Part shown: positions 1-64,000 of the stretch, in pieces | How the letters are laid out: every line of letters begins with the position of its first letter | Numbering within the stretch: position 1 is the first letter of the stretch | Assembly: GCA_004362315.1 (NCBI GenBank) | Contig: SNWL01000003.1 | Coordinates: forward strand, 682,001 to 746,000 | Reading direction: 5' to 3' | Origin: Mycobacterium sp. BK086 | GTDB taxonomy: Bacteria; Actinomycetota; Actinomycetes; Mycobacteriales; Mycobacteriaceae | Length of the DNA stretch: 64,000 bases | Notes under the pieces: model-generated | The model's database searches: none | What the model was told of the DNA's origin: nothing | Seen by the model: the letters and a program-made list of their open reading frames with translations, nothing else | Made by a program: the position numbers and the translations under genes

Positions 1-336
1 GGCGGTGACCAGCTGCGCGGCGAACGCCTCGGCGGCGTTGTTGTACTCGGTGGCCTTGGCGGCGTCACCGCCCGCGACCGCCTGATCGGCGAGGGTGAGC
101 GCCTGACGGACGTTGACCTGCAGCTTCTCGATGTCGGCGAGCTGGCGATTCAGGCGCATCTCGAGCTGGCGCTGATTTCCGATCACCTGCGCGGCCTGCT
201 GAGTCAGCGCCTGATGCTGCCGCTGGGCCTCTTCGATCGCCTGCTGGATCTGGATCTTCGGGTCGGCATACTCGTCAACCTTGGAGTTGAAAAGCGCCAT
301 CAGGTACTTCCACGCCTTGGTGAACGGATTCGCCAT
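1..336 (-). CDS. pspA: PspA/IM30 family phage shock protein, C-terminal part cut by window edge
   Basis: Only the first 112 residues lie in the window. The reading frame opens at an ATG with [20 protein letters not shown], an amphipathic N-terminal helix, and continues as the charged Gln/Glu/Arg-rich coiled coil typical of PspA/IM30 (35-kDa antigen, Rv2744c type). The family binds stressed cytoplasmic membrane and forms oligomeric scaffolds. The gene lies about 120 bases downstream of clgR on the same strand, matching the clgR-pspA arrangement of M. tuberculosis, where ClgR activates the operon. A purine-rich GAAGGCGGG stretch stands just upstream of the start. Confidence 0.9.
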
Positions 337-456
337 CAGATGCCCGCCTTCATATCGAGTGCCGCAATGAGATCGTCGAGCCCCAATTTATCGGTTCTCG
401 ATGCCTGGCCACACCCCTGTACGTATGTGACCCGGACCTGACCCGGTCAAACGGGC

Positions 457-792
457 TCAGGCGACCGCCATCGCGACCGGATGCGGGATGACCACCTTGG
501 TGGCGACGTCGATCACGCTGTCCTGAGCAGGCACGGCGGTCAACCGGGCGATGCGCTCGCGGTCGGCCATCTTCTCCCCGGCGTCGGTCAGTACCCGCGA
601 CAGCGGAACCTGGAGTGCGCTGCAGATCGCGCTGAGAAGCTCACTGGAGGCCTCCTTGCGGCCACGCTCCACCTCAGAGAGGTAGCCGAGGCTCACACGG
701 GCCGAATCGGACACCTCACGAAGGGTGCGTCCCTGCGAGGTCCGGGCGTCACGAAGCACGTCACCGACCACCTCACGCAGCAGTACGGCCAT
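457..792 (-). CDS. clgR: ClgR, XRE-family transcriptional activator of Clp protease and psp genes
   Basis: This 111-residue protein has an N-terminal XRE/Cro-type helix-turn-helix (about residues 8-65) with the characteristic [16 protein letters not shown] stretch. Length and sequence match ClgR (Rv2745c), which in mycobacteria and corynebacteria activates clp protease genes and the psp operon under envelope stress. The protein ends in the small hydrophobic tail VAMAVA. ClgR proteins are known Clp substrates and such a tail is a plausible degron; that part is inference. The start is preceded by a strong GGAGGAGG ribosome binding site at about 801-808 and by a SigE-like promoter at 828-856. 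Confidence 0.93.
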
Positions 793-827
793 TTGGTGTC
801 CTCCTCCAAGAATTGCACTGACTACTG

Positions 828-856
828 CAACGCCGAGGAGAGCCGAATTGGTTCCC
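828..856 (-). promoter_or_regulatory. SigE/ECF-type promoter of clgR
   Basis: On the minus strand GGGAACC (850-856) is followed after 17 bases by CGTTG (828-832). This fits the ECF sigma (SigE/SigH) consensus GGAAC plus CGTT. The predicted start, near 820, gives a short leader before the clgR ATG at 792. SigE control of clgR is established in M. tuberculosis; its use here is inferred from the motif. Confidence 0.65.
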
Positions 857-864
857 AGGAAATC

Positions 865-1353
865 TCAAGTTCGCTCGACCAGGCCGGACAGCCGGCCGAT
901 GGCCTCGCGAACCGCCCCCAGTCGGATGTCCCACCGGGAGCCGTCGAGCGCCAGTTCGGCGACCTCCGTCGGCCCCGGGCCGGCCAGTCCTAGATAGACC
1001 GTGCCCACCGGATGCCCGCCGTGCGGTTCCGGGCCTGCCACCCCGGTCAGGCCGACGCCCCAGGTCGCGGCGCAGCGGTCGCGTGCCCCCTCGGCCAGCG
1101 CGGCCGCCGTCGGGGCGGCGACCGGGCCGACGTCGTCGAGCAGCTCACGCGGCACTCCGGCCAGCGTGATCTTGGTTTCGACGGTGTAGGTGACCAACCC
1201 GCCCCGAAGGACGACGCTGGCGCCGGGAACCCCGGCCAGGGTGGCCGCGAGCAGCCCGGCGGTCAGCGATTCCGCGGTGGCGACGCTCTGACCGCGCGCG
1301 GTCAGAGCCGCGACCAGCGCCCGGGCCGCATCATCGACCAGCGGATCGCTCAC
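865..1353 (-). CDS. CinA-family nicotinamide-nucleotide amidohydrolase (PncC-like)
   Basis: The 162-residue product is the stand-alone C-terminal CinA domain. It has the ATAESLTAGLLAATLAGVPG block near residues 25-44, TGVAGPEPHGGHPVGTVYLG mid-protein and the C-terminal R..A...A...L pattern. PncC enzymes deamidate nicotinamide mononucleotide to recycle NAD. The GTG at 1353 is chosen because it leaves the short conserved N-terminus and only a 23-base overlap with pgsA upstream on the same strand. The gene ends just before the clgR promoter. Confidence 0.85.
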   Translation of the reverse strand: MSDPLVDDAARALVAALTARGQSVATAESLTAGLLAATLAGVPGASVVLRGGLVTYTVETKITLAGVPRELLDDVGPVAAPTAAALAEGARDRCAATWGVGLTGVAGPEPHGGHPVGTVYLGLAGPGPTEVAELALDGSRWDIRLGAVREAIGRLSGLVERT

Positions 1354-1936
1354 GGGAGTCCTTGATCGCCGACACCACATAGTCGATCCCGGTGAGCACC
1401 GTGAGTACGACCGCGGCCCACATGATCACCCAGGCCACGGTCAGCCACGGCGAGGGCCAGTTGTGCAGCGGCAGCACGAACAGGCCGATCGCGACGGCCT
1501 GAACCAGTGTCTTGAGCTTGCCGCCGCGGCCGGCGGGGATGACGCCGTGACGCAGGACGACCAGGCGCAGCACTGTGATACCGAGCTCACGCACCAGGAC
1601 GACCACCGTCACCCACCACGGCAGGTCGCCGAGCATCGACAGGCCGATCAGCGCGGCGCCGATCAGCATCTTGTCGGCGATCGGATCAGCGAGCTTGCCG
1701 AATTCGGTGACCATGCCGTACGTGCGGGCCAGTGAACCGTCGAACCGGTCGGTGATGACCGCGACCGCGAAGATAACGAAAGCTGTTATCCGATAAGTGG
1801 TTTCGTGGCCGTCGCCGGCGAACAGGGCCAGCAGTAAGACGGGGACCAGGACCAGCCGGACACCGGTCAGCAGGTTGGCGACGTTGGCCACCCGCACGCG
1901 CGGGACTTCTGAACCGGTTTGGGGTTGTCCCGACAC
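1331..1936 (-). CDS. pgsA: CDP-diacylglycerol--glycerol-3-phosphate 3-phosphatidyltransferase family protein
   Basis: This multi-spanning membrane enzyme belongs to the CDP-alcohol phosphatidyltransferase family. The family motif DGxxAR appears as DRFDGSLARTYGM (about residues 67-79) and is followed by the conserved EFGKLADPIADKML block with its metal-binding aspartates. Position next to clgR and argA matches M. tuberculosis pgsA3 (Rv2746c). The frame stays open far upstream, but that part lies opposite argA. A GTG at 1936 gives 201 residues, close to the family length, and leaves a short divergent gap to argA. The first aspartate of the motif falls in the form TDRFDG rather than the usual SDxxDG. 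Role: phosphatidylglycerophosphate synthesis, though mycobacterial paralogues vary in substrate. Confidence 0.85.
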   Translation of the reverse strand: MSGQPQTGSEVPRVRVANVANLLTGVRLVLVPVLLLALFAGDGHETTYRITAFVIFAVAVITDRFDGSLARTYGMVTEFGKLADPIADKMLIGAALIGLSMLGDLPWWVTVVVLVRELGITVLRLVVLRHGVIPAGRGGKLKTLVQAVAIGLFVLPLHNWPSPWLTVAWVIMWAAVVLTVLTGIDYVVSAIKDSRERSAGR

Positions 1937-1990
1937 CGCAACAGAATATCGGTTGGCAGGCGGGCGCCTCACGCCCGATACTCTGCACCC

Positions 1991-2491
1991 GTGAGCCCTG
2001 ATGTCGTCGTCCGCCGCGCCCGCACCTCGGATGTCCCCGACATCAAGCGTCTGGTCGACACCTACGCAGGCAAGATCCTGCTGGAAAAGAACCTGGTCAC
2101 GCTGTACGAGGCGGTCCAGGAGTTCTGGGTGGCCGAGCTCGACGGCGAGGTCGTGGGCTGTGGGGCGCTGCACGTGCTGTGGGCCGACCTCGGCGAGGTA
2201 CGCACCGTCGCCGTCAACCCGAAGGTCAAGGGCCGCGGGATCGGGCACGCTGTCGTCGACCAGCTGCTCACGGTCGCCCGTGAGCTCGAGCTGCAGCGGC
2301 TGTTCGTGCTGACCTTCGAAACGGAGTTCTTCGCCCGGCACGGCTTCGCCGAGATCGAGGGCACACCCGTCACGTCCGAGGTCTACGAGGAGATGTGCCG
2401 CTCCTACGACATCGGTGTCGCGGAGTTCCTCGACCTGTCGTACGTGAAGCCCAACATCCTCGGCAACACCCGGATGCTGCTCAAGCTCTGA
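1991..2491 (+). CDS. argA: Amino-acid (L-glutamate) N-acetyltransferase ArgA, GNAT fold
   Basis: The 166-residue GNAT protein has an acetyl-CoA-binding loop VKGRGIGHAVVDQLL near residues 77-91 and a C-terminal block typical of Rv2747-type enzymes that catalyse the first step of arginine synthesis. Neighbours pgsA and ftsK are the same as around M. tuberculosis argA. The GTG at 1991 begins SPDVVVRRARTSDVPDIK. An in-frame ATG further upstream (1919) would overlap the pgsA 5' end and adds non-conserved sequence. Confidence 0.88.
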   Translation: MSPDVVVRRARTSDVPDIKRLVDTYAGKILLEKNLVTLYEAVQEFWVAELDGEVVGCGALHVLWADLGEVRTVAVNPKVKGRGIGHAVVDQLLTVARELELQRLFVLTFETEFFARHGFAEIEGTPVTSEVYEEMCRSYDIGVAEFLDLSYVKPNILGNTRMLLKL

Positions 2492-2512
2492 CGCGTGAGC
2501 GCTCAACCAACT

Positions 2513-5035
2513 TCAGAAGTCGTCGTCGTCCGAGTAGTCGGTGCCTTCGTCGTCGCCGCCGCCGCCACGGATCGCCATCAGCGTCGCGGCCAGTTCATCG
2601 GGCTTGACCAGCACCTCGCGGGCCTTGGAACCCTCTGAGGGCCCCACTATGCTGCGGGTCTCCATCAGGTCCATGAGCCGGCCGGCCTTGGCGAACCCGA
2701 CCCGCAATTTGCGCTGCAGCATCGAGGTCGAGCCGAACTGCGACGACACCACCAGCTCGACCGCCTGCAGGAAGACGTCCATGTCGTCGCCGATGTCGGG
2801 ATCGACGTCGCTGCGGTCCCCGGTCGGCTTGGCGTTGGTGACGCCCTCGGTGTACTCGGGCTCGGCCTGGTCCTTGCAGGCCTGCACGACGGCGTGGATC
2901 TCCTCGTCGCTGACGTAGGCGCCCTGCAGCCGCTCGGGCTTGTTGGCGCCCATCGGCAGGAACAGACCGTCGCCCATACCGATCAGCTTCTCGGCGCCCG
3001 GCTGGTCCAGGATGACCCGACTGTCGGTGAGCGACGACGTCGCGAAGGACAGCCGCGACGGGACGTTGGTCTTGATCAGGCCGGTGACCACATCGACGGA
3101 CGGCCGCTGGGTGGCCAGCACCAGGTGGATACCGGCCGCGCGGGCCTTCTGGGTGATCCGCACGATCGCCTCTTCGACGTCACGCGGCGCGGTCATCATC
3201 AGGTCGGCGAGCTCGTCGACGACGGCCAGGATGAGCGGGTACGGCTTGTACACGCGCTGGCTGCCCAGCGGCGCGGTGATCTCCCCGGAGCGCACCTTGG
3301 CGTTGAAGTCCTTGATGTGGCGCACCCGTGAGGCCTTCATGTCCTGGTAACGCTGCTCCATCTCCTCGACCAACCAGGCCAGCGCCGCGGCCGCCTTCTT
3401 CGGCTCGGTGATGATGGGCGTGATCAGGTGCGGAATGCCTTCGTACGGTGTGAGTTCCACCATCTTGGGGTCGATGAGGATCATCCGGACCTCATCGGGG
3501 GTCGCGCGGGCCAGCAACGAGACCAGCATCGAGTTGACGAAGCTGGACTTACCCGAACCGGTGGAGCCGGCCACCAACAGGTGCGGCATGTCGGCCAGGT
3601 TGGCCGAGACGAAGTCGCCCTCGATGCCCTTACCCAGGCCGATCACCAGCGGGCGGTGGTCGCCACGAGTGGACGGCGCGGTGAGAACGTCTGCCAGACG
3701 GACCATTTCGCGGTCAGTGTTGGGCACCTCGATGCCGACGGCAGACTTGCCGGGGATCGGGGCAAGGATGCGGACGCTTTCGGTGGCCACCGCATACGCG
3801 ATATTGCGCTGCAGCGCAGTGATTTTCTCGACCTTGACGCCGGGGCCGAGTTCGACCTCGTAGCGGGTGACGGTCGGCCCTCTGGTGCAGCCGGTGACCG
3901 TGGCGTCGACCTTGAACTGCTGCAGGACGGACGTAATCGCCTCTGCCATCTGCTCATTGGCCGCGGTGCGCCGCTTCGGCGGGTCACCGGCGACCAGCAT
4001 GTCCAGCGACGGCAGCGTGTACGGCCCTTCGACCACCCGATCAAGAACCTTGGTGTCCTGCACGGGCTTGGGAGCGGGCTCCGGCTTGGGCGCAGGTTTC
4101 TTGCGCCGCGCCTTGACCGGCTCGGGAACCGTGGGCGCATCCTCGTCGAGCGGGTAGTTGTCCAGCGGCGTGCCGACCGGGCCCTTGGCTCCCGGCCAGG
4201 CCGCGGCCTCGTCGGTGTAGGACCGTGGGTCGTCGTAGTAACCGTCGGAGAAGTCTTCTGGCTCAGCCGGTTCGACGGCTTCGGGCTCGTCGTAGTCGTC
4301 GTACTCGTCCTCGTCGTCGTAACGGGCACGGGTACTGAACATCGCGTAGACCGTCTCGGGCACTTCGCGAATCGTGGTGCCGGTCAGCAGCAGCAGCCCG
4401 AACAACGCGGCGATGATGAGCAGCGGGGTGGCGATCCACGGGGACAGCCCATCGGACAGCGGGCCCCCGATCGCGAAGCCGATGAAACCGGCGGCGCGCT
4501 GACGGGCGGCCGGATCCTGCGGCGCACCCGACCACAGGTGCCACAGCCCCAGCACCGGCAGGGCGATCATCGCGCAGCCCAGAATCAACCTCGGCCGGGC
4601 GTCGGGGTTGGGCTCGGTGCGCATCAGAAGGACGGCGACCACGCAGATGATGACGGGCAGCAGAACCACCGCGCCGCCGACCATGGTGCGCAGCACCGAG
4701 TCGATCCAGGCGCCCACCGGCCGGGCGGCGTCGAACCAGGAACTGGCCGCGATCACCACCGAGACGGCGAGCAGCCCGAGGGCCAATCCGTCTCGGCGAT
4801 GACCGGGCTCGATGTCACCGGCTCGACCGACCGAACGGGCGGTCGAGCCGGCCCCCTTGGCCAACATCAGCCAGGTCGCCCGCGCAGCCCGCCCACTGGC
4901 TGCTGCGGCGGTGGCGACCGGCGACGAGTTCCGCTTCTTGGCAGGCTTGCGCCGCGGGGCCGGCTTTGCCGACCGCGTCGCACCCTTTGACCTGGTCGTT
5001 CGCGCGCTTGAGCGAGCGGCCGTCTTGTTCGCCAT
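2513..5035 (-). CDS. ftsK: DNA translocase FtsK
   Basis: The 840-residue septal DNA translocase moves chromosome dimers and termini at division. It has a basic low-complexity N-terminus (residues 1-50), about four membrane helices (about 85-240), an acidic Pro/Lys-rich linker, and the RecA-like motor. Walker A GSTGSGKSS lies near 490-498 and the Walker B region AVVDELADLMM near 600. A C-terminal gamma winged helix (about 768-840) recognises KOPS-type DNA. The ATG at 5035 is used; the frame opens 14 codons earlier, but those codons look non-coding. A TAGGCT -10-like element ends seven bases upstream of this ATG, so the mRNA may be nearly leaderless. Confidence 0.96.
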   Translation of the reverse strand: MANKTAARSSARTTRSKGATRSAKPAPRRKPAKKRNSSPVATAAAASGRAARATWLMLAKGAGSTARSVGRAGDIEPGHRRDGLALGLLAVSVVIAASSWFDAARPVGAWIDSVLRTMVGGAVVLLPVIICVVAVLLMRTEPNPDARPRLILGCAMIALPVLGLWHLWSGAPQDPAARQRAAGFIGFAIGGPLSDGLSPWIATPLLIIAALFGLLLLTGTTIREVPETVYAMFSTRARYDDEDEYDDYDEPEAVEPAEPEDFSDGYYDDPRSYTDEAAAWPGAKGPVGTPLDNYPLDEDAPTVPEPVKARRKKPAPKPEPAPKPVQDTKVLDRVVEGPYTLPSLDMLVAGDPPKRRTAANEQMAEAITSVLQQFKVDATVTGCTRGPTVTRYEVELGPGVKVEKITALQRNIAYAVATESVRILAPIPGKSAVGIEVPNTDREMVRLADVLTAPSTRGDHRPLVIGLGKGIEGDFVSANLADMPHLLVAGSTGSGKSSFVNSMLVSLLARATPDEVRMILIDPKMVELTPYEGIPHLITPIITEPKKAAAALAWLVEEMEQRYQDMKASRVRHIKDFNAKVRSGEITAPLGSQRVYKPYPLILAVVDELADLMMTAPRDVEEAIVRITQKARAAGIHLVLATQRPSVDVVTGLIKTNVPSRLSFATSSLTDSRVILDQPGAEKLIGMGDGLFLPMGANKPERLQGAYVSDEEIHAVVQACKDQAEPEYTEGVTNAKPTGDRSDVDPDIGDDMDVFLQAVELVVSSQFGSTSMLQRKLRVGFAKAGRLMDLMETRSIVGPSEGSKAREVLVKPDELAATLMAIRGGGGDDEGTDYSDDDDF

Positions 5036-5230
5036 GCGGGTCAGCCTAGTCCCAATCGCCCCATCTGCACCACCCACAACACCCGTTACACGGCGCGTCG
5101 TTGCCAGACTGCGACAAACCCCGCCAACGGCCGATAAATGCGCCCTGAGCCGCTCACCGGGACCCCATCACGTACCGATACGAAGTAGGGCTAACGTAAG
5201 CGCCGTCACACCTACCCGAGAGGCTCGCTC
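5036..5230. promoter_or_regulatory. Divergent promoter region between ftsK and the ABM monooxygenase
   Basis: No gene is seen in these 195 bases. On the minus strand TAGGCT (5043-5048) sits seven bases before the ftsK ATG. On the plus strand TAACGT (5192-5197) is a possible -10, and GAGAGG (5218-5223) is a likely ribosome binding site for the gene at 5231. Neither has a recognisable -35 element. Confidence 0.4.
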
Positions 5231-5545
5231 ATGCCCGTCGTCGTCGTTGCCAGCTTCACCGTCAAGCCCGAGTCCGTCGATGCCGTCCGCGAGGCCTGCA
5301 AGACGGCGGTCGCAGCGGTCCACGAAGAGCCTGGGTGCGACCTGTACGCCGTCCACGAGGGCGACAAGACGTTCGTGTTCGTCGAGCAGTGGGCCGATGA
5401 AGAGGCCCTCAAGACCCACAGCACCGCGCCCGGCGTGACCGCGCTGTTCGGTGCGATCGGTGAGCACCTCGACGGTGCCCCGGACATCAAGATGCTGGAG
5501 GCCATTCCGGCCGGCGACCCCGCCAAGGGCCTGGTCCGCCCCTAA
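5231..5545 (+). CDS. Antibiotic biosynthesis monooxygenase (ABM) domain protein, Rv2749-like
   Basis: The 104-residue single-domain protein of the dimeric alpha/beta barrel fold starts MPVVVVASFTVKPESVDAV. It carries the family blocks EEPGCDLYAVHE and FVFVEQWADEEALKTH, the latter with the conserved His near residue 61. Family members oxidise quinols or other aromatic substrates without cofactor, or act in heme degradation; the substrate here is unknown. It lies three bases upstream of the SDR gene and is probably cotranscribed with it, as in M. tuberculosis Rv2749-Rv2750. Confidence 0.85.
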   Translation: MPVVVVASFTVKPESVDAVREACKTAVAAVHEEPGCDLYAVHEGDKTFVFVEQWADEEALKTHSTAPGVTALFGAIGEHLDGAPDIKMLEAIPAGDPAKGLVRP

Positions 5546-5548
5546 GCC

Positions 5549-6364
5549 ATGGGTGAACTCGACGGCAAAGTCGCACTGATCACCGGCGCGGCCCGGGGGC
5601 AGGGCCGCGCGCACGCGCTGAAACTGGCCTCCGAAGGCGCCAGCATCATCGCGGTCGACCTGTGCGGCCAGATCGCCAGCGTGCCCTATCCCATGGCAAC
5701 GCCCGAGGACATGGCCGCCACGGTCAAGCTCGTCGAAGACACCGGGGCCCGCATCGTCGCCCGCGAGGCCGACGTCCGCGATCGGTCGGCGCTGAAGGCC
5801 GCCGTCTACGCGGGCATCGAGGAACTCGGTCGGCTCGACATCGTGATCGCCAACGCCGGTATCGCCCCGATGGCCGACGACGGCGCCTGGCAAGACGTCA
5901 TCGACGTCAACCTGACCGGGGTCTATCACACCGTCGACGTGGCGATGAAGCCGATGATCAAGCAGGGTGACGGCGGCGCGATCGTGCTGACCAGCTCGGT
6001 GGCCGGACTGGTCGGCATCGGCGCCCCCGTCGCCGGGTCACTCGGCTACACCGTCGCCAAGCACGGTGTGGTCGGCTTGATGCGGGCGTACGCCAATTTC
6101 CTTGCCGCATTTAATATTCGGGTCAACTCGGTGCATCCAGCCGGGGTGAACACCCCGATGATCGACAACGAGTTCACCCGATCCTGGCTCGAAGGCTTCG
6201 CTCAGCAGATGCAAGGCGGCCCTGATATGAGCAATGCGCTGCCGGTACAGGCGCTGGAACCCGAGGACATCGCCAACGCGGTGTTCTATCTGGTCTCGGA
6301 TGCCGGCCGTTATGTCACCGGGGTCACGTTGCCCGTCGACGCGGGTTTTACCAACAAGCGCTAG
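5549..6364 (+). CDS. Mycofactocin-coupled-type SDR oxidoreductase, Rv2750-like
   Basis: The 271-residue short-chain dehydrogenase has the nucleotide motif [12 protein letters not shown] (about residues 12-23), NAG at the end of beta-4, catalytic Ser in LTSSVAGL, and the YxxxK pair in GYTVAKHG. The GQGR signature, an extended insertion after beta-2 and an overall length near 270 are typical of carveol-dehydrogenase-like SDRs that hold NAD non-exchangeably and depend on mycofactocin. The substrate is not predictable. The gene follows the ABM gene directly, and its TAG stop is shared with the converging thiolase-like gene in a CTAG. Confidence 0.87.
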
Positions 6365-7848
6365 AACTCGTCTCTGCTGAAGATCCCGTCGCGGAGAACC
6401 ACCTCGGCGCCGACGATGTCGCCGGCCAGGGCCCACGCCATCAATTCCTGGTCGTGGCTGCGGGCCACGGCGCGGCGGCCGTCAGGCAAATCGGCCACGA
6501 CGATCGCCCGCTCAGGCCGATCACCGTCGAACACAACGGTATACGCGACGATCCGCGCGGTTCCCTGAGCGTCGACGGCGACCGGCAGCTGCGGTTCCTC
6601 GCCGGCGACCGCGTCGGTGACGTCGATGGTCTCGAAGGCCTCGGGCGGCGCCTCGGCGGTGATCACCAACGCCCCCTGCTTGGTGTACAAACCGCTCACA
6701 CTGCTGATCAGCGCGGCACGAGAGTCCGGACCGGTCAATCGCTGTGCTGCCGCGGCAATCGCATGCAGGACATAGCTGTTGAGCGGACCGCCGGCGAAGG
6801 ACATCCCACCGGTCAGGGTCAGGTCTCGTCCCGCCGGGACACGCAGCGCCTGAGCGCCGATGAAGACCGGTGCGGGAAACGCGGAGTACAAATCCAGCAG
6901 CTCGATCTCGGACACGTCGCGCTTCATCCGCTGAGAGATCGTCTCGCCGATGATCCGCATGGCCGCCGGCTGGCTGAGCCGGGTGCGGGCAGCCACGGGC
7001 ACAACGTGATTGGACTCGACGGCCACGGCCGGGTAGCGCCGCGCCGCCGCGGGGATGCCGAGTTCGTCGGCGTGGCGGTGGGTCGTGATGACCAGCGCGC
7101 ATCCTTGATCGACGGTCCAGGTCGTCGACAACAACTTGGTGTAGGGAAACGCCAGCATCGGATTGCTCTCCGACGGGTTGCGCAGCTCGTCTGGACGATA
7201 GCCGTTGGCACGCACCGCATCCGGGTTCTTCTGCGCGATCTCGGCGAATCGGGCGTACACCCGGGCGATCTCGTCGCGGCGCTCCTCGACCCCCTGCCCG
7301 TTCTGACTGCGCCAAAAGCTGTCGATCAGGGCGTAGTACGCCGGAGTGGCGGAAAGCCCGGCGGCGACCTCTGCCGGGTGTGACATGCTCGCGTCGAAAT
7401 CCGGCGAGGTCAGCGACTCGTCGGGCACCACACCCGCCGCCTGGGTGGTGACAGGCACATCGTGCCCGCGGGCGGCCGCCCTGACCTTCCGATAGTGCGC
7501 CTCGCCACCGACTATCAGCGCCACGCGGTGAGTCCCGGTCTGGACGGCCCGGCAGGCGTGGCTGACCAGTGACTGCTGCATCACGCCGATATGCGCGAGC
7601 ACCGTGTGCACGTCGGCGGCGCCGATTCGGTCCGCCACCAGCCGCGCGGGATCCGCGTACCGGGTCAGGCCCGCGGTGGCACCAATCCAGTCGATGTCGG
7701 CGGCGTCCACACCCGATGCCTGCAACGCCCCACGCGCCGCGCTTGCCATGAGGTCGGCTGCTTCCTGACCGTCGCGAGGATCATGGTCGCGGCGGCTGAG
7801 CGCATGCCAGCCGACGAGAACTGGAGTCGACGGGTCGATGGCTGACAC
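6361..7848 (-). CDS. Thiolase-like protein type 1 (TLP1)-type protein
   Basis: This 495-residue protein has a thiolase fold (residues 1 to about 390). A Cys ([15 protein letters not shown], near 99) sits at the nucleophile region and [15 protein letters not shown] lies near 350. It also has a C-terminal extension of about 100 residues resembling the additional OB-like domain of mycobacterial TLP1. The canonical thiolase loops are altered, and TLP1 of M. smegmatis is reported to lack ordinary thiolase activity, so a fatty-acid or sterol CoA role is possible but unproven. The gene diverges from the demethylase operon and ends in a shared CTAG with the SDR. It is often annotated acetyl-CoA acetyltransferase. 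Confidence 0.8.
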
Positions 7849-7888
7849 GCAAGCTGTCTACCACACGCTGCACTACGATCGGGTGACG

Positions 7889-8419
7889 ATGACACCCGAT
7901 CTGGACCTCACCAGCGTCCCGGCGTGGGCCGTCGAACCCGCTTGTCCGACCGCCGATCTGACCGGCCGGCACTACACGGTGCTCGCCATCGGGACCGACG
8001 CGGCGGAGATCGCTGAGCAATGGACGGCGCAGATCATCGCCGAGCATCCTGAGGCCCAACCGCGCGTGCATCTCGTCACCGATGCCGACGCGGCCCGCGC
8101 CGCACTGGACACCGACCTCGCGGACGCGGTGGTCGGCTGGCGGCTGCTGCTGGCGGGTCCCGCGCACATGTGCCTGCGGGTCCGCGCCCGCGCACTGGAA
8201 GCCGGCGCGGCCGACGACGAAATCACCGTCGCGAGCACCGAAGTGGATACCCGCGAGATCTATTGCGCGCACTGCCGGATCACCACGACGGCTTCCGCGG
8301 GGTTGTCCGACGAGATCCCCTGCCCCGCCTGCGGCCGTGGGCTGTTCGTCTACCACCACGTCTCGCGGCGGCTCGGCGCCCACCTCGGATTCGCGACCGC
8401 TGCCGACCGGGCACCATGA
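7889..8419 (+). CDS. DmmA-like subunit of dimethylamine monooxygenase / oxidative N-demethylase
   Basis: The 176-residue protein has an N-terminal alpha/beta region and a C-terminal zinc-ribbon-like region: YCAHCR followed about 16 residues later by CPACGRGLF. This layout matches the small DmmA-like subunits encoded with DUF3445 heme demethylases. The following two genes overlap it in turn by ATGA. The ATG at 7889 is preferred because TACGAT (7874-7879) lies just upstream as a possible -10. An in-frame ATG at 7838 would overlap the divergent thiolase-like gene, and a GTG at 7883 is also possible. The role is inferred from context and domain pattern. Confidence 0.72.
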   Translation: MTPDLDLTSVPAWAVEPACPTADLTGRHYTVLAIGTDAAEIAEQWTAQIIAEHPEAQPRVHLVTDADAARAALDTDLADAVVGWRLLLAGPAHMCLRVRARALEAGAADDEITVASTEVDTREIYCAHCRITTTASAGLSDEIPCPACGRGLFVYHHVSRRLGAHLGFATAADRAP

Positions 8420-9339
8420 GCGCGCTGACGCTGGAGGTCGTCACGATCGACGATCACGTGCCCGGGATCAGGACTCTGAGCCTGGCCCGCGCCGATCGTG
8501 GTGTGCTGCCGTCCTTCACTCCCGGCAGCCACATCGTCATCCAGTGGGCCGGCGGCGCCAACGCCTATTCGCTGACCGGCGAGACCGCCGCACCCCGTGA
8601 ATATGTGGTGTCGGTGCTCGAATGCCCGCAGGGCCGTGGTGGATCACGCTGGATTCACCGGGAACTAAGGGTGGGCAGCACAATCCATACTCATCTGCCG
8701 CGCAGTGCGTTCGCCCCGGTCCTGCGCGCCAGCCGACACCTGCTGGTCGCCGCCGGCATCGGAATCACTCCGATGATTTCGCATCTGCGCAGTGCCCGGC
8801 GCTGGGGCCGCGACGTGCGACTGCTGTACATCCACCGCGAGGGCCGCGGCGCCTACGTCGACGAGATCGCCTCGCTCACCGACCACGCGTCGTTCTTCAC
8901 CGACCGCGCGGCATTTCTCCACGAGCTCAAGGCAGCACTGGCCGGACAGCCGTTCGGCACGCACCTCTACCTCTGTGGCCCAAGCCAATTCATCGACGAC
9001 GTCGTCGTCGCCGCCACCGACCTGGGCTGGCGGGCCAGCCGCATCCACGTCGAGCATTTCGGCGGCGAGCTGGCACCCGGTGACCCATTCGAGGTCGAAT
9101 TGGCAAGCAGTGGCGATGTTTTCACGGTTGAGTCGGGTGTCTCGCTGCTGGAGTCGCTGACGGCTCACGGGCATAATGTGCCCAGCCTGTGCCATCAGGG
9201 TGTGTGCGGCGAATGCCGGGTGCCGGTGCTCGCAGGCGAGGTGCTGCACCGCGACCTCTACCTCACCGCCGAGCAGCGCCGCGACTCGATGATGGCCTGC
9301 GTCTCCCGCGGGACCGGCCGGGTGGAGTTGGACCTATGA
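8416..9339 (+). CDS. PDR/VanB-family oxidoreductase (FMN, NAD(P)H, 2Fe-2S), reductase subunit
   Basis: This 307-residue electron-transfer protein has three domains. A flavin-binding barrel comes first, with FTPGSHIVIQW and PREYVVSVLE (about residues 35-75). An NAD(P)H-binding Rossmann domain follows, with VAAGIGITPMISHLR near 111-125 and YLCGPSQFI near 185. A plant-type 2Fe-2S ferredoxin domain closes the chain with Cys259, Cys264, Cys267 and Cys295. It would carry electrons from NAD(P)H to the heme subunit encoded next. The start is the ATG overlapping the upstream stop (ATGA), which gives a full-length phthalate-dioxygenase-reductase-like protein. Confidence 0.87.
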   Translation: MSALTLEVVTIDDHVPGIRTLSLARADRGVLPSFTPGSHIVIQWAGGANAYSLTGETAAPREYVVSVLECPQGRGGSRWIHRELRVGSTIHTHLPRSAFAPVLRASRHLLVAAGIGITPMISHLRSARRWGRDVRLLYIHREGRGAYVDEIASLTDHASFFTDRAAFLHELKAALAGQPFGTHLYLCGPSQFIDDVVVAATDLGWRASRIHVEHFGGELAPGDPFEVELASSGDVFTVESGVSLLESLTAHGHNVPSLCHQGVCGECRVPVLAGEVLHRDLYLTAEQRRDSMMACVSRGTGRVELDL

Positions 9340-10313
9340 CCGTATCCGCACCGGATCTGGTGGCGTCGTTCCCTTTTCCCTACACCGCCGATTCCTACCG
9401 CTACAGCACGAACATCTCCCCCGCCGCGGTCGTCGTCGAAACCGCGACCGGGCAGTGGGGCCAGCGGGTGGTGGATATCGACAGCGAGTACGCCCATGAG
9501 ATCGCCGAGCGGCGCCGCATTCTGGCGGCCGACCCGTCACGTCACGCGGTGCTGCCGCACATGCGCGTCGCGTGCTGGGACACCCTGATGGTGTTGATGA
9601 CCGAGCTCGCCACCGCCTACCCGGACACGATGTCGCTGACCCGTGACGGCGACAGGTGGCACTGGCGCAACCAATTGCTGGGTATCGAACAGGATTTCGT
9701 GATCGGCGACGAGTCCAGCCTGCCGTGCGATCCGCTGGCCTACATCGCCGACCAGGTTCAGGAGGACATCGTGCTGCTCGACCAGCGCGATGGCGACCTC
9801 TTCGCCGATGCGGGTGTGGTGACCTTCGCCGCGGGCTGGTCGTTCGGTTTCGACGTCGGGATGACGTTCCTGGAGATCCACGGGCCGGTTCCCCGGTTGC
9901 GCGAGACCGGGGTGATCACCCGGGCGCGGGAATTCCTGATGCGCCTGCAGCCCAACGACATGTACCGCCGGACCAATTGGTCGATGACGGTGGGACGGCG
10001 CCTGGACGTCTCCACCGAAGCATTTCCCGAGTGGCTGCCCGACCGCGATCACCTCGACGCGCTCGACGACGATGCCTTCGGCCGGCTGATCCACCTGCGG
10101 GTGGAGGTCCAGCATCTGATCCGGCTGCCCGAGTCCGGGGCGATCTGCTTTCTGATCCGCAGCTACATGCTGCCGCTGGTCGATATCGCGACGGTGGACG
10201 AGTGGCGCACCCGGATGGCTGCGGTGCTCGCCGAATTGCCTTATGACATGGTCGAATACAAGGGGCTCAGCACCTATCGGGACCGCGCGGTGTCCTGGCT
10301 CGGCGCGCGCTGA
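9336..10313 (+). CDS. DUF3445 heme-dependent oxidative N-demethylase catalytic subunit
   Basis: This 325-residue protein belongs to DUF3445, whose studied members (heme-dependent oxidative N-demethylase, dimethylamine monooxygenase) use a PAS-like heme domain to oxidise methylated amines to the demethylated amine plus formaldehyde. Recognisable blocks are the N-terminal FPFPYTADSYRYSTNI, LMVLMTELATAYPD, VTFAAGWSFGFD (where LTFPSRWS-like sequences usually stand), and RRTNWSM near residue 212. It overlaps the reductase gene by ATGA and completes a three-gene operon. Its 3' end overlaps the converging MFS gene by 40 bases. The natural substrate is inferred. Confidence 0.82.
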   Translation: MTVSAPDLVASFPFPYTADSYRYSTNISPAAVVVETATGQWGQRVVDIDSEYAHEIAERRRILAADPSRHAVLPHMRVACWDTLMVLMTELATAYPDTMSLTRDGDRWHWRNQLLGIEQDFVIGDESSLPCDPLAYIADQVQEDIVLLDQRDGDLFADAGVVTFAAGWSFGFDVGMTFLEIHGPVPRLRETGVITRAREFLMRLQPNDMYRRTNWSMTVGRRLDVSTEAFPEWLPDRDHLDALDDDAFGRLIHLRVEVQHLIRLPESGAICFLIRSYMLPLVDIATVDEWRTRMAAVLAELPYDMVEYKGLSTYRDRAVSWLGAR

Positions 10314-11536
10314 ACACCCGGAGCCCGTAGCGCTGAAGCACCCGCGACAGCGGTGAGCACCAACATCGTCACCAACGGCCACACGGCGGGTGCACCTTCA
10401 GCGATCAGGCCGAGGGCGAAGCCCGAGACGATCATTGCCACACTGATGACGATGTGGGTACAGCTGATGAGAACGGCCGCGTCGGCGCCGTCGGCATGAC
10501 CGAAGATCCAGTCGTAGGCGGCGGGCAGCAGAGCCTGGTTGGCGACCGCCGACAGCAGCATGGCGGGTCCGAACGCCCACAGACCCGGCACGACGTGCCA
10601 CTGCTGCGACGCGATGCACAGCGCGGCCGCCACCACACTGATCAATGCGCTACACAGGTACACCCCGCGCGCACCCCACTGCCTGCGCACCAGCCGCCAC
10701 AGCGGGATCCCGGCCAGCAGACCAACCCCGACGAAGACCAGGAACTGGTCCACCTTGACGCTCTCGGCGAGGAACTCGGCAGCATAGATGGCATAGAACG
10801 TGGGCGTGAGGATCACCGGGACGAATACGAGGTTGGTGGTCATAAACTGCCGCAGCCATCGGTTGTTCAGTAACTGAGTGCGCCCCTCGCGCAGCGTGTC
10901 GATCATCCGCGCCGGACCGCGCGCCAACTCCACACCAGGGGCCCGCAGCGTCGCGCAGCACACCGCGCCCACCAGCATCGCCACCACGGAGACCCAGAGC
11001 AGGTCGGCGTCGTGCCAGCGAGGCGAATCCGGCAGCAGGTGGCCCGCCGTGAAGGCGGTGATGAGGACCACGAGTGCGCCGCTGTACCCCGCCTGTCGCA
11101 ACATCAGGTCGCCGCGCTCCTGCGCCGACAGCAGCGCCGACATCGCCATCGGTGAGACCACCTGTGAGCTTCCGGTGACGGTGCCGATGAGCAGGCACGC
11201 CAGCAGCAGTGGATAGGCGAACAGCCAGCGTGGCGCGAGCGCGATGTCCAGTGCCACCAGCGCGGTCAGAGTGGCCTGGGTGAGCGCGATGCCGACCAGC
11301 AAGCCGGTGACCGACACGGCCATGCGTAATACCTTGGGGCCGAGCATCGTTCCCACCATGGTGCCCGCGGTGAACGCCGGCGCCAGCAACGCCACCACCA
11401 CGGCGGGACTGCCCAGCTGATCGGCCATGTACGGGATGACGGCTGAGATGCTGCTGACCTGGACGCCGACTTTGAAGAAGGTGCCCTGGGTCAGCAGCAC
11501 CCGATAGTTCTGTCCGCCTTGCAAAGGGCGCGCCAT
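10274..11536 (-). CDS. MFS transporter
   Basis: The 420-residue protein has about twelve hydrophobic helices and a central charged loop (about 195-215), typical of major facilitator superfamily carriers. It opens MARPLQGGQNYRVLLTQGTF and contains VALLAPAFTAGTMVG in helix 2. No substrate-specific motif is recognised. It faces the demethylase operon tail to tail with a 40-base overlap, so it is not cotranscribed with it, though a shared metabolic role such as uptake of a methylated compound or drug efflux is conceivable. Upstream on the same strand, after a 38-base gap, is rnj. Confidence 0.82.
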   Translation of the reverse strand: MARPLQGGQNYRVLLTQGTFFKVGVQVSSISAVIPYMADQLGSPAVVVALLAPAFTAGTMVGTMLGPKVLRMAVSVTGLLVGIALTQATLTALVALDIALAPRWLFAYPLLLACLLIGTVTGSSQVVSPMAMSALLSAQERGDLMLRQAGYSGALVVLITAFTAGHLLPDSPRWHDADLLWVSVVAMLVGAVCCATLRAPGVELARGPARMIDTLREGRTQLLNNRWLRQFMTTNLVFVPVILTPTFYAIYAAEFLAESVKVDQFLVFVGVGLLAGIPLWRLVRRQWGARGVYLCSALISVVAAALCIASQQWHVVPGLWAFGPAMLLSAVANQALLPAAYDWIFGHADGADAAVLISCTHIVISVAMIVSGFALGLIAEGAPAVWPLVTMLVLTAVAGASALRAPGVQRAPSQDTARSR

Positions 11537-11574
11537 AACTCAGAAAGCATAGGAAATCTCAGAGCGAGCGGACG

Positions 11575-14159
<2,585 letters not shown>

Positions 14160-14178
14160 CTAGATTACCCGCTCCGGG

Positions 14179-14931
14179 TCATGCCTCCGTAGCCAGCGGG
14201 GACGTCGCGACCTCCGTGCCGTCGGCCAGTTCGCTGATCTCGAAGTCGGCGAAGACCGCGGGTGCGGTGTCGGCCAGTTGACGCAGGCAGGCGATCGCGA
14301 GCCGGCGAATCTCCACGTCGGCGTGCTCACTGGCCCGCATCGCGATGAAATGCCGCCAGGCCCGGTAATTGCCGCTCACCACGATCCGGGTCTCGGTGTC
14401 ATTGGGTAGTACCGCGCGGGCCGCCTGACGTGCCTGCTTGCGCCGCAGCATCGCGTTGGGCTGGTCAGCGAATTTGGCCTCCAGCCGGGTCAGCAGCTCC
14501 AGGTAGGCGGCGCGGCTGGCGTCGGCCGCCTCGAGCAGGATCTGCTGCAGCTCCGGGTCGTCCTCCAGTCCGGGCGGCACGACGACCTGGGCGTCGTTCT
14601 CGGGCACGTACCGCTGCGACAGCTGAGAGTAGGAGAAGTGCCGGTGCCGGATCAGCTCGTGCGTGCAGGATCGCGAGATGCCGGTGATGTAGAACGACAC
14701 CGACGCGTGCTCGAGCACCGAAAAGTGGCCGACATCGATGATGTGCTTGAGGTAGGAGGCGTTCGTCGCCGTCCGGGGATTCGGCTTGGACCAGCTCTGA
14801 TAGCAGGCGCGCCCGGCGAACTCGAGCAGCGCCTGGCCACCGTCGGCGTCGGTGTCCCAGGGCACGTCGGCAGGCGCCAGGAACTCGGTCTTGGCGATCA
14901 GCTGCACGCGCAGCGGCGCGATCTCTGCCAC
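14179..14931 (-). CDS. thyX: Flavin-dependent thymidylate synthase ThyX
   Basis: The 250-residue protein carries the ThyX signature RHRx7S exactly: R95-H96-R97 to S105 in the stretch [11 protein letters not shown]. It methylates dUMP with FAD/NADPH and methylene-tetrahydrofolate without producing dihydrofolate. Length equals that of Rv2754c. The window also encodes thyA with dfrA, so both thymidylate routes are present, as usual in mycobacteria. It lies between dapA and a GGDEF gene, all on the minus strand. Confidence 0.97.
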
Positions 14932-14949
14932 GGGCTCACCTTAGTGCGC

Positions 14950-16038
14950 TTACGCGCCGTCACCGGTCAGGTCCCCGGCATACCGAATCTGATTCCCGCC
15001 GCTGCGTTTGGCGTCGTACATGGCGGCGTCGGCCCTCGCGATCAGCCATTCGATGAGCTCGAGCGGTTTGAGCGCCGGGGCGCGAATCACGGTCGACGCC
15101 AAACCCAGGCTGGCTGTCACGCCCCACGGAAGAGCGGCGATGGCCCTGCGCAACTCCTCGGTGCGCTCCCGCGCGTCGTCGAGGGTGGCCAACTGGGCGA
15201 AGAGGAATTCCTCGCCGCCGGCCCGGGCGATCGCGGTGTCGCTTCCACTGGCGTGCCGGAGGCTGTCGGCGACGGCAACGAGAACCGCGTCGCCCGTCGG
15301 GTGGCCCATGGTGTCGTTGAGTCTCTTGAAGCCGTCCAGGTCGATCATGGCGACCGTGAAGTACGGCCGGGATCGGTAGTCCGCCTGCCGCAACAGCGTG
15401 CGCGCGGATCGGAAGAAACCGCGGCGGTTGGGCAGACCGGTGAGCGTGTCGGTCGACGACTTCACGGCATCGATCGACAACCAGTGGACGAGGACCTGCC
15501 CGCAGAATGGGACCGCCAACATTCCGCCACACAGGATGAGCAACTTGGCCACCGCCATCGCGGTATCGCCGGTCATCGCGATCCGCACGGCACTGACAGC
15601 TGCTGTGGCCACGCCGGTGCCGAGTGTCAGAACCAGGAGCGGTGCGGTGTGAAAGAACGCGACGTAGCCGGCCAGCCCGACGAAAGCCACCGCGCCGATC
15701 ATGGCGGTGCGCGGATCGGACTCCGCCAGGACGCCCGCCGCCACGCACGCATTACCTGAGATCGAAAACACTTGCGACTGAATGCGAGTCGGCCACCGAC
15801 AGAGGTACCACAGCGCCGTACCTGCCAGCACGGCGCTGGCCAGGCAGGTGACGATGCGCTGCGCGGGAGTCTGCGGCCCGGACGGGCTGGCCAGGGCCAG
15901 CGCGATCGCGGCAGCGATCGTGAGCAACACGGCGAACATCAGCCCGCGCATGAACGGCTGAAGGTGGCGGGCCTTCAGGTAGGACGACAGCCAGTCATAG
16001 TGATCTGGCTGCCGCCACCACAGACCGATGCTGTGCAC
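14950..16038 (-). CDS. Membrane-bound GGDEF domain protein (putative diguanylate cyclase)
   Basis: This 362-residue protein has about six membrane helices in the first 190 residues and then a GGDEF domain. DTLTGLPNRRGF marks its start and an intact GGEEF active loop lies near residues 273-277, so c-di-GMP synthesis is plausible. The usual inhibitory site RxxD five residues before GGEEF is absent (GSDT there). The GTG at 16038 is chosen because GGGGGA stands a few bases upstream and HSIGLWWRQPDHYDWL is the typical mycobacterial N-terminus. An ATG at 16056 is the alternative. It lies 18 bases upstream of thyX. Confidence 0.85.
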   Translation of the reverse strand: MHSIGLWWRQPDHYDWLSSYLKARHLQPFMRGLMFAVLLTIAAAIALALASPSGPQTPAQRIVTCLASAVLAGTALWYLCRWPTRIQSQVFSISGNACVAAGVLAESDPRTAMIGAVAFVGLAGYVAFFHTAPLLVLTLGTGVATAAVSAVRIAMTGDTAMAVAKLLILCGGMLAVPFCGQVLVHWLSIDAVKSSTDTLTGLPNRRGFFRSARTLLRQADYRSRPYFTVAMIDLDGFKRLNDTMGHPTGDAVLVAVADSLRHASGSDTAIARAGGEEFLFAQLATLDDARERTEELRRAIAALPWGVTASLGLASTVIRAPALKPLELIEWLIARADAAMYDAKRSGGNQIRYAGDLTGDGA

Positions 16039-16158
16039 TTGTCCCCCGCGCCCCATGCTGTGACCGTGATTTGCCCCCGATGGTAGTGATGTGGGAGGGC
16101 TGTCATAGCAACTTCACGCAGGTCGGTCTGATCATCCTGCGCGACAACGGTGTTCGCG

Positions 16159-17370
16159 TCAGCGCAGGGCTTGCCGCAGAGCGGGCGCCAGATCTCCGCG
16201 TCGTCCGACCGTGAGATCAGCAAGTCCCAGCCAGGACGCCATCGACCGGAGTTCGGCAGCCAGCCGGGGCGCGACGACGGCGGGCTCATGACCCGGCTCG
16301 GTGAACGCGCCGACCACGTTCAACCGATCGCTGGTCCGCTCGGCCTTGAGGTCGACGCGACCGACGAGGCGCCCGTCGAGCAGAAACGGCCACACGTAGT
16401 AACCGAACTGACGCTTGGGTGCGGGCGTGTAAATCTCTATGCGGTAATGGAATTCGAACAGTCGCTCGACCCGCGGGCGGAAGAAGATCAGCGGGTCGAA
16501 CGGGCACAGCAGTGCGGTGCCACGGTCCACCCGCGGCACGGTCTGCCCAGCGCGCAGATAGGCCGGAGCCGACCAGCCGTCGACCTCGACCTCCTCCAGC
16601 TCACCTTCGGCGACCAGCGCGGCGACCGCCGGCTTGCTCTGCTTGGGGTTCAGCCGGAAGTAGTCGCGCAGATCGGTTTCGGTGCCCACCCCGAGCGCGC
16701 CGGCCGCGCGCAGGATCAGCTCCCGCACCGCCTCGACGTCGTCGACGTCGCGGGCGAACACGTCGGGCGGCAGCACCCGCTCGCTGAGGTCGTAGTGCCG
16801 GGCGAACCCGACCCGGGTGGCGGTGGTCAACGCCCCCGAGGACCACAGCGCCTCGGCCACCCACTTGGTGTCACTGCGGTCCCACCACGGGCCCTTGCGG
16901 CCACGTGGTTCGGATTCCATGTGCGCCTCGATCTGCCCCGCGGTGCTCGGGCCGCGCTCGGCGACCGCGGCGAGAATGTTCTCGGCCAGCCGGGGGTTTT
17001 TCTTGACGATCTCGGTACCCCACCGCCCGTGGCTGTATTCGCGCATCCGCCAACGCATTAGCGGCCAGTCTTCGACGGCCATCAGCGCGGCCTCGTGCGC
17101 CCAGTATTCGACGAGCAGCCGCGGCGCGCGGGCACTGTGGCTCCATGCCGCACTGTCGAGCACATCGCGGTCGTAGGGGCCGAGCCGGCTGAACACCGGC
17201 GCGTAGTGGGCGCGCACCGCCACCGACACCGAGTCCAGTTGCAGCACCTGGATGCGATTGATCAGCCGACGCAGGTGTGCCCGGGTGACGGGTCCGCGCG
17301 GCTTGGGCTCGGCCAGGCCCTGCGCCGACACGGCGACTCGCCGGGCCTGATCGGCAGACAGCCGGGTCAT
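16159..17370 (-). CDS. YcaQ-like winged-helix protein (DUF1006 / HTH_42)
   Basis: The 403-residue protein starts [20 protein letters not shown] and shows the family signatures [38 protein letters not shown] and [25 protein letters not shown]. Members of this winged-helix family include E. coli YcaQ, a DNA glycosylase that unhooks interstrand cross-links, and streptomycete AlkX/Orf1-type resistance enzymes. A DNA-repair role is inferred by family only. The ATG overlaps the dfrA stop (ATGA), so it forms a thyA-dfrA-ycaQ-like operon. Confidence 0.83.
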
Positions 17371-17846
17371 GCGCGCAAGTAGCGATGGAACCGGTAGCGC
17401 AGCCCTGACGTGCTGGTCTGCCAGTCCCCGGACGTGCCGACCCACGATTCGTCGAGGAGGGGTGCCAGCGCGTCGTCGTCCTGCAGGCGCAGGTCGACGT
17501 CGAGTTCGGTCACCTCACAGTGCGTCGCCAGGGGCAGGGCGAGGTGGTAGATCTCCGCCCCGCCGATCACCCACGCACTGTCGTCGGTCACCTCGTCCAA
17601 CCCGCTCACCACGGTCGCTCCGTCAGCCATGTAGTCAGCTTGCCGGGTGAGTACGACATTTTTCCGGCCCGGCAGCGGCCGCACCGAGGCGGGCAGCGAC
17701 TCCCAGGTGCGCCGGCCCATCACCACGGTGTGGCCCATCGTGAGGTCCTTGAAGCGCGCCAAGTCCTCGGGCAGGCGCCACGGGATACCGCCGTCGCGGC
17801 CGATGACACCTGAGGTCGACTGCGCCCAAATGAGGCCAATACTCAT
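17367..17846 (-). CDS. dfrA: Dihydrofolate reductase
   Basis: The 159-residue DHFR begins [33 protein letters not shown], with the Trp/Asp (here PWRLPED) active-site segment and [21 protein letters not shown] supplies the conserved GG near residue 95. It regenerates tetrahydrofolate used by ThyA. It overlaps thyA upstream by ATGA and the YcaQ-like gene downstream by ATGA. Length matches M. tuberculosis DHFR (Rv2763c). Confidence 0.97.
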
Positions 17847-18643
17847 ACGGCGACGGGCGCCTTGATCGCCGGGTGCGGATCGTAGTTGCGGATCTCGACG
17901 TCCTCGAACTGGTAATCGAAGATCGAATCACGATGAGCCAAAACAAGTTCCGGGTACGGACGCGGGTCACGGCTCAGTTGCTCGGTGACCTGTTCGATGT
18001 GGTTGTCGTAGATGTGGCAGTCACCGCCGGTCCACACGAACTCCCCGACATCCAGGCCGGCCTGATCGGCCATCATGTGGGTCAACAACGCGTAGCTGGC
18101 GATGTTGAACGGCACGCCCAGGAACAGGTCGGCGCTGCGCTGATAGAGCTGGCAGCTCAGCCGTCCGTCGGCCACATAGAACTGAAACAGCGCGTGGCAC
18201 GGCGCCAGCGCCATCTGCGGAATCTCGCCGACGTTCCACGCCGAGACGATGATCCGGCGGCTGTCCGGGTCAGTGCGCAGCAGGTCCAGAGCGGCACTGA
18301 TCTGGTCGACGTGCTCACCCGACGGCGTCGGCCACGACCGCCACTGCACGCCGTAGACCGGACCGAGATCGCCAGTGGGAGAAGCCCATTCGTCCCAGAT
18401 ACTCACGCCGTGCTCCTGCAGCCAGGCGACGTTGGAGTCGCCGCGCAGGAACCACAGCAGTTCGTAGACGATCGACTTGAGGTGCACCTTCTTGGTGGTG
18501 ATCAGCGGAAAGCCGGCCGATAGGTCGTAGCGCAGCTGGTGGCCGAACAGGCTGCGGGTGCCGGTGCCGGTGCGGTCGGATTTCGGGGTGCCCTGCTCGA
18601 GCACAAGTCGCAGCAGATCCTCGTACGGCGTGGCGATCGGCAC
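17843..18643 (-). CDS. thyA: Thymidylate synthase ThyA
   Basis: The 266-residue enzyme makes dTMP from dUMP with methylene-tetrahydrofolate. Landmarks are [11 protein letters not shown] (phosphate-binding Arg), the nucleophile Cys149 in [36 protein letters not shown] and the C-terminal APVAV. The reading frame stays open for 61 codons more, but these oppose the dienelactone hydrolase gene. A GTG at 18643 gives a length close to that of Rv2764c. It is coupled to dfrA by ATGA. Confidence 0.96.
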
Positions 18644-18686
18644 GCCGCTCAGCTTACGTCCGGCAGCGGAGAGTACAAACGAAGCC

Positions 18687-19427
18687 ATGCCGACCATCTC
18701 TGACACCGTCACCACTGCCGATGGCACCTGTCCGGTCACGCTCGCCGTTCCCGACGGGCAGGGACCGTGGCCCGCGGTGATCATGTATCCCGACGCGGGC
18801 GGTACCCGCGCGACGTTCGTGGACATGGCGGTCCGGCTGGCCGGCCTGGGCTACGTGGTGCTGGTACCCGACGTGTACTACCGCAGCGGTGACTGGGCGC
18901 CGTTCGACATGGCGACCGTGTTCGGTGACGGTGCCGAGCGGCAACGGCTGTTCTCGATGATCAGCACCGTCACCCCCGAAGCGATGGCGTCCGACGCCCG
19001 GGCGTTCTTCGACTATCTCGCGGCCCGACCCGAGGTCAGCGGTGAGAAGTTCGGCACCACCGGCTACTGCATGGGCGGCCGTACCTCACTGATCGTCGCC
19101 GGCCGGGTCCCGGAGCGAGTGGCAGCGGCGATGTCGTTCCACGGCGGCGGGCTGGCCGCCGAAGACCCGGCGAGCCCGCATCTGCTGGCCGACAAGATCT
19201 GCGCGGTGGTCTACGTCGGCGGGGCCCAGGACGACGCGTCCTTCACCGCCGCCAATGCCGAGACCCTGGACAAGGCATTGACCGACGCCGGCGTCGAGCA
19301 CACCATCGAGTGGTATTCAGCCGCCCACGGTTTCGCGGTGCCGGACAACCCGCCCTACGACGAATCCGCGGCGCAGCGGCACTGGGATGCGATGCGCGAC
19401 GTCTTCGGAGCGCACCTAACTCGTTGA
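18687..19427 (+). CDS. Dienelactone hydrolase family protein
   Basis: This 246-residue alpha/beta hydrolase has the dienelactone hydrolase nucleophile elbow GYCMGGR (Cys128), an Asp in VGGAQDDAS and a His in AAHGFAVPD. It matches Rv2765 by position beside thyA. Family enzymes hydrolyse dienelactones or other small esters; the physiological substrate is unknown. The ATG at 18687 ([13 protein letters not shown]) is used, giving a 43-base divergent gap to thyA. Its 3' end overlaps the converging membrane protein gene by 12 bases. Confidence 0.88.
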
Positions 19428-19877
19428 GTCGTGGTGGTGGTTGCGGCGCAGGCTGGCCACCGCGCGGATGACGCCGCGGGAGGCGTAGACCGCGACGATG
19501 CCGGACAGCACGATCAGGATGATGAACATGATCAGCCAGTTGCTGCGGCTGTGCGGCACGTTCCACCAGACGATGGTGAACAGGACCGCGCAGACGAAGA
19601 CCACGATGTCGCGCCAGTTGCCCTTGTAGGACGCGGCGATCTCACGCAGTTCGCGGCTTTTCTCGGTGGCGGTGATGAGGTCAGCGATGCGCTCGTCGAT
19701 GCTCTTGCGCAGCGCCGCGCGTAGCTCGGCGTTCTCTTCGGGGATCTTGTCCAGCAGCTCGATATCGTCCTTGATCGCGCCGCGGATGTCCGGGCCCCGC
19801 AAGTTGCCCGCGGCGACGCCCAGCAGCGCACCGCCGGCGATCGGGGCGGCTCCCAGCGCGATGTCAGCGATTCCCAT
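19416..19877 (-). CDS. Hypothetical membrane protein with charged helix
   Basis: No family is recognised for this 153-residue protein. It has a small Gly/Ala-rich N-terminal hydrophobic stretch (residues 3-25) and a highly charged helical segment (about 30-85, many Glu/Lys/Arg). Two membrane helices follow (about 90-107 and 113-133), and the tail is basic and His-rich (RRNHHHD). The layout suggests a membrane-anchored coiled coil. It converges on the dienelactone hydrolase gene and lies divergent to the TetR gene at 19983. Confidence 0.7.
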   Translation of the reverse strand: MGIADIALGAAPIAGGALLGVAAGNLRGPDIRGAIKDDIELLDKIPEENAELRAALRKSIDERIADLITATEKSRELREIAASYKGNWRDIVVFVCAVLFTIVWWNVPHSRSNWLIMFIILIVLSGIVAVYASRGVIRAVASLRRNHHHDSTS

Positions 19878-19982
19878 GCCTGAAGACGGTAGGACCGACC
19901 GGCCCGCCGGTCCAGGAAGCGCGCTAACTCGTGTCGGTCTCGAACGCTGCTAGAGGCGAGGTCGCAGGCACAATGACGTATT

Positions 19983-20678
19983 TTGACTAGGCGAGCCGAT
20001 CACGACCGGAGGGCGAGACCGATCCCACCCACACGTCAGCAGAGTGACAACGCCAAGCGTCGCGACGAGCGTCGCAGCGCCGACCGGCGGGCGTCCAACG
20101 AGCGCTGGCGCAGCATCCTGGCCGGCGCCGCGGATGTCTTCCGGCGCGAGGGCTTCGGCCGGGCCCGGCTCGAAGACGTCGCCGCGCAGGTGGGCATCAA
20201 CCGGGCCTCGCTGTACTACTACGTCGGCACCAAGGAAGAACTGCTGATCGCGCTCATCGAGGAGCCTGCGCGGGAGATGACCCGCCACTGCCGTGAAGCG
20301 CTGGAGTCCGAGGGGCCTGCCGATCTCAAGCTGCGCCGCGCGCTGCGCCATTTCGTCGATGACCTGCAAAATCACCCCGAACTGTTTCTGCTGTTCGGCG
20401 AAAGTCACCACATCACCGCGATTCCGGAAGCCGACGGCATCATCGCCAACGCCGAGGACTACCGGCAGACCCTGCTCGCGATCATCGAGGACGGCATCGC
20501 CACCGGCGACTTCCGGCAAGATCTGGATGCGCGGCTGGTGATGTACGGGGTGCTGGGCATGCACAACTGGATCCACCACTGGTATGTGCCGGGCGGACGG
20601 AACTCACTGGCCGAGATCGGCGATGTCTTCGCCGAAATGGTCCTCTCTGGACTACGCCCCTGCGCTAGCCACCCATGA
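19983..20678 (+). CDS. TetR/AcrR family transcriptional regulator
   Basis: The 231-residue regulator has an N-terminal helix-turn-helix (about residues 40-90) with AAQVGINRASLYYYVGTKEELL. A longer ligand-binding half contains HHITAIPEADGI and HNWIHHWYVPGG, the latter typical of TetR_C regulators near fatty-acid or steroid genes. The first in-frame start is TTG at 19983; a TGA stop lies two codons before it and no ATG or GTG exists before the helix-turn-helix, so TTG is the only reasonable start. It has a long basic N-terminal leader (many Arg). Target genes are unknown; it converges with the SDR gene at 20665. Confidence 0.85.
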   Translation: MTRRADHDRRARPIPPTRQQSDNAKRRDERRSADRRASNERWRSILAGAADVFRREGFGRARLEDVAAQVGINRASLYYYVGTKEELLIALIEEPAREMTRHCREALESEGPADLKLRRALRHFVDDLQNHPELFLLFGESHHITAIPEADGIIANAEDYRQTLLAIIEDGIATGDFRQDLDARLVMYGVLGMHNWIHHWYVPGGRNSLAEIGDVFAEMVLSGLRPCASHP

Positions 20679-21621
20679 TCGTGCTGAAGAGTTCGGCCAT
20701 CTCGTCGGCCGGCCCCGACGGCACCGTGTAGTCGCGTTCGTCGCGGATCTCACCGAGGTGGTCGCGGACATCCTCGACCGAGAGCCCCGGGGCGTAGTAG
20801 CCCTTGGTTCTGCCGATGAAGAAGCGCGCGACATGTCCGGCGCCGACGGTGAAGATCTCGCCGGTGACCGGGCAGTCGTCGTGGGCGAGATAGGCCACTA
20901 CGGGCGCGACGTGTGCGGGGTCGAGCCGGTCGAGGAAGGGGCGCATGATCTCCTCGGCCGCCGCGACGGCGGCCGGATCGTCGAGTTGGGCGACATTACC
21001 CAGCGAGTAGTCCAGCATCCGCGTCGCGGCGATGGGCGCGATCGCGTTGACCCTGATGTCGACGTCGGCGCTCTCCGCGGCGAGCACCCGCGTCAGTCCG
21101 ATCAGTCCGGTCTTGGCGGCGCCGTAATTGCTCATCCGCGACGATCCGAGAATGCCTGCGGCAGAACAGGTATTGACAATGCGGCCGTAGCCGGCCGCTC
21201 TCATCGCCGTCCATGCGGGCCGCGTGACGAAGAAAGCTCCCTTGAGGTGCACGTCCAGCAGCGGACTGAAGATCTCCTCAGTCATCTCTTCAAAGGGCGA
21301 ATCACGCACCGTCCCAGCATTGTTCACCAGGATGTCGATCCGGCCCCAGGCGTTCAGCGCGGTGTCGATGATCGCCTGTCCGCCGTCGCCCGTCGCAACG
21401 GTGTTGGTGTCGGCGATGGCTTCGCCACCGTTGTCGATGATCTCGCGGACTGTCGCGTTCGCGGCGCCGGTTTCCGATCCGTCGCCGGTCACCGACCCGC
21501 CCAGGTCGTTGACGACGACGCGGGCGCCGCGCGCGGCGAGCAACAACGCGTATTCTCGGCCCAGTCCCCGGCCCGCTCCGGTGATGACGGCGACCCGGCC
21601 GTCGAATCGCAGTTCGCTCAC
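20665..21621 (-). CDS. SDR family oxidoreductase (multifunctional beta-oxidation/17-beta-HSD4-like)
   Basis: The 318-residue SDR has TGAGRGLGREYALLLA, NDLGG, NNAG, Ser in NTCSAAGILGS and YGAAKTG. The NDLGG motif and a C-terminal extension (FFIGRTKGYYAPGLSVEDV...) place it with hydroxyacyl-CoA or steroid dehydrogenases related to peroxisomal HSD17B4. The start is a GTG overlapping the TetR stop by GTGA, making it the third gene of a P450-TetR-SDR operon. The substrate may be a lipid or terpenoid acted on by the P450; that is inference. Confidence 0.85.
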   Translation of the reverse strand: MSELRFDGRVAVITGAGRGLGREYALLLAARGARVVVNDLGGSVTGDGSETGAANATVREIIDNGGEAIADTNTVATGDGGQAIIDTALNAWGRIDILVNNAGTVRDSPFEEMTEEIFSPLLDVHLKGAFFVTRPAWTAMRAAGYGRIVNTCSAAGILGSSRMSNYGAAKTGLIGLTRVLAAESADVDIRVNAIAPIAATRMLDYSLGNVAQLDDPAAVAAAEEIMRPFLDRLDPAHVAPVVAYLAHDDCPVTGEIFTVGAGHVARFFIGRTKGYYAPGLSVEDVRDHLGEIRDERDYTVPSGPADEMAELFSTIMGG

Positions 21622-22232
21622 AGCGGCCAGCTGTCCGGGATGGGCGCGCGCCGAAGTGCCACCGAGGGAGGCAATTTGCGTGGCTCCGGTGTGGTGATCG
21701 CGTCGAGCATCAGTGCGACGTAGCGGCGGGAGCCATCGCTGCCGGGGTCCATGGTCCACAGCACGCTGTTGAGCATCGCGATGATGCGGGGCAGGTCATC
21801 GGCGACGAGGTCGGCACGCACCAGGCCGGCCTCCTGGGCGCGGCGGGTCAGGTCGTAGAGCGCCTCGTCGAGCCGCACCGACACGTTGTCCAGTGCGTCA
21901 GCCTTTCTGGCCGCCGCGAGGATGCTGTGCTCGCGCGCGCCAAGCGCGATCGCGGCCTCGATGAGATCGGCGAGCCCGCGCAGCGGGTTGCGGTTGTTCA
22001 CCGCTTTTTCGATTGCGGGAGAGAGATTTTCGGCAATGCTCTGATCCAGCACGGCTCTGATCAGAGCAGCCTTGGTGGGAAACCGGCGATACAGCGTGCG
22101 CTCGCCGACTCCGGCCCGGCTGGCGACAAGCTCCATCTGCGCGTCCGGTCCGACCTCGGCGTACACCTCGCGGGCCGCGCGCAGTATCCGCTCGGCGTTG
22201 CGTGCGGCGTCTGCTCGTACTCCGGCGATCAC
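21618..22232 (-). CDS. TetR family regulator of the P450 operon
   Basis: This 204-residue TetR protein has the N-terminal helix-turn-helix ERILRAAREVYAEVGPDAQMELVASRAGVGERTLYRRF (residues 13-50). The GTG start overlaps the P450 stop by GTGA, and its own stop overlaps the SDR start, so all three are translationally coupled. It probably represses its own operon and perhaps the divergent DUF1254 gene through the two GACAGTnnACTGTC sites at 23446 and 23489. That link is inferred from proximity and operator symmetry. Confidence 0.87.
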   Translation of the reverse strand: MIAGVRADAARNAERILRAAREVYAEVGPDAQMELVASRAGVGERTLYRRFPTKAALIRAVLDQSIAENLSPAIEKAVNNRNPLRGLADLIEAAIALGAREHSILAAARKADALDNVSVRLDEALYDLTRRAQEAGLVRADLVADDLPRIIAMLNSVLWTMDPGSDGSRRYVALMLDAITTPEPRKLPPSVALRRAPIPDSWPL

Positions 22233-23422
22233 CAGGTGACCGGGAGTTCCTTGAGACGCCAAATGGCTTGGTCGTTCATGAAGTCCAAGTCCTCCTCCGG
22301 TACCGCCAGCCGCAGCGTTGGGAGCCGGCGCGCCAGCGAGGTCAGCGCGATCTGCAACTCCGTACGTGCCAGGTTCTGACCGACACACTGGTGGATCCCG
22401 TACCCGAACGCAAGATGCCCGCGGTTGTTGCGGTCGACATCGAAGAGCTCGGGACGCGCGGTGAACACCGGATCATAATTGCCCGCAGTCAGGTTCATCA
22501 TCACGTGGTCGCCTTTGCTGATCAGCTGCCCGCCGAGTTCGAAGTCCTCGGTGGCGACTCGGTCGACCAGTCCACTGTGCACAATCGTCAAGTAGCGCAA
22601 CAATTCATCGACAACCTGAAGACCGGCCGCCGAGTCGCCATCCCGCAGGATCGCGAAGGCGTCCGGATTCTTCAGCAGCACCAACGTCCCCAGCCCGATC
22701 ATGCTGGCGGTGGTCTCGTGACCGGCCTGCAGCATGACCCATCCGGTCATTGCGGCCGTCATCACGGAGATATCACCGTTCGCGACATTCTCGTTCATCA
22801 AGCGGGACAACAGATCATCACCCGGCTCAGTCTTCTTGCGCTGCAATAGTTCGGTGATGTAGTTGATCATCGTCATGATCGATTCGATCCGCTGCTCGTC
22901 GGTGGTCTTGACGTCCAGCCCGGCGACGCTGTGTTCCTCGAAGAACTCGTGGTCTTCGTAGGGCACCCCCAGCAGCAGGCAGATCACCAGCGACGGAACG
23001 GGTAGCGCGAAATCGCGCACGAGGTCGCTCGGTGGCCCGGCCGCAATCATGGCGTCCAGGAATCCGTCGACGAGCTTCTGGATGTCGGGTGCCATCTCCT
23101 TGGCCCGCCGCACAGTGAAGTCTCGGGTCAGCATGCGGCGCAAGCGGTTGTGTTCGGGATCGTCGGTCCGGGCGAAGAACACCGGCGTCTCGTCATCGTC
23201 ACCGGTGACCTTGGTCGAGTCCGGAAGCGAGTTGGCGCTCAGACGGGGGTCGGTCAGCGCAGCGCGGATCTCCTCGTATCTACTGACCACCCACGCCGAC
23301 TCCCCGGTGAACAAGTTGGTTGCGTGGCACAGCCCCGGGTCCTCGCGCCACCGCGCGAAGTCGGCCGGTGGATCAAGCGGGCACCCGGACGAACGCGGCG
23401 CCGGCATCGTTGGGGTGGCCAC
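22229..23422 (-). CDS. Cytochrome P450
   Basis: This 397-residue soluble P450 shows the oxygen-binding I-helix AGHETTAS and the heme loop FGYGIHQCVGQNLAR with axial Cys346. Bacterial P450s of this class need separate ferredoxin and reductase partners, none of which is encoded here. The N-terminus MATPTMPAPRSSGCPLDPP resembles CYP105/CYP107-type actinobacterial enzymes. It is the first gene of an operon with TetR and SDR genes and is transcribed away from 23531 across a 108-base region with two operators. The substrate is unknown. Confidence 0.93.
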   Translation of the reverse strand: MATPTMPAPRSSGCPLDPPADFARWREDPGLCHATNLFTGESAWVVSRYEEIRAALTDPRLSANSLPDSTKVTGDDDETPVFFARTDDPEHNRLRRMLTRDFTVRRAKEMAPDIQKLVDGFLDAMIAAGPPSDLVRDFALPVPSLVICLLLGVPYEDHEFFEEHSVAGLDVKTTDEQRIESIMTMINYITELLQRKKTEPGDDLLSRLMNENVANGDISVMTAAMTGWVMLQAGHETTASMIGLGTLVLLKNPDAFAILRDGDSAAGLQVVDELLRYLTIVHSGLVDRVATEDFELGGQLISKGDHVMMNLTAGNYDPVFTARPELFDVDRNNRGHLAFGYGIHQCVGQNLARTELQIALTSLARRLPTLRLAVPEEDLDFMNDQAIWRLKELPVTW

Positions 23423-23445
23423 GGCATCTCCTCACGTCGATATCC

Positions 23446-23459
23446 GACAGTGGACTGTC
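23446..23459. promoter_or_regulatory. Operator 1, inverted repeat GACAGT-GG-ACTGTC
   Basis: This perfect 14-base palindrome with a two-base spacer shares its arms with operator 2, whose centre is 44 bases away. It lies 24 bases upstream of the P450 start codon. It is a probable binding site for the operon's TetR regulator. Confidence 0.7.
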
Positions 23460-23488
23460 ATTTCGGCCGAGCGTAGACAGCCGCTAAG

Positions 23489-23504
23489 TGACAGTCAACT
23501 GTCA
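23489..23504. promoter_or_regulatory. Operator 2, inverted repeat TGACAGT-CA-ACTGTCA
   Basis: A perfect 16-base palindrome contains the same core as operator 1. It lies 27 bases upstream of the divergent DUF1254/DUF1214 gene. The pair could allow one TetR protein to control both directions. Confidence 0.72.
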
Positions 23505-23530
23505 GTGACGGAAGGGCCTAGCCTGAACAG

Positions 23531-24484
23531 ATGGCCAGCACCGAGGCAGTCACCGCCGACAACTTCACCCGCGCCGAATCCGACCTGTACTTCAGCCACA
23601 TCGCCGAAGACGACGGGTTCGGGCAGTTCATGCACTATCGCGAGCTGAGTCCGATCGACCACCAACGAGTCATCCGGCAGAACCGCGACACCCTGTACTC
23701 GGCCTCGGTGTTCGACCTCGCGGCCGGCCCGGTCACCGTCACGCTGCCCGACGCGGGCCCGCGCTTCCTGTCGGCGCAGATCATCACCGAGGACCATTAC
23801 GTGCCGCGGGTGATCTACGGCGAGGGCCAGGTTCGGTTGACGCGCGAGGAGATCGGCACGCGGTATGCGGTGGTGGCGGTGCGAATCCTGGTCGACCCGA
23901 ACGATCCTGACGACCTGCCGGTCGTACACCGGTTGCAGGACGCCATCGGGGTCCAGCAGGGCAGCCGGGGTCAGTTCGAGATCCCGTCGTGGGATCCCGT
24001 CAGCCAGAACACCGTCCGCCAGGCGCTGCTGACACTGGCCACCACGCTGACCGACACCAAGCGGATGTTCGGCACCCGCGAGAGCACCGACCCGGTCCGG
24101 CACCTGATCGGCTCGGCCTCGGCCTGGGGCGGCAATCCCGAGAGCGACGCGTTCTACCTGACGATCACCCCGAAAGACAACGACGGCAACACGATTCATC
24201 GCCTGACCGTCAAAGACGTTCCCGTCGATGGGTTCTGGTCGGTCACTGTCTACAACAAGGACGGCTATTTCACCGCCAACCCGTTGAACCGCTACTCCTT
24301 CAACAGCCTGACCGCGGTGCCCGACGCCGACGGCGCCACCACCATCCAGTTCGGTGGCTGCCGCGACGACACTGCCAACTGCCTGCCCATCACACCGGGC
24401 TGGAACTACCTGGTCCGCCTGTATCGGCCGCGGCCCGCAATCCTCAACGGCGACTGGACTTTTCCCGCCGCCCAACCCGTGTGA
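23531..24484 (+). CDS. DUF1254/DUF1214 domain protein
   Basis: The 317-residue protein has an N-terminal DUF1254 region (RAESDLYFSHIAEDDGFGQF, VIRQNRDTLYSASVFDL) and a C-terminal DUF1214 region (WSVTVYNKDGYFTANPLNRYSFNS, WNYLVRLYRP). No signal peptide is seen, although many relatives are secreted. No biochemical function is established for the family. Its divergent placement across two TetR-type operators from a cytochrome P450 suggests co-regulation with that operon. Confidence 0.85.
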   Translation: MASTEAVTADNFTRAESDLYFSHIAEDDGFGQFMHYRELSPIDHQRVIRQNRDTLYSASVFDLAAGPVTVTLPDAGPRFLSAQIITEDHYVPRVIYGEGQVRLTREEIGTRYAVVAVRILVDPNDPDDLPVVHRLQDAIGVQQGSRGQFEIPSWDPVSQNTVRQALLTLATTLTDTKRMFGTRESTDPVRHLIGSASAWGGNPESDAFYLTITPKDNDGNTIHRLTVKDVPVDGFWSVTVYNKDGYFTANPLNRYSFNSLTAVPDADGATTIQFGGCRDDTANCLPITPGWNYLVRLYRPRPAILNGDWTFPAAQPV

Positions 24485-24487
24485 GGC

Positions 24488-24939
24488 TCACTCCCCCATC
24501 AGCGTCGCCGCCACGGTCGCACCGAGGTTCCAGCACGCCTCGACGTCTGCCTTGGCCGGCTTGCCCGCAACCACGACCGTCTCGGCCGCCTTTACCCAGC
24601 CCAATCCGGCGGTGATGCCGTCGATGGCCCGTTCGGCGCCCTCGGTGCCCTCATTGCCGTGCAGGTAGACGCCGAACGGCCGACCGCGGGTGGAGTCCAG
24701 TAGCTGGTAGTACGACTGGTCGAAGGCATGTTTGAGTGCGCCGCTGATGTAGCCGAGGTTGGCCGGTGTGCCCAGCAGGTAGCCGTCGGCCTCCAGCATC
24801 TCGGCCGACGAACACGTGAGCGCCGGCCGGCGAACGACTTCCACACCCTCGATGTCGGGATCGGTCGCGCCCGCGAGCACCGCCTCGAACATCTCCTGGC
24901 AGTGCGGAGACGGCGTGTGGTGCACGATCAGCAGCCGCT

Positions 24940-24943
<4 letters not shown>
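24488..24943 (-). CDS. Flavodoxin-like NADPH-dependent FMN protein, Rv2771c-like
   Basis: This 151-residue flavodoxin-fold protein has an N-terminal beta strand and phosphate loop MKRLLIVHHTPSPHCQEMFEAV and the FMN-contacting loop GTPANLGYISGALKHAFDQ near residues 58-76. It is likely an FMN-binding oxidoreductase. The ATG overlaps the stop of the preceding gene by ATGA, completing a dapB - TPR/membrane protein - flavodoxin chain as in M. tuberculosis Rv2773c-Rv2771c. The partner and substrate are unknown. Confidence 0.85.
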
Positions 24944-26138
<1,195 letters not shown>

Positions 26139-26150
26139 CTAGTCGGCGGA

Positions 26151-26414
26151 CTATCGCACCAGGGTGGACAGACCGGCGTAGGCGACGGCGACGAAGACGA
26201 CCCCGAAGAGCGCTGCCGCGAACATTCCCTCGGCGACCGGCACGAGCCGCCGGAATCTGACCGAGAGAAGCACGACCACGCCACCGAGAACCGCCGCATA
26301 CGCCGGCGCGAACAGCCAGTAATAGACCAAGGGCGTCGCTGCCATCGCGAACAATCCGAGCAACAGGCCGATCACCAGCGGCGCGAGTCGAGGCGCAGCC
26401 GGTTCCCAGGACAT
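26151..26414 (-). CDS. Small membrane protein (87 aa)
   Basis: This short protein is almost wholly hydrophobic, with about three membrane helices: APLVIGLLLGLFAMAATPLVYYW, YAAVLGGVVVLLSV and GMFAAALFGVVFVAVAYAG. The ATG at 26414 overlaps the stop of the 105-residue gene as TGATG, so the two are coupled. No family is recognised. The frame is open for 42 codons upstream, but those are Arg-rich and overlap the neighbouring gene. Confidence 0.7.
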   Translation of the reverse strand: MSWEPAAPRLAPLVIGLLLGLFAMAATPLVYYWLFAPAYAAVLGGVVVLLSVRFRRLVPVAEGMFAAALFGVVFVAVAYAGLSTLVR

Positions 26415-26731
26415 CACAGCCTCCACAGCCAGGACTGCAGCGCAACGGTGCCGACCACGATCCATCCGGACAGCGCGCAGAGAACCAGCGCCAGCCCCAC
26501 GGTGCGCACCAACGACCGCAGCAGCAGAAGCAGTGCGCAACCCACGAACAGGGTCAAAGCGCTGGTCGCGACGAAGGTGAGGAGGTCGGCCGGGGTCATC
26601 CAGCCCCGGTGGGTCGGGCCGTGTTCATGAGCGGTCACGAGCGTCGACAACAGCCCCCAATAAACACCACCGAGCACGGCTCCGAAAAAGACCGCCAACC
26701 TGTATTGAATGCCGGATCGCTGCTCTGTCAT
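26414..26731 (-). CDS. Small membrane protein (105 aa)
   Basis: The three-helix protein (about residues 10-31, 47-68 and 73-100) has a His-containing loop AHEHGPTHRGW between helices 1 and 2. It has a near-perfect Shine-Dalgarno AAAGGAGGTGG at 26735-26745, unusual in this GC-rich genome, which suggests strong translation. It is coupled (TGATG) to the following 87-residue membrane protein, and the pair probably works as a complex. No function is recognised. Confidence 0.75.
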   Translation of the reverse strand: MTEQRSGIQYRLAVFFGAVLGGVYWGLLSTLVTAHEHGPTHRGWMTPADLLTFVATSALTLFVGCALLLLLRSLVRTVGLALVLCALSGWIVVGTVALQSWLWRL

Positions 26732-26866
26732 CGGCCACCTCCTTTGCCGCGTTGAGCAAAAGCTAGGCGATCGGCCGACACCGCACTAGTCACCCTGACT
26801 CAATGCGGCAAACCCCGCTCACAGAAGGTTGCCAGGTCCTACCATCGCCAGTGGGGAGGTCGGGGG

Positions 26867-27814
26867 ATGTTCAAACAAGCAGGCTTGGCCGTGCTGATGA
26901 GTGCCGCACTCATCACGTCGGCCCCAATGGGTAATGCCGCGACGGTTCTGACACTCGAGGGCGGCTTTGTCGGCATGCAGCACATCTGGCACTTCGTGCC
27001 GCAGCAGCTGCAGGGCGATCTGTGTAAATCGCCCAACCACTGTCAGCCGGTCGACTATTTCGCATTTCCGGGTGGCGCCTTCACCGATTCGGGCGCGGCG
27101 AAAGTCGTACAGGCGATCGATGCGTTGCCCGACGACGAGCAAATCATCCTGTTCGGGCACAGTCAGGGCGGCCAGGTCGTCTACTCCGATCTGCGCCGGT
27201 TTGCCGCCGACCCGTCCAGCGCCCCGGACCCGTCGCGGCTGACGTGGGTGTCGATCGGCAATCCGGAGAACCCCTACGGGGGCCGGCGGAACAAGACCGA
27301 GACCCCCAATCAGTGGCTTCCGCCCGACACCGCCTACACGGGCATCGAGGTGATCCGGCAATACGACGGCTGGGCCGACTGGCCCGATGATCCGCGCAAT
27401 CTGCTCGCGGTCGCCAACGCCGTCGTCGGGATGTTCTCCATCCACGTCGATTACAAGAACGTCGATCTCGACGACCCGAACAACGTCCGCTTCACCCCCG
27501 AGGTGAACGGGCAGCCGGGCAACGTCACCTACGTGTGGTCGCCCACCAAGACGCTGCCGCTGGTGGCGTGGGCCGGACCGCTGGCCCCGGCGCTGGACAA
27601 TGCGCTGCGGCCGATCATCGAGAAGGCCTACCACCGGCCGGTCGACATTCCCGATCCCACCCCGCCATCGTCGGCCGCCGTCACAACAGCCCAAAAGAGC
27701 ACCGCACCAACGAAATCGACGGGATCAGTCAAGCGCGCCGGTGGGAAATCCAATGCGAAGCCCGCGAGTGGACCTAAACCGAAAGGCACGGCGTCCTCGG
27801 CTCGACACAACTGA
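26867..27814 (+). CDS. Secreted PE-PPE domain serine hydrolase without a PE/PPE leader
   Basis: The 315-residue protein has an N-terminal signal peptide (about residues 1-24, ending in GNAA) and then a PE-PPE-type alpha/beta hydrolase domain with the nucleophile elbow GHSQGG (Ser99) and VSIGNPENPYGG. In M. tuberculosis this domain is often fused to PE or PPE regions; here it is directly exported. It ends with a low-complexity Ala/Lys/Ser/Thr/Pro tail (about 263-315), basic and probably cell-wall-associated. Likely esterase or acyltransferase activity on a lipid, by family. Confidence 0.82.
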   Translation: MFKQAGLAVLMSAALITSAPMGNAATVLTLEGGFVGMQHIWHFVPQQLQGDLCKSPNHCQPVDYFAFPGGAFTDSGAAKVVQAIDALPDDEQIILFGHSQGGQVVYSDLRRFAADPSSAPDPSRLTWVSIGNPENPYGGRRNKTETPNQWLPPDTAYTGIEVIRQYDGWADWPDDPRNLLAVANAVVGMFSIHVDYKNVDLDDPNNVRFTPEVNGQPGNVTYVWSPTKTLPLVAWAGPLAPALDNALRPIIEKAYHRPVDIPDPTPPSSAAVTTAQKSTAPTKSTGSVKRAGGKSNAKPASGPKPKGTASSARHN

Positions 27815-27849
27815 GTTTTCTGTCGGTGGTCCGGAGTAGTCTTTCGAAC

Positions 27850-29217
27850 ATGGGTTCGATCGACGGCTTGTTGGATGCGCTCGACGATGTCGTCGCGTCC
27901 ATCGCCGCGGTCGATCTCGAGACCTTGCCCCCGCCGAAGCGGTTCGCAGTGTTGGCACGGATGGAGACGGCCCAGCGAATCCAGGCGGCGACGTCCCATG
28001 CCGGAGTGGCCAGCCTGAAACAGTTCCAGGGCTGCCCGCCGGTCGGCATTGCGCTGGCCGATGCATTGCGGATCAGTCCGCGTGAGGCCCGGCGGCGGAT
28101 GCGGGATGCAGAGCAGTTGGCGCCGCGCACCACGTTGACCGGGCAGCCCCTACCGCCCGTCCTGCCGGCAACAGCTGAAGCGTGGAACGACGGGCAGCTC
28201 GATGGTGAGCATCTACGGGTGATCCAGAAGTTCTTCCGCGAGCTGCCCGATCATGTGCCACCGACCGAGGTGGAGAAGGCCGAACGCTCGCTGGCGCAGA
28301 AAGCGGCAGTGCTGCGGCCGGATCAGCTGGAGAAGGTCGCACACCGACTGGCGTTGCATCTGAATCCCGACGGAAAGTTCTCCGACGTTGACCGGGCGCG
28401 CAAGCGTGGCTTCGTTTGGTGCGGCGGCCAACAGGTCGACGGGATGAGTGTGGGCCGGTTGATCGCCGACCCGGAGTTGCGGTCGGAGTTGGATGCGTGG
28501 TTCGCGAAGTTCGCCGCTCCGGGCGTGTGCAATCCCGACGACCAGAATCCGACGACGAGTCCCACAGATGAAATGGCCGAACGCGATTCGCGCACCTACG
28601 GGCAGCGCCAACACGACGCTCTCAAGGCGTTGGTGCGTGGCCGGCTTGGGGATCCGAAACTGGGGCAGCACAACGGCTTACCCGTGACAGTGATTGCGAC
28701 GGCCACCATCCAAGATCTCCAGGAAAAGACCGGGCATGCGGTGACCGCGGCTGGCACGCTGCTGCCGATCCCGGACCTGATCCGGATGGCCAGCTATGCC
28801 TACCACTACCTCGCGTTGTTCGACGGCGTCAACGGGCGAGCGTTATGGCTGGGCCGTGATCGACGGTTCGCCACCGCCGACCAGCGAATCATCCTGCACT
28901 CCAAGGACCTTGGTTGTACACGGCCCGGCTGTGATGCACCCGCCTATCACACCGTGGTCCATCACGCCGCCCAAGACTGGAAGAACGGCGGCAAAACCGA
29001 CATCAACGACCTGGGCCTCGCCTGCCCACCCGACAATCAACTCGTCGAAACCGGTGGCTGGGAAACCAGAAAACTCCCCAACGGCGACACCGAATGGATC
29101 CCACCACCCGACCTGCCCATGCTCAAAGGCGGCGTCAACGACTACCACCACCCTGAACGACTACTGGGCACCGACAGCGACCCGCCGTCCGGTGGCGCGG
29201 GCAATGACGCCGCCTAG
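27850..29217 (+). CDS. DUF222 / 13E12-family protein with HNH-like endonuclease domain
   Basis: The 455-residue member of the mycobacterial 13E12 (REP13E12) protein family has an N-terminal DUF222 region rich in charged helices (RISPREARRRMRDAEQLAPR). The C-terminal HNH-like region reads CTRPGCDAPAYHTVVHHAAQDW, then TDINDLGLACPPDNQL. The first HH and the Asn of HNH are present; the final His position reads as Asn/Gln, so cleavage activity is uncertain. Such genes occur in many copies per mycobacterial genome and are linked to mobile or phage attachment regions. The ATG at 27850 (MGSIDGLLDALDDV) is used. Its stop lies in a CTAG shared with aldR. Confidence 0.82.
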   Translation: MGSIDGLLDALDDVVASIAAVDLETLPPPKRFAVLARMETAQRIQAATSHAGVASLKQFQGCPPVGIALADALRISPREARRRMRDAEQLAPRTTLTGQPLPPVLPATAEAWNDGQLDGEHLRVIQKFFRELPDHVPPTEVEKAERSLAQKAAVLRPDQLEKVAHRLALHLNPDGKFSDVDRARKRGFVWCGGQQVDGMSVGRLIADPELRSELDAWFAKFAAPGVCNPDDQNPTTSPTDEMAERDSRTYGQRQHDALKALVRGRLGDPKLGQHNGLPVTVIATATIQDLQEKTGHAVTAAGTLLPIPDLIRMASYAYHYLALFDGVNGRALWLGRDRRFATADQRIILHSKDLGCTRPGCDAPAYHTVVHHAAQDWKNGGKTDINDLGLACPPDNQLVETGGWETRKLPNGDTEWIPPPDLPMLKGGVNDYHHPERLLGTDSDPPSGGAGNDAA

Positions 29218-29729
29218 AGCGGCGCGGCGCCGCGCAGGTGTTCGAAGATGAGCGACGTCTGGGTGCCTGCCACATCGGGGTCAGCGTTGAGGTTCTCGAC
29301 CACGAACGAGCGCAGATCGTCGGTGTCGCGGGCGGCCACGTGAATGATGAAGTCCTCGGCGCCGGCCAGGAAGTAGACGTCCATCACCTGGGGCTTGCGC
29401 CGGATCTTCTGGATGAAGGTGTGAATCCGGCCGCGGGCGTTGGATTGCAGGCTCACCGAGATCATCGCCTGCAGCGAGAGCCCGATCGCCGACGGATCGA
29501 TATCGGTGTAGAAACCGCGGATCACGCCGACGTCCTGGAGCCGCCGCACCCGCCCGTGACAGGTCGACGGGGCGATGCCCACCGCATCGGCCAGTGCACT
29601 GTTGGACATCCGCGCATCGGCGTGCAACGCCGCCAGAATCCGGCGGTCGACGTCGTCCAGCTCGGCGGCCCGAACATTCTTCGGAGCAGCGGACGATCCG
29701 ACATCAGTTTTCGTCGATCCTTCGGACAT
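29214..29729 (-). CDS. aldR: Lrp/AsnC family regulator AldR
   Basis: This 171-residue Lrp/AsnC regulator has an N-terminal winged helix (about residues 24-75: LDDVDRRILAALHADARMSNSALADAVGIAPSTCHGRVRRL) and a C-terminal RAM amino-acid-sensing domain (about 85-165). It is divergent to ald, exactly as AldR (Rv2779c) in M. tuberculosis. There it represses ald and activates it in the presence of alanine. The stop is shared with the DUF222 gene. Confidence 0.92.
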   Translation of the reverse strand: MSEGSTKTDVGSSAAPKNVRAAELDDVDRRILAALHADARMSNSALADAVGIAPSTCHGRVRRLQDVGVIRGFYTDIDPSAIGLSLQAMISVSLQSNARGRIHTFIQKIRRKPQVMDVYFLAGAEDFIIHVAARDTDDLRSFVVENLNADPDVAGTQTSLIFEHLRGAAPL

Positions 29730-29823
29730 AGCGACATATTAATGAATTTTCGTCGTCATGATTGCGATCACACCGAAAGTTCTTCACAATTCTTCTAAGC
29801 CAATTCCCGAACTAGGAGCGATC
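29730..29823. promoter_or_regulatory. aldR-ald divergent control region
   Basis: These 94 bases include an unusually AT-rich stretch around 29735-29760 (ATATTAATGAATTTTC), which stands out in this GC-rich DNA and fits DNA bent by an Lrp-type regulator. A short AGGAG (29814-29818) lies five bases before the ald ATG. Individual AldR sites cannot be assigned from sequence alone. Confidence 0.5.
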
Positions 29824-30939
29824 ATGCGTGTCGGTATCCCGACCGAGATCAAGAACAACGAGTACCGCGTCGCCATCACCCCGGCCGGCGTGTCCGAGCT
29901 GGTCCGCCGTGGCCATGAGGTGATGGTCCAGGCCGGTGCCGGCGAGGGATCCGCCCTCCACGACGCCGACTTCAAAGCCGCCGGCGCCCAGATCATCAAC
30001 ACCGCCGATCAGGTGTGGGCCGAAGCCGACCTCCTGCTGAAGGTCAAGGAGCCCATCGAGGCCGAATATTCGCGCATGCGCGAGGGCCAGACCCTGTTCA
30101 CCTACCTGCACCTGGCCGCTTCGCGTCCGTGCACCGACGCCCTGCTGGCGTCGGGCACCACGTCGATCGCCTACGAGACCGTGCAGACCGCCGATGGCGC
30201 ACTGCCGCTGCTGGCCCCGATGAGTGAGGTCGCCGGGCGGCTCGCCGCTCAGGTCGGCGCCTATCACCTGATGCGCACCCAGGGTGGTCGCGGTGTGCTG
30301 ATGGGTGGCGTCCCCGGCGTCGCCCCGGCCAAGGTCGTGGTGATCGGCGGTGGGATGGCCGGCGACAACGCCGCCGCAGTCGCCTGGGGTATGGGCGCGC
30401 ACGTCACGGTGTTCGACCTCAACGTCAACATCCTGCGCAAGATCGACGCCGAGTACTGCGGCGCGATCGAGACCCGTTACTCCTCGCAGCTCGACCTCGA
30501 GGACGCCGTCAAGCAGGCCGATCTGGTCATCGGCGCGGTGCTGGTGCCGGGTGCCAAGGCGCCCAAGCTGGTCACCAATGCGACTGTGGCACAGATGAAG
30601 CCAGGCGCGGTGCTGGTCGACATCGCGATCGACCAGGGTGGTTGCTTCGAGGATTCCAAGCCCACCACGCACGACAACCCGACGTTCAATGTCCACGACG
30701 CGGTGTTCTACTGCGTGGCCAACATGCCCGGCGCGGTGCCGCGCACGTCGACGTACGCGCTGACCAACGCGACGATGCCCTACGTGCTCAAGCTGGCCGA
30801 CAAGGGCTGGCAGGGCGCCTGCCAGGCCGATGCGGCCCTGGCCAAGGGTCTGTCGACCCATCAGGGCCAGCTGCTCAGCCACGAGGTCGCCCACGACCTG
30901 GATCTGCCCTACACCGATCCGGCCGGCCTACTGGCCTGA
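29824..30939 (+). CDS. ald: L-alanine dehydrogenase
   Basis: The 371-residue enzyme interconverts L-alanine with pyruvate plus ammonia using NAD, and supports alanine use and redox balance at low oxygen. [23 protein letters not shown], the pyruvate-binding [34 protein letters not shown] (NAD-binding Rossmann, about 172-200) and [11 protein letters not shown] are all diagnostic. Length equals that of M. tuberculosis Ald. The ATG at 29824 is chosen over an upstream in-frame ATG at 29758 because the latter lies in the regulatory gap. A hairpin pair follows the stop. Confidence 0.97.
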
Positions 30940-30947
30940 AAACCTTT

Positions 30948-31005
30948 GTGAGCCAACGGCTCACCTGCACACAGCGGACCGGGATAGCTCACTGAGCGTC
31001 CCGGT
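30948..31005. terminator. Two stem-loops between convergent ald and VOC gene (bidirectional terminator)
   Basis: First stem-loop: GTGAGCC-AAC-GGCTCAC (30948-30964), a perfect 7-base stem. Second: ACCGGGA (30978-30984) pairs with TCCCGGT (30999-31005) and encloses a nested GCTC-ACT-GAGC hairpin. Neither has a clear T-run, as is common for actinobacterial terminators. The position nine bases after the ald stop and eleven bases before the end of the opposite gene supports a shared terminator. Confidence 0.65.
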
Positions 31006-31015
31006 TCGTTGGTAT

Positions 31016-31813
31016 TCAGGCCATGTCGGCCGGTGGATGCCCGAGGCAGATCAGCGCGCCCAGCGGATCGCGCAACACCGCGAGCGTGCCGTACGGGGTC
31101 TCCTCGCCGGGCATCAGGATCTCCGCACCGAGCGCTTCGGCCTGTTTGACCGTCGCGGCCACATCGTCGACCATGATGTACACCTGCCAGAACGACGGCA
31201 CCTCGGCGGGAAAGAGCTTGGCCGCGTCCATGATTCCCGAATACGCGCTCTCCCCGGCGAAGACCTGTCCGTAGCGGTCGGGGCCGACGGCATCCGGGTC
31301 CCCCCCGGTGCCGATCTCGTCGATGCGGGCACCGAGCACCGTCCGGTAGAACGCCAGCGATGCGTCGTAGTCCTTGCTCTGGCATTCGAACCAGTACGGC
31401 GTGCCGTGCTCACCCCACTCGGTGAAACCGGGATGAGTTCCCGGCTGCCAGAAGCCGATAACCGCGCCGGCCGGGTCGACGACGACCATCATCGACCCCA
31501 GATCGCCGACCGGCATCGGCGGCACCATCACCGACGCGCCCGCCGCTTCGGCCGCCGCGACCGTGGCGGCGCCGTCGGCGGTATGCAGATACACCGACCA
31601 GATGTTCGCCGGACCGTCGCCCATCGGCGGGATCAGACCGGCGACCCGCTTACCGTTGCGGGTGAAGTTCTGGTAGCCGCCGAACTCCGGGTTCGCGGGC
31701 CCCTCGAGCGTCCAGCCGAAGATCTCGCCGTAGAACTCCGCGGCGCGGGCGGGATCGCTGCTCATCAGGTCGAACCAGATGGGCGCCCCGATCGGGGCGG
31801 TGTACTCACTCAC
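31016..31813 (-). CDS. Two-domain VOC (glyoxalase-like) family protein
   Basis: This 265-residue protein has two tandem vicinal-oxygen-chelate modules. The first starts IWFDLMSSDPARAAEFYGEIFGW and the second PYWFECQSKDYDASLAFYRTVLGA, about residues 1-122 and 128-260. It resembles the mycobacterial CFP30B/TB27.3 group (Rv0577-like). The catalytic activity is unknown. The GTG at 31813 follows a good GAAAGGA ribosome site; 19 additional in-frame codons upstream lack one. Confidence 0.82.
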   Translation of the reverse strand: MSEYTAPIGAPIWFDLMSSDPARAAEFYGEIFGWTLEGPANPEFGGYQNFTRNGKRVAGLIPPMGDGPANIWSVYLHTADGAATVAAAEAAGASVMVPPMPVGDLGSMMVVVDPAGAVIGFWQPGTHPGFTEWGEHGTPYWFECQSKDYDASLAFYRTVLGARIDEIGTGGDPDAVGPDRYGQVFAGESAYSGIMDAAKLFPAEVPSFWQVYIMVDDVAATVKQAEALGAEILMPGEETPYGTLAVLRDPLGALICLGHPPADMA

Positions 31814-31890
31814 GATGAATCCTTTCGGCGGTTCTTCGGTGTCCTCAGTACTGACATTCCCATTCCCCAAAACTCATCGGCCCGCGCCGG

Positions 31891-32277
31891 TCAGTCGAAG
31901 AGATCACCGTCGACGTAGAACCAGCGGCGCGCCCGCACGGCGAACCGGGACCGCTCATGCAGCGTGCCCCTTTCTCGGCCGTCCCGGTAGTGCGCCCGGA
32001 ATTCGACTTCGCCGTGCTCGTCGCCCGCCTCGCCGTCGACGGTGTCGAGGATCTGCAGACCGGTCCAGATCAACTCACCGGGTGACAGCGCCTCGGGCCG
32101 GGTGCGCGGATGCCAGGTCTGCCACACGTAGTCGAGATCGCCGACGGCGTAGGCGCTATAGCGGGACCGCATCAGCTCTTCCGCGGTGGCGGCCTGCCGT
32201 TCGCCTTGGTGCAGTGGCAGGCAACAGCGACCGAACGGCTCACCCGATCCGCAGGGGCACGCGTCGGTCGCTTGCAC
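31891..32277 (-). CDS. YchJ/UPF0225 family protein with SEC-C motif
   Basis: The 128-residue protein starts (GTG) with a SEC-C-type zinc motif ACPCGSGEPFGRCCLPLH and continues with the YchJ-type NTF2-like middle domain (AEELMRSRYSAYAVGDLDYVWQTWHP). No defined function is known. It is probably cotranscribed with the beta-lactamase gene six bases upstream. Confidence 0.87.
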   Translation of the reverse strand: MQATDACPCGSGEPFGRCCLPLHQGERQAATAEELMRSRYSAYAVGDLDYVWQTWHPRTRPEALSPGELIWTGLQILDTVDGEAGDEHGEVEFRAHYRDGRERGTLHERSRFAVRARRWFYVDGDLFD

Positions 32278-32283
32278 CGTCGG

Positions 32284-33195
32284 CTAGCTCTTGCCGAGCA
32301 GGACCGGGAGCGCCAGCGTCGCCACTTCCCCGACGAGGTCGCGCAGCGCGGGCGTGTTCGCGTCACTGGACTGCGTGCGGGTCATGATCGCCAGCAGCAG
32401 GCGTTCACCGCTGGGCCCGAACGCGATTCCGACGTCGTTGGTGCTGGCGAAGTCACCGCTGCCGGTCTTGTCCGCGGTGGTCCAGCCAGGCGGCAAGCCC
32501 GCCCGCATGCTGGACGTGGTGTTGGCGCGCATCCAGTCTTCGAGCTGCGTGCGGTGCGGTTCGTCCAGCACGTCACCGGTGAGCACGGCCAGGATGCCGC
32601 CGCCCAACGCCCGCGGGGTGCTGGTGTCCCGCGGATCGCCGGGCAGGGCCGAATTCAGTTCGGTTTCCCAGCGATCCAGCCGGGTGGTCTGGTCGCCGAT
32701 GGACCGCGCGAACGCGGTGATCGCCGGCGGTCCGCCGATCACCCGCAGCAAGAGGTTGGCCGCGGTGTTGTCGCTGACCTGCAACGCCGCGGCACACAGA
32801 TCCGAAAGTGCCATCGGCTTACCGACATTGGGCTCGGTGCGCGGAGAATTGGGCCGCAGCAGCTCCGGATCGACCACCACGGTGTCGATGAGTGCCAGCT
32901 CCCCGGCCTGGGCCTTCTGCAGAACCCGCGCCGAGAGGTAGGCCTTGAACGTCGAGCACATCGCAAACGGGTCGCCGTCGCGGTGCGCCACCACCTGTTT
33001 CGTATCCAGGTTCTGGCCGTACAGACCCACGAATGCGTTGTGCCGCTTCTCCAGTGCCGCGATCCGCTGATCGAGTGGCGGCAGCGGTTCGGCCGGGTCG
33101 CTGAGTGTCGGGTGTGCGGGCGTGGTCGTAGGACTGCATGCGGCAGCCGTCAGCGCCGCACCAACGACGAGGAAGCCCCGGCGCGAAAGGCTCAC
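32284..33195 (-). CDS. Class A beta-lactamase, Tat lipoprotein
   Basis: The 303-residue serine beta-lactamase hydrolyses penicillins and cephalosporins at the cell envelope. The N-terminus MSLSRRGFLVVGAALTAAACSP combines a twin-arginine signal with a lipobox (LTAAAC), so export as a Tat-dependent lipoprotein is expected. The class A set is complete: Ser70-x-x-Lys in MCSTFK, SDN in QVSDNTAAN, the Glu166 segment RWETELN and KTG in ADKTGSGDF. It has SDN where M. tuberculosis BlaC has SDG. M. smegmatis blaS is, to my recollection, also beside ald. The GTG start overlaps the upstream gene's stop by GTGA. Confidence 0.93.
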   Translation of the reverse strand: MSLSRRGFLVVGAALTAAACSPTTTPAHPTLSDPAEPLPPLDQRIAALEKRHNAFVGLYGQNLDTKQVVAHRDGDPFAMCSTFKAYLSARVLQKAQAGELALIDTVVVDPELLRPNSPRTEPNVGKPMALSDLCAAALQVSDNTAANLLLRVIGGPPAITAFARSIGDQTTRLDRWETELNSALPGDPRDTSTPRALGGGILAVLTGDVLDEPHRTQLEDWMRANTTSSMRAGLPPGWTTADKTGSGDFASTNDVGIAFGPSGERLLLAIMTRTQSSDANTPALRDLVGEVATLALPVLLGKS

Positions 33196-34217
33196 CCGAT
33201 CTCCCCAGCCAGGGCCGCGACGATATCGGCGGCGCTGCCACTGCTGGTCCGCCGCCACGACGTGCCCGCCCACAGATTGGTGCCGTGCGGATCGCCCGCG
33301 GCCACCGAGGCTCTGCGCAGCGGACCGGTCATCTGGTTGACCTCCGGATAGCCCAGCGGTGCCACGTCGTCGTAGCGTCTGGTGAAATCGTTGGCCAGTC
33401 CTCGCGCATACCGACCCGAGAATGCCCGCGTCACAACGGTTTCGGTGAACTTCTCGTCAGTCAGCGCAGCCCGGTGGGCCCCGTTGGTACCCGCCTCGTC
33501 GGACAGCAGAAACGCCGTTCCGGCTTGAGCCGCGGCCGCTCCGGCGCCCAGGACCCGCCGGACATCCGCCGCGCCGGCCAGGCCACCCGCGGCGATCACC
33601 GGCACACGGTGGGCCGCGACGATCGCCGCCAGTAGACCGTCCAGTGGTTCGTCACCGGGACGGGCCACCGGATCGAACGTGCCACGATGGCCGCCCGCCT
33701 CCGGGCCTTGCACCACCAGCGCGTCGGTGCCGGCGGACACCGCCGTATTCGCCTCGTCCAGGCTGGTCACCGTCACCGCGGTCAGCACGCCGCGGTCACG
33801 CAGGCGGCCAAGGACTTCCGCGCTCGGGCACCCGAAGGTGAACGAGGCCACCTCCGGCGCGAGATCGGCGACGACATCGAGTTTGGCCTGCCAGGCGTCA
33901 TCGTCAGGACGGGGCTCCGGGACCTCGGCTCCGTACTGTTCGGCCAGCGGTGCCAGTAGTTCGCGATAGCGTTCCAACTCGCCGGGCGTCGCGGCCGACG
34001 GCCCCGGCACAAACAGATTCACCCCGATCGGCGCCGACGTGAGCGCACGCGCCGCGACCACGATCTCGGCGAATTTCTCGGCGCTCAGATAGCCTGCCGC
34101 CACGAATCCCAGGCCGCCGGCATTGGATACCGCCGCCGCCAGTGCGGGAGTGCTCGGACCTCCTGCCATTGGTGCACCGAGAATGGGTACCGCCAAATCC
34201 TGCAGGCCGAAGGTCAC
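33192..34217 (-). CDS. Nitronate monooxygenase family protein, Rv2781c-like
   Basis: This 341-residue FMN-dependent TIM-barrel enzyme has the N-terminal GAPMAGGPSTPALAAAVSNAGGLGFVAAGYL, the FMN/catalytic segment VVQGPEAGGHRG with the conserved His (near 170), and PVIAAGGLAGAADVRRVLGAGA. Family enzymes oxidise nitronates such as propionate-3-nitronate. It is coupled (GTGA) to the beta-lactamase gene and lies two bases after pepR ends, so pepR through YchJ may be one transcription unit. Confidence 0.9.
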   Translation of the reverse strand: MTFGLQDLAVPILGAPMAGGPSTPALAAAVSNAGGLGFVAAGYLSAEKFAEIVVAARALTSAPIGVNLFVPGPSAATPGELERYRELLAPLAEQYGAEVPEPRPDDDAWQAKLDVVADLAPEVASFTFGCPSAEVLGRLRDRGVLTAVTVTSLDEANTAVSAGTDALVVQGPEAGGHRGTFDPVARPGDEPLDGLLAAIVAAHRVPVIAAGGLAGAADVRRVLGAGAAAAQAGTAFLLSDEAGTNGAHRAALTDEKFTETVVTRAFSGRYARGLANDFTRRYDDVAPLGYPEVNQMTGPLRRASVAAGDPHGTNLWAGTSWRRTSSGSAADIVAALAGEIG

Positions 34218-34219
34218 GG

Positions 34220-35566
34220 CTAGCTCCTGATCATCCGAAGGGGTTGTGGCAGTGAGCGTTTAGACTTGTGCGGGCCGAGCACGGCGCCGCCGAAGGGTTT
34301 GGTCAGCACCTGGCGGGCGATCGCGTTGACCTCGTCGAGGGTCACCTCGTCGATGCGCTGAAGCGTGGTGGAGATACTGCGGTATTCACCGTAGTTCAGC
34401 TCGCTGCGGCCCAGCCGGTGCATCCGCGACGCCGAATCCTCGAGGCCGAGCACCAGGCCGCCCCGGATCGAGCCCTTGGCGATGCGGCATTCCGCTTCGG
34501 TGATGCCGTCGCGTGCCACATCGTCGAGCACTTCGGTGGTCAATCGCACCACCTCGTCGAAGCGCTCGGGAAGGCACGCCGCATATACCGACAATGCCCC
34601 GGTGTCGGAGAACGTGTCAACCGACGAGAACACCGAGTACGCGAGGCCTCGGCTTTCCCGAATCTGTTGGAAAAGACGCGAACTGAGGCCACCGCCCAGT
34701 GCGGTGTTGAGCACCGAGAGAGCCCAGCGGTGCGGCCAGTGCCGCCCGGGAATCCGCACGCCCAGCGACAGATGGGTCTGCTCGGAGTCGCGGTTGATCA
34801 GCGCCAGCGTGGGCGAGCTGGTCAGTCGGCCGGTGCCCTTGCGGGGCGGCTGCGGGGTCCGGCCCTTCTGCAGGCGACCCGCAAAGTGCTTGCGCACCAG
34901 CCTGACCACCTCATCGTGCTCGATGTTTCCAGCCACCGCCACGACCATGCGCTCCGGGGTGTAGCGACGGACGTGGAACGAATGCAGTTGCGCACGGGTC
35001 ATGTCGGAGACCGACTCGACGCTCCCGATCACCGGTCGCCCGACGGGATGGTCGCCGAACATGGCGGTCAGGAAGACATCTCCGAGAGTGTCTTCGGGAT
35101 CGTCGTCGCGCATCGCGATCTCTTCGAGGACCACGTCGCGTTCCAGTTCGACGTCATGCGCCGCGCACACGCCGTTGAGCACCACGTCGGAGACCATGTC
35201 GACGGCGAGCTCCAAGTCGTCGTCGAGCACGTGCGCGTAGTAGCAGGTGTGTTCCTTGGCGGTGAACGCGTTCAGCTCACCACCGACGGCGTCGATGGAT
35301 TGCGCGATCTCGACCGCGGTACGGGTCGGGGTCGCCTTGAACAACAGATGTTCCAAGAAGTGCGCGGCGCCGGCCACGGTCGGGCCCTCGTCACGGGAGC
35401 CGACATTGACCCAGACACCGACCGAGGCCGAACGCACCGACGGCACGAACTCGGTGACGACCCGCAGGCCGCCGGGAAGTACGGTGCGCCGCACCGCAAC
35501 CGGCGCCTCGCTGGGGAGGCGCCGGCTACGGCGAAGTGAGGGGTTAGGCGCCGGCGGTCGCGGCAT
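34220..35566 (-). CDS. pepR: M16 family zinc metallopeptidase PepR
   Basis: The 448-residue pitrilysin/processing-peptidase-like protein has the inverted zinc motif HFLEH ([11 protein letters not shown], near residue 65), the distal Glu in [11 protein letters not shown], and the C-terminal half with [22 protein letters not shown]. It is known downstream of pnp in mycobacteria (Rv2782c). The frame stays open inside pnp; ATGs at 35566 or 35572 give a start close to the M. tuberculosis protein. The gene overlaps the pnp 3' end by about 23 bases. Confidence 0.92.
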
Positions 35567-37802
35567 CGGCATCAACAGGAGCCGGTGCATCGTCGGGCGC
35601 GGCTGCCCCTTCCTCGTCCACCAGGACCAGAGAGATCTTGCCGCGGTTGTCGATGTCGGCAATCTCCACACGGAGCTTGTCGCCGACCTTGACCACGTCC
35701 TCGACCTTGTTGATCCGCTTGCCGCGGCCCAGCTTCGAGATGTGCACCAGGCCGTCACGTCCGGGCAGCAGCGAGACGAAGGCACCGAAGTCGGTGGTCT
35801 TCACCACGGTGCCGAGGAACCGCTCGCCGGTCTTGGGCAGCTGCGGGTTGGCGATCGCGTTGATCCGGTCGATGGCCGCCTGCGCCGACGGGCCGTCGGT
35901 GGCACCAACGAACACCGTGCCGTCGTCCTCGATCGAGATCGAGGCGCCGGTCTCCTCGGTGATCGAGTTGATCATCTTGCCCTTGGGGCCGATGATCTCG
36001 CCGATCTTGTCCACCGGCACCTTGATGGCGGTGACCCGAGGCGCGTACGGGCTCATCTCGTCGGGCGCGTCGATGGCCTCGGCCATCACCTCGAGGATGG
36101 TCAGGCGCGCGTCCTTGGCCTGCGCCAGCGCACCGGCCAGCACCTGCGACGGAATACCGTCGAGCTTGGTGTCCAGCTGCAGGGCGGTGACGAAGTCCTT
36201 GGTGCCCGCGCACTTGAAGTCCATGTCGCCGAAGGCATCTTCGGCGCCGAGGATATCGGTCAGCGTGACGAAGCGACGCTCGGTCTTGCCGTCGACCTCG
36301 ACATCGTCGGACACCAGACCCATCGCGATACCGGCGACCGGGGCCTTCAGCGGCACACCGGCGTTCAGCAGCGACAGGGTGGACGCACACACCGAGCCCA
36401 TCGAGGTGGAACCGTTGGAGCCCAACGCTTCCGACACCTGGCGGATGGCGTACGGGAACTCCTCGACGCTCGGCAGCACCGGCATCAGCGCACGCTCGGC
36501 CAGCGCGCCGTGGCCGATCTCGCGACGCTTGGGCGAACCGACCCGGCCGGTCTCACCGGTCGAATACGGCGGGAAGTTGTAGTGGTGCATGTAGCGCTTG
36601 GAGGTCTCGGGGCCCAGCGAGTCGATCTGCTGAGCCATCTTGACCATGTCCAGCGTGGTGACACCCATGATCTGGGTCTCGCCGCGCTCGAACAGTGCGC
36701 TGCCGTGTGCGCGCGGGATGATCGCGACCTCGGCCGACAGGGCACGGATGTCGGTGACACCGCGGCCGTCGATGCGGAAGTGGTCGGTCAAGATGCGCTG
36801 GCGCACAAGCTTCTTGGTGAGCGAGCGGTAAGCCGCGCCGATTTCCTTCTCACGCCCGGCGAAGGTCTCGCCGAGCTCTCCGAGGACCTCGTTCTTGATC
36901 TCGTCGGTGCGCTCGTCGCGCTCCTGCTTGCCGGCGATGGTGAGCGCCTGCGCCAGCGAGCCGCCGGCCACGTGCGAAACGGCCGCATACACGTCGTCCT
37001 GATAATCCGGGAACAGCGGGTAATCGGCGACCGGCTTGGCGGCCCGCTCGGCCAGCGCCGACTGGGCATCGCACAATGCGGCGATGAACGGCTTGGCGGC
37101 TTCCAGGCCTTCGGCGACGACGGCCTCGGTGGGCGCACCGGCGCCACCGGCGACGAGCTCGATGACGTTGTCGGTGGCCTCGGCCTCGACCATCATGATC
37201 GCGACGTCGTCACCCGCCTTGCGGCCGGCGACGACCATGTCGAACACGGCGCCTTCGAGCTGCTCGACGGTCGGGAAGGCAACCCACTGGCCGTCGATCA
37301 GGGCGACGCGCACGCCGCCGACCGGACCCGAGAACGGCAGACCGGAGATCTGGGTGGAGGCCGACGCGGCGTTGATCGCCAGCACGTCGTAGAGGTCCTT
37401 GGGATCCAGGCTCAGGATCGTGACCACGACCTGAATCTCGTTACGCAGACCCGAGATGAACGTCGGGCGCAGCGGCCGGTCGATCAGGCGGCAGGTCAGG
37501 ATCGCGTCGGTGGACGGTCGGCCCTCGCGACGGAAGAACGAGCCGGGGATCCGGCCCGCGGCGTACATCCGCTCTTCGACGTCGATGGTCAGCGGGAAAA
37601 AGTCGAAATGGTCCTTGGGGCTCTTGCTGGCGGTGGTCGCCGACAGGAGCATGGTCTCGTCGTCGAGGTAGGCGACGACGGAACCGGCGGCCTGCTGAGC
37701 CAGCCGGCCGGTCTCGAAACGAATGGTGCGGGTGCCGAAGCTCCCGTTGTCAATGACGGCGGTCGACTCGAAGACGCCTTCGTCGATTTCAGCTACAGAC
37801 AT
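35544..37802 (-). CDS. pnp: Polyribonucleotide nucleotidyltransferase (PNPase)
   Basis: This 752-residue phosphorolytic 3'-5' exoribonuclease is called gpsI in M. tuberculosis. Two RNase PH domains come first (about 15-230 and 330-560, the second with [10 protein letters not shown] and [14 protein letters not shown]). A KH domain ([12 protein letters not shown] near 605-620) and an S1 domain ([26 protein letters not shown] near 665-690) follow. It degrades mRNA and can add tails. It lies downstream of rpsO across a 315-base gap containing structured sequence, the usual site of pnp autoregulation. Confidence 0.97.
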
Positions 37803-38117
37803 GGATGTCCGTTCAGCCTTTCTGAGTTCACTGTTCAGCTGTTTTGCGTCGTCACAGATGAACCCAGGTAGACCTGGGCGCTACGAGGCTTGGGCCTGAG
37901 TGCGGCTACGGCCGTCGATCGAAGCGGCCGGGCACTTCCCAAGTTTCTTGAGGCCAAGTTCCTTGGGGCCCGGCAGCCACTACCGAAGACCGCCCGCGCA
38001 GGGAAGCTTCGCTATGACGCGCGGGAACGGGACACGCGGATTGCATGCACCGCACCCGATGTTCGAGCCGGAAAACGGCTCACAACGGCCCCTATGTTAC
38101 ACGGCGTGTTGCGCCGC
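37803..38117 (-). promoter_or_regulatory. rpsO-pnp intergenic leader with several RNA stem-loops
   Basis: No convincing gene is seen in these 315 bases. The region holds CCCAGG-tetraloop-CCTGGG (37863-37878). It also holds an outer stem GCCGGGC (37927-37933) with GCCCGGC (37968-37974), enclosing two small hairpins (37940-37950 and 37954-37966). A 7-base hairpin GCGCCGC/GCGGCGC (38111-38127) carries the rpsO stop codon in its loop, and ACAC-GGC-GTGT (38099-38109) is beside it. In other bacteria pnp mRNA is autoregulated through such a leader; the function here is inference. Confidence 0.55.
37939..37968. repeat. Tandem 15-base repeat in the pnp leader
   Basis: Two adjacent copies, CCAAGTTTCTTGAGG (37939-37953) and CCAAGTTCCTTGGGG (37954-37968), agree at 13 of 15 positions. 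Each folds back on itself (CAAG/CTTG). They sit inside the 7-base outer stem described for the leader, forming a possible three-way junction. Confidence 0.65.
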
Positions 38118-38387
38118 TCAGCGGCGCAGACCCAGCCGCTCGATCAGCGAGCGGTAGCGCGCGACGTCGAGGTCGGCGACGTACTTGAGCAACCGGCGAC
38201 GACGGCCGACCAGCAGCAGCAGACCGCGCCGCGAGTGGTGGTCGTGCTTGTGCTGCTTGAGGTGCTCGGTGAGGTCCGAGATGCGCTTGGTCAGCAGCGC
38301 CACCTGCGCCTCCGGCGAACCGGTGTCGGTCTCGTGCAGACCGTAGGAGCCCAGGATTTCCTTCTTCTGCTCGGCGGTAAGCGCCAC
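38118..38387 (-). CDS. rpsO: 30S ribosomal protein S15
   Basis: The 89-residue protein has the S15 blocks [50 protein letters not shown]-type helices that bind 16S rRNA at the h20-h22 junction. Only a GTG at 38387 gives the normal 89-residue length ([12 protein letters not shown]). TAAAGT at 38466-38471 is a likely -10 on this strand, giving a leader of roughly 70 bases. The TGA stop lies in the loop of a hairpin. Confidence 0.96.
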
Positions 38388-38514
38388 GAAAACATCTCCA
38401 TCAATCGGTACCGCGAATGAAATCAAGTGGGTGGCCACCGCGGACTGCAGCACACCAGGTTGGCAACTTTAGCAGCGAACACGCCGCGCACTGAAATCGC
38501 GGCAGGTCAGCACC

Positions 38515-38551
38515 TTGACAACATACAACCAATTGGTTGTATGTTGATGGG
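38515..38551 (+). promoter_or_regulatory. Promoter plus 24-base palindromic operator of the ArsR/SRPBCC operon
   Basis: TTGACA (38515-38520) matches the -35 consensus perfectly, and TATGTT (38540-38545) fits a TANNNT -10. A perfect palindrome with arms ACATACAACC and GGTTGTATGT around AATT (38521-38544) fills the spacer and covers the -10, so bound repressor would block polymerase. The predicted +1, seven bases after the -10, coincides with the GTG start at 38552, implying a leaderless mRNA. Confidence 0.75.
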
Positions 38552-38893
38552 GTGACCGTAGATCAGGAGGACCGGGCGGACGCGTTGTTCCATGCTCTCG
38601 CCGACCGGACCCGGCGCGACATCATGCGTCGGGCGCTGGCCGGGGAGCACTCGGTTTCCGCCCTGGCAGACAAGTACGACATGAGCTTTGCCGCCGTGCA
38701 GAAGCACGTCGTCGTACTCGAGAAGGCCGGCCTGCTCACCAAGCGACGGAACGGTCGCGAGCAGTTGGCCAGCGGTGATGTGACGGCCGTGCGCTCGGTG
38801 GCCGCCATGCTCACCGAGCTGGAGCAGATCTGGCGCGGTCGCATCGCCCGCATCGACGAACTCATCGCCATCGACGAGAAAGAGACTGAATAA
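38552..38893 (+). CDS. ArsR-family winged-helix repressor
   Basis: The 113-residue ArsR/SmtB-fold regulator has LFHALADRTRRDIMRRAL, SVSALADKYDMSFAAVQKHVVVLEKAGLL (recognition helix about residues 40-60) and the wing KRRNGREQL. No metal-binding Cys motif is present, consistent with the group paired with SRPBCC proteins. The GTG at 38552 is chosen over a TTG at 38537 because the latter lies inside the operator/promoter. It probably represses itself and the next gene, which begins right after its TAA (TAAATG). Confidence 0.88.
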   Translation: MTVDQEDRADALFHALADRTRRDIMRRALAGEHSVSALADKYDMSFAAVQKHVVVLEKAGLLTKRRNGREQLASGDVTAVRSVAAMLTELEQIWRGRIARIDELIAIDEKETE

Positions 38894-39379
38894 ATGCCTG
38901 TCACCGACGTCAAGCACGATCTCGAGAACCTGACGCTGACCATCACCGCGGATTTCGCGGCACCGGTGCAGCGGATCTGGCAGGTCTACGCCGACCCGCG
39001 CCAGCTGGAGAAGGTGTGGGGACCGCCGACTCATCCCGCGACGTTCGTCGACCACAGCCTGACCCCCGGCAGCCGCGTCACGTATTACATGACCGGCCCG
39101 GACGGCGAGAAGTACGCCGGCTACTGGGACATCACGGCCGTCGACGAGCCGACCAGCTTCGCGTTCCGCGACGGGTTCGCCGACGCCGATCTGAACCCGA
39201 ATCCCGACATGCCGGTCTCGGAGAACACCTACACCTTCACCGAGCACGACGGCGGCACCCGGGCGGTCTACACGGCCAAATTCGCGTCGGCCGAGGGCCT
39301 TCAGCAGGTGCTGGACATGGGTGTGGTCGAGGGCTCCACGCTGGCGATCAACCAGATCGACGAGCTGATCGCGTCCTGA
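38894..39379 (+). CDS. SRPBCC/AHSA1 domain protein
   Basis: This 161-residue helix-grip START-like protein starts MPVTDVKHDLENLTLTITADFAAPVQRIWQVYADPRQLEKVWGPP, the classic AHSA1 opening, and ends with the long amphipathic helix QQVLDMGVVEGSTLAINQIDELI. Such proteins bind hydrophobic ligands or act as co-chaperone-like factors, and are commonly paired with an ArsR gene as here. The ligand is unknown and may also be the signal that relieves repression. Confidence 0.88.
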   Translation: MPVTDVKHDLENLTLTITADFAAPVQRIWQVYADPRQLEKVWGPPTHPATFVDHSLTPGSRVTYYMTGPDGEKYAGYWDITAVDEPTSFAFRDGFADADLNPNPDMPVSENTYTFTEHDGGTRAVYTAKFASAEGLQQVLDMGVVEGSTLAINQIDELIAS

Positions 39380-39385
39380 GCGTCC

Positions 39386-40363
39386 TCAGTCCTGTGCCGA
39401 CAGGATCGTTCGGGCCTTCTCGGTGTCCTTGCCCATCGCCTCGACCAGGTCGTGGACCGAGTCGAATTTGAGCTGGCCACGCAGGCGGGCGACGAAGTCG
39501 ACGGCGACGTGCTGGCCGTACAGATCGGCGGCGGTGTCCAGGACGAAGGCCTCCACTGTGCGGGTGCGCCCGGAGAACGTCGGGTTGGTGCCCACCGAGA
39601 CCGCGGCCTGATAGCGCTCCCCCGGTACCACCGAGCCGGTGACCGGCCCGTGGCCCAGCACGGTGAACCAGGCGGCGTAGACGCCGTCGGCCGGGATCGC
39701 CGAGTACATCGGCGGGGCGACGTTGGCGGTCGGGAAGCCCAGCACCCGCCCGCGCCCGTCGCCGCGCACCACCACACCTTCGACGCGGTGCGGGCGGCCC
39801 AGGGCCTCAGCGGCCGTCACCACATCGCCGGCATCGACGCAGGACCGGATGTAGGTCGACGAGAAGGTGACCGTTTCGCTCTGGTGGTGCTCGGCGACCA
39901 GCGACAAGCTCTCGACGGCGAAGCCGAAGCGGTCGCCGGCCTTACGCAACGTGGCGACGTTGCCTGCCGCCTTCTTGCCGAAGGTGAAGTTCTCGCCGAC
40001 GATCACCTCGACGACGTGCAGGCGCTCCACCAGCAGCTCGTGGATGTAGCGGTCCGGTGTGAGCTTCATGAAATCGGTGGTGAAGGGCACCACCAGGAAG
40101 ACGTCGATGCCGAGTTCCTCGGCCAGTTCGGCGCGCCGGGCCAGCGTCGTCAGCTGGGCCGGGTGACTACCGGGGAACACCACTTCCATCGGATGCGGGT
40201 CGAACGTCATCAGCACCGTCGGCACACCGCGGGACCGGCCGGCCTTCACCGCGCGGGCGATCAGCTCGGCGTGCCCACGATGTACGCCGTCGAATACGCC
40301 GATGGTCACCACACATCGGCCCCAGTCCGAGGGGATCTCGTCCTGTCCGCGCCACCGCTCCAC
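39386..40363 (-). CDS. ribF: Bifunctional riboflavin kinase / FAD synthetase
   Basis: The 325-residue enzyme converts riboflavin to FMN and then FAD. The N-terminal adenylyltransferase has IGVFDGVHRGHAEL (about residues 21-34) and FTFGKKAAGN. The C-terminal kinase has VRGDGRGRVLGFPTANV (about 203-215) and VEAFVLDTAADLYGQHVAVDFV. It is adjacent to rpsO and sirR as in M. tuberculosis. It converges with the SRPBCC gene with only six bases between stops. Confidence 0.95.
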   Translation of the reverse strand: MERWRGQDEIPSDWGRCVVTIGVFDGVHRGHAELIARAVKAGRSRGVPTVLMTFDPHPMEVVFPGSHPAQLTTLARRAELAEELGIDVFLVVPFTTDFMKLTPDRYIHELLVERLHVVEVIVGENFTFGKKAAGNVATLRKAGDRFGFAVESLSLVAEHHQSETVTFSSTYIRSCVDAGDVVTAAEALGRPHRVEGVVVRGDGRGRVLGFPTANVAPPMYSAIPADGVYAAWFTVLGHGPVTGSVVPGERYQAAVSVGTNPTFSGRTRTVEAFVLDTAADLYGQHVAVDFVARLRGQLKFDSVHDLVEAMGKDTEKARTILSAQD

Positions 40364-40443
40364 GTCGGCAAGCCTACGGCGCGGGGGTGCAGCCGGACGC
40401 GCCAGATCCCCAGATCAGGTGATGATTGCCTAAACTTTTGGAT

Positions 40444-41148
40444 GTGAGTCCTGACAACAGCCCGAACCCCGGGGTACGCGACCTGACGACGGTCGCTCAG
40501 GACTACCTCAAATGCATCTGGAGCGCCCAGGAATGGTCGCACGAGAAGGTCAGCACCAAGCTGCTGGCCGAGCGCATCGGGGTGTCGGCCAGCACGGCCT
40601 CGGAGTCGATCCGCAGGCTGGCCGATCAGGGTCTGGTGGACCACGAGAAGTACGGCGCGGTGACGCTGACCGAGCGGGGCCGCTCCGCCGCGCTGGCGGT
40701 GGTCCGCCGGCACCGCCTGCTGGAGACGTTCCTGATGCAGGAGCTCGGCTACGGCTGGGACGAGGTGCACGACGAGGCCGAGATCCTCGAGCACGCCATC
40801 AGCGACATGATGCTCGACCGCATCGACGCCAAGCTGGGCTACCCCACTCGCGATCCCCACGGCGACCCCATCCCCTCGTCCGACGGCCAGGTGCCCACAC
40901 CCCCGGCCCGCCAACTGTCGGCGTGTGTCGACGGCGAACTCGGCACGGTGGCACGGATTTCCGACGCCGACCCCGAGATGCTGCGGTATTTCGACACCGT
41001 CGGCATCAGCCTGGACTCCCGCCTTCGGGTCCTCGCGCGGCGCGACTTCGCTGGTGTGATCTCGGTGGCGGTGGAGTCGTCCGATGGCGCAGCAAACACC
41101 ATCGATCTGGGCAGCCCTGCGGCCCAGGCGATCTGGGTCGTCGGCTGA
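40444..41148 (+). CDS. sirR: DtxR-family manganese-responsive regulator (SirR/MntR)
   Basis: The 234-residue regulator has an N-terminal winged helix (LTTVAQDYLKCIW, then LAERIGVSASTASESIRRLADQGLV), a dimerisation/metal domain and a C-terminal FeoA/SH3-like domain. In the metal segment VHDEAEILEHAISD the residue aligned with iron-specific DtxR Cys102 is Glu, the pattern of Mn(II)-sensing MntR. It matches Rv2788. The GTG at 40444 is preferred; TAAACT (40431-40436) ends seven bases upstream, suggesting a leaderless mRNA. A TTG at 40426 also opens the frame but precedes that element. Confidence 0.92.
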   Translation: MSPDNSPNPGVRDLTTVAQDYLKCIWSAQEWSHEKVSTKLLAERIGVSASTASESIRRLADQGLVDHEKYGAVTLTERGRSAALAVVRRHRLLETFLMQELGYGWDEVHDEAEILEHAISDMMLDRIDAKLGYPTRDPHGDPIPSSDGQVPTPPARQLSACVDGELGTVARISDADPEMLRYFDTVGISLDSRLRVLARRDFAGVISVAVESSDGAANTIDLGSPAAQAIWVVG

Positions 41149-41247
41149 GACAACCGGCTGGCAAACATTGCCGCCAGGGTGCGGAAATCGCGTGCTCAGC
41201 GCCATAATTCCGTAAAATCTGTCCCATCCACGGGAGGGACGGGGCGG
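41149..41247 (+). promoter_or_regulatory. Promoter region of the phosphotransferase-cyclase pair
   Basis: This 99-base gap has TAAAAT (41213-41218) as a plausible -10 and GGGAGGG (41232-41238) as a ribosome binding site about nine bases before the ATG. No clear -35 or inverted repeat was found. Confidence 0.45.
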
Positions 41248-42315
41248 ATGGCGTGGTTTCCTGTCGACCCGCAGTCGGTGACCGCGGGCTGGCTTAGCAA
41301 AATCCTGGATGCAGACGTTCGACACTGCCGGCTCGAGCAGATCGGGATCGGTGTCGGACTGCTCGGGAGACTCTTTCGCGCCCATCTCGAAGGTCCGGAT
41401 GTTCCGGCTTCGGTCGTGGTCAAGCTCCCGACCCTCGATGAGCGCGCCCGGTCAGAAGTCTGCGAACCGTTGGAGTTCTACCTGCGCGAGGTGCGTTTCT
41501 ATCGCGACGTCGGGCTGGACAATCCGCTGCCGCCCGCGCGGCCCTACTTCGTGGGGTTCGACGAACTCACCCACGACTTCGTCCTGGTGTTGGAGGACCT
41601 GGGCCGGCTCCGGGTGGCCGATCAGACCGTCGGATGCACTGCCGAGGACGCTGAGATCGTGGTCGACGCGATCGCGCGCCACCACGCGCACTGGTGGGAC
41701 GATGAGCGCCGCTCGACGCTGCCTTGGCTGAGCTCGTACACCGCACCACCGTTCCCCGCTGTCCTGGCGGAGAACTTCGAGGTCGCCTGGCCCCGCTTCC
41801 TGGAAAGAGTCGGATCGAGCCTGTCGCCCGACATGCACTCGTTCGGCGAACGATTCCCGTCGCTCGTGCCGTGGTACCTCGACCAGATCATGCGGCCACC
41901 CCACACCTTCCTGCATGGCGATCTTCGGCTCGACCAGTTGTTCTTCGCTGTCGAACCTGACGATCCGCCGGTGACCGCGCTGGATTGGCAGGTCACCTGC
42001 ATGGGCCGCGGCGCCTACGACGTGGGTTACTTCCTGAGTCAGAGCCTAAACATCCACACCAGGCGCAGCTGCGAGGCCGACCTGATCCAGCGGTACGCCC
42101 AGCGGCTCGCCGAACACGGAATCAACTATCCCGCAGACGAATTGACGCGGGATTATCGCCTGACGACCGCCTGGTGCTTCGCCTATCCGGTGATCGGCAC
42201 GGGTCAGGCCGACACCATTACCAACGAACGCCACCTGGCGTTGCTTCGGACGATGGCGATCAATGCTGCGAGTGCGATCGAAGACCATGATGCCCTGTCG
42301 CTGAGGCCGGACTAA
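41248..42315 (+). CDS. APH-like phosphotransferase family protein
   Basis: The 355-residue protein has a kinase-like (aminoglycoside/EcKinase) fold. IGIGVGLLGRLFRAHL near residue 32 forms the nucleotide loop and SVVVKLPT supplies the Lys. The catalytic loop LHGDLRLDQLFF near 222-232 has the conserved His and Asp, and the metal Asp is in ALDWQVTCMGRGAYDVGYFL near 250. The usual Asn of the catalytic loop is Gln. Members phosphorylate small molecules; the substrate is unknown. Its TAA overlaps the next gene's ATG as TAATG, so the two products are made together. The ATG at 41248 has a good ribosome site. Confidence 0.82.
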   Translation: MAWFPVDPQSVTAGWLSKILDADVRHCRLEQIGIGVGLLGRLFRAHLEGPDVPASVVVKLPTLDERARSEVCEPLEFYLREVRFYRDVGLDNPLPPARPYFVGFDELTHDFVLVLEDLGRLRVADQTVGCTAEDAEIVVDAIARHHAHWWDDERRSTLPWLSSYTAPPFPAVLAENFEVAWPRFLERVGSSLSPDMHSFGERFPSLVPWYLDQIMRPPHTFLHGDLRLDQLFFAVEPDDPPVTALDWQVTCMGRGAYDVGYFLSQSLNIHTRRSCEADLIQRYAQRLAEHGINYPADELTRDYRLTTAWCFAYPVIGTGQADTITNERHLALLRTMAINAASAIEDHDALSLRPD

Positions 42316-45300
42316 TGGCCGCGTGCGGCTCGTGCGGAAGCGCCAACGAAGCCGATGCCCGATTCTGCGAGAGCTGTGGGAACCCTCTGCAGCGCTCCTG
42401 TGGCGCGTGCGGAGTCGTGGCCAGCGCGACCGCGCGATTCTGTCGGTCCTGCGGTGCATCGCTGAATGACCAAGGCGCCCAAGAGGTTGCGAGCCCGACG
42501 CGCAAAACCGTGACGGTCATGTTCGCCGACTTGGCCGGCTCGACGGCATTCGAAGAACTCGTCGACCCCGAGACAGCCCGTGAAGTCATCGGTCAGTATC
42601 ACGAGCTGCTGCGCTCGACCGCCCAGCGCCATCGCGCCGGAGTGACCAAGTACATCGGCGACGGGTTCATGGCGGTCTGGGGCGTGCCCGAGATCGGAGC
42701 GGGCGATGCCGGGCACGCCGTCGATGCCGCGGTCGAGCTACAGGAGCGATTCGTCGGGCTGGCCGGCCGCCTGTCGGATGCCCACGGGGTGGACCTGGCG
42801 CTGCGTGTCGCCGTGAACACGGGCGAAGTCGTGGTCGGCACCGAGGACGCCGACCTGGTCGGTGACGCGTTGAATGTCGCGGCCAGGCTGGAATCGGAAT
42901 GTCCGCACGGCCACGTCGTCGTCGGCGAGGAGACCTGGCGCGCGACGCGCGGGCAGCACCGCTACGACCCGCTGGGCGCCGTGCAGGTGAAGGGCCGCAG
43001 CGCCGCGGTCCCCGTCTACCAATGGGTCGGGCGGGCCGACGCCGCGGAATCCGTCCCCTTCGTCGGTCGATCCCCCGAATTGGGGCGCCTCCAAGCGGTT
43101 TTCGACGCGGTCGCCACCGCTCGTACGGCTCGTCTGGTCACCGTCATCGGCGATCCGGGTGTCGGCAAAACCCGGCTTGCGGCGGAATTCATCGGAGCAC
43201 TCGGCGACGGAGTGCAGGTGATCCGGGCGCACTGCGCGGTCGAGGGCAGCCCGGCCCTCGCTCCCCTTGTCGACGTATTGCGAACCCGCGATCTCGACGA
43301 CGACATCTCGGCCACGATCGCCGAGCGAGACCGAATTCTGCGCGATCTCACCGGTATGACGGCCGGTGTCGCGGGCTCCGTCGAAGAGGCATTCTGGGCG
43401 CTTCGCCGCTACGTCGAAATCCTTGCCACCCACCGTCCGCTCGTCCTCCTCGTCGACGACATCCAGTGGGCCGACACCCTGCTGCTCGATTTTGTCGAGC
43501 ACCTCGTCGAGTGGGTGCGGGACGCACCTGTCCTGCTGATCGCACTGGCACGCCCCGAATTGCGGGAGACGAGGCCCGATCTGGTCACTGTGAGCGGCTG
43601 GGTCGCCGAGGCACTGCGGCTGCGCGGCCTCGACGCCGACGCCACCGCAGAGCTCGCGGCCCGTGTGCTCGGCAGCGATCAACTGCCTGAGGAACTCCTG
43701 GCCCGTCTGCCATCGTCGACGGGCGGCAATCCGCTGTTCGTCCGGGAGCTGGTCGGGATGCTCGTACACGACGGCGTTCTGATCGCGAAACCCGGCGGTT
43801 GGAGCCTGACCGTAGACGTCGACGCCGTCTCCGTCCCGCCGACCATCCACGCCCTGCTCGCGTCCCGGCTCGAGCGTCTCGGTTCCACCAACCGGCGGGT
43901 ACTCGAAGTCGCGTCGGTGATCGGAACCGATTTCTCGCCCAGCGCAGTGGCGGCACTGGCAGGCGTCGGCGTAGCCGAGATCATGTCGGGCCTGAATCGG
44001 TTGCGCCGCCTCGACCTTGCCCAGCCGAGCGGCGCGTACGCCGGTGACGAGCCAGTCTGGCGGTTTCATCATGTCCTCATCCGTGACGTCGCCTACCGAA
44101 GGCTGCTGAAGGCCGAACGCGCCGAGCTCCACGAGCGCTTGGCGAATTGGGTGCACGCCGGCGGACCCAGTGCGGCGTTCGAATCAGACGAGGTGATTGC
44201 GCGCAATCTCGAAGCGGCCCATGGCTACCGGTGCGAGCTCGGTCTGCGCGACGGTCACACCAGCGAGCTCGCCCTGCGCTCTGCGCGCAACTATCTAGCA
44301 TCGGCCAGGCGTGCACTCGACCGTGACGAGCTGGGTTCGGCGGGCAGCCAGGCGGCGCGGGGCGCATCGCTGGCGACCGCCGACGCGGCGCTGCATGCCG
44401 AGCTGCTGATGACCGGCTGTGAGGCGTTGCTGTCCGCCGGCGACGTGGCTGCCGGCGCGCCACTGGTCGACGATCTGGAAAGCGTTGCGGGCCTGGACTT
44501 GACGCCATGGGCGACCTGCTATCGGTGCCAGCTCCTGGTGTACACCGATCCCACCCGGCTGCTCGAGGTCGATCAACGGCTGCAAGCAGCGATCGACGAG
44601 TTCGAGGGCCGCAACGATGCCGTCGGTCTCGCGAAAGCGCACCGGGTGCGGGCGAGCGCGCGGGCGCGGCTCGGCCGGATCGGGGACTGTGAATCCGACC
44701 TGTTCGAGGCACTGATCGCCGCACGTCGAGGTGGGGACCACCGGCAGATCACCGCCGCATTGGGTGCCGCACCCAACGCCGCGCTATGGGGACCGAGTCC
44801 GGCGCCGAAGGCAGGAGGCCGGTGTCTGGATGTGGTTCGGATGCAACGCATGACCACCGCGACGCCGTCATTGGAGGCGACGTCGCTGCGTTGTCTGGCG
44901 GTACTCGAATTGCTCCGCGGCCGTCCCGACAAGGCACGCACGATGCTGGCCGACGCCCGCCAGATCGTCGCCGACCTGGGTCTGCGGCACGGCCTCATGG
45001 AAACAGAGTTGTTCGCCGGAATCATCGAGCTGATGGCAGGCGATGCGGTGGCCGCCGAACCGCATTTCCAGGTCGCGCTCGAAGGACTCGACGCCCTCGG
45101 GGTCGGTGCCGACGCCGGCCAGGCGGCAGCACTGCTTGCCAGATCGGTTCTGGCGCAAGGCCGTGTTGACGAGGCCGATAGATATGCCGGGGAAAGCGAA
45201 CGCATCGCCGGCCACAATCTGAAGACGGCCATCGCCTGGCGTTCGGTGCGGGCCGAAATCCTCTCGGCGTCAGGCGAAGACGACCAAGCCGTCGCGATGG

Positions 45301-48300
45301 CTAGAGGTGCGGTCACAGTGGCCGAAGGAACCGATCTAGTGCTCGACCATGCCGATGCCTGTCTGGCGCTGAGTCGAGTCCTGACGGCTGCGGGTGACGA
45401 ACGCGGCGCGGCCGACGCCCGGCGTGACGCCGAAGTGCTCTACGCTGTGAAGGACGCGGTGTTCATGGTCGCCCGAACCGCGGATCCAGCGGCGAGCGGT
45501 GCCTCAATCGGATCCGGAGCCCAAACGCCCCCGAGACCGGTAACCGCCAATCGGGCAAGCAGAATCGTCGACCTCGCCCGCCAGGCCATGACGGCCGGCG
45601 ACCCAGATGCGGTGGTCGCGTTTTACTCCGACCAGATGGTGTACGACGATCGCCGACGACTCAGCGGCGATCCGATCAACAGCGTCGAGGAATTGCGCAC
45701 CGCCGCGCAACGCATGATCAATCACTACCACCACGTCGAATCGCGAACTGTGGGGGTCCGCGGCGACTCGCTGGTGCTCTACCTCGATACCTGGTCCGAT
45801 GACTTCGGCAACCGGACAACGACTTTCAACCTCTTCGAGGTGAGAAGCGACGACCTTGTCAGCTACCATGGCAGATTCGACGAGAACGACGGTGATGAAG
45901 CCGAGCACGAGCTCGACAAGCGTTACGCCGCCGGCGAAGGCCTCGAGAAACCGGCCCCCAGCCGGCTGGTGCTCGCCAACCGAGCTAGCGCAGTCGGCGA
46001 TCGCATGATCGCAGCCATGCAGGCCCACGATGTCGACGGCACCATTGCGACCTGGTCCGACCAGTTCGTCTACAACGACCAGCGGCGACTTGGCGGGAGC
46101 CCATTGGAAGACGTTGCCGCTCTGCGAGCCGCTATCGAGCGAATATGCGTGCAGTACAGCCACTTCGAAGCTCACAATCTGGCCTTCCGTGGCGACAATG
46201 TCTACATGGGCTGGACCTGCTGGTCTGACGACGCCGGCAACGAGTCGAGATACATCGGCGTCTACGAAGTCAATGCCGACGGATTGGTGTGTTACCACAG
46301 CCGATTCGACGAGGACGAGTTCTGGCCGGCGTACCGGGACATGGAAACCCGTTACTACATGGGCGAAGGTGCTCAGTTCGCCATCAATGGCCTCCCCGCG
46401 GCGGAGTGGGTGATCGGCATCAGCCAGGGTGACATCGATGCCGTCCGACGCGTGTCGGACCCCGAATTCCGTTGGCATGCCCCACCTTCAGCGCTTAAAG
46501 AGAAAGTGCGTTCGGTCGATGACATGTTTCGCTGGACGCGGGCCAGGGGAAGCCAAGTCTCGTCTCAACGCCACTGGGTGCCCGCCCTGGTGTGGCTGTC
46601 CCCCACCTGCAACGTCGGGCTGGGCGAGATTGAAGGTGTCGGTCCAGACGGCGAAGAGTATCGATGGAACTTACTGTTCGTCTGCGAGTGTCGCGACGGG
46701 TTACTGGTATCGACGACAGAGTTCGACACCACCGACGAGGACGCGGCATTTGCCTATGCCGCGTCGCTGGTCGCCGCGCGCCCAAGCCGTTTCGCGGTCA
46801 CCAACCGTGCTTCCCAGATCAGTGACCGCCTGGCCACGGCACTGGAATCCGGAGACATCGTCGCCGCCGGTGCGCTGTTCTCCGCCAAGGTCGAATACGA
46901 CGACCGACGCGGCTTGTTCGGCGAGCTTTCCCGAATCGTCGGTTCGACGAGCATACGAAAAACGATCGAAGGCCTCCGCGGCCAGTTCACCCGATTCGAC
47001 CTGCGCACGTTGGCCGTTCGAGGAGGTCAACTGAGTCTCGCCCAATTTCGTTGGTTCGACGACGCCGGAAACCAGTCGACCGGCCTGGCAGTCGGCGAGA
47101 TCGATGACAACGATCTCGTCTGCTATCAGGGCTACTTCGACGAGGACGACTTCGACGGCGCCTACTCCGAACTCGAGCGTCGCTACTTCGCGAGCCTTGG
47201 CCCATCCCGGGCCGCGCTGCGCGAACCACTGACGGAGCTCGTCCTCGCAGAGAACCGCGGCGACCTGGACAGCACGTTCCGGATCTTCGCGCCAGGTCTG
47301 CAGATCGAGAGCCGGTCCCGTTCGGTATTCCCACGACGCACCGTCGCGGAATTGCGCCAGAGCGTCGAATCGCTCAGCGCGATGGTGGAGTCCTACCGGG
47401 TGTGGGGCTCGGCGATGTGCTGGGTATCCGACGACGTGTTCGTGTCGCGTCACGAGCGGGAAGCCATCGGGCTCGATGGCCAGCCATTTACCTGGTCTCG
47501 GCTCTACGCGGCACGGATGCAAAACGGACTCTTCACCGCGCTGTGCGAATTCGACGTCACGGACGAGGACGCGGCGTTCGCCTACGCCGAGGAACTCGCG
47601 CGCACTGGTTCGAGCGGGCTGGCGCTCGCCAACCGTGCCACCGAAGCCGCGGTAAGTGTGGCGCAGGCGGCGGAGGCCCGCGAATTCGACGCGCTGAGCG
47701 CGCTCTACTCTGACGAGTTCCACTACGACGACCGTCGCCAACTCAGCGGTGATCCGATCGTCGGATCCAGCGGTCTGCGAGCTGCGTTCGAACGACTGCG
47801 GGCGCAGTACACCCGATTCTCGTTGCGCATCTTGGCCGTCCGCGGTGACAACGTGCACCTTGGGCAGACCACGTGGTCGGACGAGGACGGAAACGAGGCG
47901 ATCAACCTGGCGGTGGGTGAGGTCGATGACGATGGTCGGGCGAAATATCACGCCGTCTTTGAGGAGGACGATTTCGCGGGTGCCTATCGCGAGCTCGAAC
48001 GCCGTTACTACGCAGGCGAAGGAGCGGCCGCAGCCCATTCGGGACTGACCAACGCCGACTATGTCGCCGCCCTGAACCGGGCCGATTTCGACACGATCTT
48101 CACCGAATTGAGCTGGCCCGACCTGCAAATCGAGAACCGTTCACGCTCAGGCTTTCCCGATCGTTCAGCCGCCGAACTCCGCGCCAGCCTCATCGAACTG
48201 CAGAAGATGGTCCCCTCCCTGCGATCGTGGTTCTCATCCATCCGCTGGTTGGCGCCGGACCTCTTCGTCGGACGCATGGACCGCGAAGGTCTTGGACACG

Positions 48301-48428
48301 ACGGCGAGCATTTCACCTGGGCACGGATTCTCGTCGGCGTTTACCGTGAGGGACGCCTGGCGCGGCTATGCGATTTCGACGCCGACGACGAGGACGCGGC
48401 GTTCGCCTACGCACACGAGTTGCTCTAG
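42315..48428 (+). CDS. Giant zinc-ribbon/adenylate cyclase/AAA ATPase protein with seven NTF2-like modules
   Basis: This is a 2037-residue protein. Residues 1-50 hold two zinc ribbons (Cys4/7/18/21 and Cys29/32/43/46). Residues 62-235 form a class III cyclase with metal Asp72 and Asp116, Lys112 and Asp180 (adenine selection), and Asn187 and Arg191. Residues 247-560 are an AAA/STAND-type ATPase with Walker [10 protein letters not shown] (279-287) and Walker B LVLLVDD (about 376-383). A helical TPR-like region runs to about 1060. From about 1076 there are seven modules: A (1076-1217), A (1218-1358), B (1359-1493), A (1494-1638), B (1639-1769), A (1770-1910) and B (1911-2037). A units share NRAS, YDDRR, WSDDxGN and FDEDD; B units end [10 protein letters not shown]. 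The modules look NTF2/SnoaL-like. It is coupled to the upstream kinase gene (TAATG). Likely a cAMP-making signalling ATPase; the role is unknown. Confidence 0.85.
45541..48425 (+). repeat. Degenerate protein-coding tandem repeats (A-A-B-A-B-A-B)
   Basis: Seven modules of about 380-435 bases each encode two alternating domain types. Boundaries are near 45541, 45967, 46390, 46795, 47229, 47622 and 48045. Identity is at protein motif level and not obvious in the DNA, so the duplications are old. The A-B pair looks like the unit of duplication, with the first A lacking its B partner. Confidence 0.75.
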
Positions 48429-49309
48429 AGCGTCGCGGGTCGGATCACCACGACGGGTTTGGTCCGGCCGCCCTTGTCCTCCAGCAACGCGATCACCCGT
48501 CCATCGGGATCCGTTGCGGCATAGACACCGTCGATTCCCCCAGCGGTCAGCGGGCGGCCGTGGCTGGTGTCCTCCGCTTCTTCCGGTGTGATATCGCGGC
48601 GCGGAAACGCCAGCAGGCACGCCTCGTCGAGGGAGTAACTGAGCTGAGCACTCTCGGCGAGTTCGTCCAGCGACCGGGCATGGTCGAGCCCGTAGCCCCC
48701 GACCCGGGTGCGCCGCAACGTGGTCAGGTGTCCCCCGACGCCCAGCCCGTCACCGAGATCGCGCGCCAGGGCCCGGATGTAGGTGCCCGATGAGCAATCC
48801 ACCTCGACGTCCACATCGATGAAGGGTCCGTCGCGCCGGACGTCGTGCACATCGAATCTGTCGATGCGAACCGTGCGCTCGGCGAGCTGCACATCCTGGC
48901 CCTCGCGCACGAGCTGGTAGGCCCGCTTGCCGTCGACCTTGACCGCGCTGACCGACGATGGCCGCTGCGAGATCTCGCCACGCAGGTTCGCAATCCCCGC
49001 CTGAATCTGCTCATCGGTCACGTGCTCGGCGGAAATATCCTGCAGCACTTCACCTTCGGCGTCTTCGGTGGATGTCGACCGGCCCAGCCGAATGGTCGCG
49101 GCGTACGACTTCGACGTCGCTGTCACCAGGCCGAGGATTTTGGTGGCCCGCTCGATGCCAACCACCAAGACACCGGTGGCCATCGGGTCCAGCGTTCCGG
49201 CGTGGCCGACCTTGCGGGTGCCGAAGATCCGCCGGCAGCGGCCGACCACGTCATGGCTCGTCATACCGGCGGGTTTGTCCACCACGACAATTCCAGGTGC
49301 CGGGCTCAC
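48425..49309 (-). CDS. truB: tRNA pseudouridine(55) synthase
   Basis: The 294-residue enzyme makes pseudouridine 55 in the T-loop of tRNAs. [14 protein letters not shown] and [15 protein letters not shown] with catalytic Asp41 are diagnostic; [14 protein letters not shown] and a C-terminal PUA-like end complete it. A GTG at 49309 overlaps the pptT stop by GTGA and gives a length close to Rv2793c. Its TAG stop shares a CTAG with the giant cyclase gene on the other strand. Confidence 0.96.
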
Positions 49310-49970
49310 AGCACGATCGCCGTCAACGCCAGCCCACCACCCACCGACCACCGGCCGGACAGCTCGGTCAGCGGCGGGCCGAAGCGCGCGGCAGGATCGA
49401 TGAGGATCTTCGAGACGAACGTGCCCGCGAGCCCGGACTCCTCGACACCGAAGGTGATGTGGGCGTCTTCGAACCCCAGCCAGCGCTGCGTCAGCGGAAA
49501 CCACGCCTTGTAGGTTGCCTCCTTGGCGCAGAACAGGATTCGATCCCAATGCAGGCCGCCCGGCAACGCCCCGATCTCGTGTCGCTCGACGGGCAGGCTG
49601 ATGGCATTGAGCACCCCGTCGGGCAGCACACCATGCGGTTCGGCGTCGATACCCACCGAACGAACGCTGGTACTGCGCGCCACCACCGCGCCTCGATATC
49701 CCTGGGTGTGGGTGAGGCTACCGACCACTCCGTCAGGCCAGCACGGTTCACCCTTGTCGCCCTTGAGGATCGGCACCGGCGGCAGGCCGAGCTTCTGCAG
49801 CGCAACCCGAGCGCAGTGCCGGACGGTGATGAACTCGTTGCGCCGTTTGTCCACCGATTTCGCGATCAGCGGCTCTTCTTCGGCCAGCGGCACCAGATCC
49901 GGCGGATCGTCGTAGGTCTCGGCGTACACCAGGTCGGCCATCTGCGGGAGCACCGCCGCCATGAGATCGC

Positions 49971-49974
<4 letters not shown>
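49306..49974 (-). CDS. pptT: 4'-phosphopantetheinyl transferase PptT
   Basis: This 222-residue Sfp-type transferase activates acyl carrier and peptidyl carrier domains needed for mycolic acids, lipids and siderophores. The motifs [23 protein letters not shown] (Mg-binding Asp and Glu) and [11 protein letters not shown] (WxxKEAxxK-like) are present. The ATG at 49974 overlaps the stop of the phosphoesterase gene (ATGA). The arrangement Rv2795c-pptT-truB matches M. tuberculosis, where PptT is essential. Confidence 0.95.
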
Positions 49975-50906
<932 letters not shown>

Positions 50907-50977
50907 AACACGCCAGACTACTGGCGCGCGGCCGGTTAGACTGCCAGCGGTCGGGGCTGACCGCTTAGGGGGGAGAC

Positions 50978-51562
50978 ATGGCCGCCGCAGTGCGCCTCTC
51001 CGTCAGCCTGTTCGCGATCGCCGCCGCCGCGTTGATCACCATCCAGACCGGTCCGCCGACCGGTGCCGGCCCGACGGCAGTACAGCTGCGGTCCACCGAC
51101 GCCCCGATGACCGACGTGTCGACCACGATCAAGTCCCCGGTCATCGCGCTCACCAATCCCAACCCGTTCGACCCGTGCAACGACATCCCGCTGGACGTCA
51201 TCGCCGGGCTGGGACTGGAAGCCAGCCCGCCGACGCCGATGGAGAGCGGGCGCTGCCAGTACGACGCAGGCAACTACCAGATGGCCGTCGAACCCATCAT
51301 CTGGCGCACCTACGCGCAATCCCTGCCACCCGATGCCGTCGAGAGCGAGATCAACGGCCACCGCGCCGCGCAGTTCTGGGTGATGAAACCCACCGATTGG
51401 AACAACCGCTGGTGGTTCTCCTGCATGGTGGTGTTCAAGACCAGCTACGGCGTCATCCAGCAGTCGTTGTTCTACTCCCCGATCTACTCCAACCCCGATG
51501 TCGACTGCATGCAGGAAAACCTGATGCGGGCCCAGCAGCTCACGCCGTTCTACAAATTCTGA
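50978..51562 (+). CDS. Secreted DUF3558-like protein
   Basis: This 194-residue protein has an N-terminal signal or anchor (about residues 5-24, SVSLFAIAAAALITI). The DUF3558 pattern follows: LTNPNPFDPCNDIPLDVI with the first Cys, GRCQY, WFSCMVVF and DVDCMQ, four spaced Cys likely forming two disulfides. It lacks a lipobox Cys, whereas M. tuberculosis LppV in the same neighbourhood is a lipoprotein. The function is unknown; the family is restricted to actinobacteria. It is divergent from the phosphoesterase gene. Confidence 0.8.
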   Translation: MAAAVRLSVSLFAIAAAALITIQTGPPTGAGPTAVQLRSTDAPMTDVSTTIKSPVIALTNPNPFDPCNDIPLDVIAGLGLEASPPTPMESGRCQYDAGNYQMAVEPIIWRTYAQSLPPDAVESEINGHRAAQFWVMKPTDWNNRWWFSCMVVFKTSYGVIQQSLFYSPIYSNPDVDCMQENLMRAQQLTPFYKF

Positions 51563-51576
51563 ATATCCTGACCGGT

Positions 51577-53259
51577 GTGCGCAGCCGTCGTGCCCACCGA
51601 TTCGTCGACCGCGCCTTATCCCGCCACCTGCGGATAGCGCCGCCGACCGTTGACTACCTCGTGCATCGCGCTGTCGGCATCCCGATGCGCGACGGTGCGG
51701 TCCTGCGCGCCACCCACTACGCACCGAACCTCGACAAGCCGCTCGGCACCATCCTGGTCCGCGGGCCCTACGGCCGGTCCTTTCCGTTCTCGCTCGTCTA
51801 CGCGCGCCTGTACGCCGCGCGGGGCTATCACGTCGTGCTGCAGAGCGTGCGCGGCACGTTCGGCTCGGGCGGCGAATTCGTGCCGATGGTCCACGAGGCC
51901 GACGACGCCGCCGACACCGTCGTGTGGCTGCGCGAGCAGCCGTGGTTCACCGGCAGCTTCGCCACCGTCGGGCTGTCCTACCTGGGCTTCACCCAGTGGG
52001 CCCTGCTGTCTGATCCGCCACCCGAACTGGCCGCCGCGGTGGTCACCGTCGGGCCGCACGACTTCTACGAATCGTCGTGGGGCACCGGGTCGTTCTCGCT
52101 CAACGATTTCCTGAGCTGGTCGGACTCGATCGCCCATCAGGAAGAGGCACTGGCGCGGAAGTTGGCGCTCCAAAACCGTGCGGCACGGCGACTGGACCAG
52201 GCCATGCACGGCCTCCCCCTGGGCAGTGCGGGCCGGGGGCTGCTCGGGGCGAACTCACCGTGGTATGAGTCGTGGGTCGAGCATCCTCGCGGCGACGACC
52301 CGTTCTGGGACGCCATGCGGATGAACTCCGCGCTCGATCGAAGCGATGTGCCGGTGCTGCTGCTCAGCGGCTGGCAAGACCTGTTCCTGGAACAGACCCT
52401 TGAGCAGTACCGCCGCCTACGTGACAGAGGCGTTGACGTCGCGATGACAGTCGGGCCGTGGACCCACAGCGAGATGATGACCAAGGCCGGCGGAACTGCC
52501 GCCGCGGAGTCGCTGGACTGGCTCGGCACCCACCTGGCGGGGGCGCCCGCGACCAGGCGCAGCCGGGTGCGGGTGTACGTCGCACACCACGGCTGGATCG
52601 ACATGCCCGATTGGCCACCCGCCACCGGCGAGGGCGTGCTGTACCTGCAGCCCGCAGGCCGGCTGGCCGCGGCGCGCCCACCGGCAGACGCCACGCCGTC
52701 GACCTTCCGTTACGACCCCGCCGACCCGACCCCGACGGTGGGCGGCCGATTCCTGACCCAGAACAAGAGCGGCTACCGGGACGACTCCGCACTGGCCCGA
52801 CGCACCGACGTGCTCAGCTTCACCAGCGGCCCGCTCGACGCCGATCTGTACGTGTTCGGCAGCCCTGTCGTCGAACTGGCCCACGACTCCGATATCGACC
52901 ACGTCGACCTGTTCGTGCGCATCAGCGAGGTGGATGCGCGTGGGCGCTCCCGAAACGTCAGCGACGGCTACCGGCGGCTGAATCGGCCGGCGCCCGGTCC
53001 GGTCCGGGTCGAGCTCGACGCCATCGCACACCGCTTCCCCGCGGGCACTCAGATCCGGGTGCTCATCGCGGGCGGCTCGCACCCCCGCTACGCCCGCAAC
53101 CTCGGCACCGGCGAACCGGTCCTCACCGGGCAGCGGATGGTCCCGGCGCTGCACACCGTCCGCCACGGCGCCGGCGGGCTGTCGCGGTTGATCCTGCCCG
53201 CCTCGGCCGGCCTGCCCTCAGCCGACGGCGGCGCGAACCCGGCCGGCGATCTCGTCTAG
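51577..53259 (+). CDS. CocE/NonD family hydrolase (X-Pro dipeptidyl-peptidase-like), Rv2800-like
   Basis: The 560-residue serine hydrolase has an alpha/beta hydrolase domain with an oxyanion-type Tyr segment VRGPYGRS, nucleophile elbow GLSYLG (Ser134), the Asp region LLLSGWQDLFLEQT and catalytic His in GPWTHSEM. A C-terminal jelly-roll PepX_C domain covers about residues 355-545. The family includes cocaine esterase and peptidases; the natural ester or amide substrate is unknown. The GTG at 51577 is used, 14 bases after the previous gene; the long open frame upstream is non-coding. Confidence 0.88.
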   Translation: MRSRRAHRFVDRALSRHLRIAPPTVDYLVHRAVGIPMRDGAVLRATHYAPNLDKPLGTILVRGPYGRSFPFSLVYARLYAARGYHVVLQSVRGTFGSGGEFVPMVHEADDAADTVVWLREQPWFTGSFATVGLSYLGFTQWALLSDPPPELAAAVVTVGPHDFYESSWGTGSFSLNDFLSWSDSIAHQEEALARKLALQNRAARRLDQAMHGLPLGSAGRGLLGANSPWYESWVEHPRGDDPFWDAMRMNSALDRSDVPVLLLSGWQDLFLEQTLEQYRRLRDRGVDVAMTVGPWTHSEMMTKAGGTAAAESLDWLGTHLAGAPATRRSRVRVYVAHHGWIDMPDWPPATGEGVLYLQPAGRLAAARPPADATPSTFRYDPADPTPTVGGRFLTQNKSGYRDDSALARRTDVLSFTSGPLDADLYVFGSPVVELAHDSDIDHVDLFVRISEVDARGRSRNVSDGYRRLNRPAPGPVRVELDAIAHRFPAGTQIRVLIAGGSHPRYARNLGTGEPVLTGQRMVPALHTVRHGAGGLSRLILPASAGLPSADGGANPAGDLV

Positions 53260-53763
53260 CGCAGTGGCGTCATGGACCGGCCGGCCCCGCTGCGCCGTCG
53301 CGGGCAGTTGCACCCAGCTGGTGCAGCCCCCGTACTGCGGCTCGCGCGACAGCCGGATCGGCTCGACCAGCGGGGCGGCCTGAACCACGAGCACGGTCAA
53401 GTGGTGGCGGGGCCGGAAGTCCAGCCGGTCGGCCCGCACCGAATCCGCGGTCCAGATGTGCAGGTCTTCGATGTCCGCCAGCCCGTCGGCATTCGATACC
53501 GCCACGGCGGCAACCACTTTCGCCGCAGCACGGATCACAAGGTGGTCATCGGTGCTGTCGGAGGCTGATCCTGCGAGGAGGTCACGATGCTCGGGGCGCA
53601 CCCGTTCGGCATGACTGTGCGCGACCGTCGGGAACAACAGGAAGTCCTCGGCCGCCACCGCGAACCGCTTCTCATGGATGCCGCCCTTGCGCAGCAGCAC
53701 GGTTTGTCGGCCGTCGAGCAGCGCGTGCACGGCGGCGCTCCACTCCTTGAGCGCGGGCGTCAC
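53218..53763 (-). CDS. DUF1802 family protein
   Basis: The 181-residue protein starts at a GTG with TPALKEWSAAVHALLDGRQTVLLRKGGIHEKRF, the characteristic DUF1802 opening, and contains FLLFPTVAHSHAERVRPEHRDLL. No function is known. The GTG overlaps the upstream DUF2277 gene's stop as GTGA. Its 3' end overlaps the CocE gene's 3' end by 42 bases on opposite strands. Confidence 0.82.
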   Translation of the reverse strand: MTPALKEWSAAVHALLDGRQTVLLRKGGIHEKRFAVAAEDFLLFPTVAHSHAERVRPEHRDLLAGSASDSTDDHLVIRAAAKVVAAVAVSNADGLADIEDLHIWTADSVRADRLDFRPRHHLTVLVVQAAPLVEPIRLSREPQYGGCTSWVQLPATAQRGRPVHDATALDEIAGRVRAAVG

Positions 53764-54026
53764 TTCGAGGCAAGCCGCGCGATGACTTCGGGTCGGCGCA
53801 GCGGCGGAACGGTCTTCGGCGGCTGACGGCGGGCGGGCAGCTCCGAGAGCAGCCGCGTGGTGATCGTCGCGACCTCGGCCACCGCGGCCTCGAACGCGTC
53901 GACATTCGCCTCCGAGGGACGGGTGATTCCGCTGACCTTCCTGATGTACTGGCGGGCGGCCGCGGTGATCTCTTCGTCGGTGGCCGCCGGCTCCAGGCCG
54001 CGCAACTCGGTGATGTTTCGGCACAT
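53760..54026 (-). CDS. DUF2277 family protein
   Basis: This small 88-residue protein has the DUF2277 signature MCRNITELRGLEPAATDEEITAAARQYIRKVSG, with helices typical of a compact DNA- or protein-binding bundle (no function known). The ATG at 54026 is used; three extra upstream codons are possible. It is coupled to the DUF1802 gene and divergent from the enoyl-CoA hydratase gene, 44 bases away. Confidence 0.85.
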   Translation of the reverse strand: MCRNITELRGLEPAATDEEITAAARQYIRKVSGITRPSEANVDAFEAAVAEVATITTRLLSELPARRQPPKTVPPLRRPEVIARLASK

Positions 54027-54070
54027 AGCCCCCACGATAGGCGGATCCGCGCGCTGGCTACGGTGTGACG

Positions 54071-54829
54071 ATGACCGGCGACGACATCCTCCTCATCGAC
54101 ACCACCGACCGGATTCGCACGGTCACGCTGAATCGGCCCGGCGCGCGCAACGCGCTGTCGAGCGCACTGCGCAGCCGCTTCTTCAGCGCGCTGCGGGAAG
54201 CCGACGCCGACGAGGATGTCGACGTCATCATCGTCACCGGTGCTGACCCGGTGTTCTGCGCGGGTCTGGACCTCAAGGAACTCGGTGACACCACCGAACT
54301 TCCCGACATCTCACCGAAGTGGCCGCCGATGACCAAGCCCGTCATCGGGGCGATCAACGGCGCCGCGGTGACCGGCGGCCTGGAACTGGCGCTGTACTGC
54401 GACATCCTGATCGCCTCCGAACAGGCCCGCTTCGCCGATACCCACGCCCGCGTCGGGCTGCTGCCGACGTGGGGCCTGAGCGTGCGTCTGCCGCAGAAGG
54501 TCGGCGTCGGCATGGCCCGGCGGATGAGCCTGACCGGCGACTACCTGTCGGCCGAGGACGCCCTGCGCGCCGGGCTGGTCACCCAGGTCGTCGCGCACGA
54601 CGAGCTGCTGCCGGCCGCCCGCGCGGTGGCCGCCGCGATCGTCGGCAACAACCAGAAGGCTGTGCGCGCGCTGCTGGCGTCCTATCACCGCATCGACGAG
54701 GACCAGACCGGTTCAGGGCTGTGGATCGAGGCGATGTCGGCCAAGAAGTGGATGGCGCAGACCTCCGGGGATGACATCGCCGCAAGCCGCGCCTCGGTGA
54801 TCGAGCGCGGCCGCTCGCAGGTGAAATAG
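54071..54829 (+). CDS. Enoyl-CoA hydratase/isomerase family protein
   Basis: The 252-residue crotonase-fold protein has the oxyanion-hole segments FCAGLDLKEL and INGAAVTGGLELALYCD (about 63-72 and 96-112) and Glu at the hydratase position in ADTHARVGLLPTWG. It hydrates or isomerises acyl-CoAs; it resembles EchA16 of M. tuberculosis by neighbourhood. TACGGT (54059-54064) ends six bases before the ATG at 54071, a leaderless pattern. A GTG at 54065 would extend the protein by two residues. Confidence 0.88.
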   Translation: MTGDDILLIDTTDRIRTVTLNRPGARNALSSALRSRFFSALREADADEDVDVIIVTGADPVFCAGLDLKELGDTTELPDISPKWPPMTKPVIGAINGAAVTGGLELALYCDILIASEQARFADTHARVGLLPTWGLSVRLPQKVGVGMARRMSLTGDYLSAEDALRAGLVTQVVAHDELLPAARAVAAAIVGNNQKAVRALLASYHRIDEDQTGSGLWIEAMSAKKWMAQTSGDDIAASRASVIERGRSQVK

Positions 54830-54836
54830 GTTCTCG

Positions 54837-57434
54837 TCACACCGCTTTCGCGGCATCGATGAGGCTCTGCCACTTCACCAGCGTGCCGGCGTCCTTGGCG
54901 ATGATGTTGCCGATCTGCAGCTCACTCAGCGTCACGCCCGCCAGGGTGTAGCTGCTGTTGTTGCCGACGATGGTGATCACCGTCGAGCCGGACGTGTCGG
55001 AGACGTCGAACGCGGTGGCCTGCATCCAGACGAAGTCCAGCGTGTCTTTGGCGGGATCGAAGGTCAGTACCGGGTTGGCGCCCCACGCCCAGCCGATCGT
55101 GGTCGACGTGCCGCCGGTCACCGGAGTCGCGCCACCGCCACCGCCACCGCTGGAACTACCCGCCTTCGTGTAGTCGACGACGTTGATCGTGCCGTAGTCG
55201 TTGAACACGTTGCTGAAGGCACCCTGGGGATCGCTGAGCCCCGAGGCACCCGTCGTGGCCTGCCCGAGAGTGCCCGGGATGTCGCGCAGGACCTGCCACA
55301 TCGACAGCATGCCGATGCCCTTGGTACGAGCCCAGTCTTCGAGGGCCTGCGCGTCGGCGACAGTGAAGACCTCGGTGATGACATCGTTGACGCCGAGCAT
55401 CGGAGTGACGCCGATATTGCTCCAGCCGAACGTCCTTCCTTGTGCGGCATACAGCGCGGCCAGCTGGGCGTAGGTGGACTCCGCGGACTCAATCGCGTAG
55501 GCGCCCATGGTCTTTGCGTTCGGTCCGCTGGTGGGCGCGGCGGATTCTCCGTAATCCATGGCCATCACGTTGACGCCGGCGAGTGTGACACCCGCCTTGA
55601 GTGCGGTGTCCACCACGTTGACGCCGTCGGCGGTCAGCCCACTCGGCAGGACCGGCAAGGTGTACCAGATCTTCAGGTCTGGCTTGGATTTCTGCAGCAG
55701 TGCCAGCGCCTGGGCGTTGAGCGTCACTGACTTCGGGTCGGCCACCGCGGCCCCTTCGATGTCGAAGTCGATCTGGGTGATGCCGTATGTGTCGATCACC
55801 GCGGCGTAGGCGTCGGCCAGCTCTTGGGCGCTGCGCCCCTTGGCCGCGTAATCCTGTGCCAGGCTGGTGCCGGCCGCACCGCCGAGCGAAATCATGACGT
55901 CGCCGCCGGCGGCCTTGAAGTCGGCGATCGACTTGTTGATCGCGATGGCCTGTTCGTTGGTCGAATTCGGTTCCAGCGCAGCCAATCCCGCCCAGGCGAG
56001 GTTGCCGTTCTGGTCGGCCTGCATGAAGCCCAGCGTCACCAGCGACGTGCCGTATGTCTTCGACAGCGCCAGGAGATTCGGCACCGGGTAGGCGCCCATG
56101 TCGATATAGGGCGCAAAGAAGCTCTTGCCCCACTGCGCGGTTCCGCCCGGCGTCGTGGCGGTGTCGTCGTTCGTGATCGTGCCGGTTGCGGACGTGTTGA
56201 CGAGCGTGGCGCCCACCGGATTGGACAGCACGACCGTGAACGTCTCGGTCGGCTCGACTGTCGTGTCGGCCAGGACGTTGACGGTGATCACCTGCGACAC
56301 CGAGCCGGGGGCGAACGTGACCGTGCCCGAAGCCGCGGTGTAATCCTGACCGGCGGTCGCCGACCCGCCGCCCGTTGTGTAGGCGAGCGTGACCGTCGTC
56401 GCCGTGGCTTTGGACAGAGTCACCGTGAACGTCATCGCGGTCGTTCCGCTGTTGCCCTCGGCGACGGTGGCGCCGGCGACGGACACCGTGGGCAGTTGCG
56501 GGACGCTGGCGTCGTCATCGTCGGTGATCGTGCCCGTCGCGACGGCCCGGCCGATCTTGGCGCCGAACGCGTCGGACAGTGTCACGGTGAACGTCTCGGC
56601 CGGCTCGGCCTTGGTGTCGCCCAGCACGTCCACGTTGATGACCTGCGACGTCACCCCCGGAGCGAAGACCAGCGTGCCCCCGCCGTTCACGTAATCCTGC
56701 AGGGCCGTCGCCGACCCGTCGGCCGTCGCCCAGCTCACGGTGACGGTCTTGGTGCTCGCCTTGGACAGCGTCACGGTGAAAGCCGCGCTGGTGGTGCTCC
56801 CGCTGCCCTCGACCAGGCTGGTGTCGGTGATCGAGAGGCTGGGCGTGGTCTGCGGACGCAGCAGGTTCTCGATCTCGCGACGGATGAGCGCGAGCGCACC
56901 GGTGATCAGTTCGACCGGTGAGGGTGGCAGGCCCTTGATCCCGAACAGCGACAGAAACCCTTTGACGAGATCGGTCGGGGTGACCGCGGCCCTCGCGGTC
57001 TGGCGAGCCGGGGTCACCGCCTTCGGCACGGATACAGCGGTGTCGACCGGCTCGGCCTTGGCAACCGAAACCTGAACCGCGGCAGCTGATTCCGTGAGGG
57101 CATTCTGAACTGATCCCGTTGAATCCGCCGCTTTGGCCGGCGTTGGGGTTTCGGTGGCCGGCACGCGCGTGTCCGGACGGCTCGCGGCGGCAGGTCGTGA
57201 GGTCGACGGCGTGCGGGCGGACCTCTTGGGAGCCTCAGCCTTGCTGCCCGCCGGCGCCTGCGCGGCACGGCGTGACGTCCCGACCGCTGATTTCGATGGT
57301 TTCGACGGTTGCGACGCCGAGCCGGTATCCGGGGTGTCAGCTACCGCGATACCCGGGCTGGCGGCGACCGCCATTCCAAGGCTCAGCGCAAACGCGGCGG
57401 AACCGACGCGAAATCCAAATGCTGTCGAACTCAT
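54837..57434 (-). CDS. Secreted GH18 chitinase-like protein with two Calx-beta domains
   Basis: The 865-residue exported protein has a signal peptide (about 1-32, ending AVADT) and a long Ala/Ser/Pro/Thr-rich linker (33-190). Two Calx-beta repeats follow (about 195-311 and 313-425, each with VxEGxxGTT and DYxxxxGTxxFAPG). The GH18 TIM barrel (about 430-757) has the catalytic motif DFDIE (Asp556, Asp558, Glu560). A Gly-rich hinge leads to a C-terminal beta domain (about 770-865). The catalytic Glu is intact, so chitinase or related glycosidase activity is likely. Ca-binding Calx-beta repeats may mediate surface attachment. It converges with the hydratase gene, ending eight bases after it. Confidence 0.85.
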   Translation of the reverse strand: MSSTAFGFRVGSAAFALSLGMAVAASPGIAVADTPDTGSASQPSKPSKSAVGTSRRAAQAPAGSKAEAPKRSARTPSTSRPAAASRPDTRVPATETPTPAKAADSTGSVQNALTESAAAVQVSVAKAEPVDTAVSVPKAVTPARQTARAAVTPTDLVKGFLSLFGIKGLPPSPVELITGALALIRREIENLLRPQTTPSLSITDTSLVEGSGSTTSAAFTVTLSKASTKTVTVSWATADGSATALQDYVNGGGTLVFAPGVTSQVINVDVLGDTKAEPAETFTVTLSDAFGAKIGRAVATGTITDDDDASVPQLPTVSVAGATVAEGNSGTTAMTFTVTLSKATATTVTLAYTTGGGSATAGQDYTAASGTVTFAPGSVSQVITVNVLADTTVEPTETFTVVLSNPVGATLVNTSATGTITNDDTATTPGGTAQWGKSFFAPYIDMGAYPVPNLLALSKTYGTSLVTLGFMQADQNGNLAWAGLAALEPNSTNEQAIAINKSIADFKAAGGDVMISLGGAAGTSLAQDYAAKGRSAQELADAYAAVIDTYGITQIDFDIEGAAVADPKSVTLNAQALALLQKSKPDLKIWYTLPVLPSGLTADGVNVVDTALKAGVTLAGVNVMAMDYGESAAPTSGPNAKTMGAYAIESAESTYAQLAALYAAQGRTFGWSNIGVTPMLGVNDVITEVFTVADAQALEDWARTKGIGMLSMWQVLRDIPGTLGQATTGASGLSDPQGAFSNVFNDYGTINVVDYTKAGSSSGGGGGGATPVTGGTSTTIGWAWGANPVLTFDPAKDTLDFVWMQATAFDVSDTSGSTVITIVGNNSSYTLAGVTLSELQIGNIIAKDAGTLVKWQSLIDAAKAV

Positions 57435-57557
57435 GGCACCCCCGTACCTGGATGGTCTGTCAGCAACGCCCAGTATTAACGCACAGAGGAGGGCCGTGGA
57501 GCCAACTCAGCAAAAATTCAGATCGAAGTTTCAGGCGCATCCCCTACGCTTGGCCGC

Positions 57558-58127
57558 ATGAATGAGGCGCATGAGGTCTGTGGCAGCGACGAGTGGCGTC
57601 AGATCATGCGCGAGCAGATCCTGCCCTGGGTGCTGGGTGGTATCGACCTCGGTGACGACGTCCTGGAGGTGGGGCCCGGCTATGGCGCCGTCACCGATGT
57701 GCTGAGCACGGCTCTACCCCGGGTGACGTGTGTGGAGATCGACGAAAAGTTGGCGGCGATGCTCACCGAGCGGTTCGCCGGCGTGCCGTCGGTGCAGATC
57801 CTGAACGCCGATGCCACCGCGCTGAACTTCCCCGACGACCGGTTCTCGGGGGCGGCCTGCTTCACGATGCTGCACCACGTGCCCACTGCCGAGCTGCAGG
57901 ATCGACTGCTGGCCGAGGTCGCCCGCGTACTGCGGCCGGGGGCGACGCTGGTTGCCAGCGACAGCATCGGCAGCGACGAGATGGAAGCCGCACACGAGAG
58001 CGACACCTACAACCCGGTCGACCCGGCCCGTCTTGCGGACCGTCTGGTCGCCGCGGGCTTCGCGGACGTCGACGTCCGCACCAACGACTTCGGTTGGGCC
58101 GCAACCGCTCACGTGCCCGGTCGCTAG
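57558..58127 (+). CDS. Class I SAM-dependent methyltransferase
   Basis: This 189-residue Rossmann-fold methyltransferase has motif I VLEVGPGYGAVTDVL (about 36-50), acidic motif II VTCVEIDEKL, ADATALNFPDDRF and FTMLHHVP (motif IV), then LRPGATLVASDS. The substrate is unknown; relatives are annotated methyltransferase type 11. It is a single gene between the divergent GH18 gene and the convergent dinF gene. Confidence 0.87.
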   Translation: MNEAHEVCGSDEWRQIMREQILPWVLGGIDLGDDVLEVGPGYGAVTDVLSTALPRVTCVEIDEKLAAMLTERFAGVPSVQILNADATALNFPDDRFSGAACFTMLHHVPTAELQDRLLAEVARVLRPGATLVASDSIGSDEMEAAHESDTYNPVDPARLADRLVAAGFADVDVRTNDFGWAATAHVPGR

Positions 58128-58150
58128 ATCTCCCGGTGCTGATCGAGTAC

Positions 58151-60981
<2,831 letters not shown>

Positions 60982-60995
60982 GGAAATCGCCGCGC

Positions 60996-63752
60996 CTACA
61001 CACGGGCTTTTTCTACCAGCTCGTACGTCTCGATGACGTCGCCTTCCTTGATGTCGGAGTACGTCAGCGTCAGACCGCATTCGTAACCCTCGCGCACCTC
61101 GGTGGCGTCGTCCTTCTCGCGCTTGAGCGAAGAGACCGTGAGGTTCTCGGCGACGACGACGTTGTCACGCAGCAGCCGCGCCTTGGCGTTGCGCCGCATG
61201 ATCCCGGACTGCACGAGGCAACCCGCGATATTGCCGACCTTCGACGACCGGAAGATCGCCCGGATCTCGGCACGGCCGAGCTCCTTCTCCTCGTAGACCG
61301 GCTTGAGCATGCCCTTGAGCGCGCTCTCGATCTCGTCGATCGCCTGGTAGATCACCGAGTAGTACCGGATCTCCACACCTTCGCGGTTGGCCAGCTCGGT
61401 GGCCTTGCCCTCGGCGCGGACGTTGAAGCCGATGATGATTGCATCCGACGCCGACGCCAGGTTGACGTTGGTCTCGGTGACGCCACCGACACCACGGTCG
61501 ATGACGCGCAGCTCCACCTCGTCGTCGATCTGGATGCCCAGCAGAGCCTCTTCCAGCGCCTCGACGGTGCCGGAGTTGTCGCCCTTGAGGATCAGGTTCA
61601 GCTGGCTGGTTTCCTTCAGCGCCGAATCCAGGTCTTCCAGGCTGATGCGCTTGCGGGTACGGGCGGCCAGCGCGTTGCGCTTACGCGCGCTGCGCCGGTC
61701 AGCGATCTGACGGGCGATGCGGTCCTCGTCGACAACCAGGAAGTTGTCACCGGCACCCGGCACCGACGTGAAGCCGATGACCTGCACCGGTCGCGACGGC
61801 AGCGCCTCGGTGACATCCTCGCCGTGCTCGTCGACCATGCGGCGGACGCGGCCGTAGGCGTCGCCGGCGACCACCGAGTCGCCGACCCGCAGCGTGCCGC
61901 GCTGAATCAGCACGGTCGCCACCGGACCGCGACCGCGGTCCAGGTGCGCTTCGATGGCCACACCCTGGGCTTCCATATCGGGGTTGGCCCGCAGGTCCAG
62001 CGCCGCATCGGCGGTCAACAGCACGGCCTCTTCGAGCGCCTGAATATTGGTGCCGTTCTTGGCCGAGATGTCGACGAACATGGTGTCACCACCGAAGTCC
62101 TCGGCAACCAGGTTGTACTCGGTGAGCTGCGCCCGGATCTTGGCCGGGTCGGCGCCTTCCTTGTCAATCTTGTTGACCGCAACCACGATCGGCACATCGG
62201 CGGCCTGCGCGTGGTTGATGGCCTCCACCGTCTGCGGCATGACGCCGTCGTCGGCGGCGACCACCAGGATCGCGATATCGGTGGCCTTCGCGCCGCGGGC
62301 ACGCATGGCGGTGAACGCCTCGTGACCCGGGGTGTCGATGAAGGTGATCGGCCGGACGACACCGTCGTGCTCGACGGTCACCTGGTAGGCACCGATGTGC
62401 TGGGTGATGCCACCGGCCTCGCCCTCGCGGACGCTGGCCTTGCGGATGGTGTCCAGCAGTCGGGTCTTGCCGTGGTCGACGTGGCCCATGACGGTGACGA
62501 CAGGCGGGCGGACCTCCAGGTCCTCTTCGTCGCCCTCGTCCTCGCCATAGGTGAGGTCGAAGGATTCCAGCAGCTCGCGATCCTCGTCCTCCGGCGACAC
62601 GACCTGGACGACGTAGTTCATCTCGCTGCCGAGCAGCTCCAGCGTCTCGTCACCCACGGACTGGGTGGCGGTGACCATCTCGCCGAGGTTGAACAGCGCC
62701 TGGACCAGTGCGGCCGGGTTGGCGTCGATCTTCTCGGCGAAATCGGACAGCGACGCGCCGCGGGCCAGCCGTATGGTCTCGCCGTTGCCGTGCGGCAACC
62801 GCACGCCACCGACGACCGGTGCCTGCATGCTCTCGTATTCGGCGCGTTTTGCGCGCTTCGACTTACGGCCACGACGCGGGGCACCGCCGGGACGGCCGAA
62901 CGCACCGGCCGCGCCACCGCGCTGGCCGGGACGACCACCGCCGCCACCGGGACCGCCGCCGCCGGGACGACCGCGGAAACCACCGGCAGCCGCTCCACCA
63001 GCACCGGCACCGGCACCACCGGGGCCGCCGGTGCGGTAGTTACCGCCACCGCCACCACCACCCGGACGACCACCACCGCCGCCGGGACGGGGGCCGCCGC
63101 CGGGACGGGGCGCACCCGGACGACCGGGTGCGCCGGGACGGGCGCCGGGCGGACGCGGCGGCATGTTGCCGGGCGTGGCGCCACCGGGACGCGGACCACC
63201 GGGGCCCGGACGCGGACCGCCGGGGCCGGGGCGCGGGCCTTGCGGGCGCGGAGCGGGACGCTCGACCGGCTGGGCCGAGGAGAACGGGTTGTTGCCGACG
63301 CGCGGCGGGCGGGGCATACCCGGCTTGGGCGCTGCCGGGCCGGGACGGGGACCGGGCGTCGGCGCGGGCCCGGGACGGGCCGGCGCCGGGGCTGCCGCAG
63401 ATGCCGCAGGAGCGGGCGGGGCCGCGGGTGCGGGCGGCGCAGGCGGCGGCGCCGCGGGGGCGGGGGCTGCCGGCTTGGGGGCCGCCGGCACCGGTGCCGC
63501 GGGCGCGGCAGCACTGGGTGCGGGCGCCGGCTTCGGCGCTCCGTTTCCGGCGCTGGCCGGTGCGGGCTTAGCTGGGGTTTTGTCGGGCTTGCCGCCGCCG
63601 AACGATTCACGCAAGCGGCGCGCCACGGGGGCTTCCACCGTCGACGACGCGGATTTGACGAATTCGCCCTGATCGCTCAGACGGGCGAGAACTTCCTTGC
63701 TGGTGACACCGAGTTCCTTGGCCAACTCGTGCACGCGGGCCTTACCTGCCAC
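60996..63752 (-). CDS. infB: Translation initiation factor IF-2
   Basis: The 918-residue GTPase places initiator tRNA on the 30S subunit. It starts with GTG and an IF2-N helical domain (residues 1-50, [19 protein letters not shown]). A very long Pro/Ala/Gly/Arg low-complexity segment (about 60-305) follows. Next come [21 protein letters not shown], the G domain (G1 GHVDHGKT near 422, [19 protein letters not shown]) and two beta-barrel domains. The Gly-rich segment (62871-63560) contains many [10 protein letters not shown] repeats and is typical of actinobacterial IF-2 but long here. Confidence 0.96.
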
Positions 63753-63832
63753 TACATCTCCTACTCAAGAGGCGACAGCGGTGGTAGGCCGCGCCTCGGG
63801 TTTAGCTACGACGCATGGTCATCGTCGGGACT

Positions 63833-64000
63833 TCACGGTGTGCTCATGTTCTTCGCTTGCCTGTTCTCTCTTGCCGGGCTGGGCGAGCTATCCAACTTCT
63901 CGACGTACTCGACCACCGCGGAGGTGTCCGGTGAACCGGTGATGCGCAACGCTCGGCCAAAAGCTCGCCGCCGAATCGCTGCCTCAAGGCACCGATCAGT
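63833..64000 (-). CDS. ylxR: YlxR-family RNA-binding protein (DUF448), N-terminal part beyond window edge
   Basis: Only the last 55 or so codons lie in the window. The frame reads CLEAAIRRRAFGRALRITGSPDTSAVVEYVEKLDSS, the conserved C-terminal half of YlxR, with a short Lys/Asn tail ending STP. YlxR proteins bind RNA and influence RNase P or transcription. Position between nusA (off-window) and infB is the normal one. About 80 bases separate it from the infB start. Confidence 0.85.
   Translation of the reverse strand, partial: TDRCLEAAIRRRAFGRALRITGSPDTSAVVEYVEKLDSSPSPARENRQAKNMSTP

Follow-up and report, generated by a model that had tools for sequence, protein, structure and literature searches.

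The window, by which we mean the whole stretch of 64,000 nucleotides of Mycobacterium sp. BK086 DNA that was analysed, contains a gene for one of the shorter members of a family of giant mycobacterial signalling proteins that seems not to have been described. In this family, species gain, lose and exchange C-terminal NTF2-like modules and the signalling head is almost unchanged; the protein looks like a changeable multi-input sensor. Every part of it belongs to a known family and, judged on sequence, we rate the combination as a putative cyclase receptor of STAND-like type whose NTF2 repertoire is exchangeable. The preferred reading, to which we give a probability of about 0.45, is a cytosolic STAND-like receptor in which the array of modules would be the multiplexed and exchangeable ligand-sensing part driving the output; ligand binding, its relay and the output are the steps that we infer.

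Architecture and predicted fold of the array protein

The array gene, P0001 (42315-48428, + strand, ATG start), codes for 2037 amino acids in the order zinc ribbon, class III cyclase, AAA_16 ATPase, TPR-like region and A-A-B-A-B-A-B. The double zinc ribbon (residues 1-50; 42315..42464, + strand) was detected by Pfam DZR (3.9e-9) and its CxxC motifs are visible in the translation. It is followed by a class III nucleotide cyclase domain (residues 58-240; 42486..43034, + strand; Guanylate_cyc, 73.5 bits for a cut-off of 21.9), by an AAA_16/STAND-like ATPase region (residues 247-640; 43053..44234, + strand; AAA_16, 83.6 bits for a cut-off of 32.6) in which the P-loop GDPGVGKT is readable, and by a TPR-like helical region (residues 641-1060; 44235..45494, + strand) whose TPR_12 match (6.1e-6) lies under the Pfam cut-off. 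No transmembrane-like stretch was found in P0001 by a hydropathy scan.

All six canonical residues (D, K, D, D, N, R) are present in the window cyclase. In an alignment of 28 cyclase domains of the zinc-ribbon (ZnR) type, 27 mycobacterial ones and that of the locus L101, five canonical sites were found in 28/28 and the substrate-pair Asp in 27/28, the sole exception, by sequence, being L101. We take these residues to be two metal Asp, a Lys/Asp substrate pair and an Asn/Arg transition-state pair. The P-loop G-x4-GK[ST] occurs in 28/29 AAA1 and 30/31 AAA2 segments, and a Walker B pattern of our own making was unmatched in 13/29 and 3/31 of them, respectively. The fusion to a class III cyclase and an AAA ATPase, proposed in the initial annotation, is supported by the Guanylate_cyc and AAA_16 matches and by the kept catalytic residues. 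TOMM_kin_cyc (TIGR03903) shares this common cyclase-ATPase stretch, with a match confined to 63-638 and a score of 167 bits, far under the curated cut-off of 705.75 bits.

The modules, all on the + strand, are A1 (45534..45956), A2 (45963..46385), B1 (46365..46790), A3 (46788..47216), B2 (47199..47618), A4 (47616..48038) and B3 (48018..48425), the last one reaching the final residue of P0001. The family profiles, whose training sequences included the window modules, matched A1 at 1.7e-45, A2 at 6.3e-51, B1 at 1.7e-43, A3 at 2.9e-43 and B2 at 5.5e-47; A2 also gave the best SnoaL_2 stretch, and A4 and B3 form the A and B halves of the structure model. The profile bounds (residues 1074-1213, 1217-1357, 1492-1633 and 1769-1906 for A; 1351-1492, 1629-1767 and 1902-2037 for B) agree with the open reading frame on a 2037-residue protein with an A-A-B-A-B-A-B tail, as first described. 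The extent initially given for the array, 45541..48428, holds as well, with a start corrected to about 45534.

Within the A or the B type, the window modules are 35-49% identical over 129-140 aligned residues. The motif W[SF]D[DE]xGN is present in 4/4 A modules, and ANRA, DDRR and F[DE]E[DN]D in 3/4 each, A3 reading TNRAS and A2 reading NDQRR and FDEDE; G[PLH]DG and DEDAAFAYA are found in 3/3 B modules. Apart from these small exceptions in A2 and A3, the motif blocks noticed at first sight are real. On the whole of P0001, Pfam SnoaL_2 scored 106 bits (cut-off 27) with 5 significant stretches, and a profile built from the four window A units alone recovered the A units of P0002, the second array protein of this genome, down to 2.3e-19; the module repeats are therefore not due to chance. 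Taken singly, 18/18 A and 11/17 B modules matched SnoaL_2 at E<=0.01, B3 being one of those without a match at this threshold. The sequence relation between A and B is remote (hhalign probability 19%, E 0.0013). The A-B pair (A4-B3) was modelled with a pLDDT of 86 and a pTM of 0.84, and the top structural matches of the modules include Rv0760c with steroid, NsrQ and SnoaL2. Model, structural matches and SnoaL_2 profile matches are in agreement with the NTF2/SnoaL fold suggested earlier for both types, and profiles and fold together support two related module types. The structural matches also show that the NTF2 fold has already been used in designed binders of steroid, cortisol and vitamin D.

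Members of the NTF2/SnoaL/ketosteroid-isomerase superfamily (Rv0760c, KSI, NsrQ, SnoaL2) are mostly free-standing, whereas the window family carries many units per chain in two alternating types. Lsd19 (3rga) and MonBI-MonBII (9kw6) are likewise natural fusions with two NTF2-like units per chain, but they are polyether-synthesis enzymes and have two units only; the whole-chain fit of Lsd19 (rmsd 12.3) indicates a unit arrangement unlike that of the A-B pair. The closest solved relatives (KSI, NsrQ, SnoaL2, MonBI) are mostly enzymes, which would suit a chain whose modules are SnoaL/KSI-type cyclases, isomerases or hydrolases with diverse substrates, the head only sensing flux. In the same sense, A modules keep an Asp (99% of ZnR and 87% of BTAD A modules) matched in the alignment to an Asp of MonBI, presumably the catalytic Asp of KSI/MonBI; of the Tyr/Asp/Asp set of ketosteroid isomerase, this Asp38-like position is the only one which the tool could align. 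However, the other KSI catalytic residues appear, by our own mapping, not to be conserved in A modules (the placing of Tyr14 and Asp99 is not relied on), and B modules align best with KSI entries having Asn at the Asp38-like place, which we assume to be D38N mutants. Moreover, we know of no precedent for a signalling ATPase with as many as 27 enzymes attached, and this multi-enzyme chain appears quite improbable.

Distribution of the family

A search with the C-terminal half of P0001 gave matches (E<=1e-10) in 166 of the 396 genomes of the genus. Arrays were read in 53 of these 166 genomes, among the matches listed, plus G702 and G710, the other 113 genomes being counted from the search match; a marginal family match in G632 (7.3e-7) lies outside this set. 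An array was present at all loci read (40 from the genus search, the in-genome paralogue and 19 from pair-model searches). With L041 left out as a duplicate of L040, which was used instead, the final set comprises 61 arrays and 852 modules (445 A and 407 B) from 55 genomes, the window included. The zinc-ribbon-headed arrays (n=29) contain 6 to 22 modules, plus one cut-off array showing 4, and those with a BTAD head or a BTAD-type TPR region (n=32) contain 6 to 27, as counted with profiles trained on these same arrays. The survey of module number among mycobacterial homologues, suggested with the initial annotation, hence gives about 6 to 27 modules per array. The largest proteins are L069 (4927 aa, 27 modules) and L071, whose complete protein comprises 4943 aa and 27 modules arranged A(AB)13; the latter enters all counts with 19 modules, from a stretch that ended within the array. 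L059 and L105 are truncated by the ends of their contigs; the head of L058, L068 and L112 lies upstream in a different reading frame and was left as is. An assembly artefact is unlikely, since modules this divergent would not be collapsed and several arrays stem from assemblies listed as a single contig (G011, G039, G102, G316 and G341).

The window genome possesses one array per head type, P0001 and P0002 (2751 aa, A(AB)5). P0002 matches BTAD with 126.5 bits (cut-off 22.1) and Trans_reg_C with 24.8 bits, slightly below the cut-off of 26.2; one hydrophobic stretch, with a mean hydropathy of 2.39 over 19 residues, lies inside its ATPase region. The cyclase of the BTAD type has an altered K/D spacing (KTRGEGD), a sequence feature suggesting that it may be inactive or altered.

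By the profiles used, 55/61 arrays fit A?(AB)n and 6 are irregular. The form (AB)n is seen in 26/29 zinc-ribbon arrays and 3/32 BTAD arrays, and A(AB)n in 2 zinc-ribbon arrays. The A-A start of the window array had been explained by the loss of one B. The zinc-ribbon arrays L042-L044 begin A-B, their first A resembling window A2 (60-67%) and their first B window B1 (68-74%), and window A1 has no counterpart in them (at most 47%); A1 therefore looks like a gain, shared with L040. A single leading A is also found, independently, in the 24/32 BTAD-type arrays of form A(AB)n, which further disfavours the loss.

In the class-wide sample, the pair model matched 15/394 genomes, namely 14 of the same genus and G782 with weak matches, where the locus L101 has six modules; the TPR-like region alone retrieved the same 15/394 genomes at E<=1e-20. 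Phylum-wide, this region was found at E<=1e-15 in 31/326 genomes, 28 of them outside the genus, and 14 outside-genus loci from 9 genomes were read. Twelve of the 14 are cyclase-AAA-TPR proteins without any module, L133 is an AAA-TPR protein without module and without detected cyclase, and L127 has five A/B-like modules. The helical region thus exists without arrays in other classes. The AAA/STAND-linked class III cyclases of actinobacteria show the same succession of cyclase, AAA_16 and helical region (12/14 outside-genus loci), but they end after the helical region, 13/14 loci (L128-L140) being devoid of module; we take these module-free relatives to be Rv0386-like. A simple history would start from an older cyclase-AAA-TPR protein, sometimes equipped with NTF2 units, followed by expansion of its alternating A-B array in mycobacteria. 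The array had no match in the plasmids searched and no relative among the viral contigs searched, and a mobile origin was rejected on these grounds.

According to the initial annotation, no characterised protein with this layout was known. In the open-licence literature, we found neither a description of such a protein nor a published account of an NTF2-array cyclase arrangement: the family is common in the genus and, within that literature, not described.

Module turnover and selection

Heads and arrays evolve differently. The AAA-TPR parts of 27 ZnR and 13 BTAD arrays are all more than 71% identical within each subfamily. Between the window and L040 (Mycolicibacterium vinylchloridicum), the heads are 93% identical in the cyclase, 87% in the AAA region, 89% in the TPR-like region and 80% in the zinc ribbon, whereas the modules are identical at 68% (A1), 77% (A2), 79% (B1), 55% (A3), 83% (B2), 45% (A4) and 76% (B3). 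As window A4 shares 64-65% identity with the last A of L044 and 45% with A4 of L040, one of these two close relatives, window or L040, probably had its A4 copy replaced, to judge by sequence identity.

Complete heads were available for 57 arrays. Among these, 11 pairs, which are not independent of each other, share at least 94% identity from the cyclase to the TPR-like region and were compared. No counterpart at >=65% identity could be found for 90 of their 197 modules, or for 72 of 175 after removal of the L059 pair, which is cut at a contig end; module numbers are unequal in 10 of the 11 pairs, that of L059 being one of these. Synonymous divergence was far below that of the head (p < 1e-3) in 7 of the 197 modules, with for instance 0.06 in a module vs 0.27 in the head (p 2e-7), and was not so in the other 190; the low values are as expected of recent exchange and point to it in these 7 cases. 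The best match in other arrays was never A-to-B or cross-head (0 of 852 modules), and the highest cross-head identity was 44% for A and 34% for B, which indicates two closed module pools. For 401 of the 608 middle modules, the best match sits at a different position, counting from either end.

The best match of a module has a median identity of 51-55% (by class) inside its own array and of 66-71% in another array. Concerted evolution by tandem duplication as the main process was rejected, only 4-7% of modules being closer to their own array than to modules elsewhere. Single-linkage clustering at 70% distributed the 852 modules into 554 clusters; surplus copies of a cluster within one array amounted to 15, and the number of clusters climbs nearly linearly with the number of arrays, without plateau. 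Clustering at 60% gives a weaker picture, with 203 clusters, still rising, and 414 surplus within-array copies.

The pN/pS ratio was 0.26 over 166 A module pairs and 0.25 over 156 B module pairs (75-97% identity, pairs not independent), and no column of either type had a pN above the mean pS. These counts do not support positive selection or hypermutation of the modules, and nothing in them points to the arms race by point mutation that some recognition surfaces would be expected to show. A ratio of about 0.25 in retained modules, taken together with the turnover, means that modules are individually constrained while the set changes; such purifying selection, as deduced from sequence, argues that each module does something.

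An alternative is a structural role, in which the array would be an oligomerisation scaffold of A-B pairs stacked as a rod, free to drift in number and sequence since only the fold matters. NTF2-like domains often dimerise. A regular rod would suit the alternation in 55/61 arrays and the confident placement of A and B (pTM 0.84), and positive selection is indeed absent. Yet neutral tandem growth predicts many near-identical neighbours, whereas the modules within an array are very different from each other (by the medians given above) and surplus copies at 70% are limited to 15 in 852; the Asp that A modules keep at the KSI/MonBI position also speaks against the scaffold. We regard the scaffold as unlikely. 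Even if the array were only structural, the family would comprise proteins of up to 4943 aa in about four out of ten genomes of the genus, with a kinase-like partner in one subfamily, and would be apparently undescribed in the open-licence literature.

Candidate function and genomic context

In the preferred reading, a multi-input receptor, each A-B pair would form a pseudo-heterodimer containing one hydrophobic pocket or two, and different pairs would recognise different small molecules of steroid, polyketide or other xenobiotic type. Binding would be relayed via the TPR-like region to the ATPase, which would switch its assembly state and bring the cyclase domains together for cAMP production; in the BTAD-headed relatives, the output would pass through the SARP-like DNA-binding head. 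By gain, loss and import of modules, a lineage could alter its compound set and leave the output untouched. The predicted module fold and its resemblance to ligand-binding NTF2 proteins argue for this receptor, as do, at the sequence level, the canonical residues of the ZnR cyclases, the P-loop in nearly all AAA segments, the different evolution of head and array and the module variety without plateau. The lack of a transmembrane-like stretch in P0001 and the EcKL gene described below also speak for it. It is weakened by the absence of columns with pN above mean pS, by a BTAD-type cyclase which may be inactive, and by the low number of modules (7 of 197 in close pairs) with the low synonymous divergence of recent exchange.

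Related TPR-like regions and arrays occur on two heads, zinc-ribbon cyclase or BTAD, which suggests a shared input chassis: the array-TPR part would be an input to which either of two outputs can be connected. An analogous case is provided by the ECF41, ECF56 and sigma-J factors, in which a SnoaL_2 domain contacts and affects the sigma factor (PMC7730460). The word "ligand" is absent from that text, so the precedent is one of contact and not of ligand sensing; moreover, these proteins have one SnoaL_2 domain and a sigma factor output, in contrast to the multi-module array. By this analogy, the SnoaL_2 precedent may speak for the receptor reading.

A stronger version, namely a multi-specific receptor with a heritable and exchangeable repertoire, in which at most 27 NTF2-fold domains per chain would be drawn by recombination from two closed pools (one per head) and many ligands would trigger one output, is less probable than not. 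It would be akin to the combinatorial receptor repertoires of other organisms, yet inside a single protein. Should the array sense ligands, it would be a naturally occurring multiplexed receptor, its set of specificities evolving as modules are exchanged. It would then offer a direct route to asking what environmental mycobacteria sense, and would put hundreds of different NTF2 domains at hand as a library.

Alternatively, the array might recognise proteins or metabolites of phages or competitors, with the cyclase making an alarm nucleotide, following a Pycsar- or NLR-like logic. The STAND-like core with a cyclase and the fast turnover of the sensing part fit such a conflict receptor, and PADLOC PycC models match the cyclase domain (1.4e-12). 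PycC resembles ordinary class III cyclases too. In the PADLOC scan of P0001, EcKL and P0002, PycC-like cyclase matches were the only ones; the adjacent same-strand EcKL and P0002 had no PADLOC match, and Pycsar membership was rejected for want of a recognised partner in the EcKL position. STAND antigen sensors provide precedents for it (PMC10907252, PMC7159879). Among them, those diversified by DGRs combine a STAND core with a changeable sensing tail, but they use targeted hypermutation of CLec domains (PMC10907252), in contrast to module gain, loss and exchange under purifying selection in the window family. The conflict receptor is also opposed by the absence of positive selection, by the lack of plasmid or viral-contig matches and by the neighbours of ZnR sites, and we hold its probability to be low.

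The ZnR loci occupy different genomic sites, on a ribF/truB side or on an msrB side; these neighbour names are our own reading. Directly upstream of the array gene lies an ecdysteroid-kinase-like gene (EcKL, PF02958; 41179..42315, + strand; 50.3 bits for a Pfam cut-off of 22), whose stop codon TAA shares one base with the ATG that starts the array gene (TAATG). An EcKL homologue was found upstream of 29/29 zinc-ribbon arrays (28 loci and the window), mostly no more than a few bases away; L058 and L068 have the head region, in its other frame, between EcKL and the array open reading frame. No EcKL match at E<=1e-5 was detected in the stretches around the 32 BTAD loci. In the receptor reading, EcKL would phosphorylate a related class of compound. 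Elsewhere in the same genome, two further EcKL matches have a SnoaL_2 match no more than about 1 kb away, which hints weakly that EcKL and SnoaL_2 proteins may act on similar compounds.

EcKL-like gene adjoining the zinc-ribbon arrays

An ecdysteroid-kinase-like (EcKL-like) gene (window positions 41179-42315) overlaps the array gene by one base, and such a gene was found 5' of the array gene in every zinc-ribbon-type locus examined. The BTAD-type loci were also searched for an EcKL-like gene and none was found. In the window array gene (42315-48425), the GC content is 68.3% in the head versus a lower 63.1% in the array; for comparison, it is 63.9% in EcKL and 67.1% in the whole window.

BTAD-type arrays and their neighbourhood

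The second array gene of the same genome (L009:2449-10701, minus strand) encodes a 2751-residue protein with the domain order BTAD-cyclase-AAA-TPR-A(AB)5. Comparison of 13 BTAD loci revealed a common site for seven arrays (L070, L073-L075 and L078-L080), flanked by one divergent upstream gene family and one downstream gene family; no partner gene common to all 13 was found.

Arrays outside the genus and arrays with the head in another frame

Clear alternation is absent from the two array proteins read outside the genus: the six modules of L101:5807-11560 are ordered B-B-B-B-A-A by profile, with weak scores, and the five of L127:3911-9181 A-A-B-A-A. In loci L058, L068 and L112, the head is encoded 5' of the array ORF in a different frame; these are broken genes or sequencing errors, and they were left unmended.

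EcKL beside free-standing SnoaL_2

EcKL matches adjoin free-standing SnoaL_2 matches at two further sites of the window's own genome (G000:C2:110145-111406 and G000:C1:1691245-1692523).
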